From an uncultured Desulfatiglans sp. (lineage in GTDB: Bacteria; Desulfobacterota; DSM-4660; Desulfatiglandales; Desulfatiglandaceae): DNA of 64,000 bases. Where the stretch lies: the NCBI GenBank assembly GCA_900498135.1, contig LR026961.1, positions 1,518,375-1,582,374 on the forward strand, in the 5' to 3' direction. The position numbers and the translations under genes are program-made. Below the pieces are notes generated by a model that did no database searches, was not told the origin of the DNA, and saw only the letters and a program-made list of their open reading frames with translations. Of this stretch, positions 1 to 64,000 are shown piece after piece. How positions within the stretch are numbered: position 1 is the first letter of the stretch; every line of letters starts with the position of its first letter.

Positions 1-566
1 CGCAGGGGACGGCCCGTCAGTTCATAAAGCGCGGAACGGTGTTCGGCCCAATTCCAGGTATGTACTTCACTGCCTGGAGCTACCAAACGACCGACGACCA
101 AGGCTTCCATCAAAGGGATAACCGAAGGGGCAATCCCTTCGGATACAAGCAGGTCGGTCAATCCGAGCTCATTCCACACGGAATGGCAAACATGCTCGGA
201 GCCCAGGGAGCGCACCTGGCTGGCTTCCATGGAGGCAGCGTCGATTTGCTCGTAAGTGGCTGGAAGTGCGTCGCTCTTTTCAATAGGTTGGTCGGTTGCC
301 AGCTTATGGCGGATTTTATCGGTGGCTTTGCGTGCGAACTTACTGATCTGGGGATTCACATTGAACAGATGCTGCTGGCCGCTCAGCATGGCCTCGATGC
401 AGTTGGCCAGGTCTTTATAGTGTTCCGGTGAGAGGTCGACGGTTCCGAGGTTGAGGATCAAGCGCTGTCTCGGTCCGTTCTTTGTCCGAACGTTTTCGAC
501 GAGATGCAAATACTCGTAGACCTTCTTGGAGTGGCGATTGGATTTACGTACCCGTTTAATATACAT
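1..566 (-). CDS. IS1634-family transposase, N-terminal part (truncated by window edge)
   Basis: Reading the minus strand from the ATG at 566 gives about 188 residues with no stop before the window edge. The start is MYIKRVRKSNRHSKKVYEYL. Further on come the stretches LGSEHVCHSVWNELGLTDLL and VVGRLVAPGSEVHTWNW. These resemble the N-terminal region of IS1634/IS4-group DDE transposases (basic start, then an RL-aPgSE-W block before the catalytic domain). The DDE residues would lie outside the window. No clear Shine-Dalgarno precedes the ATG, which is common for transposases. Family assignment is from motif memory. Confidence 0.8.
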   Translation of the reverse strand, partial: MYIKRVRKSNRHSKKVYEYLHLVENVRTKNGPRQRLILNLGTVDLSPEHYKDLANCIEAMLSGQQHLFNVNPQISKFARKATDKIRHKLATDQPIEKSDALPATYEQIDAASMEASQVRSLGSEHVCHSVWNELGLTDLLVSEGIAPSVIPLMEALVVGRLVAPGSEVHTWNWAEHRSALYELTGRPL

Positions 567-743
567 GCTCAGAGGCATACCACTTATAGAGCCGCCTGTA
601 AAGCAGAAAATACATTGATGGGTCACTACAAATGTCAAAAACAAGGCCTGGATACTGAAAAATCAAGTACTTATCTCTATAGATAGGTTGATTTTAGGGC
701 CAAAATAACCCCCAATCTGGGATTTTTGGCAAACTTGGGTTAG
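1..743 (-). mobile_element. Insertion sequence of IS1634 type, left part cut by the window edge
   Basis: The transposase reading frame runs off position 1, so only the 5' half of the element is visible. The outer end is not proven. A plausible limit is near 743, where a TTAG on the plus strand meets the sequence following the permease gene. A terminal inverted repeat cannot be tested because the other end lies outside the window. Positions 567-743 hold no gene; they are AT-richer than their surroundings and contain short palindromes (around 670-685 and 709-722). Confidence 0.55.
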
Positions 744-783
744 AGAAGAAGAGCCATGGTCGTGAGGTCCTGCCCCGGGAGGC

Positions 784-1656
784 TCAGATCCTTTCTTCGA
801 GTTCTTTCTGTTTTCCGAAAAGCCCGGAGGGTTTGATGACCAGGACCAGCAGAATCGCCGCCAAGCTCACAATCATGGTCCAGTGGGAACCCACATACGT
901 GTCGGTGAAGCGCTGGGCGAAGCCTATTAGGAAGCTGGCCAGGACCAGACCCCCGTTGCTGCCGAGTCCTCCGATGATGCAAACGGCTAATGCGTTGACC
1001 AGGACGTCGTAGCCTTCGCCTACAGAGATGCTGCCGAGCGGGATGATGACGAGGGCGGCGAGGGCCGCAAGGCCGGCGCCGAGCGCCACGCTGAGGGTGG
1101 CGACCTTGTCGGAGTCGATTCCAAAGGTGAGAGCCGTACGCTCATCCTGGGCGATCCCTCTGAAAGCGAGACCGGTAGCCGTGTAATGGGTGAAAAAATA
1201 AAGGAGGACGACCAGGAGAATGCTCAAGATAACGATGAAGATCCGCTGAGCGTCGACATAGGTCCCGGCGATGAAAAAACTCCGGTCGGAAAGAACAGGG
1301 AGATTATATTCGAAACCGACGAAACCCAGATAGCGGAACACTTCGAGGAGCGCCAGGCCGATGCCGAACGTGGCGATGACTTCCGAAAGCGCCTGTCCCC
1401 GCACGCGCATCAGGATGAAACGGTACATCAGAGCGCCTATGAGAAGGTTCAGGGCCACGGCCAATCCGGCTGCAATGAGATAGGGCAGGCCCATGAAGTG
1501 GATCAGCATCCAGGCGACGAAGGCCGCCAGGATGTAGAGGGCTCCGTATGCGAAGTTGGCGACCCCGCTGATACCGAAGGTCAGATTGAACCCGATGGCC
1601 ATCAAGGCCAGGACAACGCTGTTAATGACCGCATAGAAGACCGTTCCGACAAACAT
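784..1656 (-). CDS. ABC transporter permease, branched-chain amino acid (LivH) type
   Basis: This 290-residue inner-membrane protein matches the usual length of LivH permeases. It is almost entirely hydrophobic, with about eight predicted membrane spans and the family's typical N-terminal pattern (ALMAIGFNLTFGISGVANFAYG). The conserved C-terminal block includes GEGYDVLVNALAVCIIGGLGS. I chose the ATG at 1656 because GGAGAAAGG lies just upstream; upstream in-frame codons give unlike-protein sequence. It is transcribed with the binding protein gene at 2001-3281. The usual next genes (LivM, LivG, LivF) are not seen, because an insertion sequence begins within about 40 bp of the stop. The substrate may be a branched-chain amino acid, amide, urea or aromatic acid and cannot be fixed from sequence. 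Confidence 0.9.
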   Translation of the reverse strand: MFVGTVFYAVINSVVLALMAIGFNLTFGISGVANFAYGALYILAAFVAWMLIHFMGLPYLIAAGLAVALNLLIGALMYRFILMRVRGQALSEVIATFGIGLALLEVFRYLGFVGFEYNLPVLSDRSFFIAGTYVDAQRIFIVILSILLVVLLYFFTHYTATGLAFRGIAQDERTALTFGIDSDKVATLSVALGAGLAALAALVIIPLGSISVGEGYDVLVNALAVCIIGGLGSNGGLVLASFLIGFAQRFTDTYVGSHWTMIVSLAAILLVLVIKPSGLFGKQKELEERI

Positions 1657-2000
1657 GATGGTGCCTTTCTCCGGCAGTCCGCCCGAATCAGCAATAGAAT
1701 GTTCGACACGACCCGGCGCTTGTGCTGCCGCCTGTGAGCCGCGCTCCTGCAACAACGTTCGAATCCGTCCGCTTCGAACCGGGCGGAGCGTTTCAGCCCC
1801 CTGATATCGTCCGCCGGCTGGTTCGGAGCGATCCGCCGGCGGCCCTGCAAACCAAGAGGATCCTCCGGGTTTCTTTGCAGGGCCGCCTCGACGTGGTAGG
1901 AAGAGGCCGGGTGGTCTCCAGGTCGAAAACGAGTCCCTCCTGGAAAATCGATTAGGGACATAGCCGAACCGGAGCCGGAATACCGGCTGTTGAAAATACG
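1657..2000. other. Non-coding gap between permease and binding-protein genes
   Basis: The 344 bp between the two transporter genes hold no convincing reading frame: the open frames here translate into Arg/Pro/Ser-rich sequence of shadow type. The only structure seen is the inverted repeat at 1841-1884. Such a gap is long for two genes of one transporter and may serve differential expression. Confidence 0.6.
1841..1884. repeat. Perfect 11-bp inverted repeat, possible stem-loop between ABC genes
   Basis: Arms GGCCCTGCAAA (1841-1851) and TTTGCAGGGCC (1874-1884) are exact reverse complements separated by 22 bp. No T-tract follows on either strand, so it is not a classical intrinsic terminator. 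It lies between the binding-protein stop (2001) and the permease start (1656). An mRNA-stabilising or REP-like hairpin that keeps binding-protein levels above permease levels is the natural guess. Confidence 0.55.
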
Positions 2001-3281
2001 CTATTTGAGGGACTTGAGGCCTTCCGGCAGTTGTATCCGGCCTTCGGAAACGGCCTCGGGCAGAACGATGACCCGTTTCCCGTCGTTGGTCCACTGGAAG
2101 ACGGCCGCTATAGCGGCCTCCGATGGATCATAATCGTAGACGGCCTGATGTCCTTCGTCAAACCGGATCCGGCCCATCACACCCTGCCGGTCGGTCTTGG
2201 CGATTTCCGCGGCCAGGGTATCTGGATCGAGCGTGCCGGCGCGCTCGATCGCCTCGGCCAGGATATAGACCGATTCATAGGAGGGAGCGGGTCCATGTCC
2301 GGCCTCCATCGCTTTGCCCCACCGTTTTTCATAGGCATCGTAATAAGCCTGGGAGGCCGGGACCTTGGGGGATGCGATTGCGCTGCCCAATTCAAAGTTG
2401 CAGTTGACGGCCCCCCCTATTTTGGCGTCGAACGTCTTCCAGGCGCCGGGGCCGGCAAGCGGCGAGATGAAACCGGCCATCAAGGCCGGCACGCGCATGG
2501 TGTGCCACTGCTTGACAAGGATCCCGCTCTGCGGCATATCGAAGATAGGGAGGATGACCTGGGCGCCCTGCGCCCGGATCTTCATCAGGGCCGACGAAAA
2601 ATCGGACGTACCGGTCGGGTAGCTCTCGGAGCCAAGGATTTCCCAACCCGCCTTCTTGAAATAAAGCTCCGTCATCAATTCGGCTGTCTTGCGGGCCCAG
2701 GCGACATCCTGATTCATGATATAGACCTTATTGAAGCCGAATTGCTCGTTGATGAAAGCCATCGTCCCGATCAGGTATTTGACTAGATATTTGGCGTTCA
2801 GGCATGTTCTGAAGACATAGCGGTATTTTTCCGGTTCTTGTTTGATCTTCTCTTCCGATGCAGGGGACATGGCAATGGTGCCGATGAGCGGCACCTTGTA
2901 CTTCGCGAGGATATCCATCCCTGCCATGAGGGCCTCCGAACGGAAGGGGCCGACGACGAGGGCTGTCGGTTTCTGGTCGAGGATCATTTTTTCGAGGCCT
3001 AAAAGGGCTTCGGGCACGGGCACACCGGGGGCTGCATCCCGGATGTCGATCGATTCCACTTTGAGCAGCCTTTTTTCGCCACCGACCTGTACGCCGCCTT
3101 TCGCGTTGATTTCCTCAGTGGCCATGGTGACGGCCTGAAGGGCCTCCTTGCCTTCGACAAAGCCGGTTGAGGTGGGAACGCCGATGACAATGGGCGCCTG
3201 TGCCGGGGCCTCCGCAACCAGAAAGAGCGCCAGGATCAGAGACATCCACATCGGGCCGAAGATAAACCTTGTTCCTTTCAT
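2001..3281 (-). CDS. Periplasmic substrate-binding protein of branched-chain amino acid-type ABC transporter
   Basis: The 426-residue product starts with a Sec signal peptide (hydrophobic MSLILALFLVAEAPAQA, cleavage expected near residue 29). The mature part has the leucine-binding-protein fold pattern (PBP type 1): an N-terminal IVIGVPTSTG strand, AVTMATEEINAKGGV, LVVGPFRSEALM, then QAYYDAYEKRWGK and a C-terminal lobe. Its role is to capture the ligand in the periplasm and deliver it to the permease encoded downstream. Ligand identity is unknown. Family members also bind amides, urea and aromatic acids. Confidence 0.92.
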   Translation of the reverse strand: MKGTRFIFGPMWMSLILALFLVAEAPAQAPIVIGVPTSTGFVEGKEALQAVTMATEEINAKGGVQVGGEKRLLKVESIDIRDAAPGVPVPEALLGLEKMILDQKPTALVVGPFRSEALMAGMDILAKYKVPLIGTIAMSPASEEKIKQEPEKYRYVFRTCLNAKYLVKYLIGTMAFINEQFGFNKVYIMNQDVAWARKTAELMTELYFKKAGWEILGSESYPTGTSDFSSALMKIRAQGAQVILPIFDMPQSGILVKQWHTMRVPALMAGFISPLAGPGAWKTFDAKIGGAVNCNFELGSAIASPKVPASQAYYDAYEKRWGKAMEAGHGPAPSYESVYILAEAIERAGTLDPDTLAAEIAKTDRQGVMGRIRFDEGHQAVYDYDPSEAAIAAVFQWTNDGKRVIVLPEAVSEGRIQLPEGLKSLK

Positions 3282-3466
3282 CCGTGTCCTCCTTTTCGAG
3301 TGATGAGCCGCGCTGAGGCTGACGCCTTCAGATGAACATGGTCGATGAGTTTCCGGGTCGGGTAGCGACTGGGTTGCCTGGGAATCCTTTTCCTCTCGCC
3401 GGGTGCGGCCTCCTTTCCTAATAGAATGTTATCCCATGAGAATCGTCGAGTGCTGACATCATCTTC

Positions 3467-3612
3467 ATCATCCGGAAAGGCTCTTTTTTGCCGGTCTCGG
3501 CATCCGCGTGCGCGAAAAAGATCTGAGCGGACCCACCCTGGAGACACAGGTGAACCCTTGTCATCCGCGTGCGCGAAGAAGATCTTCATTTCCGGATTGA
3601 AAATCAGGCTGC
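3467..3612 (+). repeat. Degenerate copy of the dispersed palindromic repeat, with an internal direct repeat
   Basis: The left end (CATCCGGAAAGG, then TTTTTTGCCGG and TCTCGGC) and the right end (CATTTCCGGATTGAAAA at about 3587) match the full copies at 17160 and 36872, but the middle is replaced. In the middle a 22-nt segment is repeated: ATCCGCGTGCGCGAAAAAGA and onward at 3490-3512, and the same with one change at 3562-3584. It lies in the 549-bp gap 3282-3830 between divergent genes, which otherwise holds nothing I can identify. Confidence 0.65.
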
Positions 3613-3830
3613 GATGAATGAACATTTTCGAAAATCCCTATATAATGCAAAGTGGTCTCGAGATCAATGGTTTCGTTGCCGTCTTTCAAGGTTCTTTCCG
3701 CCACCGGGCCTCCTGCTGATCGGTTTTACGTCCAGGGGGCGGGTCCCCGCGTTTTCACACCTCCAGCCCGCCCGACGTCATCTCTGCGGGGGCATGGAAT
3801 GGCAGCAACTTTCTATAGGGAGCGGCAATC

Positions 3831-4667
3831 GTGGAAACTTCCGGCATCATTACCCTCACGACCGATTTCGGGTGCGAAGATGTCTACGTAGCGGTCATGA
3901 AAGGGGTCATCCTCGGCATTTACCCGAGGGCGACACTTGTGGATATCACCCATGGAATCCGCCCGGGTGACATCCGGCAGGGAGCGCGGGTGCTGGAGGA
4001 GGCAACGCGGTTTTTTCCCCCGGGCACGATTCACCTCGCCGTGGTGGATCCCGGCGTGGGGGGGGCGCGCAGACCGCTTCTGGTATGCACCGGGTCCAGC
4101 TTTCTCGTGGGGCCCGACAACGGACTCTTCTGGCCTCTGATCAAGGCGGTCCAGGAGGCGACCGTCCTTCACCTGACGTCGCACGCGCATTTTCTCCCCG
4201 AAATCAGCAGGACCTTTCACGGGAGGGATATCTTCGCCCCTGTGGCAGGGCATCTGGCTTGTGGGGTCGATCCTCTCGACCTGGGTACCCTCGTCCAGGA
4301 CCCGGTTCGGCTCGAACTGCGGACCGTCAAGCGTTCGGAAGATGCCATAGAGGGAGAGGTCATCCGGGTGGACCGTTTCGGCAATCTCATCACCAACATC
4401 CATCAGCAGGATATACAGTCCCTGGGTTGTTTGCCCGAGGCGAAGATCACCATCGGCGACCATACGATCGAGGGAATCAGGGAAACTTACACCAGTGTTC
4501 CGCGTGGTGGGATGCTCGCCCTTCTGGGCAGTTCAGGTTTTCTGGAGATCGCTGTGAACCAGGGCCGGGCCTCCGCACTCGTGGGTGGAAACGGGACTTC
4601 GGAGGGGGTTCCCGTCCGGGTGAGCCGTCCGCACGCGGGCCCGGCAGACGGGATCAGCAGCGGATAG
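3831..4667 (+). CDS. S-adenosylmethionine hydrolase / hydroxide adenosyltransferase (DUF62, SAM_adeno_trans)
   Basis: The 278-residue protein belongs to the DUF62 family, which converts SAM and water or hydroxide to adenosine and methionine. Visible family motifs are TLTTDFG near residue 9-14, VVDPGVGG near residue 70, FLVGPDNGLFWP in the nineties, FHGRDIFAPVAGHLA near residue 128, and FGNLITN in the C-terminal beta domain near residue 183. The start is a GTG at 3831 with GGGAG about 8 nt upstream. It stands alone on the plus strand and converges on the HNH gene. The cellular purpose of this family is still debated. Confidence 0.92.
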   Translation: METSGIITLTTDFGCEDVYVAVMKGVILGIYPRATLVDITHGIRPGDIRQGARVLEEATRFFPPGTIHLAVVDPGVGGARRPLLVCTGSSFLVGPDNGLFWPLIKAVQEATVLHLTSHAHFLPEISRTFHGRDIFAPVAGHLACGVDPLDLGTLVQDPVRLELRTVKRSEDAIEGEVIRVDRFGNLITNIHQQDIQSLGCLPEAKITIGDHTIEGIRETYTSVPRGGMLALLGSSGFLEIAVNQGRASALVGGNGTSEGVPVRVSRPHAGPADGISSG

Positions 4668-4689
4668 CGGCTCGGGAAAAGGAAAAGGC

Positions 4690-5115
4690 TTATTGGGGTG
4701 CCGGCTGGTTTTTCAGCGATTCCAGGTAGGCGTCCCATTCTATGGGCAGAAAATATCTCTTCTTGTTGTTGCAGTCTTTACAGGCGGCGACGATGTTGCC
4801 CTTGCTGCTCTTGCCACCGCGGCTCAAAGGGACGATATGATCCATCGTGAGGGCCTCTCGCCCTACCTGCCGATGACAGTAATGGCACACGCCCTTCTGG
4901 ATCCGATTCTGCCACCATTGGGTCTTCCGCAGGCGTCTTGCCTTCTCTTTTTCCCGCCGGATGTCTTCCGCGGAGACGGTTTCATAAAAAGCCTCGATAA
5001 TTCGTCCCTCCATCGATATAGTGCCGGCAAGGCCTATTTCTGCGACGAACGAGGCAGGTTTTAGGCTGCGCTCGGCCGGAAAAGGATTGTCCAGGGGTAT
5101 CGTCGGGGAATCCAT
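4690..5115 (-). CDS. HNH endonuclease domain protein
   Basis: The C-terminal half carries a complete zinc-type HNH module: CHYC, then MDHIVPLSRGGKSSKGNIV, then CKDCNNKK. The N-terminal half is a charged linker. An in-frame TTG at 5160 would add 15 residues, but that TTG is the -35 box of a strong promoter, so the ATG at 5115 (141 residues) is preferred. Such small stand-alone HNH proteins are widespread and mostly uncharacterised. This one is not next to restriction or phage genes, so a DNA-repair or housekeeping nuclease role is as likely as defence. Confidence 0.85.
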   Translation of the reverse strand: MDSPTIPLDNPFPAERSLKPASFVAEIGLAGTISMEGRIIEAFYETVSAEDIRREKEKARRLRKTQWWQNRIQKGVCHYCHRQVGREALTMDHIVPLSRGGKSSKGNIVAACKDCNNKKRYFLPIEWDAYLESLKNQPAPQ

Positions 5116-5131
5116 TCTTCTTTCAAGAATG

Positions 5132-5160
5132 AATATAGGTAAGTGTTGGTATTTTGTCAA
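5132..5160 (-). promoter_or_regulatory. Sigma70-type promoter for the HNH gene
   Basis: On the minus strand TTGACA (5160-5155) is separated by 17 bp from TATATT (5137-5132). This is a near-consensus promoter. Transcription would start near 5125, only about 10 nt before the ATG at 5115, giving a very short leader. Confidence 0.75.
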
Positions 5161-5334
5161 TTTTTTTTAATTGTTCAATGGGCTCGCAGCCAGGAGGGAT
5201 GGTGGTCCGCGCAAGATCCTCCGTGGCGAAGTTTGACAGACAAGCGGGGTGGAGGGCCTGGTCGAAGCCCGCAGGAAATCCGGATCGTCATTTCCGGTTG
5301 ACGGCAAAAAAGCGACTGTGATAGAAATGTAAAG

Positions 5335-5802
5335 ATGGGTTTTGACCTCCCCTACTACATGCATCAGGCTATCGAGGAGGCAAAAACCGGTTTCGACGAA
5401 GGCGAGGTGCCCATAGGGGCCTTGCTGGTGAGCAGAGAGGGCGCTGTCCTTGCCCGTGCTCACAATCGGACGGTCGGCCTCAGCGATCCGACGGCCCATG
5501 CCGAGATCCTGGCCATACGTGAGGCCTGCCTGGGTTGCCGCAATTATCGTTTGACAGGTGCCCTCCTTGTCGTGACCGTGGAGCCCTGCCCTATGTGCAT
5601 GGGCGCTGTCATTCATGCCAGGGTGGCCAGCCTCGTTTACGGCGTCGCCGATCCCAAATGGGGGGCAGTCGTTTCGCTTTACGAAATGGCCTCTGATTCC
5701 AGGCTGAACCACCGTGTGGATGTGCAGGGGGGCCTGATGGAAGCGGAGTGCCGGGCACTGATGCAGGCCTTTTTCAGGCTGCGGAGGGGTAAGGTCCCCT
5801 GA
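5335..5802 (+). CDS. tadA: tRNA-specific adenosine deaminase TadA
   Basis: The 155-residue protein deaminates adenosine 34 to inosine in tRNA-Arg(ACG). Zinc and catalytic residues are present: H55-A-E57 in TAHAEI and C85-P-M-C88 in EPCPMC, plus GALLV and NYRLTGA. Its length is normal. It is followed 8 bp later by tRNA-Ser(CGA). No strong ribosome-binding site is visible before the ATG at 5335. Confidence 0.95.
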   Translation: MGFDLPYYMHQAIEEAKTGFDEGEVPIGALLVSREGAVLARAHNRTVGLSDPTAHAEILAIREACLGCRNYRLTGALLVVTVEPCPMCMGAVIHARVASLVYGVADPKWGAVVSLYEMASDSRLNHRVDVQGGLMEAECRALMQAFFRLRRGKVP

Positions 5803-5810
5803 GCCGGTGC

Positions 5811-5906
5811 GGAGAGGTACCGAAGTGGTCGTAACGGGGTCGACTCGAAATCGACTTGTCCCGTTAATAGCGGGGCACGTGGGTTCGAATCCCACCCTCT
5901 CCGCCA
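5811..5906 (+). tRNA. tRNA-Ser (anticodon CGA)
   Basis: The acceptor arm GGAGAGG pairs with CCTCTCC, followed by discriminator G and an encoded CCA. The anticodon stem GTCGA/TCGAC encloses the loop CTCGAAA, which gives CGA. A long variable arm (TTGTCCCGTTAATAGCGGGGCA) marks a class II tRNA. The T arm is GTGGGTTCGAATCCCAC. Confidence 0.95.
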
Positions 5907-5985
5907 TTTTTCGCCGGGCAAGGAGTATCATCTGCACTATTCGAGGCTGCTGGCACGCTTCGATCCCGTTCCAGGGTTTCAATCC

Positions 5986-6080
5986 GGAGAGATGTCCGAG
6001 CTGGCCGAAGGAGCGCGACTGGAAATCGCGTGTGCTACCATAAAGTGGCACCGAGGGTTCGAATCCCTCTCTCTCCGCCA
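5986..6080 (+). tRNA. tRNA-Ser (anticodon GGA)
   Basis: The acceptor GGAGAGA pairs with TCTCTCC, with discriminator G and an encoded CCA. The anticodon stem CGCGA/TCGCG encloses the loop CTGGAAA, so the anticodon is GGA. A long variable arm (GTGTGCTACCATAAAGTGGCACC) confirms tRNA-Ser. It lies 79 bp after the first tRNA-Ser and just upstream of dnaX. Confidence 0.95.
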
Positions 6081-6264
6081 TTTTTTTGCCGCCCTCTTCC
6101 ATGGGGACGCTATCCCTGCCGTTCCCCGCGAACATTTCCGCGCCTTGTTCGAGTGGTCTTGTCTCGACCCGCTCGCGTGCTGCCGGGACGGCGGCGCAGG
6201 CTGCCGCATACCGTTGCAGAGAACGGGCGGGGCTGCTTTTTTGTGTGAATGAACCGGATCGCTT

Positions 6265-7944
6265 ATGTCCTATGAAGTCCTAGCCCGAAAGTGGCGGCCG
6301 CAGGTTTTTCAGGAGGTCGTGGGTCAGGAGCATGTGATTCAGACCCTGATGAACGCGATCGTAACAGGGCGGCTGGCGCAGGCCTATCTGTTCAGCGGTG
6401 CTCGGGGAGTGGGCAAGACCTCGGTGGCACGAATATTCGCCAAGGCGCTCAACTGCCGGGAAGGCGAGCCGGGGGTCCCCTGCAACCGTTGCCGCTCCTG
6501 CCTGGAGATCACCGACGGCTCGTCTGTAGACGTGCAGGAAATCGACGGGGCCTCCAACCGTGGCATCGACGAGATCAGGGAATTGAGGGAGAACATCCGC
6601 TACATGCCCTCCTCCAGCCCCTACCGCGTCTACATCATCGATGAAGTGCACATGCTCACGCTGCCGGCATTCAACGCCCTCCTGAAGACCTTGGAAGAGC
6701 CGCCGCCGCACGTTAAATTCATCTTCGCCACCACGGAACCCCACAAGGTCCCGGTGACTATCTTATCGCGTTGCCAGCGCTTCGATTTCAAGCGTATTCC
6801 TCTGCCGAAAATCGTGGACCATCTGGCGAATGTGAGCCGGGAGGAAGGGATCTCCATCAGCCCGGAAGCCTTGACTGTCATTGCGCGGGCAGCCGGCGGC
6901 AGCATGCGGGATGCGCAAAGCCTGCTGGATCAGGTGGTCGCGTTTACCGGGCAGGTGGTCGAAGACGCGCGGGTCGTCGATATCCTTGGGGTGGTCGATC
7001 GGAGCCTGGTCTTCGAGACGGGCCGGGCGCTGATCGAAGGCGATCCAGGAGCGTGCCTCCGCGTTGTCGATGAGGCCTTCAACAGTGGCTACGATATCAA
7101 GGAATTCTACCGCACCCTCATGGAGCATTTCCGGAACCTGATGGTGAGCCTTGTTTCCTCGGATGAAGGCCTTCTGGAGATGAGCGCGAGCGAGAGGGAG
7201 GAGACCCGCGCCCAGGCGAAAAGGGCCGGACAGGACCGGGTTCAGATGATCCTGAACTTCCTGGTCGTGCGGGAAGAGACCCTGCGCTATGCTTCCTCTC
7301 CGAGGCTGGTTCTCGAAACCTTGCTGGTCAAGGTGTGCCAGCTGGGGGAATATCTCTCCTTCGAAGGGATCCTCCAGCGCCTGGAGGCTTTGGAAAAGGG
7401 GCTGCCGGAAGAAGCAGGCACGGCACCCGAAATATCCGGACCGGTCAACCAGCCCGTTCGAACGGTCAAGGATTCGAGCGGGGGGGAAAACGCCCTTGTC
7501 GGAGAAAACAAGACGGCCGGGATGGAAGCCTGGCCGCAGTTTCTGAGGTTCCTTTCCGGCAGGAACCGGCCGATGGGAAACATCCTGAAGGATTGGACCT
7601 GTCGCTCCATCGGCGAGCAGGAGGTCGAGCTGGTCAAAAGCAGGCAGCCGTTCACGGCGTCTTATTTCGAGGATGCCGATCACGTAAGGCAGCTATCGGA
7701 CCATATGGAGGCGTTTTTCAGGCGGCGCCTTAAAATCCGGATCATCGATCCCCCGGATCAGGTGCTCGAACCGGGTTCCCCTCCTCCGCGATCGGAACCT
7801 TCGAGCCGCAAGCGATATGCCCATGTCTCCCCGCCGGTCCAGGATATCCTCAACCTTTTCGAAGGGCGGATCGAGAACGACGTCATGCCAGCGGCGGATG
7901 CGGGGGGCGTGGACCCGGAAACACAAGAGGAGGACAAAACATGA
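6265..7944 (+). CDS. dnaX: DNA polymerase III subunits gamma/tau
   Basis: The 559-residue protein is the AAA+ motor of the clamp loader. Walker A is GARGVGKT at 45-52, zinc-module cysteines are C64, C73, C76 and C79, Walker B is IIDEVHM (D126, E127), and the SRC arginine-finger motif is at 168-170. Domain III and a shorter variable C-terminal part follow. I did not find an obvious slippery A-tract with pseudoknot for gamma production. The gene overlaps ybaB by four bases (ATGA), giving the classic dnaX-ybaB-recR order. Confidence 0.97.
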
Positions 7945-8270
7945 AAGGCATCCCCAATATGGGCCAGCTCATGAAGCAAGCCCAGCAGTTTCAGGCCAAG
8001 ATGGCCAAGATGCAGGAAGAACTCGGCGACAGAACGGTCGAGGCCTCGGCCGGTGGCGGAATGGTGACTGTGACGGCCAACGGCCGCCAGGAACTCGTCT
8101 CCGTCAGGATCGATCGGGAGGTCGTTGATCCGGACGACATCGAGATGCTGCAGGATCTCGTTCTGGCCGCTGTCAACGACGCCCTGACGCAAGCGAAGAA
8201 CATGGTCAACGAAGAGATGGGGAAATTGACCAAAGGGTTGAACATGCCCGGTCTTCCGGGCCTGTTCTGA
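7941..8270 (+). CDS. Nucleoid-associated protein, YbaB/EbfC family
   Basis: The 109-residue protein begins with [22 protein letters not shown] and has the family's [19 protein letters not shown] and [18 protein letters not shown] segments, ending in GLPGLF. It binds DNA as a dimer and is thought to shape chromosome structure. Its start codon overlaps the dnaX stop, so translation is probably coupled. The C-terminal Met/Gly-rich tail is usual. Confidence 0.95.
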
Positions 8271-8294
8271 GGCGGTCATTCAGGATTGAACGAA

Positions 8295-8906
8295 ATGGGC
8301 ATTTACCCCGCACCCCTTGAAAGACTGATCGAACATTTCACGCGGCTCCCCGGTATCGGCCAGAAATCCGCGACCCGGATGGCCCTCTACATCCTGCGCA
8401 GCCCGAGGGCGTTGGCGGAAGAGCTCGCCCGGAGCCTGATGGACGTAAAGGAGAAAATCCGCTTTTGCTCGATATGCTGCAATCTGACCGATCAGGACCC
8501 CTGCCTCATCTGCAGCAACCCGAATCGCCATTCGGAGACGGTTTGCGTCGTGGAGACCCCCGGCGATCAGATGGCGCTCGAAGAATCCGGAATTTACAAG
8601 GGCCGTTATCACGTCCTGCACGGCGTGCTTGCCCCCCTCGACGGTGTCGGCCCGGAGCAGCTGCGGATCGGAGAACTTCTCAGGCGCTTCGAGCCGGAGG
8701 GCATCCGTGAGGTGATTCTTGCCACCAATCCTACCACGGAAGGTGAAGCTACGGCGTCCTACCTCGGAAAGGTCATTGCGCAGAAAAATCCGGGCGTCAG
8801 GATCAGCCGCATCTCCCTGGGGGTTCCCATGGGAGGGGATTTGAAATATATGGACCGGATGACCCTGCAGCATGCCCTGAAAAGCCGGGTTTCCATCGGA
8901 TCATGA
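8295..8906 (+). CDS. recR: Recombination mediator protein RecR
   Basis: The protein acts with RecF/RecO to load RecA at gaps. It has the helix-hairpin-helix LPGIGQKSATRMA near the N terminus, a four-cysteine zinc finger (FCSIC...CLIC), and the Toprim stretch VVETPGDQMALE...YHVLHG, followed by LATNPTTEGEATA. I prefer the ATG at 8295, with AGGA 9 nt upstream, over the in-frame TTG at 8286. The stop overlaps the start of the next gene by four bases. Confidence 0.95.
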   Translation: MGIYPAPLERLIEHFTRLPGIGQKSATRMALYILRSPRALAEELARSLMDVKEKIRFCSICCNLTDQDPCLICSNPNRHSETVCVVETPGDQMALEESGIYKGRYHVLHGVLAPLDGVGPEQLRIGELLRRFEPEGIREVILATNPTTEGEATASYLGKVIAQKNPGVRISRISLGVPMGGDLKYMDRMTLQHALKSRVSIGS

Positions 8907-10279
8907 TTTCCCGCCGTGTCATGGAGACCCTCAGGAACATCGTCGGTCCGGAACATCTCAGACTCGATCCATTGGATTTCGAGGCCTACGCGACCGACGG
9001 GACCAAGCTTCGCTTTATGCCGGATGCCGTCATCTTTCCAGGAAACGCTCAGGAAGTCTCAGCCATTCTGATCCAGGCCGACCAGGAAAGATTTCCGGTC
9101 ATCCCCCGTGGAGCGGGCACCGGCATGAGCGGTGGAGCCCTGCCGGTTGCCGGAGGGCTGGTCCTGTCGCTGGAACGCTTCGACCGGATCCTGCTGATCG
9201 ACGAGGACAATCTGATCGCCAAGGTCGAGCCGGGGGTGATCACGGCCCATCTTCAGGCCGAGGTCGAAAAGCGCGCCCTGTTCTATCCACCCGACCCTGC
9301 CAGCAGCGACATATCCACCATCGGCGGGAATGTGGCCGAGTGCGCCGGAGGGCTCCGGGCGGTCAAATACGGCGTCACGAGGGATTATATCCTGGGCCTT
9401 ACCGCGGTTCTCCCGACCGGCGAGATCCTGAAGACCGGGGTCGAAACGATGAAGGGCGTCGTGGGCTATGACCTCACCCGCCTGTTGATCGGCTCGGAAG
9501 GCACGCTGGCAGTGGTGACGGAAATCACGGTGCGGCTGATGCCCCGGCCCGAGACGCAGCGGACCATGATCGCTTTCTTCCCGGAGGTGGCCCAGGCGGT
9601 CGAGACCGTGGGGCGGATCATTCGGCGCGGGGTCCTTCCTTCCACTCTTGAATTGATGGACAGCCGGAGCATCGCCTGCGTGCGGGACGAGATCGCCCTG
9701 GAGGTGCCGGAAGGGACGGAGGCCTTACTGTTGATCGAGGTGGACGGGGGCCGGGAAGAGGTGGACCGAGATGCCTTGCGGGTTCGTCAGGTCTGTGAGA
9801 TGAGCGGCGTTTCAGGGTTTTTGGCGGCTGATGACCGCGCGGGAGCGGAGACGCTCTGGGAAGCGCGCCGCAATCTCTCCCCTTCCCTTTACAAGCTCAG
9901 GCCGCACAAGGTGAGCGAAGACATCGTCGTGCCCCGCAGCCGTATGGCCGAGCTCGTGAAGTTCCTGGACGCCATGAGCCGGCGCTACGGTTTGCCGATC
10001 CCCGCGTTCGGCCATGCCGGGGACGGCAATCTGCACGTCAATATCATGTTGGACAAGACCGATCCCTTGGAGTGTTCGAAGGCGGAGGAGATTGTCAAGG
10101 CCCTTTTCCAAAAAGTCATCGCGATGGGCGGGACCCTGTCCGGGGAGCACGGCATCGGGATTACCAAGGCCCGCTATCTCGGGATGGAGATTAGTCCTGC
10201 AGGCATTGCGCTGATGCAGCGGATCAAGAACGCCTTTGATCCGCATGGCATTCTCAATCCCGGCAAGATGATGATCTGA
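8903..10279 (+). CDS. FAD-binding oxidase, D-lactate/glycolate dehydrogenase (GlcD) type
   Basis: The 458-residue flavoprotein has the PCMH-type FAD domain (VIPRGAGTGMSGGALPVAGGLVLSL, then DPASSDISTIGGNVAECAGGLRAVKYG) and the C-terminal FAD-oxidase domain ending in GHAGDGNLHVNI, GEHGIGITK and FDPHGILNPGKM. Family members oxidise 2-hydroxy acids (D-lactate, glycolate, D-2-hydroxyglutarate). No iron-sulfur GlcF partner follows. Its ATG overlaps the recR stop, so it is cotranscribed with recR and probably translationally coupled to it, an odd pairing for a metabolic enzyme. It converges on the phosphofructokinase gene. Confidence 0.93.
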   Translation: MISRRVMETLRNIVGPEHLRLDPLDFEAYATDGTKLRFMPDAVIFPGNAQEVSAILIQADQERFPVIPRGAGTGMSGGALPVAGGLVLSLERFDRILLIDEDNLIAKVEPGVITAHLQAEVEKRALFYPPDPASSDISTIGGNVAECAGGLRAVKYGVTRDYILGLTAVLPTGEILKTGVETMKGVVGYDLTRLLIGSEGTLAVVTEITVRLMPRPETQRTMIAFFPEVAQAVETVGRIIRRGVLPSTLELMDSRSIACVRDEIALEVPEGTEALLLIEVDGGREEVDRDALRVRQVCEMSGVSGFLAADDRAGAETLWEARRNLSPSLYKLRPHKVSEDIVVPRSRMAELVKFLDAMSRRYGLPIPAFGHAGDGNLHVNIMLDKTDPLECSKAEEIVKALFQKVIAMGGTLSGEHGIGITKARYLGMEISPAGIALMQRIKNAFDPHGILNPGKMMI

Positions 10280-10350
10280 TAGCGCCCTCTTTTGCAGAGT
10301 AAGCAGCAAAGCGATGGCCAAAAGCCCCTCGCCAAGCGGTTTGGTCGGCA

Positions 10351-11454
10351 TTAGAGGATCTTGTCGAGGCTCTTGTAATCCTTGGTGTTGTAGTATTTTT
10401 CGACGTCGACGAGACTGAGGCGTTCCAGGGCTTTCTTGAGCGGAACGCTCGTGATTTCGCCGTGCTTCAAACTCGTCATTCGTCCGAAATCCTCGTTGAC
10501 GATCATGTCGACCGCAGCGATCCCGAATTTGCGTCCCATCCGGCGGTCGTGCGCCGTCGGCGGCCCCCCCCGCTGAAGGTGCCGCAGGGCGACATAGCGT
10601 ACCTCCATATCGGTCTGCTTCTGAATTTCCTCTGCAATGAAACCGCCGATGCCCCCGAGATACGTATGCCCGAATCCATCCCTCCCACGCTTTTCATAGA
10701 CCTCGGCCATGCCCCGCGGCTTGGCGCCTTCCGCTACCAGCACGATGCTGTAGCGCTTGCCGCTCTGGCGTTGCTGCTTGAGGATCTCGATCACCCGTTC
10801 CAGGAGGAAGTCATGCTCCGGAATGAGGATCACGGCCGAGCCCGATGCCTCGCCGCCTTCGAGCGCTAGCCAGCCGGCCTTGCGGCCCATGCACTCGACT
10901 ACGAAGATCCGGCTGTGGGAGCCGGCCGTCGTGCGGAGACGGTCGATGTCGGAGGTGATGGTATTGAGGGCCGAATCGAAGCCCAGCGTGTATTCGGTCT
11001 CGGAGAGGTCGCGGTCTATGGTCTTGGGGATGCCGACGACCTTTAACCCCTGCTTGTAAAGTTTATACGCCACCCCGAGGTTGTCGAAGCCGCCGATGAC
11101 GACCAGGGCGTCCAAACCGAGCTTCTGATAATTCTCCATCAGCACGGCGGATTCGTCCTTCTGGGGATCGAAAGGATTCAGGCGGGTGGTGCCGAGGCGA
11201 GTGCCGCCGTAACGATCCCAGGTTCGTACATTATCGAGATTGAGAGGTATGATCCACTGCTTGACGCTTTCCGGTTTCTCCGGTTTGATTTCTATCAGGC
11301 CTTTCCACCCGTCGATGATACCGACGATGTCGAACATGACACCGCGCCGCGGGACGAGATCCTTATCCAGGGCCGAGTTGACCAGCCAGTGGATGGTGCT
11401 GTTGATTCCCGGGCAGTCGCCGCCTGCAGACAAAACGCCCACTTTTATTTTCAT
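10351..11454 (-). CDS. 6-phosphofructokinase (PfkA superfamily), probably pyrophosphate-type
   Basis: The 367-residue cytosolic enzyme phosphorylates fructose-6-phosphate. Motifs are GGDCPGIN at 11-18, GGFDN at 121-125, PKTIDRD at 143-149 and VVECMGRKAGWLAL. The lysine in PKTID and an aspartate at the position matching E. coli G104 are the residues that mark pyrophosphate-dependent or mixed forms. However, the preceding residue, normally acidic (GGDG or GGED), is Phe here. I chose the ATG at 11454 with GGAGG 6-10 nt upstream over the ATG at 11517, which adds a non-homologous leader. Phosphoryl donor is inferred, not shown. Confidence 0.88.
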   Translation of the reverse strand: MKIKVGVLSAGGDCPGINSTIHWLVNSALDKDLVPRRGVMFDIVGIIDGWKGLIEIKPEKPESVKQWIIPLNLDNVRTWDRYGGTRLGTTRLNPFDPQKDESAVLMENYQKLGLDALVVIGGFDNLGVAYKLYKQGLKVVGIPKTIDRDLSETEYTLGFDSALNTITSDIDRLRTTAGSHSRIFVVECMGRKAGWLALEGGEASGSAVILIPEHDFLLERVIEILKQQRQSGKRYSIVLVAEGAKPRGMAEVYEKRGRDGFGHTYLGGIGGFIAEEIQKQTDMEVRYVALRHLQRGGPPTAHDRRMGRKFGIAAVDMIVNEDFGRMTSLKHGEITSVPLKKALERLSLVDVEKYYNTKDYKSLDKIL

Positions 11455-11614
11455 TGGAGGCCTCCGGCCAAAAAATGATAAACTGAGCAATGAATCGCGG
11501 TTTTTAAACAAAAGCATAATGCAAAAGCGGCCGGCCTGTCAAGAAATGGCCCCGTGTGCCGCTGAGGCCTTGTTGACCGGAATGATTTCATAGGCAAAAG
11601 GATGCCGAAGGATT

Positions 11615-12391
11615 ATGGGGTTTTTTGAAGCTGCGCTATTGGGCATGATCCAGGGGTTGACGGAATTTCTGCCCGTCAGCAGTTCCGGCCACCTGGTCGT
11701 TTTGCAGCATCTATTGGGGTTCAGAGAGCCCGAGCTGTTTCTTGACAGCGCGTTGCACGTTGGGACTCTCGTCGCGGTCTGCATCTTTTTCCGTCGGGAC
11801 CTGAAGGAAATGACCACGGCCACCCTGCGGCTCAGGATGGACGATCCGCAGACCAGGCTGGTTGCCGCCGTGCTGATCGGCTCGATTCCGACGGCGCTGA
11901 TCGGCCTGGTCTTCAAAGAGCCCCTCGAGGCCCTTTTCGCGTCTGTGTCAACCGTTGGAATAATGCTGATCATGACCGGCATCGTATTGACCCTGACCGG
12001 TTTCGTCTCGAAAAATCATGCCAGGCTTTCTTCTGTTCCCTGGTATGCAGCACTGGCTGTAGGCGTGGCGCAGGGGCTCGCCATTACACCCGGCATCTCG
12101 CGCTCCGGGGCGACCATAGCCGCCGGGCTTTTTCTGGGATTGAACCGTGAACTGGCCGGGCGGTATTCGTTCCTGCTGGCTATTCCCGCCATCTTCGGGG
12201 CGCTTCTCCTTCAGTTGGGGGCCGAGAACCTGGGAAGCGCAGGTTTGCTGCCTGTTGCGGCCGGTTTCTGCACGGCAGCCCTCGTGGGTCTCTTCGCGCT
12301 GAAGGTCTTGATGGCGGTGGTGCGCCAGGGCCGCCTGGCCTATTTTGCACCTTACTGTTTTGCGCTCGGGGCCACGATCCTTATTTTTTGA
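11615..12391 (+). CDS. uppP: Undecaprenyl-diphosphatase UppP/BacA
   Basis: The 258-residue polytopic membrane protein removes the terminal phosphate from undecaprenyl pyrophosphate on the outer face of the inner membrane. Both family signatures are present: QGLTEFLPVSSSGHL at residues 13-27 and TPGISRSGATIAAG near residue 152-165. Length is normal. A GAAGGA-like site precedes the ATG. The next gene downstream encodes a DUF368 transporter of undecaprenyl phosphate. Confidence 0.95.
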   Translation: MGFFEAALLGMIQGLTEFLPVSSSGHLVVLQHLLGFREPELFLDSALHVGTLVAVCIFFRRDLKEMTTATLRLRMDDPQTRLVAAVLIGSIPTALIGLVFKEPLEALFASVSTVGIMLIMTGIVLTLTGFVSKNHARLSSVPWYAALAVGVAQGLAITPGISRSGATIAAGLFLGLNRELAGRYSFLLAIPAIFGALLLQLGAENLGSAGLLPVAAGFCTAALVGLFALKVLMAVVRQGRLAYFAPYCFALGATILIF

Positions 12392-12655
12392 GAGGGAGGG
12401 GCTGTAGGCAACGCCAGAGCAGCCGGCGGGGTGATGCACAGGGATGATCCGCTTCGATCTCGAGAAAATGATCCTGCGCAACCACGCTTTCATTCAAGGG
12501 GGCGGATCGTCGGTTTCGGCATGGATCTGAGCCATGGCCTGTGCGGCGCGATGAAGGCTGCTTTGGGGCAAACGGCCAGACGGATTATGCCGCAAAAACG
12601 TGGTCTTACGATGAGAGAGAGAATGGTTTCAGGCGGATTCAGGGAGAGGGCTGTA

Positions 12656-13567
12656 ATGGACAAGTACAAGAAGCCGGGAGCGTTGTCCGGTTCGATGGCG
12701 CTTTTGAGGGAGGATGCGTTGATCGCGCTCAAGGGCGTCTGCATGGGTGCCGCCGATGTGGTTCCGGGCGTTTCCGGGGGGACCATGGCCTTCATTCTCG
12801 GAATCTACGAAAGATTGATCCGTGCGATTCGTTCCTTTGACGCGGAAGCGCTGAAGATGCTGCTCAAGGGGGATTTCAGAGGCGCCGCCGACCATGTCGC
12901 CTGGCGCTTTCTTCTGACCCTGGGGATCGGTATCCTGACTGCGATTTTTTCCCTGGCGCGTCTCCTGAGCTGGCTTCTTCGGGATCATCCGATCTTCATC
13001 TGGTCCTTTTTTTTCGGCCTCATCGTGGCGTCCGTCGTGGTCGTCGGCCGCCGGGTCTCGGCATGGCGCCCCATGTTGTTTGTGACGTTCATTGGAGGGC
13101 TTTTAGGCGCCTACTGGCTGGTGGGTCTCGTGCCGGTCGCTCCGCCCGACGCGGCCTGGTATCTTTTCATGAGCGGCGCGGTCGCCATCTGTGCCATGAT
13201 ACTCCCGGGGATTTCAGGTTCTTTTGTCCTGGTGCTGTTGGGCAAATACCAGACCGTACTCGATGCCGTCAACGAGCGTGACATGGTGGCCCTTGGCCTG
13301 CTGGCCCTTGGGGCTTGCGTCGGGCTCGCTGCGTTTTCGCGCCTTCTCGGTTGGCTGCTCGATCGCTACCATGATGCCATGGTAGCGGTCTTGACAGGTC
13401 TGATGCTCGGGTCGCTCCGCAAGGTGTGGCCTTGGAAGGAGGCCGCCGCGCAGATCAACTCGCTTCCTCCCGAGTGGAATGGAGAGGTCCTGGGGGCCTT
13501 GCTGCTGATGATGATGGGGTTTATGCTCGTTCTGGGGCTGGATCGATTGGCAGTCCGGTCGGCCTAG
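12656..13567 (+). CDS. DUF368 polyprenyl-phosphate transporter (PopT-like)
   Basis: The 303-residue multispanning protein has the DUF368 signatures KGVCMGAADVVPGVSGGTMAFILGIYERLI near the N terminus and MILPGISGSFVLVLLGKY in the middle, two related GxSG re-entrant-type motifs. DUF368 proteins have been shown in other bacteria to flip undecaprenyl phosphate back across the membrane. Adjacency to uppP fits this. The ATG at 12656 has GGGAGAGGG just upstream; in-frame codons upstream to 12431 encode unlikely sequence. The stop overlaps the convergent lptD stop by 3 bases. Confidence 0.93.
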   Translation: MDKYKKPGALSGSMALLREDALIALKGVCMGAADVVPGVSGGTMAFILGIYERLIRAIRSFDAEALKMLLKGDFRGAADHVAWRFLLTLGIGILTAIFSLARLLSWLLRDHPIFIWSFFFGLIVASVVVVGRRVSAWRPMLFVTFIGGLLGAYWLVGLVPVAPPDAAWYLFMSGAVAICAMILPGISGSFVLVLLGKYQTVLDAVNERDMVALGLLALGACVGLAAFSRLLGWLLDRYHDAMVAVLTGLMLGSLRKVWPWKEAAAQINSLPPEWNGEVLGALLLMMMGFMLVLGLDRLAVRSA

Positions 13568-15816
13568 TCGCGGTCGTCTTCGACCCTCGTCCACGAGCTG
13601 TGCGCACCGATTTCTCCGAGACCGAAAAGCTCGATCATGATCCCCACCCGTGAGTCGGCCTCGGTGTTCTCCAAAAAGAGGCTGGTCGCCCAGCATTGGC
13701 TTCGATAGCCCAGCCAATAACGGCTGGAGATGTTTTCCTTTTCCTCTATGTTTCTCTCGAGGGACGTTCCCGCCCATAGGCCGTAAAAAAGGTTCACGTC
13801 GACCAGGAAATTCAGGTCCTGTTGTCCGTCGCGCCGGTACACGTAGTCGAGCCGATAATAATCGCGCAGACCGTTGCGCCTGTCGAGGGCCATATCCAAC
13901 GAAACGGTCGTCGAAACGATTTCCTTGTCGTAATGATCCCATTGGGCATTTCCCCGCAGGTCCACCCTGGGGAGGGGACGCAGGACGAGGTCTGCCTCGA
14001 GGGGGGTGAACGGCCGTTCATCATACGGATCATCGGGGTGACGGGCCTCGCCGATATCGTATCCCTGCGTGAGGTCGAAGGTGGCCCATTGGCGGTAGGA
14101 AACCGCCCCCTTTTCGTCTTCCAGGCGGGCATCCAGAAAATTTTCGAGGCTGACTTCGAACACGTTGGCCGGTCGCTCGCGCATGATGTCTTCGAACCAG
14201 GGCACGGCCTGCTTCTCTTCCTTCAAGGAGCGGTACCGATAGGCGAAAGAGGGCCTGATCTTGTGCTTCAGCTTCCTGGCCCCCATCCAGTCGATCGGAT
14301 AGATCCGGTCCAGGTTGGTGGACAACTCGGCTGCCAGTTCGTAGGCCTGATTGGAATCCCGGTCGTTCTCGCCGGTGGACTCGCGCTCGATCCATCGGGC
14401 GTTGTAAATGTAGCGCACGGAGGGCTCGAATTCCAAATAACGCCCCGGGAAAAAGGGAAACCGGGCCTCGGGGGCGAGAGACAACCGATGCCCCGTGTCC
14501 CCGGCATCCCGCCAGACGTAGGTGTAGTCGGAGCCGAGGGCGGTGAACAGGGGGAAGTCGAAATATTTGCGCGGCAGCATATTGAAATAGAGATCCCCCA
14601 GCGGTTGGGCGGTCCGATCGGCGGCCAAATCTTCGGGCCGCTGATAGTAAGCGGTTCCACCCTGAAGGCTGTAGCCGCTGCTGTCCCGAGCGAGTCGCAC
14701 GGCCGAACGGCGCAGGGGCGCGTACCGTTCGTCGAGAGGCCGCCCCCAATCGTCTGCAAGATCGGGCCTGGCATCGAATCCGAGCGGGCCTTCATCGAAT
14801 TCGCGCAGGTAGTCCTGGTCGCTCACGTAGTCCAGATCCGCTTTTGCCATCATGCCGGCCGGGAGGGCCTGGTCGGCGCGCCCCCTCAGCCAGTAGCGGG
14901 TTTGGTTGGTGCGCGGCAGCGGACTGACATCCAGAGAATCGCTGTCGGCCATATTCTTCGGGCTTTCATCGTCGGAGAGGACATCCGCCAGGAAGCTTCC
15001 CTTCGAGCGGGGGTCCAGGATGTAGTTGAACTCGACCCCCTGCATATAGCCTCGTTGGCTCAGGTATCGCTGGTAAAAAGTGGCATCGGCCTGGTCCGAG
15101 ATGGCCCAGAAAAAGGGAATTTCGATATCGGCTCCGTTCAGGCTCGAGTAGCCGATGCGCGGCGGAAGCAGGCCGGTCTGGCGCTTGGTCTTGGCGGGAA
15201 AGATCATGTAAGGAAGATAAAGCACCGGCATGTCTTTGACGCGGAAGGAGGCGCCTTCGACCGTACCGTATCCCTCCACGGTGACCTTGACCTTGCTGCC
15301 TGTAATGAACCAGGCGGGGTCCGGGCCGTCGCAGGTCGTCAGCCGGGCCTCGTGGATCAGGTAGGTATCCGGGCCGACCTTTTCCATGTGCTTTCCGCTG
15401 ATGTAGACGTGGTTTTGCTTGAGAAAAAGAACGCCGTTCGTAATGCTCCCGGTCTGGGTCTGCAGGTTGAAGACCGCGTGGTCCCCGGTGAAGGTGTCCC
15501 CGCCGCTCTTGAGCCGTACGTTGCCCCAGACCTCGGCGATGCCGGTCCTCTGGTCGTAAAAGGCTTCGTCGGCATAAAGCGACTGTGCCCCTTTCGTGAT
15601 GATGACGTTGCCTTTGGCCTTGTATTGCTGAGTCCTGTTGTCATAGCCGAGTTCATCTCCGAATATCTCCCACGGGATGTCCGGCGACAGGACCGTATCG
15701 ACCCGCCTGCCCCACTCCTGGCACCAGCCGGAGGAGGTTCCGGCCGCCATTGTGGACAGGAAAAAACCGGCGGTGAGGAGAATCGCGATGAGCCGGGGTG
15801 TGCCGGTATGATGCAT
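13564..15816 (-). CDS. lptD: LPS-assembly protein LptD (OstA)
   Basis: The 750-residue outer-membrane protein inserts lipopolysaccharide into the outer leaflet with LptE. After a signal peptide (LIAILLTAGFFLSTMAAG) comes the LptA/OstA jelly-roll region (EIFGDELGYDNRTQQYKAKG, ADEAFYDQRTGIAEVWG). The LPS-assembly C domain starts at PVLYLPYMIFPAKTKRQTGLL, with a long beta-barrel after it. I chose the ATG at 15816, with GAAGGA about 7 nt upstream. It lies 34 bp after folC in the same direction, so the two are probably cotranscribed. Confidence 0.94.
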   Translation of the reverse strand: MHHTGTPRLIAILLTAGFFLSTMAAGTSSGWCQEWGRRVDTVLSPDIPWEIFGDELGYDNRTQQYKAKGNVIITKGAQSLYADEAFYDQRTGIAEVWGNVRLKSGGDTFTGDHAVFNLQTQTGSITNGVLFLKQNHVYISGKHMEKVGPDTYLIHEARLTTCDGPDPAWFITGSKVKVTVEGYGTVEGASFRVKDMPVLYLPYMIFPAKTKRQTGLLPPRIGYSSLNGADIEIPFFWAISDQADATFYQRYLSQRGYMQGVEFNYILDPRSKGSFLADVLSDDESPKNMADSDSLDVSPLPRTNQTRYWLRGRADQALPAGMMAKADLDYVSDQDYLREFDEGPLGFDARPDLADDWGRPLDERYAPLRRSAVRLARDSSGYSLQGGTAYYQRPEDLAADRTAQPLGDLYFNMLPRKYFDFPLFTALGSDYTYVWRDAGDTGHRLSLAPEARFPFFPGRYLEFEPSVRYIYNARWIERESTGENDRDSNQAYELAAELSTNLDRIYPIDWMGARKLKHKIRPSFAYRYRSLKEEKQAVPWFEDIMRERPANVFEVSLENFLDARLEDEKGAVSYRQWATFDLTQGYDIGEARHPDDPYDERPFTPLEADLVLRPLPRVDLRGNAQWDHYDKEIVSTTVSLDMALDRRNGLRDYYRLDYVYRRDGQQDLNFLVDVNLFYGLWAGTSLERNIEEKENISSRYWLGYRSQCWATSLFLENTEADSRVGIMIELFGLGEIGAHSSWTRVEDDRD

Positions 15817-15850
15817 GACAACGTCCTTCGCAGCCTGCCGCGCCAAATGG

Positions 15851-17143
15851 CTAGGGCGGATCAGGTTGGTTCCTGAGGGGGTCGAAGACGACGAGGGCCT
15901 CCCCGACGGTAAAAAGAGAGCCACAGATCAGGATGACATCCTCTTTTCCGGCCAGTGAACGCGCCCTGGCGATGGCTTCCGGGATGGAGCCGACGGTTTC
16001 CCCGGGAGGCGCATGGGTTCCCGCCGCCGACATGAGCTGTTTCGGGTCGGCCGCTCGGGCATAGACCGGCCGGGTGTAGATGACATACGAACTGATGGGC
16101 AGGATGCCGGAGAGAACGCCGGGGATGTCTTTGTCCTCCATGATGCCGATTACGAGGATCAGGCGCCTGCCGGGGAATTCCGACTGGACCGCCGCGGCCA
16201 GGTGCCGCATGGCGGCTGGGTTGTGCGCGCCGTCCAGGACGATGACCGGCTCCTCGGATACCACGTGCATCCTGCCGGGCCAGAAGGCCTTTTGAAGGCC
16301 CCTGCGCATGTGCTCCTCTGAAACCGCCCACCCGGTCTCCCGCAGCTCTTCGGCCAGCGCGAGGGCAAGGGCGGCATTCCGGCTTTGATAACAGCCTCTG
16401 AGGCCGAGCTGCAGGTCTCGGAGGGACTGAAAGCGGCCGTAAAAGTTGAGACCGCGCGGCGTTTTGCGGTAGCGGATTTCTTTGCCGATCCGATACAGGG
16501 GAGCCCCCTTTTCCCGGGCGATGCCTTCGAAGACGGAGAGGACGGCAGGCTGTTGGGCGGCCGTGAATACCGGCACACCGGGCTTGATGATGCCTGCCTT
16601 TTCCCAGGCGATCTGGCGGAGCGTCCTTCCCAGATAGGCCTGGTGCTCCAGGGAGATATTGGTAATGGCGGAAACAAAGGGGGTAACGAGGTTGGTGGCA
16701 TCCAGCCGTCCGCCCATCCCTACTTCGAGGATAGCAAGATCCGTTTGGCGGCGTTTGAAATAGACCAAGGCCATGGCGGTCACCGCCTCGAAGAAGGTCG
16801 GCGGCTCCTCGGGAACGATAGCCCCGAGGGTTTCTCGGATCAGTGAAACCGCCTCCTGCGGGGACATTTCTTCGCCGTTGATGCGGAAACGCTCCGTGAA
16901 GCGAACGAGATGCGGGGAGGAATAAAACCCGACACGGTATCCGGCTTCCTCGAGGATGGCGGCAAGGAATACGGAGACGGACCCCTTCCCGTTCGTACCA
17001 GCGATGTGGACGTATCGCTCGCCGAGATGCGGGTTTCCGAAGGCCTCGAGGAGATGAGCCGTCTGGGACAGCCCGAACTTGATGCCGAACTTCTGCAGCC
17101 GGTATAGGGAACCGAGCGCTTCTTGGTAGGATGATGGTTGCAT
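15851..17143 (-). CDS. folC: Bifunctional folylpolyglutamate synthase / dihydrofolate synthase
   Basis: The 430-residue Mur-ligase-type enzyme adds glutamate to dihydropteroate or folates. The ATP loop is GTNGKGSV around residues 49-56. ILEVGMGGRLDATN, ITNISLEHQAYLG, GIIKPGVP and VLDGAHNPAAM follow in the family order. Length is normal. A full copy of the dispersed palindromic repeat occupies the DNA immediately upstream of its start, so any mRNA leader would contain it. Confidence 0.95.
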   Translation of the reverse strand: MQPSSYQEALGSLYRLQKFGIKFGLSQTAHLLEAFGNPHLGERYVHIAGTNGKGSVSVFLAAILEEAGYRVGFYSSPHLVRFTERFRINGEEMSPQEAVSLIRETLGAIVPEEPPTFFEAVTAMALVYFKRRQTDLAILEVGMGGRLDATNLVTPFVSAITNISLEHQAYLGRTLRQIAWEKAGIIKPGVPVFTAAQQPAVLSVFEGIAREKGAPLYRIGKEIRYRKTPRGLNFYGRFQSLRDLQLGLRGCYQSRNAALALALAEELRETGWAVSEEHMRRGLQKAFWPGRMHVVSEEPVIVLDGAHNPAAMRHLAAAVQSEFPGRRLILVIGIMEDKDIPGVLSGILPISSYVIYTRPVYARAADPKQLMSAAGTHAPPGETVGSIPEAIARARSLAGKEDVILICGSLFTVGEALVVFDPLRNQPDPP

Positions 17144-17159
17144 AGTCTTTATCTGGTTT

Positions 17160-17327
17160 CCATCCGGAAATGGCCTTTTTGGCCAATCTCGGCGTCAATC
17201 TGCACGTTTGCTTGTGCGGCGACATGTAGGTCGCCTCCGCGCAAACGCTTGATTTCCTTGATATTGGCCAAAAATCCTCATTTCCGGATTGGAAACCGGG
17301 TTCTACCGGAAAATCATTTCCGGATGG
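17160..17327 (+). repeat. Dispersed palindromic repeat, full copy A
   Basis: The 168-bp element is bounded by CCATCCGGAAATGG and CATTTCCGGATGG. Inside are inverted TTTTTGGCC / GGCCAAAAA segments, a large stem-loop (CGTTTGC...GGCGAC / GTCGCC...GCAAACG), an internal TCATTTCCGGATTGG, and a small hairpin around ACCGG..CCGG. Aligned by eye with copy B (36872-37041), I count 13 differences in 168 positions. It sits between folC (start 17143) and the end of the RND gene. The rest of the gap 17144-17539 holds GC-rich hairpins but no gene. Confidence 0.9.
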
Positions 17328-17499
17328 GATCTATCTGGGTATAGGGTGTTCCGGCGAGGCTTCCAGCCCGTATTGCGCTACGATGGTGAGCCGCCCGGTC
17401 GGGCGGAGAACCCGCCGTTGAGGCGGGCTGGCCGGCCGGGCCCGGATTCCATTCGAAAGTGGTCCGTATATTCTTCAATGGACGGGGCTTTGTCAATTC

Positions 17500-17524
17500 A
17501 AAAGATACCGGCCGACGCGGCCGG
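17500..17524 (-). terminator. Intrinsic terminator after the efflux operon
   Basis: On the minus strand CCGGCC-GCGTC-GGCCGG (17524-17508) is followed by TATCTTTT, starting 16 nt after the stop of the RND pump gene. A TTGACA (17496-17491) just beyond it could be the -35 box of a folC promoter, but the matching -10 region is poor. Confidence 0.65.
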
Positions 17525-17539
17525 AGAACGGTCGTTTCA

Positions 17540-20500
17540 TTACGATCGATGGGTATTGAGGTTCAAGGCGTAAAAGGCCACGGGAACGACAACCAGGGTG
17601 AAAAAGGTCGAAGCGACCAGCCCGAAGATCAAGGCCCACGCCAGGCCGCTGAAGATCGGGTCCAGGGTGATGGGCCAGGCACCGAGCGCAGTGGTGGCGG
17701 CTGTCAACAGGATGGGCCGCATGCGGGCGGCGCCGCTTTCGAGGACGGCGTCCTTCAGCGGGACTCCCTGTTTCAGGGCGTCCTGAATGAACTCGATCAG
17801 GACCAGGGAGTTGCGGATGACAATCCCTCCGAGGGCGATCATCCCGATCATGCTGGTCGCCGTGAAAAAAACGGGGTTCTGGAACCCTTCCACCGGCGGC
17901 GCAAAGGCGAGATTGAGAAACCAGAAGCCGGGCATGATGCCGATCAGCGTCAAGGGGACCGATATCATGATCAGGAGCGGAAGGAAAAACGAACTCATTT
18001 GGATCACGAGCAGGATGTATATGCCCAGCATTGCCGCCGCATAGGCGATTCCGAGGTCCCTGAAGACGTCGAGGGTGATTTTCCATTCCCCTTCGCCGGC
18101 CCATTCGGCTCGAATCCCATCAGGAAGGGGCTTGTTCCGGAGCTCGCTTTGCATGTCGAGGATCGCGGTGGCTGGGGGTCTTCCTGCTGTTTCGGCATAG
18201 ACGAACACCAACCGTTCGAGGTTCTTGTGATAAATGGGCTGATCCTCGGCCACGGCCTTGAAGACGCCCAGTTCCCCGAGCGGAACCTGCGTCCCTTCCG
18301 CGGTCAGGATCGGGAGGCCTGCAAGGTGCTCGGTGTCCGATCGTATCTCTTGGGGCATCACGACTCGGATGGAAAGGGGCTGACGCTCTCCGGCCAGGTG
18401 AACGGTCGCGGGTTGCCCCCCCTCGAGCGCCGTGCGCAGGGTTTGGGCGATCTGGTGGGTCGAGACGCCATGCAGAGCGGCCTTGGCCTTGTCGGGTTGG
18501 AAGTCCAGGCGCTGGCGCGCGGTTTCGGTGCTGTCGTCGATGTCCACGACGAACGGCTCCTCTGCCATCACCTCCTGGACCTGCTTGCCGGCCATGATCA
18601 GTTCCGCGTAGGTCTGGTCGGGCGTGCCGTAGATCTCGGTGACGATCGTGGAAAGGACCGGGGGGCCGGGGGGGACTTCCACCAGCTTGATGCGGGCCCC
18701 CTCGCGGCGGGCGAGTTCTTCCAGGTCTTTCCGGATCCGGAGAAGGATGGTGTGGCTTTGCTGCACCCGCCGCTTCTTGTCCGCCAGATTGACGCGGATG
18801 TCGGCCAGGTTGCCGGTCTCCCGGAGGTAATAATGCCGGACCATCCCGTTGAAATCCATGGGGGATCCCGTTCCCACATAGGAGACGAAGTGGGTGACCT
18901 CGGGAACCCCGCGCAGGTATTCCTCGAAGGCTCGCACCGCCCGGTCGGTGGCCTCGAGCGGTGTGCCCTCGGGCATGTCGATCACGATCTGAAATTCATC
19001 CTTGTTGTCGAAAGGCAGCATCTTGAGCGGCACCTGCCTAAAGAGGGCCAAAGCCGCCGAGGCGCACAACAGCAAAACAACCGCGAGTGCCAGGGCCCAG
19101 CGCATGGGCTGGGAGGCGAGGAACGGACCGGTGATCCGCCGATAAACCCGCCTGATCCATCCGGGTGCCGCGTCGGTTTCCACCTCAGCCTCACCCGGCG
19201 ATTGCGGCGCCCGTTTGCGGATCAGGACCCAGCTCAGCCAGGGGACCACGGTCAGGGCGCAAACGGTGGAAAAAGAGACGGTCAGGGGGACGTTGGCGGC
19301 CATGGGCGCCATATAGGGGCCCATCATCCCCGTGATGAAGAAGAGCGGGGTGAACGAGACGATGATCGCCAGAGTGGACATGATGACAGGCGGCAGGACC
19401 TCCTTGACCGCGAACAGGGTCGCCATCTCGGGTTTTCTGCGTCCTGCGAGGATGTGGCGCTGGATGTTGTCGACATTGATGATCGGATCGTCCACCACCA
19501 GGCCGAGCGAGAGAATGAGGGCGAAGAGGGTCACCCGGTTGATGGTGAAGCCGAAGAGGTAATTGACGAAAAGTGCCAGGGCGAAACTGAGCGGGACCGC
19601 CACGGCTACGACGAGCGATTCCCTCCAGCCGAGCGTGAGGACCAGGAGGCCGACCACCGTCAGGATGGCGAAAAGGAGGGAACTCAGCAGTTCGTCGACC
19701 TTCTGCTGCGCCGTGCGGCCGTAGTTGCGGGTCACGACCACCTCGACCCCGTCCGGGATGACCGTTTTCTTGAGCGTTTCCATACGCTCGAGGATGTTTC
19801 GGGCGACATCGACGGCGTTGGTTCCCCGTTTCTTGGCGAGGGCCAGGGTGACGGCGGAATGGGTGACAGGCCCGGTTTCGAGGCCGAGGCGTTGGGCCTC
19901 GGCGTAGGACATGCCGAAGCGGGCGTGTCGGACCGGTTCTTCCGGGCTGTCGGAAACGGCGCCTAGGTCGCGCAGGTAGACAGGTTTCCCGTCGTGCACG
20001 CCCACGACAAGGTTTTCCACCTCGCGGGCGTCGGCGACGAACGCGTCGCTCGTCACGGTGATTTCGAGGTTGTTATGCACGATTGTCCCGGCGGTGACCG
20101 CGGCGTCGGTGGCCTCGAGCGCATGGACCACCTGTAGCAGCGAGATGCCGAAAGCGGCCAGGTTTTCCGGCAAGACCTCCACCCGGACCTCACGGGCCCG
20201 GCCGCCGACGACCCCTGTCCGTGAAATGTCCGGGACCTCGGCGAGGCGGGCCAGCACCTCCTCCCCGATTCGATGCAGGGCGTGATCGTTGTACCGGTCG
20301 GAGTGCAGGGTCAGGTTGAGGATGGGAACGTCATCGATCTCGACCGGTTTGATGACCCAGCCGCGGACGAGGGGCGGCACCGCGTCGATATTCATCGCGA
20401 TCTTGTTGTGCAGCTTGACGAGCGAGTTTTCCCGGTGCTCCCCCACAAAGAAGCGCACGGTCACGACGGCCATATCCCGACGCGACATGGAGTACACGTA

Positions 20501-20767
20501 TTCGACACCCTCTATTTGCCAGAGGAGCCGTTCGAGGGGCGTGGCGACGAGTTTTTCCACCTCCTGGGCGGTTGCGCCCGGGGCGTGAACGAAGACGTCG
20601 GCCATGGGAACCACGATCTGGGGTTCCTCCTCGCGCGGAGTGATCAGAACGGCGACCACGCCGGCGGCCATGGCGAAGACGAGGAACAGGATGGAAAGGC
20701 GGTAATTCAGAAACTGCTGGACGACAAGAGGGATAAAACCCTTCGGGCTGGTTTCGAGATCGTTCAT
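17540..20767 (-). CDS. RND-family efflux pump inner-membrane protein (AcrB/HAE1-like)
   Basis: The 1075-residue protein has the RND architecture: an N-terminal span, a large periplasmic porter domain, spans 2-6, a second periplasmic domain and spans 8-12. The span-4 proton-relay pair is present in SLGLVVDDPIINVDN. The span-10 position that is Lys in AcrB (AKN) reads IRN here, so a basic residue is kept as Arg. It would form the proton-driven core of a tripartite pump with the two upstream genes; its ATG overlaps the membrane-fusion gene stop (ATGA). The substrate is unknown. Confidence 0.93.
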   Translation of the reverse strand: MNDLETSPKGFIPLVVQQFLNYRLSILFLVFAMAAGVVAVLITPREEEPQIVVPMADVFVHAPGATAQEVEKLVATPLERLLWQIEGVEYVYSMSRRDMAVVTVRFFVGEHRENSLVKLHNKIAMNIDAVPPLVRGWVIKPVEIDDVPILNLTLHSDRYNDHALHRIGEEVLARLAEVPDISRTGVVGGRAREVRVEVLPENLAAFGISLLQVVHALEATDAAVTAGTIVHNNLEITVTSDAFVADAREVENLVVGVHDGKPVYLRDLGAVSDSPEEPVRHARFGMSYAEAQRLGLETGPVTHSAVTLALAKKRGTNAVDVARNILERMETLKKTVIPDGVEVVVTRNYGRTAQQKVDELLSSLLFAILTVVGLLVLTLGWRESLVVAVAVPLSFALALFVNYLFGFTINRVTLFALILSLGLVVDDPIINVDNIQRHILAGRRKPEMATLFAVKEVLPPVIMSTLAIIVSFTPLFFITGMMGPYMAPMAANVPLTVSFSTVCALTVVPWLSWVLIRKRAPQSPGEAEVETDAAPGWIRRVYRRITGPFLASQPMRWALALAVVLLLCASAALALFRQVPLKMLPFDNKDEFQIVIDMPEGTPLEATDRAVRAFEEYLRGVPEVTHFVSYVGTGSPMDFNGMVRHYYLRETGNLADIRVNLADKKRRVQQSHTILLRIRKDLEELARREGARIKLVEVPPGPPVLSTIVTEIYGTPDQTYAELIMAGKQVQEVMAEEPFVVDIDDSTETARQRLDFQPDKAKAALHGVSTHQIAQTLRTALEGGQPATVHLAGERQPLSIRVVMPQEIRSDTEHLAGLPILTAEGTQVPLGELGVFKAVAEDQPIYHKNLERLVFVYAETAGRPPATAILDMQSELRNKPLPDGIRAEWAGEGEWKITLDVFRDLGIAYAAAMLGIYILLVIQMSSFFLPLLIMISVPLTLIGIMPGFWFLNLAFAPPVEGFQNPVFFTATSMIGMIALGGIVIRNSLVLIEFIQDALKQGVPLKDAVLESGAARMRPILLTAATTALGAWPITLDPIFSGLAWALIFGLVASTFFTLVVVPVAFYALNLNTHRS

Positions 20768-21936
20768 TCCCGCTCACCCCGCAGGGCTAGCACCTCTCCG
20801 CCTTCAAGCCCGGCGAGGACCTCGATCCGATCGTCATGAATAGGGCCGGTCTTGATCAGGACCTCCTGCCATCGGCCGTCCGTCTGGATCAGGACGGTGT
20901 GAAGCTGTCCGACCATGCGCGGGGCCCTGCGCGGGATCAGGATCGCCGGTCTTTCCTTGACCGGCACCAGGAGGCGGCCGAACATGCCAGAGAAAAGCGA
21001 CGGATCTGAGGGGAGGGCCGCTTTGACCAGGATCGACCGGGTCGAGGGGTCGGCGGCGGGAACGATCTCCTGAATCTCCACCTGCAGCCTCCTCTCGAGA
21101 GCCGGGATCACGCAGGCCAACTCCTGGCCGATGCGGACCCATGGCAGCAGCCCTTCGCGGACGTAGGCCTCGATCCGCAGACGACCCGGCGTTTGCAGGG
21201 TCAGAAGGGTCTTGCCCGGGAAGGCGAGATCGCCGGGGTCGGCGAGCCGCTCGACGATCTGCCCGTCTTCCGGCGCCAGAATGCGGGTGTATCCCAAGTG
21301 GACGTCGGCGGCCCGGACGGCCTCCGCAGATTGCCGGGCGCCGGCCTGAGCCTCGGCCAGGGCTTGCCCGGCCTGCTCCCGCCTGGCCTTGGCCTGTTGA
21401 AGACCCGAAAGGGCCTGTTCCAGGTCCTGCGCCGTTGCAGCCTCCGCTGCAGCATAGGCCTCGATCCGCCGGTGATGGGCCTGGGCCTGCTCCAGGACGG
21501 CTTCGGCGGCCAGGATCTCCTGGCGTGCCCCGGCTACGCGCGCCTGGGCCGCGCCGTAGGCCTCTCGGGTCTGTTGCAGCCGCGCTTCGATCTCTCTGGA
21601 ATCGAGCAGGACGAGCGGTTCGCCCTTTTCGACTCTGTCGCCGGGGCGCACTCGGATCTCTCTGATCCGGGCATGCACAAGGGATTCGATCCGGGTCTCG
21701 GTGAGGGGACGCACGGTTCCGACGGCCTGGTAAAACTCCGTGATCATCGTCCGTTCCGCAACGGCGGTGCGATAGGATTCTGCGCCTGCCGGCTCGGGAA
21801 CGGATGCAGTGCCGGTGCCCGGGCCGACCTTGTCAGGGACGAAAAACCCGGTCATATAAAGCATCAACAGGATCAGGACCAGAGTCCCTCCGGCGAAACC
21901 AGCCCATTTGAGGCGGCTTTTCGACGGCTTGTGCAT
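20764..21936 (-). CDS. RND efflux periplasmic adaptor (membrane fusion protein)
   Basis: The 390-residue adaptor has an N-terminal anchor (WAGFAGGTLVLILLMLYMTGFF), a biotinyl-lipoyl-like beta half (VEKGEPLVLLDSREIEARL), a long Ala/Gln-rich coiled-coil hairpin, and the returning half (ILAPEDGQIVERLADPGDLAFPG). I chose the ATG at 21936, which has GGGAG 8 nt upstream and begins just after the TolC stop; an ATG at 21957 is the alternative. Gene order tolC-mfp-rnd with overlaps marks one operon. Confidence 0.92.
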   Translation of the reverse strand: MHKPSKSRLKWAGFAGGTLVLILLMLYMTGFFVPDKVGPGTGTASVPEPAGAESYRTAVAERTMITEFYQAVGTVRPLTETRIESLVHARIREIRVRPGDRVEKGEPLVLLDSREIEARLQQTREAYGAAQARVAGARQEILAAEAVLEQAQAHHRRIEAYAAAEAATAQDLEQALSGLQQAKARREQAGQALAEAQAGARQSAEAVRAADVHLGYTRILAPEDGQIVERLADPGDLAFPGKTLLTLQTPGRLRIEAYVREGLLPWVRIGQELACVIPALERRLQVEIQEIVPAADPSTRSILVKAALPSDPSLFSGMFGRLLVPVKERPAILIPRRAPRMVGQLHTVLIQTDGRWQEVLIKTGPIHDDRIEVLAGLEGGEVLALRGERE

Positions 21937-21940
21937 TGCG

Positions 21941-23410
21941 TCACTCCCGGTTGTCATTCGGATATCCCCAGCGTCCGAGGGCACGGCCCACGGCGGCCAG
22001 GGCCTTTTCGCCGTCGTAATAAGCGGCCCTGGACAGCATCCGGGCCCGGTTGCGGGCCAGTTCGGCATCCAGGTACCGTGTGATGTCCGCCGATCCACCC
22101 TCGTACTGCATCTTGACGATGCGCAAGGCCTCGTCCGCCTGGGCTTCGGCGGCCAGGGTGACCTCGTGGCGCGCTCTAGCCTGGGCCAGATCCAGATAGG
22201 CCTTTTTGAGATCCAACTGGATGGCCTGGGTCGTCTTGCGGTCGGTGGCGAGCAGCTCCTGAAGGGCCCAGCCGGCCTGCCGCACCCGGGCCCTGCTGGC
22301 GAAACCGCTGAAGAGGTCCCAGTTCACCATCACGCCAAGGGTCCAGTTTTCACGATCACGTTCGAAGTCCAACCCGGGGTCGTCGAAATAATACCGCCCC
22401 TGGGCGTCGATCCGCGGCAGATACTCAGCACGTGCCGCGTCGAGAGCCATCCTGCTCTGCACGAGCCGGCGGCGGACCACCTGCAGTTCGGGGCGGTTCG
22501 CCAGGGCCTCCGGCAGTGCCGCGGTATAGATTTCGGGAACGGAGAGGGCGACCTTTTCGCCCCGCACGAGATCGAGGCGGGTATCCGGATCGTGCCCAAG
22601 CAGATTGGCCAGCGCCGCTTTGGCGAGGCTCAGGCTGTTTTCGGCCCTGATGCGTTCTTCCCTCGCCTGGGCCAGCCGAACGTCCAAGGAGAGGACATCG
22701 GATTTGAGGGCCCCGCCGGCCCGGTACCGGGCCTGCGTGGTCCGCAGCTGCGCCTCGACGGTTTCGACCGATTCATCGGCCACCTCCACGAAATCGACGG
22801 CTGCGAGGAGGTTGAAATAGCCGTCGATGACCGAGGCGATGAGGGCGTTCTCTATGCTGAGGCGATCCAGCTGCTCGATCTCGAGCCCTGTTTCTGCCAT
22901 CCGTTTTCGGAGATAGTCGCGGCCGCCGCTGAACAAGTTGATGCGTGCCTGGATCCCGGCCTCGTAATTTTCGAACCAGCCGGGGTAGTTGAAATCGGCG
23001 TCCGGCGGCAGCAAACGCTGGTCGATTTTCTTGAAGAGGAAGGCCGATGGCGCATTCCCCTGCAGGTATTCTCCATACACACCGATCGTGGGCCAGAAAG
23101 CCGCGGCGGCTTCTGCGATCATGGACTCCGATTGACGCATCCGCGCAAGGGATATGGAGATATCGGGATTATTTGCGAGGGCTATTCGAATCGCGGAATT
23201 CAGATCCAGGCGCTTCGGAATGGGCATGAGGGGCTCTAAACCGTTCTCTGATAGGGAACAGGGCTCAGAAACCGCTTGGGGAGGGCGGTAGGCCGCCGCG
23301 ATGGAATGATAGGTGTAACGGTCGGCCGATCGGCACCCGAGAGAGGTCAGCAAGACCAGGAATGGCAGCAAGAGCAGGATCCAGGCCGAAGATGTGTGCG
23401 TTGCCTTCAT
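21941..23410 (-). CDS. Outer-membrane efflux protein, TolC family, with lipobox
   Basis: The 489-residue protein starts with a lipoprotein-type signal (ILLLLPFLVLLTSLGC, lipidation expected at C26). Two repeated OEP domains follow (DLNSAIRIALANNPDI..., then PEALANRPELQVVRRRLVQSRMALDAARAEYLPRIDAQGRY). It would provide the outer-membrane exit duct of the pump encoded by the next two genes. It is the first gene of the operon, with an AGGGTG ribosome-binding site before the ATG. Confidence 0.92.
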   Translation of the reverse strand: MKATHTSSAWILLLLPFLVLLTSLGCRSADRYTYHSIAAAYRPPQAVSEPCSLSENGLEPLMPIPKRLDLNSAIRIALANNPDISISLARMRQSESMIAEAAAAFWPTIGVYGEYLQGNAPSAFLFKKIDQRLLPPDADFNYPGWFENYEAGIQARINLFSGGRDYLRKRMAETGLEIEQLDRLSIENALIASVIDGYFNLLAAVDFVEVADESVETVEAQLRTTQARYRAGGALKSDVLSLDVRLAQAREERIRAENSLSLAKAALANLLGHDPDTRLDLVRGEKVALSVPEIYTAALPEALANRPELQVVRRRLVQSRMALDAARAEYLPRIDAQGRYYFDDPGLDFERDRENWTLGVMVNWDLFSGFASRARVRQAGWALQELLATDRKTTQAIQLDLKKAYLDLAQARARHEVTLAAEAQADEALRIVKMQYEGGSADITRYLDAELARNRARMLSRAAYYDGEKALAAVGRALGRWGYPNDNRE

Positions 23411-23783
23411 TTCACCCTGAGATTCGGTTCCTCATTCCGTTTAAACCCATCGATCCGACCGGGAAGGCCGTTTTCCGCCCAACGGCTGCGGAGCACCCGG
23501 TCTAAAACAGCGGGTGCAGACGTGGTTATGCTGAGTCATGCTGGAGCCGGCGGGAGACTCCTTTCCCGGAAGGGGAGTGGAAGCGGAGTTTCGGCCATGT
23601 TTGCAGAGAAACGGCGCCGCATGCAAGTCATATTTTTGCTTTGATCATACTGGAACTTATGATAAACGAATCGAGCTTGGTTCTCTTGAGCCATGATATT
23701 TTTTCCTTCGGATGATTTCAAGAAGAGGTCTCGGTCGGATGTCGGGATCGGGAATGACTTCAGATTTTCAAGGAGAGCGAGTG
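23411..23783. other. Divergent intergenic region between the tolC-type and asnA genes, with a small inverted repeat
   Basis: This 373-bp region must hold promoters for both directions. Frames inside it are short and unlike protein. An inverted repeat ATCATA (23644-23649) / TATGAT (23658-23663) with an 8-bp spacer lies in an AT-rich stretch about 240 bp upstream of the pump operon. It could be a regulator operator, but no regulator gene is adjacent to support this. Confidence 0.4.
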
Positions 23784-24914
23784 ATGAATGAAAAGCAGCA
23801 GGACTTGGCTGGACCGGGAATCGGTGATTATGCCGAGCTCGAGAAGATCCTTCCGGACGATTACGCGTCCCCGCTGTCTCCGAGGGAGACGCAGGAGGCC
23901 ATCTATGCAGCCAAAGATTACATCGAAGAAAACCTGTGCCGGCAGCTGAATCTCATGCGGGTGACGGTGCCCCTGATCGTCGATGTGGAGAGCGGGGTGA
24001 ACGATTACCTGGACCGGGATGGGTCTAGGAGCCCGGTCCAGTTTCACATCTCGAATGACCGGGACAAGCACCCGGTCGACGCGCAGATCGTCCAGGCCGC
24101 CACCAAGTGGAAGCGCATTGCACTCCGGCAGTTCGGGATGCTGATCGGGGAAGGGGTTCTGACGGACATGCGGGCGGTCCGAAAGGATTACTTCCTGGAT
24201 CATGACCACAGCGCCTACGTGGACCAATGGGATTGGGAGATGGCGATCACGCCGGAGCAGCGGAACCTGGATTTCCTGACGGAGGTGGTCCGCAGGATCT
24301 GGACGGTCCTGAAAGGGGCCGAGCAGCACGTCCAGTCCTTGTTCCCGGCGCTCAAATCCAGCCGGTATCCGGATCTGCCCGATGAACTCACGTTCATCCA
24401 TGCAGAGGACATCCTGGACCGCTATCCGGATCTTCCCCGCAAGCAGCGCGAAACCCGGATCGTCCAGGAATACCCGGCTGTCTTCATCTACGGCATCGGC
24501 TGGGTGCTGAAGGACGGATACCCGCACGAGATGCGCGCGGCGGATTACGACGACTGGGCGACCGAGACGGTTTCGCGGGATGGGCGGCCGATGCATGGCC
24601 TGAACGGCGATATCCTCGTCTGGAATCCCGTTACGAAGAGGCGGCACGAACTGACCTCGATGGGCATTCGGGTCAATGCGGAAACCCTGCGACAGCAGCT
24701 CGAGATCAGCGGCCAGCTCGATCTCCTCAAGATGCCCTATCACCAGGCGGTGCTGAAAAACGATATCCCCCTCAGCATCGGCGGCGGTATCGGCCAATCG
24801 CGCACCTTCATGCTGCTGTTGCAGAAGGCCCATCTGGGCGAGGTGAGCGTGAGCGTCTGGCCGAAGGTGCTCAAGGAAATGAGCGCCCGGAAAAACATAC
24901 ATGTCCTCGACTGA
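23784..24914 (+). CDS. asnA: Aspartate--ammonia ligase (asparagine synthetase A)
   Basis: The 376-residue cytosolic enzyme makes asparagine from aspartate, ammonia and ATP. It is a class II aminoacyl-tRNA-synthetase-like fold with the family motifs VPLIVDVESGVNDYLD, YVDQWDWE, AVFIYGIG and the C-terminal GGGIGQSR plus SVWP. It is longer than the E. coli enzyme (about 330) because of N-terminal and terminal extensions. The ATG at 23784 has AAGGAG 8-14 nt upstream; a GTG one codon earlier is possible. An APS-kinase-like gene follows 39 bp later. Confidence 0.93.
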   Translation: MNEKQQDLAGPGIGDYAELEKILPDDYASPLSPRETQEAIYAAKDYIEENLCRQLNLMRVTVPLIVDVESGVNDYLDRDGSRSPVQFHISNDRDKHPVDAQIVQAATKWKRIALRQFGMLIGEGVLTDMRAVRKDYFLDHDHSAYVDQWDWEMAITPEQRNLDFLTEVVRRIWTVLKGAEQHVQSLFPALKSSRYPDLPDELTFIHAEDILDRYPDLPRKQRETRIVQEYPAVFIYGIGWVLKDGYPHEMRAADYDDWATETVSRDGRPMHGLNGDILVWNPVTKRRHELTSMGIRVNAETLRQQLEISGQLDLLKMPYHQAVLKNDIPLSIGGGIGQSRTFMLLLQKAHLGEVSVSVWPKVLKEMSARKNIHVLD

Positions 24915-24953
24915 CCAAGCGCCTGTGATCGAGCGCGGGCGGCGGAGAAGGCG

Positions 24954-25514
24954 ATGCGCCCCTTCTGTATCTGGATTACCGGCAGGCCGGGCTGCGGCAA
25001 GAGCACGGTGACGATGGGTCTTCAGGCCCTGCTGCAAGCCGCGGGGATCGATGTCGTAGTGCTGAACCTGGACAGGCTTCGCAGGATCCTGACCCCGGAG
25101 CCGTCCTACACGGAGGAGGAACGCTCGATCGTTTACCGGGCCCTCGCCCTGATGGCGCACCTGCTCGTGGAACGAGGAGCGAAGCAGGTCGTGATCGACG
25201 CGACGGGCCATCGGCGCCGGTTCCGTGATCTGGCGCGGTCCCTGATCCCTGACTTTGCCGAGGTCTATCTGGCCTGTTCCGTCGAGGTCTGCGAGGCCCG
25301 TGAGGCCGGGCGCAAGTCGGCGCTCGTCCAGACCGAGCTGTACCGCAAGGCCCGCAGCGGCCGTCTCAAAGGTCAGATGCCGGGAATCGATGTGCCGTAC
25401 GAGGAGCCGTTCCAGCCCGAGCTCGCGATTCCGATCGGAGAAATTGCAGCGGAAGAGGCCGCCAGGCGGATTTTCGATTACATCGAGCGGCGCTGGGGAT
25501 CGGCCCCTAGGTAA
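24954..25514 (+). CDS. Adenylylsulfate-kinase-like P-loop kinase (CysC family)
   Basis: The 186-residue protein has Walker A ITGRPGCGKSTV near residue 8-19, LNLDRLRRIL in place of the APS-binding DGDNVR region, VVIDATGHRRRFRDLAR, and the C-terminal YRKARSGRLKGQMPGIDVPYEEP typical of CysC. The FISPF-type segment after the P-loop is replaced by DATGHRRRF, so the substrate may not be APS. It likely forms a transcription unit with asnA. GGAGAAGG precedes the ATG. Confidence 0.85.
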   Translation: MRPFCIWITGRPGCGKSTVTMGLQALLQAAGIDVVVLNLDRLRRILTPEPSYTEEERSIVYRALALMAHLLVERGAKQVVIDATGHRRRFRDLARSLIPDFAEVYLACSVEVCEAREAGRKSALVQTELYRKARSGRLKGQMPGIDVPYEEPFQPELAIPIGEIAAEEAARRIFDYIERRWGSAPR

Positions 25515-25573
25515 AAGGTATGAGGCGGATTGGAGAAAATTCCGTGATGAGCCCGCTCAGGGGTGGCTGCTTT

Positions 25574-25909
25574 TCAGCCGTTGCCGCCCCTCCGGCGGTG
25601 TCTTCCCGGAGGGTGGGGAGGGAGTTGAAAATCGCCTCCATCGATGTGCAGGGTTTTTCCGAGGACCAGCGCTTCGGCGACGGTCCGCCTGGCTTCGGCC
25701 AGGATGCGGCCGAAGGTCTGGCGCGAAACGTTCATCTTAGCGGCGGCCGCCTCCTGATCGAGCCCTTCGAAGTCGCTCAGGCGGAGGGCTTCGAGCCCTT
25801 CGAGCGTCAGGAGGACCTCGCAGCGCCCCCAGGGGGGAACGCTGTTCGGCAGGAAACCGGTCACAACGGGGGGATTTTGAATGAATCGTCGTTTTCTGGG
25901 CCGGGGCAT
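25574..25909 (-). CDS. DUF134 helix-turn-helix protein
   Basis: The 111-residue protein matches DUF134: a basic PRPRKRR start, then LTLEGLEALRLSDFEGLDQEAAAAKMNVSRQTFGRILAEARRTVAEAL, a sigma-70 region 4-like helix-turn-helix. Members are predicted DNA-binding proteins, often near nitrogenase-cofactor or redox genes, and their targets are unknown. The C-terminal tail is Arg/Gly/Pro-rich and low complexity. A good promoter lies upstream (25950-25979). Confidence 0.88.
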   Translation of the reverse strand: MPRPRKRRFIQNPPVVTGFLPNSVPPWGRCEVLLTLEGLEALRLSDFEGLDQEAAAAKMNVSRQTFGRILAEARRTVAEALVLGKTLHIDGGDFQLPPHPPGRHRRRGGNG

Positions 25910-25949
25910 AGGGTTCCTCTCGCCTTTTTATTTTGAGCCTGTGAGCATA

Positions 25950-25979
25950 ATGCTAACCTGGAAAGGCATCCCGTGTCAA
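25950..25979 (-). promoter_or_regulatory. Sigma70-type promoter for the DUF134 gene
   Basis: On the minus strand TTGACA (25979-25974) and TAGCAT (25955-25950) are separated by 18 bp, about 40 nt before the DUF134 ATG at 25909. The AT-rich leader includes AAAATAAAAAGG. Confidence 0.55.
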
Positions 25980-26126
25980 CCCGATCGATTCATCTCCACC
26001 GGCAGGCAATCCTTTCTAACTTGAAGCTTTGACGGAGACGTGCTATTCGTGAGCAAAAATGGGATCCCTGAAAGAATAACGGTTTCCCGAAATGAAACGC
26101 CTTTGAAGACATGAAGGAAGACACCC

Positions 26127-26525
26127 ATGGCCGGCAGTGCACGGAAACCGGGCGGCGTCGTCGATGAAGAGAAGATGAGGCGTGCCATTGCGGAGGCCCG
26201 CAAGGCCGCAGCCGAGCGGGAGAAGGGCTACCGAGAGCAGTCCCTGAAGATCCACCCGTGGGTCTGCGCCCGTTGCGGCCGGGAGTTCACCCGCAAAAAC
26301 CTGCATCTGCTGACCGTCCATCACAAAGATCACAATCATGACAACAACCCGGCGGATGGGAGCAACTGGGAGAATCTCTGCGTGTATTGCCACGAAAACG
26401 AGCACCGACGCTATCTTGATCATGTCGAAGGGGGCGGTGCCGAGGCGGGTCCAGGCAGGGATGCGAAACTGACGCACAGCCCGTTTGCCAAGCTTCAGGG
26501 GCTGGTCGTGAAGAAGGATTCATGA
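26127..26525 (+). CDS. HNH nuclease, YajD family
   Basis: The 132-residue protein has a charged coiled N terminus (MRRAIAEARKAAAEREKGYREQ) and the YajD-type HNH module: WVCARCGREF, LTVHHKDHNHDNNPADGSNWENL and CVYCHENEHRR. The enzyme's role is not known in any organism I can cite. It is the second HNH gene in the window and is unrelated in detail to that at 4690. Downstream, 52 bp later, is phosphoglucomutase. Confidence 0.88.
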   Translation: MAGSARKPGGVVDEEKMRRAIAEARKAAAEREKGYREQSLKIHPWVCARCGREFTRKNLHLLTVHHKDHNHDNNPADGSNWENLCVYCHENEHRRYLDHVEGGGAEAGPGRDAKLTHSPFAKLQGLVVKKDS

Positions 26526-26577
26526 TGATGGGTTGAAGCGCCTTGGCGCTTCGCAGTGCGCACAGAGGAGTTGAACC

Positions 26578-28206
26578 ATGACGAATCATCCCCTGGCCGG
26601 CCGGCCGGCGCCGCGATCCATGCTGATCGACGTCCCCGCGCTGGTCTCGGCCTATTACACGGAAGAGGCGACAGGAAAGGTGTCCTTCGGCACCTCGGGC
26701 CATCGAGGATCGTCCAGGAGCGGGACCTTCAACGAACCGCTGATTGCCGCCATCGCTCAAGCCATCTGCGAATACCGTCTGCAGAACGGCATCACCGGCC
26801 CGCTTTTCCTCGGGGTGGACACCCATGCCCTTTCCGAACCTGCCTACCGCACGGCCGTGGAGGTGCTGGCCGGAAACGGGGTTCAGCTGAGGCTTCACGA
26901 CCGCCGCGAATACACGCCGACACCGGTGATTTCCTTCCTGATCCTGGAGCAGAACAGGCGCGGACAAGGCCCGCCGGCCGACGGGATCGTGATCACGCCC
27001 TCCCACAACCCCCCGGAGGACGGCGGCTTCAAGTACAACCCGCCCCAAGGGGGGCCGGCTGATGTCGATATAACGGCCTGGATCCAGGAAAGGGCCAATG
27101 CCATCAAGGACGAGCACCCCGAGGCCATCAAACGGTTATCCTATCGGAAGGCCCTGCAGGCTGAAACCACCGCTTTCATGGATTTCATCACCCCTTTTGT
27201 CGAGGCGCTGGCCGAGGTCGTCGATATGGATGCCATTCGCGGCGCAGGACTCAGGATCGGCGTCGATCCGCTGGGGGGGTCGGGCATCCACTACTGGGCC
27301 CCGATTGCCGAGCGTTACGGGTTGAACCTGGACGTGATCAACCCGTACACCGACCCGACCTTTGCCTTCATGCCGCTCGATGGGGATGGAAAGATCCGCA
27401 TGGATTGCTCATCGCCTTGCGCCATGGCCAACCTGATCGGCATGGCCGGGCGTTTCGACCTCGCCTGGGGCAATGATCCGGACTTCGACCGCCACGGCAT
27501 CGTGTGTTCGAGCGGGTTGATGAACCCGAACCACTACCTGTCCGTGGCGATCTGGTATCTTCTGCAGAACCGTCCCCGATGGCGCAGGGACCTGGCGGTC
27601 GGCAAGACCCTGGTGAGCAGCAGCATGATCGACCGGGTGGTCGCAGCCCTCGGCCGGAGGCTCTACGAGGTCCCTGTCGGTTTCAAGTGGTTCGTTTCCG
27701 GATTGCTGGGCGGGAGCCTCGCCTTCGGAGGAGAGGAGAGCGCCGGGGCCGCTTTCCTCCGGCGGGACGGTTCCGTCTGGGTCACCGATAAAGACGGGTT
27801 TTGCATGACGCTTTTGGCCGCCGAGATCATGGCGAAGACCGGGAAGAGCCCGGACGAGATCTATCGCGACAAGCTGGTTGCCGACTACGGGGCCACCTTT
27901 TATAACCGGGTCGACACGCCGATTACGGAGGCCGAGAAGGCCGTTCTGAAGCGGCTCGAACCCGGTTCCGTCGATGCGGGGCATGTGGCGGGCATCGCCG
28001 TCCAAAAGGTGTTGACGCGGGCGCCGGGCAACGATGCACCGATCGGCGGGGTCAAGGTCGTCCTGGAGGATGGGTCCTGGTTTGCCATCAGACCCTCGGG
28101 GACGGAGCCCAAAATGAAGGTCTACATCGAAAGCTTCGGGGGTGAGGCGTTGTGGGATCGGATTTACGCGGAGGCGCTCCCGCTGGTTTTTTCGGGGAGC
28201 CGATAA
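26578..28206 (+). CDS. pgm: Phosphoglucomutase (alpha-D-glucose phosphate-specific)
   Basis: The 542-residue cytosolic enzyme interconverts glucose-1-phosphate and glucose-6-phosphate. The phosphoserine is S142 in ITPSHNPP, the metal loop is D300-P-D302-F-D304-R, the sugar loop is GGEESAG near 378, and the phosphate-binding loop is RPSGTEPKMKVY near the C terminus. Length and motifs match the Pgm subfamily (PGM of E. coli type) rather than phosphomannomutase. It feeds sugar-nucleotide and glycogen synthesis. Confidence 0.95.
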   Translation: MTNHPLAGRPAPRSMLIDVPALVSAYYTEEATGKVSFGTSGHRGSSRSGTFNEPLIAAIAQAICEYRLQNGITGPLFLGVDTHALSEPAYRTAVEVLAGNGVQLRLHDRREYTPTPVISFLILEQNRRGQGPPADGIVITPSHNPPEDGGFKYNPPQGGPADVDITAWIQERANAIKDEHPEAIKRLSYRKALQAETTAFMDFITPFVEALAEVVDMDAIRGAGLRIGVDPLGGSGIHYWAPIAERYGLNLDVINPYTDPTFAFMPLDGDGKIRMDCSSPCAMANLIGMAGRFDLAWGNDPDFDRHGIVCSSGLMNPNHYLSVAIWYLLQNRPRWRRDLAVGKTLVSSSMIDRVVAALGRRLYEVPVGFKWFVSGLLGGSLAFGGEESAGAAFLRRDGSVWVTDKDGFCMTLLAAEIMAKTGKSPDEIYRDKLVADYGATFYNRVDTPITEAEKAVLKRLEPGSVDAGHVAGIAVQKVLTRAPGNDAPIGGVKVVLEDGSWFAIRPSGTEPKMKVYIESFGGEALWDRIYAEALPLVFSGSR

Positions 28207-28303
28207 GGATCGATCGGCATCCTTTCGATCGCAGGCCTTTCCCGCAGACCGAACTGGATTCATTTGGGATAGAATGCGCGGCGGTTTTGGAGCCGACGCA
28301 CGG

Positions 28304-28510
28304 CTAACGCCTGAACAGCCAGGCGATGATCGACAGGATCAGGCTGATCAGGATCATTGTGGTGATCGGGATGTAGATCCTGACGTTCGGCCTTTCGATC
28401 AGAATATCCCCCGGGAGGCGCCCGAACGGAATCTTTCCCAGCCAGGGCCAGAGAAGGCCCATGAAGACCAGCAAGACCCCGGCGATAATCAGTATGCGGC
28501 GTATCTCCAT
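28304..28510 (-). CDS. DUF2905 small membrane protein
   Basis: The 68-residue protein has two membrane spans (ILIIAGVLLVFMGLLWPWL and TMILISLILSIIAWLF) joined by the family's conserved loop KIPFGRLPGDILIERPNVRIYIPITT. Function is unknown. It is monocistronic as far as can be seen. Confidence 0.88.
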   Translation of the reverse strand: MEIRRILIIAGVLLVFMGLLWPWLGKIPFGRLPGDILIERPNVRIYIPITTMILISLILSIIAWLFRR

Positions 28511-28683
28511 CCGTGTTTTCCTGACCGTTCGGCGATGAAAGGTCGCCGGAACCCGGCGTTGTCCGAACGGGCGATTCTATCCCTATCCAATGTGAAACAG
28601 CCGCCCTCCACCGCGCGAAGGTTTCGGTGGGAGGCTTGGTGATTGAGGTTTCGCCCCCACGGGTGCTACGCCAAAGGGCCGGA

Positions 28684-30375
28684 TCATCGCCTTCGAGCGG
28701 CTTCATCCCGAAGAGAGGGGACGCCGAGCATCTCTTCCAGCAGGATCCTGGAGACGGATTGCCAGACATCGGGGGGCAATTCCACCTGCCGATCCGGGTC
28801 TGTGTCATCCGGATCCCTGAAGAGGTAAAGCAGTTCTGTCAGGCCCGCTGGTTTGTAAACAGGACCCGGGACCCATCCGTCTTCATCGTTGTCGACGTAA
28901 GGGTCTGTCAGCATAATGGCTTTGAGGTCGTGCAGCGGCGCGGCCAGTCCGAGACGTTCGTTCAGGCTGTCGAGGATCTGGTTGGCGATGAGCGCGTGGC
29001 CCGTGAAGCCAGGATGGACGCCGTCGAGGCAGAAACTGCCGCCGCGTGACCATTTGCGGTTCAGGATGCGGCCGTCGATCTCGATGGGGGTTTCCCCTGT
29101 CAACACCGCACTCAAATCCTCTCCGATATCCAGTACCTGCACCGAGGGACCGGTTTCCGCCGCAGCGCTGAGAATGGCCCGGTTGAAACCGTCGACCCGC
29201 TCCATGATCATCCGCTCCTCTGCTTCAGAAAGGACGAGGCCGTCATTCTGGATGCCGCCGATCTCGAGGGCCCGATTGACGTAATCCGCCGAGTAGCCGG
29301 TGTGGAGAAGCATGTACATGAAACCGAAGGTGAAGAGGGATATCCGATCGCCCCGGGTGAAATCCGCAACGGGTTCGCCCGGCGCCGCTACACGGGAAAA
29401 GGTGGGCGGCACCGTATAGTCGGGGTCGATCTTCCTGAGGTAATATTCGATATCCTCGGAATCGAAGAGATATCCCACAGCGCTGTAGTAAGGAAGGGTC
29501 AGGCAGAAGATGGATCGACGCTCCGAGGGCAGAAGACTGTCTTCCTGCAGGCGGGAGAGGATGTGGCGGTATTGGTTCGCGAAATCGTCCTCTTCGGTCA
29601 GATTCCTCTCGATGGCATCCACTGTGTACGGATCGAAGCGGAGGATGCCTGTCGTCTGGCCGTAGTCCAGAAGGGCGCGCAGGCCCGGTAAGAGCTGCAG
29701 CGCGATCAGGTCGAACGGGAAGGGGAGAAAGACAGGGTTAGCCCCCCCGGTCCCCAGGGTGGCCAAGCTGGAGTCGTTGTTTCCGGCCCAGAAGATCACC
29801 AGGGCATGCGCTGAAGAGCGCTCGTCAGCCGCCAGGCGATCGAGGAGCACCCGCAAGGCGTCCATTTGGGAGACCGGTTGGCCGGCCAGGAGGTTCAGAG
29901 GGTAAAGGACTTTGTCGTAAGCGTCCGTCAATCCTTGAGGAAGCTTTTTGTCGCAGAGGCAGGAGGGGCTCAGGAAAGAGTCTTCGGCACCCACCCGCTT
30001 GTAGTACTCGATGCCTTCGATGGAAAAGATATCCGCACCGTCGACGCCGAGGTTCGTCGGGATGCGGAAAGGGAAAAGGCGTCTCCCGGAAAGGTTCAGC
30101 ACCGGCTCTGAAAAAATCGGGATGCTCACCTGCGCCAGGGATTCGGATATCCGGTGGAGGTAGGCATTCCAGGTGCTGAAGGCATGGTTGGCGGCGTCCA
30201 TGGTCCCTTGGGTGAGGCTGTCGCCGACCGCAGAAAGTAGGATTTCGGGGCGTTGATCAGCGGCCTTCGCGCTGCCTGCAACGGGCAGGAGGAAGAGGAG
30301 CAGGAGCGGCAAAACCGATGGGAACGTGAGGTGCCGACTGTTCTTGCGGGTTGATGGGCGCACGAAATATTCCAC
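28684..30375 (-). CDS. Exported SGNH/GDSL-type hydrolase
   Basis: The product, about 563 residues, has a signal segment (SVLPLLLLFLLPVAGSAKA) and then SGNH blocks: block I SAVGDSLTQG (Ser near residue 53), block III FWAGNNDSS, and block V SRGGSFCLDGVHPGFTGHAL with Asp and His. It is probably a periplasmic or outer-membrane esterase, lipase or acetylhydrolase of unknown substrate; it is larger than typical because of inserts. The GTG at 30375 is preferred over ATG 30390 because GGAGGAG lies 6 nt before it. A C-terminal DNDEDGWVPG segment is calcium-loop-like. It follows the UbiB-like gene by 30 bp. Confidence 0.82.
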   Translation of the reverse strand: MEYFVRPSTRKNSRHLTFPSVLPLLLLFLLPVAGSAKAADQRPEILLSAVGDSLTQGTMDAANHAFSTWNAYLHRISESLAQVSIPIFSEPVLNLSGRRLFPFRIPTNLGVDGADIFSIEGIEYYKRVGAEDSFLSPSCLCDKKLPQGLTDAYDKVLYPLNLLAGQPVSQMDALRVLLDRLAADERSSAHALVIFWAGNNDSSLATLGTGGANPVFLPFPFDLIALQLLPGLRALLDYGQTTGILRFDPYTVDAIERNLTEEDDFANQYRHILSRLQEDSLLPSERRSIFCLTLPYYSAVGYLFDSEDIEYYLRKIDPDYTVPPTFSRVAAPGEPVADFTRGDRISLFTFGFMYMLLHTGYSADYVNRALEIGGIQNDGLVLSEAEERMIMERVDGFNRAILSAAAETGPSVQVLDIGEDLSAVLTGETPIEIDGRILNRKWSRGGSFCLDGVHPGFTGHALIANQILDSLNERLGLAAPLHDLKAIMLTDPYVDNDEDGWVPGPVYKPAGLTELLYLFRDPDDTDPDRQVELPPDVWQSVSRILLEEMLGVPSLRDEAARRR

Positions 30376-30405
30376 GATGCACTCCTCCATGCGTTAAGGC
30401 CACGC

Positions 30406-32058
30406 TCAGAAGCGGCGGGTACGCAGGATATTGAACACCAGCCAGAGCCCCAGGATCCCTGAGATGATGTAGCCGATGACCCCGAGCGCGGGGTATCCGA
30501 AGAGAAACGGTTTGACGCCGGTTGTAATGATCATGGAAGAGCCGATGATCATCGCAGCCAGAATGACGCCGAGGGTCAGACGATTGAAGATGTTTTCCAA
30601 CGTTTTCCTGAGGCCTCCGAGGTTTTCGTGTTCGAACCGGATGCTCAGATCCCCGCGGTTGACCTTGTCGACGATCTGCGAGAGATGGCTCGGGAGGTTG
30701 CGGTGGAGGCTCAGGAGGTGGCCTGCAGTGCTGCGGAGGTTTTTCCAGAGGAACCCGGGGTGGTAGCGTTCTACAGCCAGACGCCGGACCTGGTCTTCGA
30801 TCTCCGGGATGACGTTGAGGTCGGGATAGAGGATTCGGGCGGTTCCTTCAGCGGTGACCAGGGCCTTGATCATGACGGCGAGGTCGCTCGGCACGCGCAG
30901 ACGGTACTCCCGCAAAAGGGCGGTGATATCAAGCAAAGCCTGCCCGATGTTGATTTCCTGGAGGGGGATGGACGTGTAGGCATCCAGGATGTCGAGGAGA
31001 TCCCTTTCAAGGGCGCGTTGATCGAAGGTCCTATCGATCGACGTGATCAGCAGGAGGGTTTCCAGCAGGCGCTTGCTGTCTTTTTCGGCGACCGAACGGA
31101 CCAGGTCGATGAGGTCGAAGCGGTCTTCGTCCGTCAGCCTCCCCACCATTCCCCAGTCCAGGAGGCATAGTTCCTTCCCTTCCCTGACAAGGATGTTGCC
31201 CGGGTGGGGATCGGCATGGAAAAAACCATGTTCGAGGATCTGGCTGATCGTGATCCTCAGACCGAGCTTCGCCAGGTTTTCCGCTTCTTCGATGTGTTCG
31301 GCGGGAAGCTCCTTGAGCTTTTTGCCGCGGACGAAATCCATGACGAGCAGGCGCTCGGTGCAGTATTCCGAGACCGGTTCGGGAATGTACACCCCGGGCA
31401 TGCCGGAAAGCTGAGCCCGGGCGATCTGCATGGCCCGGGCCTCTCTCAGAAAATCCAGTTCGCGCAGGAGATTCCGCCTGGTGGTTTTGAGCAGCCCCGG
31501 CAGATCGTAAAGGCGGATCTCTTCCACCCGCTCGTTCAACCGGCCGAGGAGGTAGGCGAGAATGTCCAGGTCTTTCTCGATTTTCGATCGAATGCCGGGC
31601 CGTTGCACCTTGATCGCGACCACCCTCCGGCTGTCGCGCAGGAGGGCACGATGAACCTGGGAGAGACTCGCGGCGGCGATCGGTTCGGTCTCGAATGAGA
31701 GAAAGACCTCCTCGAGCGGCGCCCCGAGCGCCTTCTCGATCACCTTGCGGATGTCGGACGGCTTTTCGGGCGGGACCTCATCCTGCAACTTCCGCAGCTC
31801 CTCGATCAGGGGGCCGGGTAGAAGATCGGGCCGGAGGCTCATGATCTGACCGAACTTGACGAAGGTCGGTCCGAGGTCTTCCATGGCGCGGCGGATCCGC
31901 TCCCACGTGCCGAGCTCAAGTTCCCGGCGGCTGGATTTCGTGAGGAGCTTTTTGCCCGGGAGATCCAGCCGGTCGACGAGGTCGACAAAGCCATAGTTCA
32001 ACAACGTGAGGACGATATCTTTGAACCGCCCGAGGTTGGTCAGCGTCTTGATTTCCAC
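30406..32058 (-). CDS. ABC1/UbiB-family atypical protein kinase-like protein
   Basis: The 550-residue protein carries the family-specific KFGQ motif (K68-Q71), the Ala-rich nucleotide loop AAASLSQVH (128-136), VVAIKVQRPG with the ion-pair lysine, HADPHPGN and LLDWGMVG. Two C-terminal membrane spans follow (LGVILAAMIIGSSMIITTG and ALGVIGYIISGILGLWLVF). Relatives support ubiquinone or other isoprenoid-quinone synthesis, and some are ATPases. It starts 3 bp after a small phasin-like gene, indicating translational coupling. Confidence 0.92.
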   Translation of the reverse strand: MEIKTLTNLGRFKDIVLTLLNYGFVDLVDRLDLPGKKLLTKSSRRELELGTWERIRRAMEDLGPTFVKFGQIMSLRPDLLPGPLIEELRKLQDEVPPEKPSDIRKVIEKALGAPLEEVFLSFETEPIAAASLSQVHRALLRDSRRVVAIKVQRPGIRSKIEKDLDILAYLLGRLNERVEEIRLYDLPGLLKTTRRNLLRELDFLREARAMQIARAQLSGMPGVYIPEPVSEYCTERLLVMDFVRGKKLKELPAEHIEEAENLAKLGLRITISQILEHGFFHADPHPGNILVREGKELCLLDWGMVGRLTDEDRFDLIDLVRSVAEKDSKRLLETLLLITSIDRTFDQRALERDLLDILDAYTSIPLQEINIGQALLDITALLREYRLRVPSDLAVMIKALVTAEGTARILYPDLNVIPEIEDQVRRLAVERYHPGFLWKNLRSTAGHLLSLHRNLPSHLSQIVDKVNRGDLSIRFEHENLGGLRKTLENIFNRLTLGVILAAMIIGSSMIITTGVKPFLFGYPALGVIGYIISGILGLWLVFNILRTRRF

Positions 32059-32061
32059 GAA

Positions 32062-32388
32062 TCACCCCTCGATCGGGTCCTTTGCCGCCTCGAGCAGACT
32101 CACCCGCTCTTCGAGGTTCTGGACGCGCGATCTCAGTTCGTCCAACTCCTTGCGGCTGCCCACATCGAGGTTCCGGAGCCCCTTGTGGACGGTTTCGGTG
32201 ATATTTTCCTCGATCCTGGACCATTGCTTTTCACCGGTTTCCAGCAGTTCGTCCGTGAGCCGCCGGGCATCCTCTTTGCTCATGCGGGCCTCGTCCACCA
32301 TTTTGCGTGCAGTTTCTTCGATCTTGTCCTTGGTGAGGAACACCATGCCGAGACCGGCCAATAACCCCTTTTTGATATCATCCAACAT
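32062..32388 (-). CDS. Small phasin-like / PhaF-type coiled-coil protein
   Basis: The 108-residue protein starts with an amphipathic, weakly hydrophobic helix (IKKGLLAGLGMVFLTKDKIEETARKMVDE) and ends in a heptad-like coiled coil (RKELDELRSRVQNLEERVSLLEA). This matches the small phasin/polyhydroxyalkanoate regulator-like proteins often found beside UbiB-like kinases. No PHA genes are in the window, so a role at the membrane with the kinase is as plausible as granule binding. Confidence 0.78.
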   Translation of the reverse strand: MLDDIKKGLLAGLGMVFLTKDKIEETARKMVDEARMSKEDARRLTDELLETGEKQWSRIEENITETVHKGLRNLDVGSRKELDELRSRVQNLEERVSLLEAAKDPIEG

Positions 32389-32507
32389 ATCCTGCCTCCT
32401 CGAATGAATTGTGATGAACTTTCAGGCGGATCGCCAGGTGCTTTCGGTGCGATGCGGCCCCCAGCGCGGGGGGATCGGCTCTGGAGCGGACACCCGTTAG
32501 GCGCTGT

Positions 32508-33020
32508 TCAAAAACCGAAGCCGATCCCGATTCCGAAGTGGATTTGGGCATCGGGGGCAACGCCCTTCAGGGGCCAGAGATGATGTTCGCGTTCTGCGAT
32601 GACCGGATAGGTGTATTGAATGTCCCCCAGGGGGCGCGTTTCGCTCCCGGCGACGGTGCCGACCACCGTGATCCATCTGCCTGCACGGTAGATGGCAGGG
32701 TCCAGGAAGCCTTCCACCGAAATGAGAAAGCGCCCCCTCGATTCGCTGTCCGGTTTGGGCTTTTGCCGGCTGTCGAGAGGTCGCTGAACAACGAAAATGA
32801 GACTTTTGCCCGGGAGATTTTTCGTTTCGACGATTTGTCCGCCCAGGACCACCGTGGTGCCCGAAAAAGCGCCGGGATCGGCTGCGAGCGTCGGGAAGGG
32901 CAAGGACCGATCCGCGCTCTGGAGCGCCTTTAGGGAAACGACCGGTGCACACCCGGCAGCGGCGGCGAGACAGGTCATCAGCAGGAACCAAGCGATGCAT
33001 AGACGGGTCTTCAGTTTCAT
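32508..33020 (-). CDS. Slp-family outer-membrane lipoprotein
   Basis: The 170-residue product has a lipoprotein signal ending in LAAAAGC and the Slp-type core: PGAFSGTTVVLGGQIVETKNL, VVQRPLDSRQKPKP, GRFLISVEGFLDPAIYRAGRWITVVGTVAG and YTYPVIA. This suits the starvation-inducible Slp lipoproteins anchored in the outer membrane. The last 20 residues (IHFGIGIGFGF) are Gly/Phe alternating. ATG 33020 has GAGAGGGG upstream. It is on its own between two non-coding gaps. Confidence 0.88.
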   Translation of the reverse strand: MKLKTRLCIAWFLLMTCLAAAAGCAPVVSLKALQSADRSLPFPTLAADPGAFSGTTVVLGGQIVETKNLPGKSLIFVVQRPLDSRQKPKPDSESRGRFLISVEGFLDPAIYRAGRWITVVGTVAGSETRPLGDIQYTYPVIAEREHHLWPLKGVAPDAQIHFGIGIGFGF

Positions 33021-33668
33021 GAGCCCCTCTCGAGGCTGGACCGGGGACCCCGAACCTTCCCCAGGCCGCTCGTCCATCGGTGTTTGCCGAAGCGATCCTT
33101 TCCCCACAGGCGCTTTACGGTTCCGGCTCCGGATCCCAGCCCAATCCGGCCGGGTTTTCCCGGATCGAGTTGGTTCTGCTTTCTCTCCACCCCGCCTGGC
33201 GGATCAGGAACGCGGCTCCCTCATCTTTTCGATCGGGGTATGGTTGTGATATATATTAAAATAAAAAATCTACACGAAAGCGGTTGTTCTGGATGTCCAT
33301 CCGGAAAGGATTTCCCGGTGGAAGCCGGCCTCCGATCCGGAAAAGAGAGCTGTCTGCCCATATCGATATAAAAAATCCGTTGTACGGATAAAGCCTGGGG
33401 AGCCATTCCCAAGCATACGCACAGCTTGAGGACGAGATCGGCAAAAGAGGGCATTTCCAAGTGAAAACGCTTCGACAAGCCCTCACCCATATTAAAAGGT
33501 GAAGAACGAGAAATAAAGGCTTTTCCGGTCCGGCGGTTCTGTCGCGCGTGACCGGCCGGGAATTCGGGTTTTTGGAATGAGACCGGATCTCCGGGAACAG
33601 TTGCTCAGCTGAGGGCCGTGGCGCCGCTCCGGGCGGGAGCGGTTCGACGGCCTGAGAAGGAGGGAAAA
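33021..33668. other. Non-coding gap with AT-rich stretch and partial repeat
   Basis: These 648 bp hold no convincing gene. From 33240 to 33290 the sequence is markedly AT-rich (ATATATTAAAATAAAAAATC). The partial palindromic repeat at 33296-33372 follows. The remainder, 33380-33668, holds nothing I recognise. Confidence 0.6.
33296..33372 (-). repeat. Partial copy F of the dispersed repeat (right-end unit)
   Basis: TCCATCCGGAAAGG, a CCCGG..GCCGG hairpin and GATCCGGAAAAGAG reproduce, on the opposite strand, the terminal part of the full element (end repeat, small hairpin, inner repeat). Weaker similarity continues through CCCATATC...AAAATCC. The large central stem-loop is missing. Confidence 0.6.
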
Positions 33669-34145
33669 ATGGTGGAGATCAATCCTGAATATCTTGCACC
33701 CTGCGGCCTCTACTGCGGGGTATGCGCCATCCTATACGCCGAACGGGATGGGAACCGCAAATTCAAGGAGCGGCTGGTGGACGTCTATAAGGGCAAGCTG
33801 CCGGACAGCGGGAACCTGTCGGCGGACGACATCTGCTGCAAAGGCTGCCTTTCGGACGATCCTTTCCTCTTCTGCCGCGAATGCGCCATCAAGGCCTGCA
33901 CCCGCGAAAAGGGCTACACGGGCTGTCATCAGTGCGACGCGTTCCCCTGCCGTCTGATCGACGAATTTCCCATGCCTGTGGGCCGGAAGGTCATGCTTCG
34001 GGCCATCCCGTACTGGCGGGAGCACGGCACCGAAAAGTGGGTGGCCGACGAAGAGGCCCGTTACCACTGCCCGGCCTGCGGCCATCGATTGTTCCGCGGC
34101 GCCAAACGCTGCAATCGGTGCGGTACGCCGGTAGACCTGGATTGA
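33669..34145 (+). CDS. DUF3795 cysteine-rich protein
   Basis: The 158-residue protein has the DUF3795 start LAPCGLYCGVCAILYA followed by numerous cysteines (CCKGCLSDDPFLFCRECAIKAC, CHQCDAFPC). It ends with a rubredoxin-like zinc ribbon, YHCPACGHRLFRGAKRCNRCG. Members occur mainly in anaerobes and are of unknown function. Metal or Fe-S binding is expected. ATG 33669 has AAGGAGGG upstream; in-frame sequence before it is not conserved-looking. Confidence 0.88.
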   Translation: MVEINPEYLAPCGLYCGVCAILYAERDGNRKFKERLVDVYKGKLPDSGNLSADDICCKGCLSDDPFLFCRECAIKACTREKGYTGCHQCDAFPCRLIDEFPMPVGRKVMLRAIPYWREHGTEKWVADEEARYHCPACGHRLFRGAKRCNRCGTPVDLD

Positions 34146-34146
34146 C

Positions 34147-34175
34147 CTCCATCCGGAAAAGGCCTCTTTGCGCTG
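34147..34175 (+). repeat. Short remnant H of the dispersed repeat
   Basis: CTCCATCCGGAAAAGGCCTCTTT directly after the DUF3795 stop matches only the left end of the full repeat. The remnant is too short to be sure of common origin. Confidence 0.4.
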
Positions 34176-34191
34176 CGACGAAGACTCCTTG

Positions 34192-34740
34192 TCACATGCG
34201 TTTGTATTCCATGAAATACCGGTAGAAGGCGGCCAGGACCAGGGCGTGGGTGATCGCGCCCTGCCGGATGAGGGCGGGCACTTCCTCGATCGGCTTGAGC
34301 AGGACCTGGATGTCCTCCTTGTCGTCCTGTTCCTGCTGCCCCGCCGGAATGACATCGTTGGCTAGATAGGTGTAGCAGATATTGTTCTGGATGGCCGGGT
34401 TCGGGTGCACCGTTCCGAGTTCGAAGGCCTTCCCGGCATGATAACCGGTCTCTTCACGAAGTTCCCTGAGGGCCGCGGTTTCGGGGGTGTCGCCGGCCTC
34501 TACGAGTCCGCCCGGTATCTCCAGCGTGACGTCGCGGATGCCGTGCCGGTACTGGCGGATCAGGACGACCTCGCCGTTGGACGTGAGGGGGATGATGTTG
34601 ACCCAGGCGGAAGATTCCAGCACGAAGAAATCATGGGCCTTTCCGGTGCGGGGAGAGCGTGCGCGGTCGGTCCGGATGCTGAAGACACGATAGGATCTGT
34701 CCAGGATGCTCGACAGGACTTCCCAGTGTTTCGGGGACAT
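34192..34740 (-). CDS. Nudix hydrolase, ADP-ribose pyrophosphatase type
   Basis: The 182-residue protein has a perfect Nudix box: GGLVEAG, then REL-REETGY (GX5EX7REUXEEXGU). The preceding EYRHGIRDVTLEIPGG-like strand (QYRHGIRDVTLEIPGGLVE) is typical of NudF/ADP-ribose pyrophosphatases, and the YTYLANDV segment follows. It probably hydrolyses ADP-ribose or other nucleoside diphosphate sugars. It lies 112 bp downstream of the DinG-like helicase in the same direction. Confidence 0.9.
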   Translation of the reverse strand: MSPKHWEVLSSILDRSYRVFSIRTDRARSPRTGKAHDFFVLESSAWVNIIPLTSNGEVVLIRQYRHGIRDVTLEIPGGLVEAGDTPETAALRELREETGYHAGKAFELGTVHPNPAIQNNICYTYLANDVIPAGQQEQDDKEDIQVLLKPIEEVPALIRQGAITHALVLAAFYRYFMEYKRM

Positions 34741-34852
34741 GGTTCGGGGCTCCTTTCTCGGCGAACTGAGGCGTGCTGCGGGTTTTCGGCCGCCGGCGCC
34801 GGATCCCGCTCCGCATGAATGCGGCCGATTGTGATGGAACGGCGGCCGGGAA

Positions 34853-36856
34853 TCAACCTTTTTCCGTGCCGATATCGAGGCCGTTGCGCTTTCCCCGCGC
34901 CGATGCGGACTCCTCCTTCCCAGCCTCCGGCTCTCGGCTGTAGAAATCCGCGATATCTTCGATGCAAGCCGTTACGGGCACGGGCGGCAGGCTTTCCAGG
35001 AAGATCCCGCCGTAGCGGGCGTGTCTCAGGCGCACATCGAGGATTGCCATGACACCCCTGTCCGTATTGGTCCGGATAAGGCGGCCCAGGCCCTGTTTGA
35101 GGGCGAGGACGGCCTCGGGAACCTGGTAGGACATAAAGGCGTTTTTCCCCTGCTCCTGCAGATGGGTGATCCGGGCGGCCACCAGGGGGTCTCCGGGTGA
35201 GCTGAAGGGGAGTTTGTCGACGATCAGGCAGCTCAGGGCCTCACCCGGGACATCGACCCCCTGCCAGAAGGATCCCGTGGCCAGGAGAACGGAGTGGATG
35301 TCTTCCCGGAAGGTTGCGAGGAGGGTGGAGCGCGGCGCGTCTCCTTGTTTGAGCAGGGTGAAGGGCAGTTTATCCTGCAGGTGGCGGTGCACGTTGAAGA
35401 GATTCTGGTAGCTGGTGAAAAGGACCAGGGCCCGGCCTTCGCTGAGCCCCAGGATCTCGAGGATGCGCTCCCCAGCGGCCTCGCTGAAACGCGGGTGGCC
35501 GGGTGCGGGGAGATCCGCTGGAACATAGAGCAGGGCCTGCCGCTTGAAGTCGAAATGGGAGGGGAAAATTGCCTTCAGGGCGTTTTCGGGCAGGCCGAGG
35601 CGGGCGGCGGCATAATCGAAGTTGCCCGCGGCGGCGAGCGTCGCCGATGTGAGGAGCACCCGCGGACATTTCTGGTAGAGGCGGCCTTTCAAATCTTCGC
35701 TGACATCCAGCGGAGAAGCGTAGAACACGATGCCGCGTTTGCGCTTCTCGAACCAGTTGAGCCAGTCGGCTTCCTTCGGCTCGAGGGTCTCCGTGACCAA
35801 CCGTTCGATTTCCCTCGCCCGCAGGAGAAGGGGTTCGATCCCTTCGCTCTCGATCTGGAATAAGGTTTCCTCCTGCCGGATGGTCTGGAGGCAGCGGCGG
35901 ATCTCGCGGCCCGGGCCTGTCTTGAGATGCGCGAGAAGATCCGGGGCGATGCGTTCCCGGTCGCTGAAGCCCTCCAGGGCCTGTTCGATGCCGCCTACGG
36001 CGGCCCGGAGTTTTTGCAGGAGCATCAAGAGGTTCGTGGGGGGGCGCTTCATCGATGCGGGCACGGTCTCTTCGAAATCAGCGGCCCACTCCAGCATCTG
36101 GGCGGTGCTGAGCCTCTCCCCGAAGGCGGCGGTGGCGACCTCTTCCATGTGGTGGGCCTCGTCGAAAACCACGGCTTCGAACCGCGGGATGATCTCCCCG
36201 AAGCCGCCCTCCTTGACCTTCATGTCCGCGAAAAAGAGGTGATGGTTGACGATGATGAGACGGCTTTCGGCGGCCGTGCTCCGGAGCCTCCCCAGGAAGC
36301 ACTGATCGAGGAAGAGGCACTCGCTCCCGAGGCATTGATCCGAGCCGGCGGAAAGGCTGTCCCAGAGGGTGTCCTGATCGGCCATCCAGGGCAGCTCCTC
36401 GCGGTCGGCGAAGGACGTCCTGCGGATCCAGGCCTCGAGCCGGCCGCGGATATCGAAGGCTTCAGGAGCAGGGAGCGCTGACTGCACGAACCGCTGGTGG
36501 TAGCGATGGAGGCAGAGATAGTTCTTGCGCCCCTTCATCATCACGGCGTCCGCCCGGAGGCCGGTCGCGGCCAGCAGACGAGGGAGGTCCCGCTGGAAGA
36601 TCTGCTCCTGGAGGTTCTTGGTTCCCGTGGAGATGACGGCCTTGCGGCCGCTCAGGATAAGGGGGGTCAGGTAGCCGAAGGTCTTGCCGGTTCCCGTTCC
36701 TGCCTCGATGATGGCGGGCAGGTTCTTCTGCAGCGCCTCCTGAATGAGCAGGGCCATATCCATCTGGACGCTGCGGAATTCGAAGCCCGGCAGATTGCGG
36801 GCAAGCAGCCCTTGGGGCCCGAGGACCCCTTCGATGGTGTAATCTTGCGGGTTCAT
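34853..36856 (-). CDS. ATP-dependent DNA helicase, DinG/YoaA family (XPD-like, Fe-S)
   Basis: The 667-residue superfamily 2 helicase has Q/motif I IIEAGTGTGKTFGYLTP near residue 50, motif Ia STGTKNLQEQ and motif II VVFDEAHHMEE. Motifs V/VI are ATGSFWQGVDVPGEAL and QGLGRLIRTNTDRG. The Fe-S cysteines are visible in YLCLHRY and SDQCLGSECLFLDQCF. It is a 5'-3' helicase active on replication or repair structures. It overlaps nothing; a full copy of the dispersed repeat fills the DNA upstream of the ATG, between it and the UvrD gene. Confidence 0.92.
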   Translation of the reverse strand: MNPQDYTIEGVLGPQGLLARNLPGFEFRSVQMDMALLIQEALQKNLPAIIEAGTGTGKTFGYLTPLILSGRKAVISTGTKNLQEQIFQRDLPRLLAATGLRADAVMMKGRKNYLCLHRYHQRFVQSALPAPEAFDIRGRLEAWIRRTSFADREELPWMADQDTLWDSLSAGSDQCLGSECLFLDQCFLGRLRSTAAESRLIIVNHHLFFADMKVKEGGFGEIIPRFEAVVFDEAHHMEEVATAAFGERLSTAQMLEWAADFEETVPASMKRPPTNLLMLLQKLRAAVGGIEQALEGFSDRERIAPDLLAHLKTGPGREIRRCLQTIRQEETLFQIESEGIEPLLLRAREIERLVTETLEPKEADWLNWFEKRKRGIVFYASPLDVSEDLKGRLYQKCPRVLLTSATLAAAGNFDYAAARLGLPENALKAIFPSHFDFKRQALLYVPADLPAPGHPRFSEAAGERILEILGLSEGRALVLFTSYQNLFNVHRHLQDKLPFTLLKQGDAPRSTLLATFREDIHSVLLATGSFWQGVDVPGEALSCLIVDKLPFSSPGDPLVAARITHLQEQGKNAFMSYQVPEAVLALKQGLGRLIRTNTDRGVMAILDVRLRHARYGGIFLESLPPVPVTACIEDIADFYSREPEAGKEESASARGKRNGLDIGTEKG

Positions 36857-36871
36857 GGAGTTTTCAGATTT

Positions 36872-37041
36872 TCCATCCGGAAATGGTCTTTTTGGCCCCT
36901 CTCGGCGTCAATTTGCACGTTTGCTTGCGCGGCGACCCGCAGGTCGCCTCCGCGCAAACGCTTGATTTCCTTGATATGGGCCAAAAATCCTCATTTCCGG
37001 ATTGGAAAATGGGTTCTACCGGGAAACCATTTCCGGATGGA
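36872..37041 (+). repeat. Dispersed palindromic repeat, full copy B
   Basis: The 170-bp element is bounded by TCCATCCGGAAATGG (36872-36886) and CCATTTCCGGATGGA (37027-37041), perfect terminal inverted repeats. The central stem-loop has GGCGACC-CGCA-GGTCGCC inside CGTTTGC / GCAAACG flanks. It fills almost all of the gap between the UvrD stop (37048) and the DinG-like start (36856), so it would be transcribed if the two are an operon. Confidence 0.92.
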
Positions 37042-37047
37042 TACAGA

Positions 37048-39207
37048 TTATATCTTTTCGAGGGTGGTGTACCCCAGGTGGAGCAGCTTGCGTCCGGCCT
37101 GGCTGAAGAAGACCTCCACCTTGTCATCATCGAAAAACCGTGAGACCACGCCGGGGCCGAAGGCGGGGTGGCGAACCCGGTCCCCCGATTGAAAGGGATG
37201 GGGCGAGGCGGCCTCCGGTTCGGCCGCTTTGCCGCGGGGTTTCGAAAAGGGGTCGAAACGCCTGGAGGTGCGTGCCGATTCGAAGGCCACGACCCCCTGC
37301 GGCAAGGCGCCGATAAAGGAGGAAAGACCGGATTGGTAGGTCGGCCCGCCTCCCATGGTGTCCCATGTCTGCTGATACTCCTGTCCGGGGTAGCAGAAGA
37401 AAAGCCGGTCCATGGCCCGGGTGGCGGCCACATACATGAGGCGTCTTTCCTCCTCCAGTTCCATCGGGTTCCGGTAGGCGCGTGCCGATGGAAACCGCCC
37501 CTCCATGACCCAGATCACGATCACGACCGGCCACTCCAGCCCTTTGGCCGAATGGACCGTCGAGAGGGTCAGAAAGGAGCGGTCCTGCGCGGGTTCGGCA
37601 TCGAGCGAGCTGTTGGGAGGATCCAGGACGAGGTCCGCCAGGAAACTCCGCAGGCTCTGATACCGCTCCGCCATCGGGATGAGCTGCTGAAGCTCCTTGA
37701 GCCGCCGTGGATAGTCGTCGTAGCGTTCTTTCAGGACGGGGGTATAGTAATCCAGGGTTGTTTCCACCGCTTTCCTGGGGGAGGGCGTTTTGCCGCTCAG
37801 TTGCTGCATCAGGTCGCAGAGCGGTCTGAGGCCCTGCTCCCGCTTCCCCATTCCAGGCCATTCGGAGAGCTTCCCGGGGGTGATCCGATTGGCCTTGATC
37901 CATTCGAAGATGCTGCGGCTCTTCCCCTGGCCGATGTTTTTGACCATGCACAGGATGCGGCTCCAGCTCACGGCCTCTTCCGGATTGACCAGTACGCGCA
38001 GGTGGGCCAAAAAGTCTTTGATATGGGCGGATTCAAGGAATTTGAACCCGCCGTATTTGATGTAAGGGAGCCGTTGACGCCTGAGTTCGGCCTCCAGTTC
38101 AAATGAGTGGTACGCTGCCCGGAAAAGCACGGCGATCTCCTCTGGGGACCGGCCGGCATCCATCTCCTGCCTGATCAAGCGGCAGACCGTCAGGGCCTGC
38201 TCCGGTTCGGTGCGGGTATCGATGACCGCTGGCTTTTCCCCGCCTTCCCGGCGGGTGAAGAGGCACTTGGTGTAGTGTTCACCCGCCTGCGCCATAACGG
38301 CGTTGGTCAGATTCAGGATGGGCTGGGTCGAACGGTAGTTCTCCTCCAGCTTGATGATCCTGGCGCCCGGAAACCGCTTCGGGAACGCGAACATGTTGCG
38401 GTAGTCGGCGCCGCGAAAGGAGTAGATGGATTGGGAATCGTCCCCGACCACCATGACGTTCCGGTGCTCATGGGCCAGCCAGCTGACGGTGTCGGCCTGA
38501 ATTGCATTGGTGTCCTGGTACTCGTCCACCATGATGTGGCTGTATTGGCGTCCGAGGAGCTGCCTGGTTTCGACATCCTCGGCCAGAAGCCTCCGCAGGT
38601 GGATCAGCAGATCGTCATAATCCATCAAGGCGTGTTCCCGCTTGTACCGGCCATAGAGATCCGTCAGCCTCCGGATCTCGGGGACGAATTCCAGGAACTG
38701 GCCATACTCCTCTTCCATGAAGGTGTCGACCGATTGCTCGAGGTTGGCCGCCTTGCTGAGGATATTGGCCAGCGTGGCGCGTTTCGGGAAGCGGTTGGTG
38801 CCTTTCGGCAGGTTGAGATCCGGGATGAGAGAGCGGAGCACCTCTTCCATATCGGAGCGGTCCAGGATGGTGAATCCGGGTGGAAAGCCCAGTCGTTCGC
38901 CGTGCTGCCTCAGGACCCGGTAGGCCAACGCGTGAAAGGTCCCGCCCGACACGAATCGGCAGCGGGGATCGGCCAGCCCTGCAGCCCGTTCGAGCATCTC
39001 CATGGCGGCTTTACGGGTAAACGTGAGCAGCAGGATGGACTCCGGGGCGACGCCGGTTTCGACCAGTCGCGCCACTCGGTAGACCAGCGTCCTCGTCTTG
39101 CCGCTGCCGGCGCCGGCCACCACGAGAACCGGGCCTTGCAGGGTCATGACCGCCTCGAGCTGGGAAGGGTTGAGAAAACGGGGATAATCAATGGGATGCG
39201 TCGTCAA
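37048..39207 (-). CDS. UvrD/PcrA-type ATP-dependent DNA helicase (3'-5', superfamily 1)
   Basis: The 719-residue protein has LNPSQLEAV (Q motif), VVAGAGSGKTRTLVYRV (Walker A), DYDDLL, MVDEYQDTNAIQ (motif II), VVGDDSQSIYSFRGAD (motif III), LEENYRST (motif IV), LSTVHSAKGLEWPVVIV (motif V) and RRLMYVAATRA (motif VI). The C-terminal RVRHPAFGPGVVSRFF segment is the PcrA/UvrD tail that contacts RNA polymerase in relatives. It is shorter than UvrD of E. coli, close to PcrA. Role: repair and removal of replication blocks. Confidence 0.94.
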   Translation of the reverse strand: MTTHPIDYPRFLNPSQLEAVMTLQGPVLVVAGAGSGKTRTLVYRVARLVETGVAPESILLLTFTRKAAMEMLERAAGLADPRCRFVSGGTFHALAYRVLRQHGERLGFPPGFTILDRSDMEEVLRSLIPDLNLPKGTNRFPKRATLANILSKAANLEQSVDTFMEEEYGQFLEFVPEIRRLTDLYGRYKREHALMDYDDLLIHLRRLLAEDVETRQLLGRQYSHIMVDEYQDTNAIQADTVSWLAHEHRNVMVVGDDSQSIYSFRGADYRNMFAFPKRFPGARIIKLEENYRSTQPILNLTNAVMAQAGEHYTKCLFTRREGGEKPAVIDTRTEPEQALTVCRLIRQEMDAGRSPEEIAVLFRAAYHSFELEAELRRQRLPYIKYGGFKFLESAHIKDFLAHLRVLVNPEEAVSWSRILCMVKNIGQGKSRSIFEWIKANRITPGKLSEWPGMGKREQGLRPLCDLMQQLSGKTPSPRKAVETTLDYYTPVLKERYDDYPRRLKELQQLIPMAERYQSLRSFLADLVLDPPNSSLDAEPAQDRSFLTLSTVHSAKGLEWPVVIVIWVMEGRFPSARAYRNPMELEEERRLMYVAATRAMDRLFFCYPGQEYQQTWDTMGGGPTYQSGLSSFIGALPQGVVAFESARTSRRFDPFSKPRGKAAEPEAASPHPFQSGDRVRHPAFGPGVVSRFFDDDKVEVFFSQAGRKLLHLGYTTLEKI

Positions 39208-39235
39208 TGGATCACACTCGAAAGGGAGAAAAGGT

Positions 39236-40180
39236 TCAGAGAATGGCCCGCCAATAGGAAAGGCCTACGAAGGCCAGATAGCAGACAACGAAAACCAGAC
39301 CTTCCCGCCGTCGGAGTATGAGACGTGTGCGCGCGAAGATCCAGAGGAGCAGGGTCAGGACGAACATGGCGGGAAACTCGAAACGCAACAGTCCCCTGTC
39401 GACCTCCATCGGGTTGAAGAACCCTACAGCCCCCATGACCATGCAGAGGTTGAAGACGTTGCTGCCGACGACATTGCCGATGGAGATGTCGGATTCCCGG
39501 TGGGCCGCCGCCGCCACCGAGGTCGCCAGTTCGGGGAGAGAGGTCCCCACGGCTACGATGGTCAACCCGATGAAGGTCTCGCTCAGCCCGAAGATCTTCG
39601 CGAAGAAGATGGATGATTGGACCACCAGGTGAGCCCCTCCCATCAAAGCGGTCGTCCCGGCGACGATGAGCACGGCGTCTTTCCAGAGGGTGCCTTTCTT
39701 TTCGACGGGGAGGGTTTCCAATCCTTGCGGGTGCGTTGATGCGGTAAAGACGCCCATGAGGATGAAAACGATCAGCATCGTCACCAGCAGGATGCCTTTC
39801 CAAAGACCGATTTGGCCGTTCAGGCACAACACCCAGAAAAGGGCCGAAATGCCGACCAGGAAGGGGATGTCGCGCCGCACCAGAATGGGGTCGACCGCCA
39901 GGGGGTTGAAAAGGGCGCTGAGACCGAGGATCAGGGCGATGTTGGCTACGTTGCTGCCGAGGATGTTGCCGAGCGAAATACCGCTCGAGCCCTTGACGGC
40001 CGCCACGAGGCTTACCAGAAGTTCGGGGGCCGACGTGGCGAAGGCCACCACCGTCAGGCCGACGATCAGAGGGCGGATGGAAAGGGAAAGCGCAAGGGAA
40101 GCGGCCCCTTTCACCATCCACTCGGAGCCCCAGTAAAGGAGTGCGATACCGAGGCAGAGCAAGAAAGAATTCAAAAGCAT
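39236..40180 (-). CDS. Calcium/sodium antiporter, CaCA (YrbG) family
   Basis: The 314-residue protein has about ten spans and the two inverted alpha repeats: alpha-1 TVVAFATSAPELLVSLVAA then GNILGSNVANI, and alpha-2 IVAVGTSLPELATSVAAA then GNVVGSNVFNL. The two conserved Glu (in SAPEL and SLPEL) that bind cations are present. It exchanges Na+ or H+ for Ca2+ across the inner membrane. It lies 28 bp upstream of UvrD in the same direction. Confidence 0.94.
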   Translation of the reverse strand: MLLNSFLLCLGIALLYWGSEWMVKGAASLALSLSIRPLIVGLTVVAFATSAPELLVSLVAAVKGSSGISLGNILGSNVANIALILGLSALFNPLAVDPILVRRDIPFLVGISALFWVLCLNGQIGLWKGILLVTMLIVFILMGVFTASTHPQGLETLPVEKKGTLWKDAVLIVAGTTALMGGAHLVVQSSIFFAKIFGLSETFIGLTIVAVGTSLPELATSVAAAAHRESDISIGNVVGSNVFNLCMVMGAVGFFNPMEVDRGLLRFEFPAMFVLTLLLWIFARTRLILRRREGLVFVVCYLAFVGLSYWRAIL

Positions 40181-40195
40181 TGGATGGTATAACCT

Positions 40196-41035
40196 TCAGG
40201 AAAGTCGCAGGAAGACAAGCGGAATGAGCAGGACGGTGACGATGCCGACAACGAGGCAGAGCATGACGGGAATCAGGAAGCCCAGGATGACCCGGCCATA
40301 GCTTGTTTCATGGATGTTGCGCAGACCGACGATTTGCACGACAAGCTGCCAGATCCAGGCGATCCAACCGCCTATGAACGGGACGAATGCCAGCAGTTGA
40401 ACGGCCTGCGAGTAGGCTACAACGCGAAAGGTCCCCTCGAAACGACGTTTGCCCGCTCCCGTGATCCTCATCAGCAGATGCAGGACCCCCGTGTAGACGA
40501 ACAGGCCCAGAAAAACAACGACAGGGATGATGAGCACCAGGATGACAAAAATCAGGCCGTAAGTCAATTGACCAACGAACAGGCCGCCAAAGGAGGTGAA
40601 TCCGGCCAGCGCCAGCAAGGCCTGCCAGAAGAAGGCCGCCATGCTGCCGAGGACTCCTGACAGGAGCCCGAAGGCGAGAGGATCGCGGAGCCCTCGCCCT
40701 GCAGGGTGAAGATCCGGGCTGAAAAAGGATTTGCTGGAAAAAAGGACGGCAGAGATGGTTTGGAAAAAAGTCGCCCAGAACCCGGGGCCGTCTTTCTGTT
40801 CCCAGGGGGCTGCGGATTCGAGCGTCGCCTCGGGTTCGAAGACCGTTTCGACCGGCGGGGGCTCCGGGGTGGGAGGCGAAGAAGATCCGCCTGGTGCGTC
40901 CTCAGATCCAGGCCTGGAAAACAGAAACTGCTGACCGCATTGGGGGCATACCGCCCGTTTGGCGGTGGACGGAATGGTGCTTTCGGGAACCTCTTTCGAG
41001 AATCGGCAATAAGGACAGGTGAGCTGGATGGTCAT
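40196..41035 (-). CDS. Zinc-ribbon/Yip1-domain membrane protein
   Basis: The 279-residue protein starts with an MJ0042-type zinc ribbon (LTCPYCRFSKEVPESTIPSTAKRAVCPQCGQQF). A Pro/Glu-rich linker follows, then a Yip1-like membrane domain with five or so spans. Function is unknown; such proteins are common in Desulfobacterota. ATG 41035 overlaps the stop of the small gene upstream (ATGA), so the two are coupled; an upstream in-frame start at 41110 would overlap that gene heavily. Confidence 0.85.
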   Translation of the reverse strand: MTIQLTCPYCRFSKEVPESTIPSTAKRAVCPQCGQQFLFSRPGSEDAPGGSSSPPTPEPPPVETVFEPEATLESAAPWEQKDGPGFWATFFQTISAVLFSSKSFFSPDLHPAGRGLRDPLAFGLLSGVLGSMAAFFWQALLALAGFTSFGGLFVGQLTYGLIFVILVLIIPVVVFLGLFVYTGVLHLLMRITGAGKRRFEGTFRVVAYSQAVQLLAFVPFIGGWIAWIWQLVVQIVGLRNIHETSYGRVILGFLIPVMLCLVVGIVTVLLIPLVFLRLS

Positions 41036-41331
41036 CGCCTGTTCCCTTCCCTGGCTCGAACACGCCGGCTCAATTCTTTTCTGTAAGACCAGCGCTTGAG
41101 GCGGTCCCAAACACCCTCGGCGGGGGAGCGGTCCATTATTTCGGCCCTAAAGGAGAGCCCTTCCCTGCTTTCCAGGGCGGTTCTGAGGCAGGCGGTTTTC
41201 TCCGGGCATTCGAAACAGGACGGAGTGATTTCCCTCAAACCGGCCTCGCCGAGCGGAAATACCTTTTCCAAAATGCCGAAACAATCTTTCTCTGACTTCA
41301 ACCGAAGGGCCCCCTGTTGGCGGAAAACCAT
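41032..41331 (-). CDS. Small conserved-type cysteine-containing protein
   Basis: The 99-residue soluble protein has the stretch DCFGILEKVFPLGEAGLREI followed by PSCFECPEKTACLRTAL, a short CxxC plus C pattern that could bind a metal. The C terminus is basic. Coupled translation with the Yip1 gene (four-base overlap) and protein-like composition argue that it is real. I do not recognise a named family. Confidence 0.7.
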   Translation of the reverse strand: MVFRQQGALRLKSEKDCFGILEKVFPLGEAGLREITPSCFECPEKTACLRTALESREGLSFRAEIMDRSPAEGVWDRLKRWSYRKELSRRVRAREGNRR

Positions 41332-41358
41332 GCTGCTTCTATTTCGAACAGGATTCTT

Positions 41359-41439
41359 CTTGATTTCCTGGGTATGGGCAAGAAATCCTCATGTTTGGAT
41401 TCGAACCCGGGCTGTGCCCGGAGATCACCTCCGGATGGA
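41359..41439 (+). repeat. Degenerate partial copy E of the dispersed repeat
   Basis: CTTGATTTCCTGGGTATGGGCAAGAAATCC and ACCTCCGGATGGA correspond to the right half of the full element (TTGATTTCCTTGATATGGGCC..., small hairpin, end repeat). The gap 41332-41793 holds this and copy I, plus the promoter at 41757, but no gene. Confidence 0.65.
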
Positions 41440-41610
41440 CAACGACTGGTTTGGGTGTGAACCGGAAGGGACGAACAGGCACGGCGATGTTCCTCATCCA
41501 GAAATGCAGATTTATATTAATGCTTTTAAAATCAATCATTTGAATGGATATGGCCCGAGGCTTGCCTTCCGAGCGGCTGTACGGGCAGGACGCCGGGATC
41601 GGCGAAAAGC

Positions 41611-41692
41611 CCCTTTCCGGTTGGGTTCCATACCGGCGGCAAACGCACAGGCAAACGTGCCTGCCGAGACCCGGCCCGAAAGACCGCTTCCA
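41611..41692 (-). repeat. Degenerate partial copy I of the dispersed repeat
   Basis: CTTTCCGGTTGG, then TACCGGCGG, then GGCAAACGTGCCTGCCGAGACC and GGCCCGAAAGACC follow the order of the element as it reads at 44898-45067 (GCAAACGTGC..CGCCGAGATTGGCCCAAAAGACC). Many substitutions separate them. Confidence 0.45.
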
Positions 41693-41756
41693 GGTAAAGT
41701 ACGTTTAAGTTTGGGTATATACAACATTCAAGGCGTTACATAAAGCCTAAATTTAT

Positions 41757-41785
41757 TTGACATAAAAAATGATGCTCACTATGAT
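41757..41785 (+). promoter_or_regulatory. Near-consensus sigma70 promoter, predicted to give a leaderless mRNA
   Basis: TTGACA (41757-41762), a 17-bp spacer, then TATGAT (41780-41785). The expected transcription start, 6-8 nt later, falls at about 41791-41793, and the ATG of the phosphatase gene is at 41794. No Shine-Dalgarno is seen before the ATG. Confidence 0.75.
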
Positions 41786-41793
41786 CGCCGGCT

Positions 41794-42396
41794 ATGGCGA
41801 GACGCAACCGTTTGTACCTTGTGCGGCATGGGCAGATAAACGGCCATGAGCACAATTCTATCCACGGCCATACAGAGATAGGGCTGACCGAGACCGGTGT
41901 GCTGCAGATGCAGCACCTTTCAGAGCGGCTTCGATTTCTGGATATCAAGGCCATTTTTGCGAGCGATCTCGAACGTTCGGCCGCCGGCGCCCGATGGGTT
42001 GCTCGATACCACGAAGCCCCCGTGGAGTTGGTACCCGAACTGCGTGAGATGTATTTCGGTGAGTGGGAAGGCCTTACTCTGGAGGAAGTCTGCCGGCGTT
42101 TTCCTGAAGCGTTGGCGAAACGCCAGGCGGATCTCGTGAATTTCTCCGCGCCGGGTGGGGGGGAATCCATGGCCGGCTTTGCCGAGAGGGTCCTCAGCTG
42201 GCTGAAGCGTCGATTTGTGGAACAAGGTCCGGGAGATTGGGTGCTGGTGGCGCATGGCGGTGTGAACCGTGTGATCATCTGCGATGCCTTGGGGCTTTCG
42301 CTGGCATCCATGTATTCGCTGCAGCAGGACTACGGCTGCCTGAACATCATTGATTATTTCGATGATGGGAAGCTGGTACGCCTCATGAATGGATAA
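41794..42396 (+). CDS. Histidine phosphatase (phosphoglycerate mutase-like) family protein
   Basis: The 200-residue protein has the catalytic LVRHGQ start (RHG), FASDLERSAAGA in place of the usual SxLxRaxxTA, the REMYFGEWEGLT acid motif and VAHGGVNRVI with the second His. Length fits the cobalamin-phosphatase/CobC and small phosphatase groups; no cobalamin genes are adjacent, so the substrate is open. The promoter ends only about 8 bp before the ATG. Confidence 0.9.
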   Translation: MARRNRLYLVRHGQINGHEHNSIHGHTEIGLTETGVLQMQHLSERLRFLDIKAIFASDLERSAAGARWVARYHEAPVELVPELREMYFGEWEGLTLEEVCRRFPEALAKRQADLVNFSAPGGGESMAGFAERVLSWLKRRFVEQGPGDWVLVAHGGVNRVIICDALGLSLASMYSLQQDYGCLNIIDYFDDGKLVRLMNG

Positions 42397-42419
42397 AACC
42401 CATATAAGTGGGAGGAGCG

Positions 42420-42989
42420 ATGAAGACGATTCTGGTCAGAGATTTGATGGTGCCTTTGAAGGAATATGCCACCGTCTCGGAGGATGCCTCTCTGTTCGAA
42501 GCGGTGATGGCGCTCGAGGATGCTCAGAAGGTCTTCGATCAGACCCGTTACCGCCACCGTGCAGTGCTCATCAAAGATGCGGAGGGAAAGGTCGTCGGTA
42601 AGGTCAGTCAGCTGGATGTCCTCCGAGGCCTCGAGCCGAAATACCAGGAGGTCAAGGAAAAGGAGTCTTTCGCCCGGTTCGGTTTGACCAAGACCCATCT
42701 CAAATCCATGATGGAGCAATTCTCCCTATGGGATAAACCCCTTACGGATATCTGCTCGAAGGCTTCCCGGATCCGGGTCAAGAACATCATGTACAAGCCG
42801 ACGGAAGGGGAGTACGTCAAGGCGGAGGCGACGCTGGACGAGGCGATTCATCAGTTGATCATGGGGAGGCATCAATCCCTCCTGGTGCTGGCAGAGGGAA
42901 CGATTGTCGGCGTTCTGCGTCTGTCGGATGTCTTCCTGGAGGTTTGCGAGGCCATCAAGGCCTGTGAAATTCCGCGGGGCGCCGACTGA
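42420..42989 (+). CDS. CBS-domain-pair protein
   Basis: The 189-residue protein holds two CBS motifs: VRDLMVPLKEYATVSEDASLFEAVMALEDAQ...HRAVLIKDAEGKVVGKVSQLDVLRGL, and the second at VKNIMYKPTEGEYVKAEATLDEAIHQLIMGRHQSLLVLAEGTIVGVLRLSDVFLEV. A longer-than-usual linker of about 40 residues separates them. It probably senses adenine nucleotides. ATG 42420 has GGAGG upstream. It lies between the phosphatase and the SLC13 carrier genes and may regulate that carrier; this is inference. Confidence 0.85.
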   Translation: MKTILVRDLMVPLKEYATVSEDASLFEAVMALEDAQKVFDQTRYRHRAVLIKDAEGKVVGKVSQLDVLRGLEPKYQEVKEKESFARFGLTKTHLKSMMEQFSLWDKPLTDICSKASRIRVKNIMYKPTEGEYVKAEATLDEAIHQLIMGRHQSLLVLAEGTIVGVLRLSDVFLEVCEAIKACEIPRGAD

Positions 42990-43100
42990 GGGAAAGGGCC
43001 TTCGTCGGTTTTTGAGGCGGGTGGATGATCGGAAGCCCGGCCTTCATTGATCGACCATTTCTGGATAGACAAGGACTAACACAACGGGAGGTTTTTCCCT

Positions 43101-44576
43101 ATGTCAGGTGACTATGCTGATGCCGCCGCTAAGGGCAAGATCAATTGGCGCAGGCTGATTTTTCTCTTTACCGGAGTGTTTCTTTTTGCAGTGGTGTATT
43201 ATTCGCCGCCGTGGCCCGATGCCATCGATCCGCAGGGCAAGCACTTCGTTCTGAGCAAGGAGGGGAAGGGCGCCTTGGCGGTCTTTCTTCTGGCCGGGAC
43301 CTGGTGGGTTTTCGAGGTGGTGCCGATCGGGGTGACGAGCCTCGCCATCGGCGTGCTGCAGGCCCTTTTTCTGATCCGGCCGGCCAAAGTGGCTTTCAAG
43401 GATTTCATGGATCCGTCGGTTCTCTTCATCTTCGCCTCCATCGTCATCGGACTGGTTTTTACCAAGACCGGCCTGACGAAACGGCTCGCCTACAAGATGC
43501 TGGACATCGTCGGCGAAAAGACCAGCATGATCTATCTCGGGTGCTTTCTGGTCACGGCGGCGCTGACGCATATCATGGCCCATACGGCGGTGGCGGCCAC
43601 GATTTACCCCCTCCTTCTGGCGATCTACAATCTGTACGGCGAGGGGGATAAACCGACCAAATTCGGCAAGGGGCTTTTTATGGGCATGGCCTACGTGGCA
43701 GGGGCCGGCAGTATCGTTACCCTGCTCGGGGCGGCGCGGGGCGCGGTGGCGCTCGGATTCTTCAACGACATCGTCGGTCGGAATATCTCCTTTTTCGAAC
43801 TGACCTATTACATGTTTCCGATCGGCTGGCTGATGACCTTCCTGCTGTGGGGGTTTTTCCTGTTTTTCTGCAAGCCTGAGAAAAAAGTGATCCCGGGGCT
43901 GCGTCAGAAGGCCCGGCAGCTCAACAGCGAACTGGGGCGGATCACGGGAAAGGAGATCCTGGCGGCGGCCATCGTCTTCGCCTGCATCCTCACGATGTCT
44001 CTGCGCTCCTTCATTCCGGCGCTGGAACCGATCGACAAGACGGCCCTGATCCTGATCTCCACCATCCTCTTTTTCATCTTCAACATCCTGACCCTGAGCG
44101 ACCTCGAGGAGATTCCCTGGAACATCATCCTGCTCTTCGCCGGCGCGATGAGCATCGGTTTCTGCCTCTGGGAGACCGAGGCGGCCAAGTGGCTCGCCGT
44201 GAACTGGCTGGCCATGTTCAAAGAAGCCAATTGGTTCGTTTTCGTGATGAGCATCGCCTTTTTCGTCATGATCATGACGAATTTCATCATGAACGTGGCC
44301 GCCATCGCCATCTCGCTGCCGGTGGCCTTCGTGATCGCGCCCTATCTAGGGGTAGCACCGGACGTCATCCTTTTTGCCGCCCTGGTGACAGCCGGCATGC
44401 CGTTCCTCCTGCTGGTAGGGGCCGCTCCGAACGCGATCGCCTACGATTCCAAGCAGTTTACACCCGGGGATTTCTTTCTGCTGGGGTTGCCGGCCAGCAT
44501 CCTCCTGATGGTGGTGGTGGCGCTTGCTGTCGCTGTTTTGTGGCCGATTATGGGGATGCCGGTGACGACCTCTTGA
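43101..44576 (+). CDS. SLC13/DASS-family sodium:anion symporter
   Basis: The 491-residue inner-membrane protein has about twelve spans and DASS features: LLAGTWWVFEVVPIGVTSLAIGVLQAL near residue 65-90, DPSVLFIFASIVIGLVFTKTGL, and a C-terminal VGAAPNAIAYDSKQFTPGDFFLLGLPASI matching the family signature around SxPNAIVF. Substrates in the family are dicarboxylates, citrate, sulfate or phosphate, and the sequence does not decide. A CBS-domain gene precedes it by 111 bp. Confidence 0.9.
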   Translation: MSGDYADAAAKGKINWRRLIFLFTGVFLFAVVYYSPPWPDAIDPQGKHFVLSKEGKGALAVFLLAGTWWVFEVVPIGVTSLAIGVLQALFLIRPAKVAFKDFMDPSVLFIFASIVIGLVFTKTGLTKRLAYKMLDIVGEKTSMIYLGCFLVTAALTHIMAHTAVAATIYPLLLAIYNLYGEGDKPTKFGKGLFMGMAYVAGAGSIVTLLGAARGAVALGFFNDIVGRNISFFELTYYMFPIGWLMTFLLWGFFLFFCKPEKKVIPGLRQKARQLNSELGRITGKEILAAAIVFACILTMSLRSFIPALEPIDKTALILISTILFFIFNILTLSDLEEIPWNIILLFAGAMSIGFCLWETEAAKWLAVNWLAMFKEANWFVFVMSIAFFVMIMTNFIMNVAAIAISLPVAFVIAPYLGVAPDVILFAALVTAGMPFLLLVGAAPNAIAYDSKQFTPGDFFLLGLPASILLMVVVALAVAVLWPIMGMPVTTS

Positions 44577-44897
44577 CGAAAACGTGTCCGTGCGATGGAG
44601 ATTTTGCGTTGCAATCTTTCTCCAAGTAAGGATGCTCCGGTACGGCCGGGTTCCTATCCCGGTTGGAGGGTTTTTCTCTCATGTCCTGACGGTCAAGCGT
44701 CTGCGCGAAAGCAGATGGAAATCCTTTGACCGGATGACGAGTAGGTTTGGCCAGAAAAGCAAATTCCATGGATTTTGGAGCCAGAAAAGAAGATCGGCGA
44801 CGCGGAGCTGTGTGACGGGAGGCCGAGGGCACGGAACCGGGTGCCTCTGTAGTCAGGGACGGTATGCACGGGCAGCAGCCCGGGAACCTAACCAGTG
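44577..44897. other. Non-coding stretch downstream of the SLC13 gene
   Basis: I see no gene here. A short CCGGG..CCCGG hairpin near 44653-44669 followed by TTTTT could be a weak terminator. Confidence 0.4.
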
Positions 44898-45067
44898 CCC
44901 ATCGGGGAAAGAGCATCCGGCGCGGCAAAGTTTCCAATCCGGAAATGAGGATTTTGGGCCAATGTCAAGGCGATCAAGCGTTTGCGCGGAGGCGACCTGG
45001 TGGTCGCCGCACAAGCAAACGTGCAGATCAACGCCGAGATTGGCCCAAAAGACCATTTCCGGATGGA
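44898..45067 (-). repeat. Dispersed palindromic repeat, nearly full copy C
   Basis: On the minus strand it begins with a perfect TCCATCCGGAAATGG (45067-45053) and keeps all internal parts: TTTTGGGCC, the GGCGAC-based stem-loop with CGTTTGC arms, and TTTCCGGATTGG. Only the far end (44898-44930) is degenerate. It lies 72 bp upstream of the beta-helix protein gene. Confidence 0.85.
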
Positions 45068-45139
45068 AACGAACCAGTTTGAGGATCATAACGTGCCGAC
45101 CAGTACCGGATGACGGTGTCAAGGTTGAGGGGGATGGAG

Positions 45140-46561
45140 ATGAAAGAACTGGAAAAACTGATCGAGCGGGTCGTCAATCGTATCAATATCAATCTAAGGG
45201 AACCGGCTTTCGACAGCGGTCCTTATCTGCGCAGCATCGTGCCTCTCAAGCAGTTTGGCCGGTTCTACGCCTTCTATGCCTTGACGCCGCACCATCCGCT
45301 GCATTTCCGCTTTCATGGATCGAGTCTGGGAGGGAGCTATTTTCTCGGGAAGTGCTTTGTCGATCATTCGGTGCTTTATAAGAGCGACATCCGCGGCGAT
45401 GAACTGAAATGCAGGGGGGATGTGTTCCGTTACGGCGGATTGGAGATCCCGCTCCACGACGACGAAGTGATCCACATCAAGGACAGCTATCTCATCAAGA
45501 CCTTGGTCCACAACTATTCCCACGATCCTGAAAATCTCGAAGAATTCCTGATTTGCAACACCGCATCCACCCACTATGCGAATATCCACGGCTCCACCGT
45601 GGAAGGCTGCTTCCTGGGGCCTTTCAGCACGGTAGATCTGACCACGCTGCACGATTGCGTTATCGGGGCCTTTGCCTATGTCCAGGTGGGAGAGTTGTCG
45701 CATGAGTGGGTGCCTGCCGGGGAGATACGGATCGAGGCGGGGGATCGCTTCCGGTTCAACTACCACTTCGATGCGGACCTTCTCAAGGCCTACATCCATA
45801 TGGAGCCTGGGACGGTCCCGCAAGGGATCCTGATGGACTTCATGGAAGACCGCAAGACCGAATTCCAGAGGATCTTCGATGTGGTGCACCTCAAGGCGCC
45901 GATTCCAATCTCCCAGGGGACTTCCCTCAGCCGGTACGCCGTCGTTAAAGGGGATACCCATGTCGACGCGAACGTGCTCGTCGCGCAGCGGGCGTATCTC
46001 GAAGATGCCTGGCTCGGGAGGGGTTCCAATGCCCAGGAAAACTGCTGCATCATCCATTCGCGTCTGGAGGGCGAGAATGTGACCGCCCACGGCGGTAAAC
46101 TGGTCCGGACCCGGCTGGGGAAAAAGGTTTTCGTGGGATTCAATTCCTTCCTCAGGGGGATGGAGGATGCGCCCCTGACCATTGGGGGAGGCTCCGTCGT
46201 GATGCCCCACACGATCATCGACATCCGGGAACCGCTCGAAATCCCGCCGAATCACTTGATATGGGGGTTGATTCGAAACCGGGAAGATCTAAAGGTCCAC
46301 AGCCTCGATCTAGACGATTTTGCCAAGATCGGGGGACGGTATGATCTTGGGCGGATGCGATTCGAAGGGGATGGGGCGGTCTTTGTCGAGGCCTTTCGGC
46401 ATCGCATCGAGCATATCCTCGAGGCGAACGGCGCCTATTTCGACGGCCGCGGCAATCGGGGCCACGCCCAGAAGGACCAGGACATCTCTTACAACATGAT
46501 TCAGCCCTACCCGAAAGGAAGACTCAAGGGGCTTTATCCGAGCATCGATATCCGGCCCTGA
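45140..46561 (+). CDS. Left-handed beta-helix (hexapeptide-repeat) transferase-like protein
   Basis: The 473-residue protein contains several stretches with hexapeptide periodicity ([IVL]-G-x-x-x-x) in the regions HYANIHGSTVEGCFLGPFSTVDLTTLHDCVIGAFAYVQVG and LVAQRAYLEDAWLGRGSNAQENCCIIHS, then GGSVVMPHTIIDIREPLEIPPNHLIWGLI. It is twice the length of a simple acetyltransferase and has unique N- and C-terminal parts. Such proteins are often nucleotide-sugar or acyl transferases, but no acceptor is evident. Start: ATG 45140 with GAGGGGG 6 nt upstream; ATG 45134 also possible. The histidine kinase gene follows 11 bp later. Confidence 0.75.
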   Translation: MKELEKLIERVVNRININLREPAFDSGPYLRSIVPLKQFGRFYAFYALTPHHPLHFRFHGSSLGGSYFLGKCFVDHSVLYKSDIRGDELKCRGDVFRYGGLEIPLHDDEVIHIKDSYLIKTLVHNYSHDPENLEEFLICNTASTHYANIHGSTVEGCFLGPFSTVDLTTLHDCVIGAFAYVQVGELSHEWVPAGEIRIEAGDRFRFNYHFDADLLKAYIHMEPGTVPQGILMDFMEDRKTEFQRIFDVVHLKAPIPISQGTSLSRYAVVKGDTHVDANVLVAQRAYLEDAWLGRGSNAQENCCIIHSRLEGENVTAHGGKLVRTRLGKKVFVGFNSFLRGMEDAPLTIGGGSVVMPHTIIDIREPLEIPPNHLIWGLIRNREDLKVHSLDLDDFAKIGGRYDLGRMRFEGDGAVFVEAFRHRIEHILEANGAYFDGRGNRGHAQKDQDISYNMIQPYPKGRLKGLYPSIDIRP

Positions 46562-46572
46562 GTCGATAGCCG

Positions 46573-48042
46573 ATGGATTTATGGAATCAGATCAGCTTGC
46601 GGGTTCGGATCTATTCGATCCTGGCGGCGCTGGTCTCGATTACCCTCCTGGGCGGTGTCGTCATGATCTGGTACACGTACCAGATGGAACACCTGACGAC
46701 CGATGTGGTCGAACGGCACATGGCCGCATTTCAGGCCGCCGAAAACCTCGAGTCCGCTCTCGTCAATCAGAAAGGCTTCGTTTCTTACTATTTCCTGGAT
46801 GGCAACCCTGACTGGCTCAAACAGCTCGGAGAATACCGGCAGATCTTCAAAGAACGTCTGGCGCAGGCCGAAAGCTACGCTGCTACGGAGAAGGAGCAGC
46901 GGGCGGTCGCCGAAATCGGCGAGGAATACGAGCATTACATAGCCGCGAAGGATGTCGTGATCGAATGCTACCGGGCGGGTGAGCGGGAGAGGGGGGCGCA
47001 GCTCCATGACCATGTCCGGCGGGTCTTTTTCAAGATCCTCGAGCTTTGCGAAGACTACAAAGCCATCCATGCCCAGCGGATCCAGGAGGTGAAACAGGAG
47101 AGTCTCCTTCAGGCGCGGCGATTGAGGACGGTGGCAGGCACCGCCATGGTGATCGTCGTCATTCTGGGTCTGCTGTTCGGCCTCATGCTGATCAACCACA
47201 TCCTGGCACCCTTGCAGAGGCTCGCGCGTTTGACAGCGGGGGAAGCCGATTTCCCGGACTCGAAAAACGAGGTCAAGGCATTGAGCCGCCGGGTTCACGG
47301 TTTGATGGAGGATATCGACCAGACCCATACGGAACTTCGCAAGAGCCGTGAGACCCTCCTGCAGGCGGAAAAGATGGCCCTGGTCGGAAAACTGGCTGCC
47401 GGGACCGCCCACAGCATCCGCAATCCGTTGACCTCCGTCAAAATGCGTCTCTTCTCCCTGAACCGCTCGCTCGATCTCACTCCGACACAGAAAGAGGATT
47501 TGGACGTGATCTCGCAGGAAATCCGCCACATTGATACCATCCTGCAGAATTTTCTGGAGTTTTCCCGGCCGCCGAAATTGAAGATCCAGGAGGCGAGCCC
47601 GTCGGAGGCGGTGGACCTGGCGATTCAGCTGATGCGGCATCGCCTGGAGTCCTATAACGTCGCTGTGAGGCTCCATCGGCACGAGGTGCTGCCGAAAATC
47701 CCCCTGGATCCGGAGCAATTGAAAGAGGTTTTTGTCAACCTGATCGTCAACGCCTGCGAAGCGATGCAGGGGGGAGGACTGATCGACATCTACGAGGTGA
47801 CGGCCTTTGACGACCGGCTGGGGCGGGTGGTTCGCATCCGGCTGGCGGATGACGGCCCGGGGATGTCCGAGGCCTTGCAGGAAAAGGTCTTCCAACCTTT
47901 CTACACGACGAAAGAAGAGGGAACCGGACTCGGTCTCAGCATTGCTGCGCGTATCGTGGAGGAGCATGGTGGGCGGATCGATTTGTCGTCGGCGGAAGGG
48001 GAAGGGAGCGCTTTCACCATCACGTTGCCTATCCGGGAGTAA
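46573..48042 (+). CDS. Sensor histidine kinase
   Basis: The 489-residue protein has spans at about 12-34 and 178-201 enclosing a helical periplasmic sensor domain of the four-helix type (MEHLTTDVVERHMAAFQAAENLES...). A short HAMP-like linker follows, then the H-box LAAGTAHSIRNPLTSVKMRL, N-box NLIVNACEAMQ, G1 DDGPGM and G2 GTGLGLSIAARIVEEHGG. The catalytic His sits in TAHSIRNP, the NtrB-like variant. The partner is the NtrC-type regulator 7 bp downstream, which is broken. Confidence 0.93.
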   Translation: MDLWNQISLRVRIYSILAALVSITLLGGVVMIWYTYQMEHLTTDVVERHMAAFQAAENLESALVNQKGFVSYYFLDGNPDWLKQLGEYRQIFKERLAQAESYAATEKEQRAVAEIGEEYEHYIAAKDVVIECYRAGERERGAQLHDHVRRVFFKILELCEDYKAIHAQRIQEVKQESLLQARRLRTVAGTAMVIVVILGLLFGLMLINHILAPLQRLARLTAGEADFPDSKNEVKALSRRVHGLMEDIDQTHTELRKSRETLLQAEKMALVGKLAAGTAHSIRNPLTSVKMRLFSLNRSLDLTPTQKEDLDVISQEIRHIDTILQNFLEFSRPPKLKIQEASPSEAVDLAIQLMRHRLESYNVAVRLHRHEVLPKIPLDPEQLKEVFVNLIVNACEAMQGGGLIDIYEVTAFDDRLGRVVRIRLADDGPGMSEALQEKVFQPFYTTKEEGTGLGLSIAARIVEEHGGRIDLSSAEGEGSAFTITLPIRE

Positions 48043-48048
48043 GATGTC

Positions 48049-49134
48049 TTGAGTACCATCTTGATCATCGACGATGACGATCAGCTGCGGAAAAGCTTCG
48101 AGAAGCTGCTTTCGGCAGAGGGTTACGATATCCGCTGCGCGGCCTCGGGAGAGGCGGGGCTCAAGCTCGTCGAGACGGAAGGCTTGGATCTGGTGGTTCT
48201 GGACATGCGCCTGCCCGGGATGAATGGGCTCGAGACCTTCGAAGCGATCCACGCGATCGAGCCGAAGCTTCCGGTCATTATCATGACGGCTTACGGAACC
48301 ACCGAAACAGCGATCGAGGCGACCAAACTGGGGGCGTTCGATTACATCCTCAAGCCGTTCGATATCCCTGACATGCTGGTGGTCATCGAAGAGGCGCTGG
48401 AAGCCGGCCGCTTCATGCGCTCCCCGGTCGATATGAATGCCGCGCCCGGGCAACAAGGGTTTCGGGAGGCCATTATCGGTCGAAGCAAACCCATGCAGGA
48501 TGTGTACAAGGCGATTGGACGGGTGTCTTCGACGGATGCAACGGTGCTTATCCGGGGTGAATCGGGCACGGGGAAGGAGTTGGTGGCGCGTGCGATCTAT
48601 CAGCACAGTCTTCGGAACGACAAACCGTTTCTCGTGATCAACTGCGTCGCGATCCCCGAGAACCTTTTGGAAAGCGAGCTGTTCGGGTACGAGCGGGGGG
48701 CCTTTACCGGTGCGTCCCACCGCCGGGTCGGAAAGATCGAGCAGGCCAACGGTGGAACGGTTTTCCTCGACGAGATCGGTGACATGCCTTCGAGCATTCA
48801 GGCCAAGATCCTGCGGCTTCTACAGGAAAAAAGCATCGAGCGGCTGGGAGGTCGCGAACCGATATCGGTCGACGTGAGGATTCTGGCGGCGACCAACCGG
48901 AACCTGGAGAAGGCCTTGGCCGAAGGCCGCTTCCGCGAAGATCTTTACTATCGATTGAAGGTCGTCACGCTGTGGCTTCCCCCCATGCGGGAGCGACGGG
49001 ACGACATCGAGCTCTTGACGCGATACTTTCTTTCGCGATATTCCCGCGAAATGGGGGTCGACAACCCGGGCATAACGGCGGAGGCATTGCAGATCCTCAG
49101 GCAATACCCCTGGCCCGGAAATGTCCGCGATTGA
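48049..49134 (+). CDS. Sigma54-dependent response regulator (NtrC type), 5' fragment ending inside the AAA+ domain
   Basis: These 361 residues contain a full receiver domain (LIIDDDDQLRKSF, phospho-Asp in VVLDMRLPG, KPFDIPDM) and most of the AAA+ domain. Walker A is GESGTGKE, the sigma54 loop is GAFTGAS, Walker B is GTVFLDEIGDM, and RILAATNRNLEKA and FREDLYYRL follow. It stops abruptly at PWPGNVRD, so the end of the AAA+ domain and the Fis-type DNA-binding helix are absent. They appear in the next frame (49169-49597) after an imperfect repeat of the last 25 codons. The start is a TTG at 48049 with GGGAG upstream. Confidence 0.9.
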   Translation: MSTILIIDDDDQLRKSFEKLLSAEGYDIRCAASGEAGLKLVETEGLDLVVLDMRLPGMNGLETFEAIHAIEPKLPVIIMTAYGTTETAIEATKLGAFDYILKPFDIPDMLVVIEEALEAGRFMRSPVDMNAAPGQQGFREAIIGRSKPMQDVYKAIGRVSSTDATVLIRGESGTGKELVARAIYQHSLRNDKPFLVINCVAIPENLLESELFGYERGAFTGASHRRVGKIEQANGGTVFLDEIGDMPSSIQAKILRLLQEKSIERLGGREPISVDVRILAATNRNLEKALAEGRFREDLYYRLKVVTLWLPPMRERRDDIELLTRYFLSRYSREMGVDNPGITAEALQILRQYPWPGNVRD

Positions 49135-49243
49135 ATATAAGGGCCTTTTGAATGGTGTTTTTTAGCTCATGGACAATCCCGGCATTACAGATGAGGCCAA
49201 AGAGATCCTCGACAATCACCCCTGGCCCGGAAATGTCCGTGAG
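49057..49243 (+). repeat. Imperfect 75-bp tandem duplication within the split regulator
   Basis: Copy 1 is 49057-49131 (encoding VDNPGITAEALQILRQYPWP...) and copy 2 is 49169-49243 (MDNPGITDEAKEILDNHPWP...). Both end in a shared ACCCCTGGCCCGGAAATGTC block. Between them are 37 bp with stop codons in the relevant frames (TGA 49132, TAG 49163). The copies are diverged (roughly four-fifths identical by eye), unlike a recent slippage duplication. Confidence 0.85.
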
Positions 49244-49597
49244 TTGGGAAACTGCATCCAGAAAACGCTCATTTTCAACAGAGGCGCCCCCATCTCACCG
49301 GAGGACATCAACCAGGCCATCAGCGGGCAGGGCAATGTCGAGGGGGGAGGCGCTTTCGCCGGCGATGAAGGGGTTCAACAATGGATCGTGAACGCGCTCA
49401 CAGCAGGGGGCAGCGACAATCTTTTTGAAAGCTGTATGGATCGCTTTGCAAGGATGTTGATCAGCGAGGCACTGCGTGTAACGGGCGGTAATCGGTCCCG
49501 TGCGGCCAAACTGCTCGGATTGTCTCGACCGACCCTTCACTCCAAGATCGAAAAATATCATCTTAAATTCGAGACATCGGTCAAGGAAACCTCCTGA
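49169..49597 (+). CDS. Sigma54 activator C-terminal fragment with Fis-type HTH (detached 3' half)
   Basis: The 142-residue frame restarts inside the AAA+ lid (MDNPGITDEAKEILDNHPWP then GNVRELGNCIQKTLIFNRG) and continues to a Fis-type helix-turn-helix (ISEALRVTGGNRSRAAKLLGLSRPTLHSKIEKY). No Shine-Dalgarno precedes the ATG. Together with the upstream frame it would rebuild one complete NtrC-type regulator except for the duplicated 25 codons. It may be a pseudogene remnant, a separately translated DNA-binding piece, or the tail of a paralogue joined by recombination. Confidence 0.75.
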   Translation: MDNPGITDEAKEILDNHPWPGNVRELGNCIQKTLIFNRGAPISPEDINQAISGQGNVEGGGAFAGDEGVQQWIVNALTAGGSDNLFESCMDRFARMLISEALRVTGGNRSRAAKLLGLSRPTLHSKIEKYHLKFETSVKETS

Positions 49598-49669
49598 AGG
49601 TCCATGGCCCGCCCGCGTGCCTTTCTGGTCCCAGACCCTTTGCCTGACCCGATGTGGCGGCGCGTAGAC

Positions 49670-50098
49670 TCACCACGCTCGCTCGGACATGATCTTTTTG
49701 ATCTTTTCTTCGGTCTGCTTTTCTACGAGGATCATCTTTTTCGCCTGGGCCTTCTGGATCTTTTCAGTGAGAGACTTGAGGTCCGCCGGCTTTTCGAGAA
49801 AATCCGTGGCGCCGAGTTTCATGGCCTCGATGCCTTTTTCGATGGTTGCATGCCCCGTCAATAAAATGATTTGGAGCTCGGGCCTTTTTTCCTTGAGGGT
49901 TTTCAAGACCTCCAGCCCATCCATCTCGGGCATCATGAGATCCAGAACGATCGCATCGAAGGATTCGGACTCGGCCTTCTGGAGGGCCTCTTTTGCTGAA
50001 AGGCTGGTGTCCACATTCATGCCGCGGGCCCGCATCCGTTCCGCCAGGCTGTCCAGAAAATCTTCCTCGTCGTCCACAAGCAAAACTTTTTCCGCCAT
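49670..50098 (-). CDS. Single-domain response regulator (receiver)
   Basis: The 142-residue protein is a receiver domain with acidic pocket DDEED, phospho-Asp in AIVLDLMMPEMDG, Thr in LLTGHA and Lys in LEKPADLKSL. A charged helical tail (TEKIQKAQAKKMILVEKQTEEKIKKIMSE) of about 30 residues replaces an output domain. It is the last gene of the minus-strand signalling cluster, 132 bp after the degenerate kinase. Confidence 0.92.
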   Translation of the reverse strand: MAEKVLLVDDEEDFLDSLAERMRARGMNVDTSLSAKEALQKAESESFDAIVLDLMMPEMDGLEVLKTLKEKRPELQIILLTGHATIEKGIEAMKLGATDFLEKPADLKSLTEKIQKAQAKKMILVEKQTEEKIKKIMSERAW

Positions 50099-50230
50099 GG
50101 TTGCCTCCTCGCTTTTTCCATCATAAGATACAACGGTTCGTACTGTTCGTTCATACCCGGATGTGAGAATGGCCTGTCAAATTCTTATCAAGGTAAGTAT
50201 CGTCTTTCAATCTCTCCGTCCTCACATTTC

Positions 50231-50893
50231 TCAGGGTTGCAGCTGTTTCGGCAAAGCGACGATGAGCCTCTCGTGTTCCTTTTCTGTTATCAGCCGTGCA
50301 CCAAGGGCATCGAGCAGGATTTTTTCCTCCTCTCCGGAAAAAGTGTCCGGGACCCCATGGATAAAACCCTCAGCGCCGCTGAACTGGATGCAGACCTCTT
50401 CAGCGCCTTCCTCGGCTGCCATGCGAATCCGTTTTTGGCTGTCGGCAAAAGGCAGGAGAAAGCGGATACAGTGCCAGAGCAGGTTTTGGAGCCTGAATGG
50501 GTCGGTCAGGATCTGGATGCCGCCCTTCGCTTCAGCCGCCTCAAGCGTGACGCCCTGTCTGTCGGCGAGCCGGTGAGCCAGCAAAGACATGAAATAAAGG
50601 GTGTCTTGCAGGTCGATCTCTTTTAAAGGGACGTCCACACTGTGGGCGAAGCGGTTCATATTTTTGACGATCCCGTCTGCGCGCTGGATCTGCTTTTGAA
50701 TGCGGCCGGCTACCGTTTTCAGGCGCTCTGGATCGAGGGGAAGGCCTTTTTGGGCCATCAGGGTAAAATCCTCGATCAGACCCGCCGATTCGTTGATGAT
50801 GGCCAGTGCGTTTTTGAGTTCGTGGGATATAGAGGCCGAAATGGTTCCAAAAAACACCAACCCCGTACGAGCCCCGGTGTCGCATCGGTTCAT
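50231..50893 (-). CDS. Histidine kinase-like protein lacking a recognisable ATPase (degenerate)
   Basis: The 220-residue soluble protein keeps an H-box (ISASISHELKNALAIINESAGL) with a His, and a DHp-like helical hairpin. In the C-terminal half the N-box, G1 and G2 glycine motifs are missing; it reads FRLQNLLWHCIRFLLPFADSQKRIRMAAEEG and LITEKEHERLIVALPKQ. It could be a phosphotransfer or phosphatase module that receives phosphate from another kinase in the cluster. Its ATG overlaps the upstream receiver stop (four bases). Confidence 0.8.
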   Translation of the reverse strand: MNRCDTGARTGLVFFGTISASISHELKNALAIINESAGLIEDFTLMAQKGLPLDPERLKTVAGRIQKQIQRADGIVKNMNRFAHSVDVPLKEIDLQDTLYFMSLLAHRLADRQGVTLEAAEAKGGIQILTDPFRLQNLLWHCIRFLLPFADSQKRIRMAAEEGAEEVCIQFSGAEGFIHGVPDTFSGEEEKILLDALGARLITEKEHERLIVALPKQLQP

Positions 50894-51264
50894 GAACGCT
50901 TCCCCTCCGACTGCATCACTTCCTGCATTTTTTCTACCAGGATCTCGATCCCCACAGGTTTTACGAGGTAAAACGCTTCGCCCGCCTCGGCGGCGCCGGT
51001 CCGGAAATCCGCTTCAGAGCCGTGTCCTGTCATGAAAATGAATTTCATCTTCGGCCGCAAATCCTCGAGCTTCTTTTTCAGTTGCAGCCCGCTCATCTTG
51101 GGCAGTTTGATGTCCAGGACCGCGATGTCGTAAGAGGTCTCTCCTACAAGTGAAATGGCATCTTCGACCTTCGTCGCCCAATCAGCCTCGATTCCCCGCA
51201 TATTCAATCGTTCGGCCAGCGTGGAGACCAATTCCTCCTCATCGTCCACCAGCAGCACCCGCAT
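50890..51264 (-). CDS. Single-domain response regulator (receiver)
   Basis: The 124-residue receiver has VDDEEELVSTLAERL, phospho-Asp in AVLDIKLPKMSG, the Thr in FMTGHGSEAD and Lys in LVKPVGIEIL. There is no output domain. It overlaps the 3' end of the upstream histidine kinase by 26 bp and the downstream kinase-like gene by 4 bp, so these are one translationally linked set. Confidence 0.93.
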   Translation of the reverse strand: MRVLLVDDEEELVSTLAERLNMRGIEADWATKVEDAISLVGETSYDIAVLDIKLPKMSGLQLKKKLEDLRPKMKFIFMTGHGSEADFRTGAAEAGEAFYLVKPVGIEILVEKMQEVMQSEGKRS

Positions 51265-53002
51265 TCGCCTCTCCTCCCTTCCTTTCTTGGGTTAGGGGTA
51301 AAGTGATGGTAAAAACGGTGCCCTTGCCCAATTGGCTTTCAACGTCGATGTGACCTCCCAACTCCTGAACGAGGCCGTAGGTGATGGATAACCCGAGCCC
51401 GGTCCCCCCCTGCTTGGTTTTCGTGGAGAAGAAGGGTTCGAAAACCCGTTTCAGATCCCCTTCGGGAATGCCGCATCCGTCATCGGCTACACGTACTTTA
51501 ACATGATTTTCGTCCGCATGGGTAGCTCCAATCGAGAGGTGGCCGCCGTCGCGCATGGCGGCGAACGAATTGTTGATGAGGTTCAGCAGAATCTGCTGCA
51601 GTTTGCTCCGATCCATCTGGAGTTCGGGCAGGTCTTCTGGCACCTGCAAAGACACTACGATGGAGCGGTACTCGGTTTCTTTCCCCAAAAACCCGAGGAC
51701 CTCCAGGATAGTCTCCCGCAGTTGGAGGGGTACGATCTGGCTGTCGTCCATGTGCCGGGCGAAATTCAGCAGGCGCCGGGTGATGGTTGCGCAGCGGGCG
51801 ACGGAATTCAGGATGCCGTCCAGGAGGCGGATGAGTTTTTCGTCCTGTGCATAGCGCTGGTCAAAGGCGAAGAGATCTTTGATGAGTCCGGCCTTCTCGT
51901 TGATGATGGCAAGCGGATTGTTGATTTCGTGTGCCACCCCGGCGGCCAGACGTCCGATGGAGGCCATTTTGTTGGCGTATTCGACCTGGTGGAGAGTGGC
52001 GACCCGCCGCTGATCGGCGGTATGGAGCTGTTCGACCAGATAGGTGGCAACCCCCAGGATGACCAGGAGGATGATCAGGATGCTGACGGCCAGAAACCCG
52101 AGCAGCTGCATGTTGGCGCGGGTCCAGGATTCGATCAGCTCACGTTTGTGTTTGCAGATCATCAGGATGAATGGCGTATCCGTAATGTAGGCGTAGCCGA
52201 TGACAAGCGGGGTCCCTTCGGGGCTCTCATGCTGGACGACCCTTGTCTTGTCGGAAAATTCAGGTGTGGGGGAGGGAATTTTCTGCAGCACGTCTCCATA
52301 GAAGCGCGATGGTGTCTGCAGAATCCCCTGGTGGTTGATGAGAAAGATATCCCCCAGGCCGCCGACCTCCATATCGAAGAGCAGGCTGTTGAATTCCTGG
52401 GTGTCGATAGAGGCCCTCACCACGAAGAAGGAGCCGTTCGGCAGGGAGTGTTTGACGGCGATGATCAAGTGAGGCACTTGACGAAAACCCAGGAAGACGT
52501 CACTGACGTGCATCCCCCGCTCCACGACCTGCTGATACCAAACTTCGTGAGAATAATCGACACCTTCGAGTTCATAGGGTCCCACGTAGGTTCGCTGACC
52601 GCCCAGGGCGTCGACAACGCCAAGGTCGGTAAAGCCGCCGAAGGCCTCCTTGAGGTGTTTCAATAATTCAGCGAGACGCACGGGGTCGTGCAGGGCCTCG
52701 AAGGAGTTGTCCTGAACCACGAACTCCAGGGCGGCAGCCCGTTCGAACAGAAAAAAGGAGACGGCCCGGCGGGTGTTGGAGACCAGTCTGGCGGTACGGA
52801 ACTGGATCTCCGCCTCCGTGGCCTTCTGGGTGACCTTGTAATCGATGAAGGCCATGAAGAGGAGTGGTATGATGGTCACCCCGGCCGTCAGCAGGACGGT
52901 GAGTTTCCAGATCCGCCTGAAGTTGAACAGGTGCTTGTAAGGGCCGGCGGCGATGTCCCGGTGGTCCCAGAATTTCGGTTTGAGCGATATGGGCGCTGCC
53001 AT
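51239..53002 (-). CDS. Membrane sensor histidine kinase with extracytoplasmic Cache-type domain
   Basis: The 587-residue protein has a first span (WKLTVLLTAGVTIIPLLFMAFI, about 33-54) and a periplasmic dCache-like domain with VWYQQVVERGMHVSDVFLGFRQ and FFVVRASID. The second span is GFLAVSILIILLVILGVATYLV near 303-325, followed by a complete kinase core: H-box LAAGVAHEINNPLAIINEKAG, N-box LLNLINNSFAAM, G1 DDGCGI, G2 GGTGLGLSITYGLVQELGG. Ligand unknown; the sulfate/anion transporter upstream suggests anion or redox sensing (inference). Confidence 0.93.
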   Translation of the reverse strand: MAAPISLKPKFWDHRDIAAGPYKHLFNFRRIWKLTVLLTAGVTIIPLLFMAFIDYKVTQKATEAEIQFRTARLVSNTRRAVSFFLFERAAALEFVVQDNSFEALHDPVRLAELLKHLKEAFGGFTDLGVVDALGGQRTYVGPYELEGVDYSHEVWYQQVVERGMHVSDVFLGFRQVPHLIIAVKHSLPNGSFFVVRASIDTQEFNSLLFDMEVGGLGDIFLINHQGILQTPSRFYGDVLQKIPSPTPEFSDKTRVVQHESPEGTPLVIGYAYITDTPFILMICKHKRELIESWTRANMQLLGFLAVSILIILLVILGVATYLVEQLHTADQRRVATLHQVEYANKMASIGRLAAGVAHEINNPLAIINEKAGLIKDLFAFDQRYAQDEKLIRLLDGILNSVARCATITRRLLNFARHMDDSQIVPLQLRETILEVLGFLGKETEYRSIVVSLQVPEDLPELQMDRSKLQQILLNLINNSFAAMRDGGHLSIGATHADENHVKVRVADDGCGIPEGDLKRVFEPFFSTKTKQGGTGLGLSITYGLVQELGGHIDVESQLGKGTVFTITLPLTQERKGGEANAGAAGGR

Positions 53003-53059
53003 AAGTTATGCCTTCGAGGGCCATTGTGCTTTGATTCGAACGACCTGGGATATCCCGGT

Positions 53060-54298
53060 TCAGCTGCTTTGTGCGCCGTTTTGCGCCTTGCGCTTCTGGA
53101 TCTGTTCGTTGGCCTTCTTGAGGGTGTCACTCAACAGCTCGATATCCACCGGCTTTTGAAGGTAAGCGAAAGCGCCGAGATCCATGCAGACCTTCCGGTC
53201 GGCCTCGGATCCATGCCCAGTCAGGATGATCACTTCGATCTCGGGCTGCGTTTCCTTGACGCGTCGCAGCACTTCGATGCCGTCTATTCCGGGCATCTTG
53301 AGATCAAGGATCATGACCTCGGGTTCTTCTTCCTTGACCAGGGTGAGGGCCGATTCGCCGTCATAGGCTATGGCCGACCCCATATCCCGCATGAGCAGAC
53401 GCTCTGACAGGGTTTGAACGAACTCCCGCTCGTCGTCTACCAGGAGCACTTTTGCCGGGACCTGAAAGTCGTATTTCCGGTAGATATCCGCCTGGTAAAA
53501 ACCTTCGCCAACCTTGGTCTCGACGGACTCGACACCGGGTACGCGCTCCGCAATGGATCGGAGTTCTTCTTCGAGGCGGCTCAGCAGCAGGGTGTGCTTG
53601 TTGATGGTCAACGTGATGCGGCCGTCTTTCGCCCTGACGACGATGTTATGTCCCTCCTTGGCAAGCGCCACCTCGACCTCTGCCGCAAGATGGAAATCCT
53701 CGACGGCCCTCCGGGATCGGGAAGTGGTTTTTACCACATCCTTGCCGAGATTCTCCTGAACGAGCGCAACCGCCTGTCCCGAGCTGAGCTTGTCCATGGG
53801 GAGTACGATGTCGTAGAGGGAGGCATCCCAAGGATCCTTTTTGCCGAAAAGGGTATCGACCCAGAGTGCGCGCTCCTCATCCTGGCGGTGAATCAGGCGA
53901 AGAGCTTCCTTTTCATTGAGCCCTTCCGTTCTGGCGGCGTCTTCCAGCCGAAACCGCATTTCGGCGATGAGACAGATCCGCAGCGCATGCGCGATATGCG
54001 GTCCGACAAGCAGGCTTGAAAAACCGCTGATCAGCAGATTGTCACGCTCGAGGATCTGCGCCAGGGCCAGGCGGAGCCAGGCGATGGATCGTTCCTTTTC
54101 GTGGGTGAATTTGTTGAAGATCGATGTCTTTACGCTGAAGGTCTTGGACAGCTTGCCTTCGTCCATACCCGAGATCCGGCTGGCGCCTGCGACCACATCG
54201 GCGTCGGTGATGTGCTCCGCCCCGGTTGTCTCGAGCAGACCTTGCAACACAGCGGCTTCATGACAAAAGGTCCCGTTGAAAACAGTGATGATGGACAT
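53060..54298 (-). CDS. Cytidylate-kinase-like, BON and receiver domain fusion
   Basis: The 412-residue protein has three parts. Residues 1-185 resemble the cytidylate-kinase-2 family (RLEDAARTEGLNEKEALRLIHRQDEERALWVDTLFGK...YDIVLPMDKLS), but its P-loop region reads FNGTFCHEAAV, without the usual GSGG and Lys. Residues about 195-275 look like a BON domain (VEVALAKEGHNIVVRAKDGRITLTI). Residues about 285-400 form a receiver (VDDEREFVQTL, phospho-Asp MILDLKMPG, LTGHGSEAD, QKPVDIEL). I chose ATG 54298, with GGGGGG upstream. It lies between SulP and the histidine kinase genes. Confidence 0.82.
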   Translation of the reverse strand: MSIITVFNGTFCHEAAVLQGLLETTGAEHITDADVVAGASRISGMDEGKLSKTFSVKTSIFNKFTHEKERSIAWLRLALAQILERDNLLISGFSSLLVGPHIAHALRICLIAEMRFRLEDAARTEGLNEKEALRLIHRQDEERALWVDTLFGKKDPWDASLYDIVLPMDKLSSGQAVALVQENLGKDVVKTTSRSRRAVEDFHLAAEVEVALAKEGHNIVVRAKDGRITLTINKHTLLLSRLEEELRSIAERVPGVESVETKVGEGFYQADIYRKYDFQVPAKVLLVDDEREFVQTLSERLLMRDMGSAIAYDGESALTLVKEEEPEVMILDLKMPGIDGIEVLRRVKETQPEIEVIILTGHGSEADRKVCMDLGAFAYLQKPVDIELLSDTLKKANEQIQKRKAQNGAQSS

Positions 54299-54549
54299 GA
54301 TATGACCCCCCATTCGTGGAGAAGTGATAGCCTTAGTCACGCTGTTTGTATCTGAAAAGAAACAATTCGGCCGATCCCGAAGTCTATCTGAATGGTTGCT
54401 CCCGGGGTTCGCGACAGGTTGTTTTCACACAAGCGGACGGTTTCTGTCGGCTCGTTCAACCAGGACCCGACCCGATCCAAGATGCACCCCCCTCGGAAGA
54501 ACTGATTTTGAAAAACATGTTTGCTGTGGAAAGGCAACAAAAATGTGTC

Positions 54550-56673
54550 CTACGTCAGACGGCACACCGTCAGGAGCGGGCAGGCTTCCTCCTGCCCATC
54601 GCGGTGCGCCTGCGTATAGTTTGCCTGAATCGCCCGTTCCATGGTCGGAAATAGATGATCTTCCCCGATCTTTTCCAGAAAATGGGTCCGCTTCAGAACC
54701 TTCATGACCGATTCATTGACCCCGCTCAGCGAAATATCCACGCCAGCGCTCCTGACCCGGTCAACGAGCAGAGAGAGGGTTTCCTCCCCCGAGGCGTCGA
54801 TGTCGTTGATCCCGTTGGAGACGATAACGATATGTTTGAGATGTTTCATCTCACGCATCCGCTCCATGATCTTGTCTTCGAGATAACTGGCGTTGGCGAA
54901 GAAGAGCGGTCCATCGAACCGGATCAAGGTCATGTATTTGCACTCCTTCAGCCCGAAGGTCAGACAATCGCGCAGGGATTGGTCTTCGTGGCGGGAAAGG
55001 GCGGCGACCTTGGGGCGCATGCTTTTGTAAAGAAACACCAGCAGGGACAGGACCACCCCGACCATGATGCCTCGGTCGAGGTGCGGCGCGAATGCCAGGG
55101 TGCAGACAAACGAAATGATGGAGATCAGCCCGTCGTACCACTGGGCCTCCCAGGCGTGGATGAAGCCGGTTGCGTTGATGAGCCCGATCACGGCCATCAT
55201 GATGACGGCTGCCAGCACGGATTGGGGTAGGTGATAGAGAAGGGGGGTGAAGAATAGCAGTACGATCACCACGGCCAGGCTGGTGAAGACGCTGGAGAGG
55301 CCGGTTTGCGCTCCGGATTGCAGATTGACCGCCGAGCGCGAAAACGAACCGGAGGTGGGATAACTTCGACTCATGGCGCCGAGGACATTGGCAAGGCCCT
55401 GACCGATCAGCTCCTGGTTGGGATCCAGGCGTTGCCCGGTCTTGGCTGCCATGGCCTTGGCGATGGAGATCGCCTCCATGAAACCCAGGAGCGAGATGAT
55501 CGCAGCGTAGGGAAGAAGATGGAGGAGGACCTTCCAGTCGAGCGTCGGGATGCTGAAGGCCGGGAGTCCTGCGGGGATGGCGCCTACGACGGCTCCTCCC
55601 CCCATCATGGGCAGGTTCTCTTCATCCAGCGGTTTGTTGCCGACCCTTATGCGCCAGGTTCGTCCGTCGCTTTCGGCGCCGGGGGGCACCTGATCGCGGA
55701 TGTAAAAGCGAAGGCCGCCGCCTTCCTCGATGCCGGCAAAGAGCATGGAACGGAGCTGTTCACGAACCTCCTGCGATTCCTTCTTGAGTTGAGCCATTTC
55801 GATGCTCAGAATATTCACGGCATGTTCCCGCTCGAGGATGCTGACCATGTCACGGCCTTGCTGCACCTCCTCGAGGGCCTTGTAGGCCTGGGCGCGTCTT
55901 TCCGCGATGAGGGGGATGGCCTCGACCGTCCGGTTGAAGCGCATGATGAGCGCCCTGGCCTCCGGACTTGAGATGGCATCCACAGGGACCTTGGCGTCAT
56001 GCTGAAACCCCGTGGCCCATGCAATCACGGTGGTGACCGCGACGGCGACCAGGACGTTCGGGATCTTGGGCGAGATGCGCTTGAGGCCGACCATGATGGC
56101 GAAGGCGAAAGCGCCCATGATGAAAGTCGGCCAGTGTGTGTAGTGAAGGGCGGACCGGATGACCGCGAAGATGGTTTCATAGTGATGGGCGGCGCTGTCC
56201 ACATACACGCCGAACATCTTGGAGAGCTGGGAGGAGGCGATGATGATCGCGGCCGCATTCGTAAAACCGTTCACGACAGGGTGCGAGAGGAAATTCACCA
56301 CCAGCCCGAGTTTCAGGACGCCCAACGAAAACTGGAAGGCCCCCACCATGAGGGCCAGGAGTACGGCGTAGGCGATATAACCCGGGCTTCCAGCCGTGGC
56401 CAGCGGTTCCAGAGAGGCAGCGGTCATCAGGGAGACCACGGCGACGGGGCCTGTGGCGAGCTGCCGGCTGGAGCCGAAAAGCGCTGCTATCATGGGGGGA
56501 AGAAACGAGGCATAAAGACCGTAATAGGCGGGAAGTCCCGCCAGTTGGGCATACGCCATGGACTGAGGGATCAGAACGAGCGCGACGGTCAAGCCGGAGA
56601 TTGCATCGAGTCGAAAACTGCTCCAGTTGTATTCCCTGAACCACACGATGAAAGGAAAAGTTCTGCGCAACAT
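54550..56673 (-). CDS. SulP/SLC26-family anion transporter with STAS domain and an extra insert
   Basis: The 707-residue protein has the SulP start DAISGLTVALVLIPQSMAYAQLAGLPAYYGLY, then NGFTNAAAIIIASSQL, RSYPTSGSFSRSAVN and a C-terminal STAS domain (residues about 590-690, with ETLSLLVDRVRSAGVDISLSGV). An additional segment of about 130 residues (about 225-358), including a predicted coiled coil (AQAYKALEEV...LKKESQEVREQLRSML), interrupts the membrane domain before GAIPAGLPAF. Typical members lack it. Substrates in the family are sulfate, bicarbonate or other anions. The gene follows tetR by 12 bp. Confidence 0.92.
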   Translation of the reverse strand: MLRRTFPFIVWFREYNWSSFRLDAISGLTVALVLIPQSMAYAQLAGLPAYYGLYASFLPPMIAALFGSSRQLATGPVAVVSLMTAASLEPLATAGSPGYIAYAVLLALMVGAFQFSLGVLKLGLVVNFLSHPVVNGFTNAAAIIIASSQLSKMFGVYVDSAAHHYETIFAVIRSALHYTHWPTFIMGAFAFAIMVGLKRISPKIPNVLVAVAVTTVIAWATGFQHDAKVPVDAISSPEARALIMRFNRTVEAIPLIAERRAQAYKALEEVQQGRDMVSILEREHAVNILSIEMAQLKKESQEVREQLRSMLFAGIEEGGGLRFYIRDQVPPGAESDGRTWRIRVGNKPLDEENLPMMGGGAVVGAIPAGLPAFSIPTLDWKVLLHLLPYAAIISLLGFMEAISIAKAMAAKTGQRLDPNQELIGQGLANVLGAMSRSYPTSGSFSRSAVNLQSGAQTGLSSVFTSLAVVIVLLFFTPLLYHLPQSVLAAVIMMAVIGLINATGFIHAWEAQWYDGLISIISFVCTLAFAPHLDRGIMVGVVLSLLVFLYKSMRPKVAALSRHEDQSLRDCLTFGLKECKYMTLIRFDGPLFFANASYLEDKIMERMREMKHLKHIVIVSNGINDIDASGEETLSLLVDRVRSAGVDISLSGVNESVMKVLKRTHFLEKIGEDHLFPTMERAIQANYTQAHRDGQEEACPLLTVCRLT

Positions 56674-56685
56674 GGCCTCACCTGC

Positions 56686-57276
56686 TTAAAAAGAAGGGTT
56701 CCGAAGCATTCGGCGGACTGCCGAGAGCAGTTCACTGTGGAGGGCAGCCGCGTCGTAGAGATTGTAGTCCCGAAAGCGGACCAGACCGTCGACCATGGTC
56801 AAAACGATCAGGGCGTTTTTTCGAGCCGGCATGGGCGCGATACTTCCGTCTTTCTGCCCCAGTTCGACAGCCTGCTCGAAGATGTCCAGGAGACAATTGA
56901 AGATATCCTCCAGATAACCACGGCAGACAGGGTTCACCTCCGCGAGCTTATAGGGGTAATGCCTGTGGAGGAGGAGAAAGCGCTCATCCATCTTTGCAGC
57001 GAGATAGAGATAAAAAGAGATGGCCTCTTCCATCATTTGAAGGCCGGATAGCGGCTCACTCTCTTTCCGGTAGGCGTTGAACTCCCGCAGGATGTCCTCC
57101 TTGACTTCCTGCAGGATCGCCAGGAAAAGATCCTCCTTGCTCTTGAAATGATAGAAGATCGTTCCTTCGGCGACCCCCGTCGCTCGGGCGATGTCTGCGA
57201 TCGAGGTTTCCTTGAACCCGTGTTCCGAAAATAGTTTCGCAGCGGTGTTCAAAATGGCGTCCCGTTTTTTGACCAT
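56686..57276 (-). CDS. TetR-family transcriptional regulator
   Basis: The 196-residue protein has the TetR HTH: RDAILNTAAKLFSEHGFKETSIADIARATGVAEGTIFYHFKSKEDLF (residues 5-52), followed by an all-helical ligand domain. It heads the operon that runs into SulP and perhaps the signalling genes. A palindrome overlapping its own promoter (57299-57316) is a probable operator, indicating autorepression. Confidence 0.93.
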   Translation of the reverse strand: MVKKRDAILNTAAKLFSEHGFKETSIADIARATGVAEGTIFYHFKSKEDLFLAILQEVKEDILREFNAYRKESEPLSGLQMMEEAISFYLYLAAKMDERFLLLHRHYPYKLAEVNPVCRGYLEDIFNCLLDIFEQAVELGQKDGSIAPMPARKNALIVLTMVDGLVRFRDYNLYDAAALHSELLSAVRRMLRNPSF

Positions 57277-57298
57277 AAATCCTCTTTAGCAAATTTAT

Positions 57299-57350
57299 AC
57301 TGAGCGCTCACTCGGTTTCGAACCATAATAAAAAATTCAACACAGGTCAA
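57299..57350 (-). promoter_or_regulatory. TetR-SulP promoter with palindromic operator
   Basis: On the minus strand TTGACC (57350-57345), a 17-bp spacer, then TATGGT (57327-57322). Right after the -10 box lies ACCGAGTGAGCGCTCAGT (57316-57299), centred on the perfect palindrome TGAGCGCTCA (57310-57301), a typical TetR-family site covering the transcription start. The gene start is at 57276. Confidence 0.7.
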
Positions 57351-57457
57351 CAAAAAATTTTATCTTCGCAATTTTCACCTCAGATCATGGTTTCAGCCGC
57401 CGGGAAGGATGATTGACACTCCCATCCACATGGTTTACTTTCTTGCCTGACTGAGAA

Positions 57458-58210
57458 ATGTTGAGACGGGACGGGAGTGATAGCCCGGCATCGTGCCGGT
57501 TGAACCGATCGAGGGATGTCTTGCTCTATCCACTGCTGCGTTTCAAAGATCTCTATTTCGCCCTTCTGGAACAGGTTGGCTGGAGGGGAACGGCAGCCCT
57601 CTTTGGAGGTCTTGCCGCTGGTTGGTGGATCTATGTGCCGATCCATGAACTCCTCCACGCAGCCGGCTGTACGGTGGCAGGCGGAGAGGTCCATCAGTTG
57701 GAGATTGCGCGGCTTTATGGCGGGAGCTTTCTATCGCGATGGTTCGATTTCGTGGTTCCCGGGGGCGAATACGCCGGGAGGCTGAGCGGATTCGATACCC
57801 ATGGGTCGGACTGGATTTATGGAATCACCGTTTTTTTCCCCTATCTTCTCACCATTCCCGCATATGCCGTACTCGAAACCGCAGCCCGTTTCAGGTGTTT
57901 TTTTCTTTTCGGGGCTTGGCTGCCCTGCACTTTCGCGCCGCTGATCAGCCTGGCGGGCGATTTCTACGAACTAGGTTCGTTGTCGCTTTTTCAGCTCTGG
58001 AAAGGACCGGAATCTACTCACAGAGCCCTGATCGGCGACGACCTCTTCATGCTTCTCGGGCAGACGCAGTTCAAGGTGGATGGTGAGGGTCCGCACTTGG
58101 GAAATGCAGCCTTTATCGCGGCCGCTTTTTTGACAGGATTCGCTTTGGCCTGGGGAACGCTGCTGTTGTCTGCAGCGCTCGGGCGGAAAGCCCGAAGAAC
58201 CCTTTTTTAG
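57458..58210 (+). CDS. Polytopic membrane protein with HELLH motif, exosortase neighbour
   Basis: The 250-residue (or shorter) protein has about five hydrophobic segments. IYVPIHELLHAAGC carries an HExxH zinc-protease-like motif inside or at the edge of a membrane span, as in site-2 proteases, and LISLAGDFYELGSL further on could supply a third ligand. I recognise no named family. The ATG at 57458 lacks a ribosome-binding site; a TTG at 57521 with GAGGGA just upstream is an alternative start that removes 21 unlikely residues. The exosortase gene begins 11 bp after its stop, so the two are an operon. TTGACA at 57413 may be a promoter element. Confidence 0.7.
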   Translation: MLRRDGSDSPASCRLNRSRDVLLYPLLRFKDLYFALLEQVGWRGTAALFGGLAAGWWIYVPIHELLHAAGCTVAGGEVHQLEIARLYGGSFLSRWFDFVVPGGEYAGRLSGFDTHGSDWIYGITVFFPYLLTIPAYAVLETAARFRCFFLFGAWLPCTFAPLISLAGDFYELGSLSLFQLWKGPESTHRALIGDDLFMLLGQTQFKVDGEGPHLGNAAFIAAAFLTGFALAWGTLLLSAALGRKARRTLF

Positions 58211-58220
58211 GAGAAAACCG

Positions 58221-58745
58221 ATGGCCGATGAGAAACCCCGAGGAGAAAAGGATATCCGGATATGGAAGTTCGTTGTGACCTATGTGCTTTTGATGGGGCT
58301 TTTCTTGCTGCTGATCGGCCTTGAACCGGTCAAGAAAATTTTGGACATCAATGGTGTCTACACGGAGATGATCATCTATCTCACGGCCTGGATACTCGAG
58401 CCCTTCAATATTGTGCAAGGGATCAGCGGTTCCGTGATCAACGTGAAGGGTCTGACGATGGATGTGCGCTTCGGATGCAACGGCCTGGAGGCTTTTCTGA
58501 TCTACACCGTTGCGATCCTTGCCTTCCCGACGAAGGTGAAAAAAAAGATCGTGGGCATTGTCGGAGGTTTTTTCGTTCTGCAGATTTTGAACGTTCTACG
58601 GATAGCGGGATTGGGATTGAGTGGCGTCTATCTGAAAAAATATTTCGAATATCTGCATATCTATGTTGCTCAAGGCATCATGATCGCGGTTGCTCTGGTG
58701 CTCTTTCTGTTCTGGCTGAATTACGCTACCGGGAAATCGGACTAA
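58221..58745 (+). CDS. xrtH: Exosortase H (IPTLxxWG-CTERM sorting enzyme type)
   Basis: The 174-residue inner-membrane protein is of the small exosortase type. The three catalytic residues of exosortases are visible: Cys in VRFGCNGLEAFLIY, Arg in LNVLRIAGL, and His in EYLHIYVAQG. In this family the enzyme cleaves a C-terminal sorting signal of exported proteins and passes them to an outer destination. Assignment to the H class is from memory of its short form and motif spacing. No target with an IPTL-type tail was noticed in the window. Confidence 0.85.
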   Translation: MADEKPRGEKDIRIWKFVVTYVLLMGLFLLLIGLEPVKKILDINGVYTEMIIYLTAWILEPFNIVQGISGSVINVKGLTMDVRFGCNGLEAFLIYTVAILAFPTKVKKKIVGIVGGFFVLQILNVLRIAGLGLSGVYLKKYFEYLHIYVAQGIMIAVALVLFLFWLNYATGKSD

Positions 58746-58751
58746 AACGTA

Positions 58752-58897
58752 TCCATCCGGAAAGGGTTTTCCGGCAGAACCCAGTTTCCAGTCCGGAAAT
58801 GAGGATTTTTCTTTACACGCTGCGCGTGCTCAATCCCGCCGCTTCGCGGCGGGTCCCGGTTTGGCCAATATCAAGAAAATCAAGCGTTTGGGCGCCT
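58752..58897 (-). repeat. Partial copy D of the dispersed repeat, interrupted by a GC hairpin
   Basis: It opens with TCCATCCGGAAAGG, keeps the small hairpin region, AGTCCGGAAATGAGGATTTTT, and then after about 50 foreign bases resumes with TTGGCCAATATCAAG and ATCAAGCGTTTG. The foreign piece contains CCCGCCGCTTCGCGGCGGG (58836-58854), a strong stem-loop. The central stem-loop and left end of the full repeat are lost. The rest of the gap 58746-58960 holds no gene. Confidence 0.7.
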
Positions 58898-58960
58898 GAA
58901 CGTTCTTCTCAGCGGGCAGCCTGTCCGGTCTTCACAGTCCACCGATGAGACGGTCTCATA

Positions 58961-60451
58961 TCATAGCTGGAACGCAAAGTCTTTACGGGTGAATAACGAA
59001 AGGCAGGCATCGACGGCTTTTTCGTCGAAGTGAATTCCTTTTTTCTTTTCTATCTCCTCCAACGCGGCGGCGATACCGAGCGACGGCCGGTAAGGACGAT
59101 GGGAGGCCATCGCCTCGACGACGTCAGCTACACTGAGGATCTTTGCCTCCGTCAGGATCTGATTACCGGAAAGACCGTTCGGATACCCAGAGCCATCGAT
59201 TTTTTCGTGATGCTGAAAGACAATCTCGGCTATGGGCCAGGGAAACGGGATTTCTCTCAGGATTTCATACCCACTGCGGGCGTGGGTCTGGATGAACATG
59301 ATCTCGATTTCGGTCAAGTTGCCGGGCTTGCTCAGGATCTCAGCAGGAACGGAAATCTTGCCGACATCATGAATCAGGGCTGCGAGGTAAAGTCCCTGGA
59401 TCTTTTCATCGGGAAGATCGAGGGCTTCAGCGATAGCTTTCGACAGATCGGCAACGCGCTGCTGGTGGCCGGCTGTGTACGGATCGCGTTTTTCCACAGC
59501 GGAGGCCATCGCTTGAATGGTGCCCCGTATCGTCGTTTGAAGCTGCTGCAGGTTCCTTTCCAACTCCCTTTCCATCTGCTTGCGCTGCGTGACGTCTCTG
59601 AGGGAGGCAAGAAAGGCGGTTTTCCCTTCCCACTTGGTTTCCACAAACCGCACCTCGGCGACCCGAAAGGTGTCGCGGTCAGCTATTTCCATTTCGACAG
59701 GCTCTCCCCCCGTTTTAAGGGGGAGTTCAAAGGGCGTTTTGAAATCCGCCTCTCTTCCGCCGAAAAAAGATCGGGCGGCAGGGTTGACATAAAGCGCCTC
59801 GCCGACGGAGGAAAGGATGACAATCGCATCGGCGTTGCTCGAGATGATGTTTCGGAAATTGGCTTCGCTGGCGCGGAGCGCGGCTTCCGTTCTGGTGCGA
59901 TGTTCAACCTCTTTTTTCAGTTGGAGGTTGCTTTGCTTCAGGGCTGAGGTTCGCTGCTTCACCTGGACTTCAAGATTTTCCTGGATTCGCCGGTATTGCT
60001 GTTCTGCCAGCCATTTTCCGCCCAGGGCGGCGGCCAGTTGAAGAATCTCTTGCGGATGGAATGGTTTCTGGATGTAGAGCAATTTATCAGGCGGCATGAT
60101 TTTGCGGGAGATGTCTGTCAGATCGCAGCCGCTGTAACCAGTAGCGAGCACGATGTTGACGTCTGGGTCCATCCCGCGGATTATCTGAGCCGTGGAGATG
60201 CCATCCGGGCCGGGCGGCATGTTGATGTCGAGCAGAATCAGGGCGTAAGGGTCATGCTCGAGCAGCGACGCACGGACGTGCTCTACCGCCTCGTCCCCCT
60301 GTTGGCAGATGCTTGTCTCGAAGTAATAAGGGATAGACTGATACGCATTTGAATGACTGTCGAATCGAAGGATCTCCCTGTAGAGCTCGAGAATGACCTC
60401 TTCATCATCGACACCCAGGACCCGGATACGTTCTCTTGAAGTTATGCCCAA
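58961..60451 (-). CDS. Response regulator with PAS and HD-GYP domains (cyclic-di-GMP phosphodiesterase type)
   Basis: The 496-residue protein has a receiver domain of about 140 residues (VDDEEVILELYREIL, phospho-Asp ALILLDINMPPG, IQKPFHPQEIL). A coiled-coil linker and a PAS domain follow (ASEANFRNIISSNADAIVIL...). Residues about 310-490 are an HD-GYP domain with AGHQQRVADL, HDVGK, HARSGYEILREI, FQHHEKIDGSGYPNGLSG and VADVVEAMASHRPYRP. The HD pair and GYP triad are intact, so cyclic-di-GMP hydrolysis is expected. No cognate kinase is adjacent. Confidence 0.93.
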   Translation of the reverse strand: MGITSRERIRVLGVDDEEVILELYREILRFDSHSNAYQSIPYYFETSICQQGDEAVEHVRASLLEHDPYALILLDINMPPGPDGISTAQIIRGMDPDVNIVLATGYSGCDLTDISRKIMPPDKLLYIQKPFHPQEILQLAAALGGKWLAEQQYRRIQENLEVQVKQRTSALKQSNLQLKKEVEHRTRTEAALRASEANFRNIISSNADAIVILSSVGEALYVNPAARSFFGGREADFKTPFELPLKTGGEPVEMEIADRDTFRVAEVRFVETKWEGKTAFLASLRDVTQRKQMERELERNLQQLQTTIRGTIQAMASAVEKRDPYTAGHQQRVADLSKAIAEALDLPDEKIQGLYLAALIHDVGKISVPAEILSKPGNLTEIEIMFIQTHARSGYEILREIPFPWPIAEIVFQHHEKIDGSGYPNGLSGNQILTEAKILSVADVVEAMASHRPYRPSLGIAAALEEIEKKKGIHFDEKAVDACLSLFTRKDFAFQL

Positions 60452-60980
60452 AATTCCCCCTTCTCATCTCTGGCAGCTTTCCCGATCACGGCCCGGGCTG
60501 AATTCTCCGCTTGTAAGCAACGGGAGGGCATGGCCTTGACCGGTCTCGTTGTATGTCTTTCGATCCCCCAGTGTGCCGGAGCGACTCCTGGATAGGAAGC
60601 AGCCTGCACCGGGCGATTACCGCCGGAACCAACCGGTTTGCCCCTAGCCGATCTCAGAGGCCATTTTCACTTTTGTCTTTGCGCCTGATGTCCTTTTTTC
60701 GAATGGACTCTATATACCAAAAAAGGAATGGTAAATGAAAGGTGGAAGCAGGACAGTGGGAAAACCGAATAACCGGGGGCCTGATACCGTGTCCGGTTGC
60801 GGAATCCAGCCCTTCGGGATGGACCGGACTCTATTTTTCTTGTCTTGCCGGTCGCAGTGATATATGGAGACAGTAACCCTTTTCTCGTTCCCGGCAAAGA
60901 GAGAAGCCCTTCGAGTCGCGTGGCTGTCGAAGGTACGGCTGTGCATAGAATTTCGGATACAGAATTCAGCAGGAGGTCTG
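60452..60980. other. Intergenic region upstream of the TRAP operon
   Basis: In these 529 bp I see no gene and no convincing promoter. The stretch 60700-60745 is AT-rich (TCTATATACCAAAAAAGGAATGG). Frames that start here lead into dctP but encode unlikely sequence. Confidence 0.5.
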
Positions 60981-61991
60981 ATGATGATTAAGCGGTTGAT
61001 ACAGCTATCGTTCTGTTTGTTAGGACTGTTCGGCGCGGTGCTGATGCCCGCCGGCGCGGAGGCATCGGCGGAGAAACTGACGTTCAGCATCTTTTTCCCG
61101 CCGACGCATGCCCAGGCGAAGGTGGCCATGGATTTTGCGAAAGAGATCGAAAAGCGGACCCAAAACCGCGTCGAGATCACGTGTTTTCCGGGAGGTACCC
61201 TGACCGGTGCCTCTCAGGTCTATGACGGGGTGGTCAACGGCATCAGCGATCTGGGTAATTCCTGTTTTGCCTACACGCGCGGACGATTTCCCGTGATGGC
61301 AGTGGTCGATCTGCCTTTGGGGTATCTCAACGGCCTCGTGGCGAGCCGGGTTGCGGACACCTTTGCCATGGAGACCAGGCCGGAGGAACTCGATGATGTC
61401 AAAGTCCTTTACGTTCATGCGCATGGGCCGGGTCTTCTCCACACCCGGAAGCCGGTTCAGACGTTGGAAGACCTGAAAGGGATGAAGATCCGTGCCACCG
61501 GCCTGAGCGCAAAGATCGTCGAGGCCCTGGGTGCTGTTCCTGTAGCGATGCCGCAGGGTGGAACCTATGAAGCCCTTCAGAAAGGGGTGGTCGAGGGGAC
61601 CTTCGGTCCGATAGAGGTGCTGAAAGGGTGGAAACAGGGCGAGGTGATCCAGTACACGACCGAATGTTTCAACGTCGGATACACGACCGCCATGTTCGTT
61701 GTCATGAATCTGCAGAAATGGAATGCACTCCCCGATGATATCAAGAAGATCATCGATGCCGCCAGCCGGGAATGGGTCGATATCCATGGACGTGCCTGGG
61801 ACGATGCGGATCGGGAAGGCCGTGAATACACTTTGGGCCTGGGGAACAAGATCATTCCCCTTTCGCCGGAAGAAAGCTCAAAATGGCGAGCAGCTGTCAA
61901 GCCGGTCATCGATGATTACATCGAGACGACGCCGGATGGTCAGACACACGTGGATCGGATCCAGGGTATTCTGAACAAATATCAACCTTGA
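60981..61991 (+). CDS. TRAP transporter solute-binding protein, DctP family
   Basis: The 336-residue periplasmic protein has a signal peptide (LIQLSFCLLGLFGAVLMPAGAEA) and the DctP fold pattern: FSIFFPPTHAQAKVAMDFAKEIEKRT, LTGASQVYDGVVNGISDLG, and the signature TLEDLKGMKIRATG around residue 165, whose Arg binds carboxylates. ATG 60981 has a perfect AGGAGGT upstream, unlike the earlier in-frame ATG at 60864. It captures an organic acid for the two membrane subunits that follow. Confidence 0.94.
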   Translation: MMIKRLIQLSFCLLGLFGAVLMPAGAEASAEKLTFSIFFPPTHAQAKVAMDFAKEIEKRTQNRVEITCFPGGTLTGASQVYDGVVNGISDLGNSCFAYTRGRFPVMAVVDLPLGYLNGLVASRVADTFAMETRPEELDDVKVLYVHAHGPGLLHTRKPVQTLEDLKGMKIRATGLSAKIVEALGAVPVAMPQGGTYEALQKGVVEGTFGPIEVLKGWKQGEVIQYTTECFNVGYTTAMFVVMNLQKWNALPDDIKKIIDAASREWVDIHGRAWDDADREGREYTLGLGNKIIPLSPEESSKWRAAVKPVIDDYIETTPDGQTHVDRIQGILNKYQP

Positions 61992-62545
61992 CCCTGCGGG
62001 TTCTTCCCTGTAACACCCCCGTCGACGTTCAACGTACTGCCATTTTTCTGGATTCCCTGATGGAATGGATCGAAAGGGCTGGTAGAATGGCCGCTCGCGT
62101 GCTTTTCTGGATCGCCGGAGCGGCCATTGTGTTTATGATGCTTTTGACTTGCGCAGACGTAATTCTGCGCTATTTTCGCATGCCCATTCCGGGGACCTAC
62201 GAGCTGGTGTGCTATCTCGGGGCTTTGGGGGTGGGGTTCGCCATGGCTCACACCTCTGTGGAAAAAGGGCATGTGGCCGTGAGCGTTCTGGTCAGGCTTT
62301 TGCCCAGGCGGGCGCAGGGGTTTATCGGGTCCGTAACCGTATTCTTCAGCCTGGTATTCTTTATGCTGATCAGTTGGCAATCCTGGTCCTATGCCGATCA
62401 ATTGCGCCGCTCCGGCGAGGTTTCCCTGACGCTTCAGCTCCCTTTCCATCCCTTTGTCTATGGCATCGCCGTCGCCGCCGGGGCCGTCTTTTTCGTGCTC
62501 CTGGGGGACCTGGCACGGCAGATCAAGAAGGTCTTCGCCGCATGA
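61988..62545 (+). CDS. TRAP transporter small permease, DctQ family
   Basis: The 185-residue (or 161-residue) protein has four predicted spans with the DctQ pattern ILRYFRMPIPGTYELVCYLGALGVGFAMAHTSVEKGHVAV. A TTG at 61988 overlaps the dctP stop and gives coupling; an ATG at 62060 (MEWIERAGR) is a more usual start and lacks a good ribosome-binding site. The stop overlaps the dctM start. Confidence 0.9.
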   Translation: MTLRVLPCNTPVDVQRTAIFLDSLMEWIERAGRMAARVLFWIAGAAIVFMMLLTCADVILRYFRMPIPGTYELVCYLGALGVGFAMAHTSVEKGHVAVSVLVRLLPRRAQGFIGSVTVFFSLVFFMLISWQSWSYADQLRRSGEVSLTLQLPFHPFVYGIAVAAGAVFFVLLGDLARQIKKVFAA

Positions 62546-63843
62546 GCCTCACGACCATTGGAATCATAGGCCTTTGTCTTCTGGTCGTGCTGCTTTTTTC
62601 CCGGATGCCCGTCGGATTCGTGATGGGGTTTCTCGGTTTTCTAGGGTTCAGCTATGTCGTGAATGTTCAGGCGGGTCTGACGCTGCTGGCGAGGGATGTC
62701 TGGGATATATTTTCTTCTTACGGTCTGACGGTGATACCGCTGTTCGTGTTCATGGGGCAGATCGCCTTTCATGCCGGCATCAGCCGCAGGCTCTATGATT
62801 CAGCCTATGTCGTCCTGGGGCATCGACCCGGGGGGTTGGCCATGGCCACGGTCGGCGCGTGTGCCGGGTTTTCGGCGATCTCGGGCTCGACCAATGCCAC
62901 CGCGGCCACCATGGCCACCGTGACCTTGCCGGAGATGAAACGCTACCGTTACGATCTCGGCCTTGCCACCGGGACGGTGGCGGCAGCCGGAAGCCTGGGG
63001 ATTCTGATCCCCCCGAGCGTGATCTTCATCGTTTACGGGATCATGACCGAGCAGTCGATCGGGAAGCTTTTCGCGGCCGGTATATTGCCGGGGATCCTGC
63101 TCTCTTGCCTGTTCATGCTGGTCATCATACTCCGGGTGCGTTTGAATCCCGGGCTCGCACCCCCAGGGCCGAAAAGCACCTTCAAGGAAAAAATGCGCTC
63201 CTTTGCGGGGATTGGCGAGACACTGCTGATCTTTGCGCTGGTGATGGGAGGGATCTTCTGCGGGATCTTCACACCCACGGAGGCGGCGGCGATAGGGGCC
63301 TTCCTGACCATGGCGATCTCCATCCTGAGAGGGCAGCTGACCTGGGAAGGTTTCGTCCGCTCCTTGTCCGACACCACCCGCATCAGCTGCATGGTGATGG
63401 TGATTGTCATGGGGGCTGTCGTCTTCGGGCACTTCATGGCCATCACGAGGGTCCCCTATGACCTGGCCAATTGGGTTGGCGCATTGCCGCTGCCGCGTTA
63501 CGCCATCATGATGGTGATCATCCTGGTCTACCTCATGGGGGGCTGTTTCATGGATTCTCTGGCCATGGTGATGCTGACCATCCCCATCTTCTTTCCGGTG
63601 GCCCAGAACCTCGGGTTCGACCCCATTTGGTTCGGGGTGGTCATCGTCCTGGTGACCGAGATGGGTGTGATTACCCCTCCCGTGGGCGTGAATGTATATG
63701 TCGTCTATGGGGTTGCCAAAGACGTGCCCCTCGAAACGATTTTCAAAGGCGTCCTCCCGATGCTGGCCGCCCTCCTGATCTGCAATATCCTGCTGATCCT
63801 GTTTCCCGAAATCGCCCTTTTCCTGCCCGGTCTGATGCGTTGA
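62542..63843 (+). CDS. TRAP transporter large permease, DctM family
   Basis: The 433-residue sodium-coupled permease has about twelve spans and the DctM motifs LFSRMPVGFVMGFLG, GLTVIPLFVFMGQIAFHAG, GACAGFSAISGSTNATAATM, GILIPPSVIFIVYG, IFTPTEAAAIGAFLT, GGCFMDSLAMVMLTIPIFFP and EMGVITPPVGVNVYVV. Its ATG overlaps the dctQ stop (ATGA). With dctP and dctQ it forms a complete TRAP uptake system for an organic acid that is not identifiable from sequence. Confidence 0.95.
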   Translation: MSLTTIGIIGLCLLVVLLFSRMPVGFVMGFLGFLGFSYVVNVQAGLTLLARDVWDIFSSYGLTVIPLFVFMGQIAFHAGISRRLYDSAYVVLGHRPGGLAMATVGACAGFSAISGSTNATAATMATVTLPEMKRYRYDLGLATGTVAAAGSLGILIPPSVIFIVYGIMTEQSIGKLFAAGILPGILLSCLFMLVIILRVRLNPGLAPPGPKSTFKEKMRSFAGIGETLLIFALVMGGIFCGIFTPTEAAAIGAFLTMAISILRGQLTWEGFVRSLSDTTRISCMVMVIVMGAVVFGHFMAITRVPYDLANWVGALPLPRYAIMMVIILVYLMGGCFMDSLAMVMLTIPIFFPVAQNLGFDPIWFGVVIVLVTEMGVITPPVGVNVYVVYGVAKDVPLETIFKGVLPMLAALLICNILLILFPEIALFLPGLMR

Positions 63844-64000
63844 GGAAAGGAGCGCGCAGAGCTTCAGACCTTTCCGATTTTGATGCGGGCAGGATATTTC
63901 CCTTTCTGACGGATTTGCCTGTTCCCGTGCGGGACGAATTCACGATGGCACGGTCCACAGAGTCCTGTTCGTCCCCGCGGCAGGGTATTGTGAACAGGTT
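63844..64000. other. Window end, nothing identified
   Basis: After the dctM stop there are 157 bp. GAGGAAAGGAG directly follows the stop, but no good start codon comes after it in a frame I can support. A frame from ATG 63954 runs to the edge and is too short to judge. Confidence 0.3.

Follow-up and report, generated by a model that had tools for sequence, protein, structure and literature searches.

The CKRR gene and its surroundings

The window analysed is a stretch of 64,000 nucleotides from an uncultured Desulfatiglans sp. (contig LR026961.1), and the gene considered here lies on its minus strand at 53060..54298. It codes for a 412-residue response regulator, recognised by its open reading frame, Pfam matches and structure prediction, in which a cytidylate-kinase-like region is followed by a BON-like domain and a receiver (CKRR). 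The reading frame starts with ATG, and an in-frame GTG upstream would give a protein of 426 residues. CKRR belongs to a set of minus-strand genes in the order TetR, SulP, CKRR, sensor kinase, REC124, short HisKA protein and REC142, which are separated by short gaps or overlaps except for 251 bp between SulP and CKRR and 132 bp ahead of REC142.

The first gene of this cassette (56686..57276, minus strand) codes for a TetR-family regulator and lies 12 bp from the SulP gene (54550..56673, minus strand), the only PF00916 gene found in the genome. The SulP permease (707 aa) contains the Sulfate_transp and STAS domains by Pfam, scores 449.7 bits against TIGR00815 (cut-off 380.45) and carries AYYGLY at residue 49, the xxYGLY motif being present in 63 of 65 SulPs. 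A charged insert of about 130 residues (residues ~228-359) separates both Pfam halves of the protein. It was considered as a trait specific to the cassette, an idea that was dropped because SulPs of about 42% identity from genomes lacking CKRR (G214, G167 and G071) are no shorter (713-720 aa) and can be aligned from end to end.

Downstream of CKRR, and on the same strand, lie a membrane sensor histidine kinase with a dCache-like region and conserved H358, N and G boxes (51239..53002), a single-domain receiver whose gene overlaps that of the kinase (REC124, 50890..51264), a short HisKA protein (50231..50893) and a second single-domain receiver, found by Pfam, with a C-terminal extension (REC142, 49670..50098). 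The earlier note had placed CKRR between SulP and a Cache-domain kinase; the placement, with all three genes on one strand, stands, but the Cache match of the kinase reaches only 26.9 bits against a cut-off of 45. The short HisKA protein contains an invariant histidine (H24, in 53 of 53 sequences) without conserved N and G boxes or other recognisable ATPase boxes, and its sequence makes it a possible candidate for a phosphotransferase of the Spo0B/ChpT type. The combination of a sensor kinase that keeps its boxes with a HisKA protein that keeps its histidine and lacks those of the ATPase suggests a phosphorelay.

A search of the window with Rfam yielded two tRNAs only, and promoter matches in the region were at chance level. 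Beyond REC142, on the plus strand (48049-49597), there is a split sigma-54 activator, composed of a REC-AAA ORF and a second ORF with the AAA lid and a Fis-type HTH. The stop of the first ORF lies at 49134, and its final 71 nt recur in the second ORF with 75% identity (common core CCCCTGGCCCGGAAATGTCCG), as if two paralogous genes had recombined. On the other side of the cassette, an exosortase/EpsH-family membrane protein is encoded at 58221-58745 (plus strand, 33.6 bits).

Domain organisation of CKRR

A chance ORF is ruled out, since 81 full-length relatives align with CKRR and are conserved. Pfam matched Cytidylate_kin2 and Response_reg in all 55 aligned homologues, and it found no DNA-binding domain in the window protein or in these 55 sequences. 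No homologues were found on plasmids or in viral contigs. AlphaFold2 modelled the full protein, from the 55-sequence alignment, with a mean pLDDT of 90.7 and a pTM of 0.86. Only receivers were listed by Foldseek and VIA when this full model was used, and for this reason the N-terminal part was modelled separately (pLDDT 92.4 for the first 270 residues alone).

Residues 1-190 (53729..54298, minus strand) are predicted to adopt an NMP-kinase fold of the cytidylate kinase type, which is also indicated by Foldseek, by residue conservation and by the Pfam match to Cytidylate_kin2 (PF13189; residues 33-169, E 3.4e-13, 50.6 bits against a cut-off of 28). In VIA comparisons the N-terminal model superimposed on 3hdt with Z 19.8 (rmsd 2.1, 164 aligned) and on 3fdi with Z 19.3 (rmsd 2.0, 159 aligned), two structures whose sequences also match the Cytidylate_kin2 profile, and residues 1-190 gave Z 12-14 with CMP kinases. 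This comparison with cytidylate kinase, suggested in the earlier note, therefore returned a kinase fold and not the outcome in which kinase and BON folds are both missing.

The middle region (residues 193-263; 53510..53722, minus strand) is best termed BON-like, its predicted alpha-beta-beta-alpha-beta order being that of BON domains. The window protein itself stays below the Pfam threshold (PF04972; 13 bits against 27, E 0.13), BON was detected at E<0.05 in 4 of 55 homologues, and hhalign gave a weak match between this region and a small BON alignment, whereas a stand-alone CK-BON homologue exceeds the Pfam cut-off with 35.3 bits. For the window protein the BON label is weaker than the earlier note had it, although the predicted secondary structure fits.

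The receiver (residues 282-400; 53099..53455, minus strand) is supported by Pfam (Response_reg, residues 284-393, E 3.9e-27), by structural matches, RssB being among its relatives, and by conservation. D288, D289 and D332 are present in 81 of 81 homologues, and T360 and K382 in all 80 sequences that cover those positions, so that the acidic pair, the phospho-accepting aspartate, the threonine and the lysine are all kept and the receiver is intact, as had been proposed. A kinase-like fold, a BON-like middle and an intact receiver are therefore really joined in one polypeptide.

Loss of the nucleotide kinase site

The P-loop had been described as degenerate, and this proved correct: FNGTFCHEAA is present in the window protein, its Walker A (GTFCHEAA) departs from the G-x4-G-K/R pattern of active NMP kinases, and an intact G-x4-G-[KR] is found in none of the 81 SulP-type copies. 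At the position of the Walker A lysine these 81 sequences mostly contain Asp or Glu, and the lysine occurs only in L045 and L073, where the second glycine is missing from its position. C12 is kept in 79 of 81. Cys stands in for the pocket arginine of active kinases in all but one of the 81 homologues (80 of 81), and Ala or Ser for the second LID arginine in 70 of 81. The distant, DASS-linked relative L137 still carries a G-x4-G-R P-loop. In the tree, the REC-fused forms compose one clade (support 98/100) on a long stem, which is consistent with a single fusion followed by loss of catalysis.

An active CMP kinase as the output of CKRR was accordingly rejected, the catalytic motifs being lost. 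The earlier note had left room for a response regulator whose output is nucleotide phosphorylation, and this is unlikely, as Walker A and the pocket arginine are gone in essentially all SulP-linked members and the LID arginine in most of them. A variant of this idea, in which the nucleotide site is catalytic in some unusual manner and CKRR signals by means of a phosphorylated nucleotide, could draw on the fold, predicted with high confidence, and on the conserved FNKFTHEK motif (residues 61-68, nearly invariant among the 81 homologues) and R117 (80 of 81), which suggest a functional pocket; set against the disappearance of the P-loop and of the pocket and LID arginines, it is very improbable and the least likely of the rivals discussed here. 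The near-invariance of FNKFTHEK indicates, in turn, that the kinase-like domain is selected for something beyond ordinary catalysis.

Conservation of the cassette and its link to sulfate permeases

The cassette was examined in 80 loci from public genomes, each partner being scored only where the flank suffices. SulP lies immediately upstream of CKRR in 75 of 79 loci and the sensor kinase downstream in 66 of 72, while REC124 was found in 50 of 64 and REC142 in 42 of 53. The short HisKA protein is present in 51 of 58 and the TetR gene in 49 of 63. Co-occurrence with SulP and kinase genes, the prediction on which the functional proposal of the earlier note depended, is hence well borne out. The cassette recurs on a contig labelled Ectothiorhodospiraceae (Gammaproteobacteria; L105), and the SulP and CKRR pair on contigs labelled Nitrospira and Nitrospirae (L062 and L081). 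Solidesulfovibrio alcoholivorans DSM 5433 (L104) and Desulfobacter vibrioformis DSM 8776 (L073) are among the cultured bacteria that possess it.

In a survey of 297 genomes of the phylum, CKRR was found in 35, belonging to 16 families. dsrA scored over its cut-off in 34 of these 35 genomes, compared with 144 of all 297 genomes surveyed (Fisher p 5e-11, without correction for phylogeny), an association that is partly due to shared descent. The window genome carries dsrA and one SulP. A close orthologue of this SulP is present in 30 of the 297 genomes, and every one of the 30 contains CKRR; the two genes are adjacent on one contig in 26 cases, split at contig ends in 3 and apart in one (G140).

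In G140 both CKRR copies lie beside DASS permeases (Na_sulph_symp). At its loci (L133, L134 and L138) each copy also adjoins an NtrC-type activator, and the SulP gene is alone with a TetR gene. Loci without SulP contain a TSUP/TauE permease (L096, L128 and L129; in G234 and G273 the cassette without SulP is followed by a TauE/TSUP permease) or a permease of the DASS/Na_sulph_symp or CitMHS type (L133, L134 and L137). At L137:184-5080, the divergent regulator with the G-x4-G-R loop is adjoined by a CBS protein, a PPDK_N/PEP-utilizer protein and a DASS-type permease. Related CK-BON and CK2 proteins lacking a receiver, which have REC and HK genes of their own, likewise neighbour DASS permeases. 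The window genome contains a second cassette (L124, G000:C1:3086000-3094000), which consists of a DASS-type permease with TrkA_C, a receiver-less CK2 protein, a REC and an HK, with an NtrC-type regulator upstream.

Since CKRR-type regulators stand next to DASS and TSUP permeases as well, the control of anion uptake that the earlier note had deduced from the SulP neighbour can be narrowed to sulfate-type permeases, mainly of sulfate reducers. SulP-type carriers move several anions, so that sulfate is only a putative substrate. CKRR genes adjoin sulfate-type transporters across many sulfate reducers and probably belong to an undescribed system for the control of sulfate uptake.

A general phosphorelay for energy or envelope stress, with the permease as a passenger or as one of several targets, would fit the loci that lie apart from such genes: no sulfate-type permease was seen nearby at L054, L059, L101, L130, L131 and L132, nor any permease at all at L054, L059, L101, L131 and L132. 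Single-domain receivers could, moreover, act elsewhere. The permease-less loci make a wider role of CKRR possible and count against exclusivity. This explanation is nevertheless improbable, given that SulP is directly upstream in nearly all loci, that CKRR accompanies the SulP orthologue in every genome that has it and that three different permease families recur beside CKRR.

A possible mode of action

The reading that we favour, with modest confidence, is that CKRR is a phosphorelay-driven regulator with a non-DNA-binding output that regulates the sulfate permeases of sulfate reducers, and that its kinase-like domain binds a ligand or a partner and is not a nucleotide kinase. The membrane kinase would sense a signal from outside or from the envelope and phosphorylate the receivers of the cassette, if transfer runs in that direction, with the short HisKA protein probably relaying phosphate among them. 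Phosphorylation of D332 would alter the binding of a ligand or partner by the pseudo-NMP-kinase/BON-like output. The effect would most likely be post-translational, CKRR gating or sequestering its cognate permease through a presumed contact, of either sign, which in the case of SulP might involve the STAS domain. An adenylate-type nucleotide (AMP, ADP or APS are conceivable ligands) could be a second input. On the most economical reading, CKRR acts on the permease as a binding protein under the control of phosphorylation, and its pseudo-kinase pocket may read an adenylate. The stricter version, that the pseudo-NMP-kinase output senses an adenylate such as APS or AMP and that three families of sulfate permeases are gated directly by it in sulfate-respiring bacteria, is a rather unlikely proposal as it stands; if true, an extracellular signal and the intracellular activation state would meet in one protein.

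Control could instead be exerted on expression, the pseudo-kinase/BON output titrating or contacting a regulator, either TetR or some other, while the cassette adjusts transcription of the permease genes. The position of TetR as first gene of the cassette in most loci with enough flank and its persistence with CKRR in the SulP-less L096, L101, L128 and L129 agree with this, as do the SulP and DASS genes of Desulfobacterium autotrophicum, whose transcription shifts with sulfate (PMC5840216). TetR is, however, absent from some SulP-CKRR cassettes, such as L062, L081 and L105, and CKRR has no DNA-binding domain by Pfam. In addition, TetR proteins usually respond to small ligands. Control of expression is thus a tentative alternative that we regard as unlikely, and action of CKRR on the permease itself is preferred.

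Dissimilatory sulfate reduction begins with the uptake of sulfate. A conserved regulator-permease cassette offers a testable candidate for both the sulfate carrier and its regulator, and CKRR could serve as a marker that picks likely sulfate permeases out of many paralogues.

Relation to known systems

According to a comparative survey, the proteins responsible for sulfate uptake in sulfate reducers are not experimentally established; Marietou et al. discuss SulP, DASS, CysP and CysZ (TSUP) as putative sulfate carriers of these bacteria, and the two-component neighbours of such carriers go unmentioned there (PMC5840216). Their SulP group Ci comprises proteins of about 710 aa within clade C of putative sulfate transporters (PMC5840216), and the window SulP resembles it in length, insertion and the P-to-A change in PXYGLY. 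In D. autotrophicum, HRM2_40360 (SulP) and HRM2_40290 (DASS) show high expression when sulfate is abundant (PMC5840216), and with seven gene numbers between them the locus may be laid out much like L120. No paper on a dedicated sulfate-uptake regulator of sulfate reducers was found in the literature searched, and no description of cytidylate kinase-like response regulators was found in the open literature, subscription papers being mostly outside the search. A decayed nucleotide kinase is an output type absent from this literature, and while the parts of CKRR are known folds, their combination and the link to sulfate permeases appear to be undescribed.

Three groups of proteins are closest to CKRR. 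The PF13189 structures 3hdt and 3fdi (titled putative kinase and uncharacterized protein) share fold and sequence with residues 33-169; CKRR differs in the destroyed Walker A, in the change of the pocket Arg to Cys and in its fusion to a BON-like domain and a receiver. Stand-alone CK-BON proteins of the same phylum (~280 aa, several of them beside DASS) show the same order of CK and BON-like domains with ~26-31% identity, but they contain a GSYSKGKE-type P-loop in 8 of 9 cases, mostly keep ERRKW and nearly all arginines, have no receiver and are separate from CKRR in the tree. Finally, response regulators with a non-DNA-binding output, such as RssB, have in common with CKRR an intact phospho-receiver fold, whereas in CKRR this receiver is C-terminal and the output is composed of an NMP-kinase-like pseudoenzyme and a BON-like domain.
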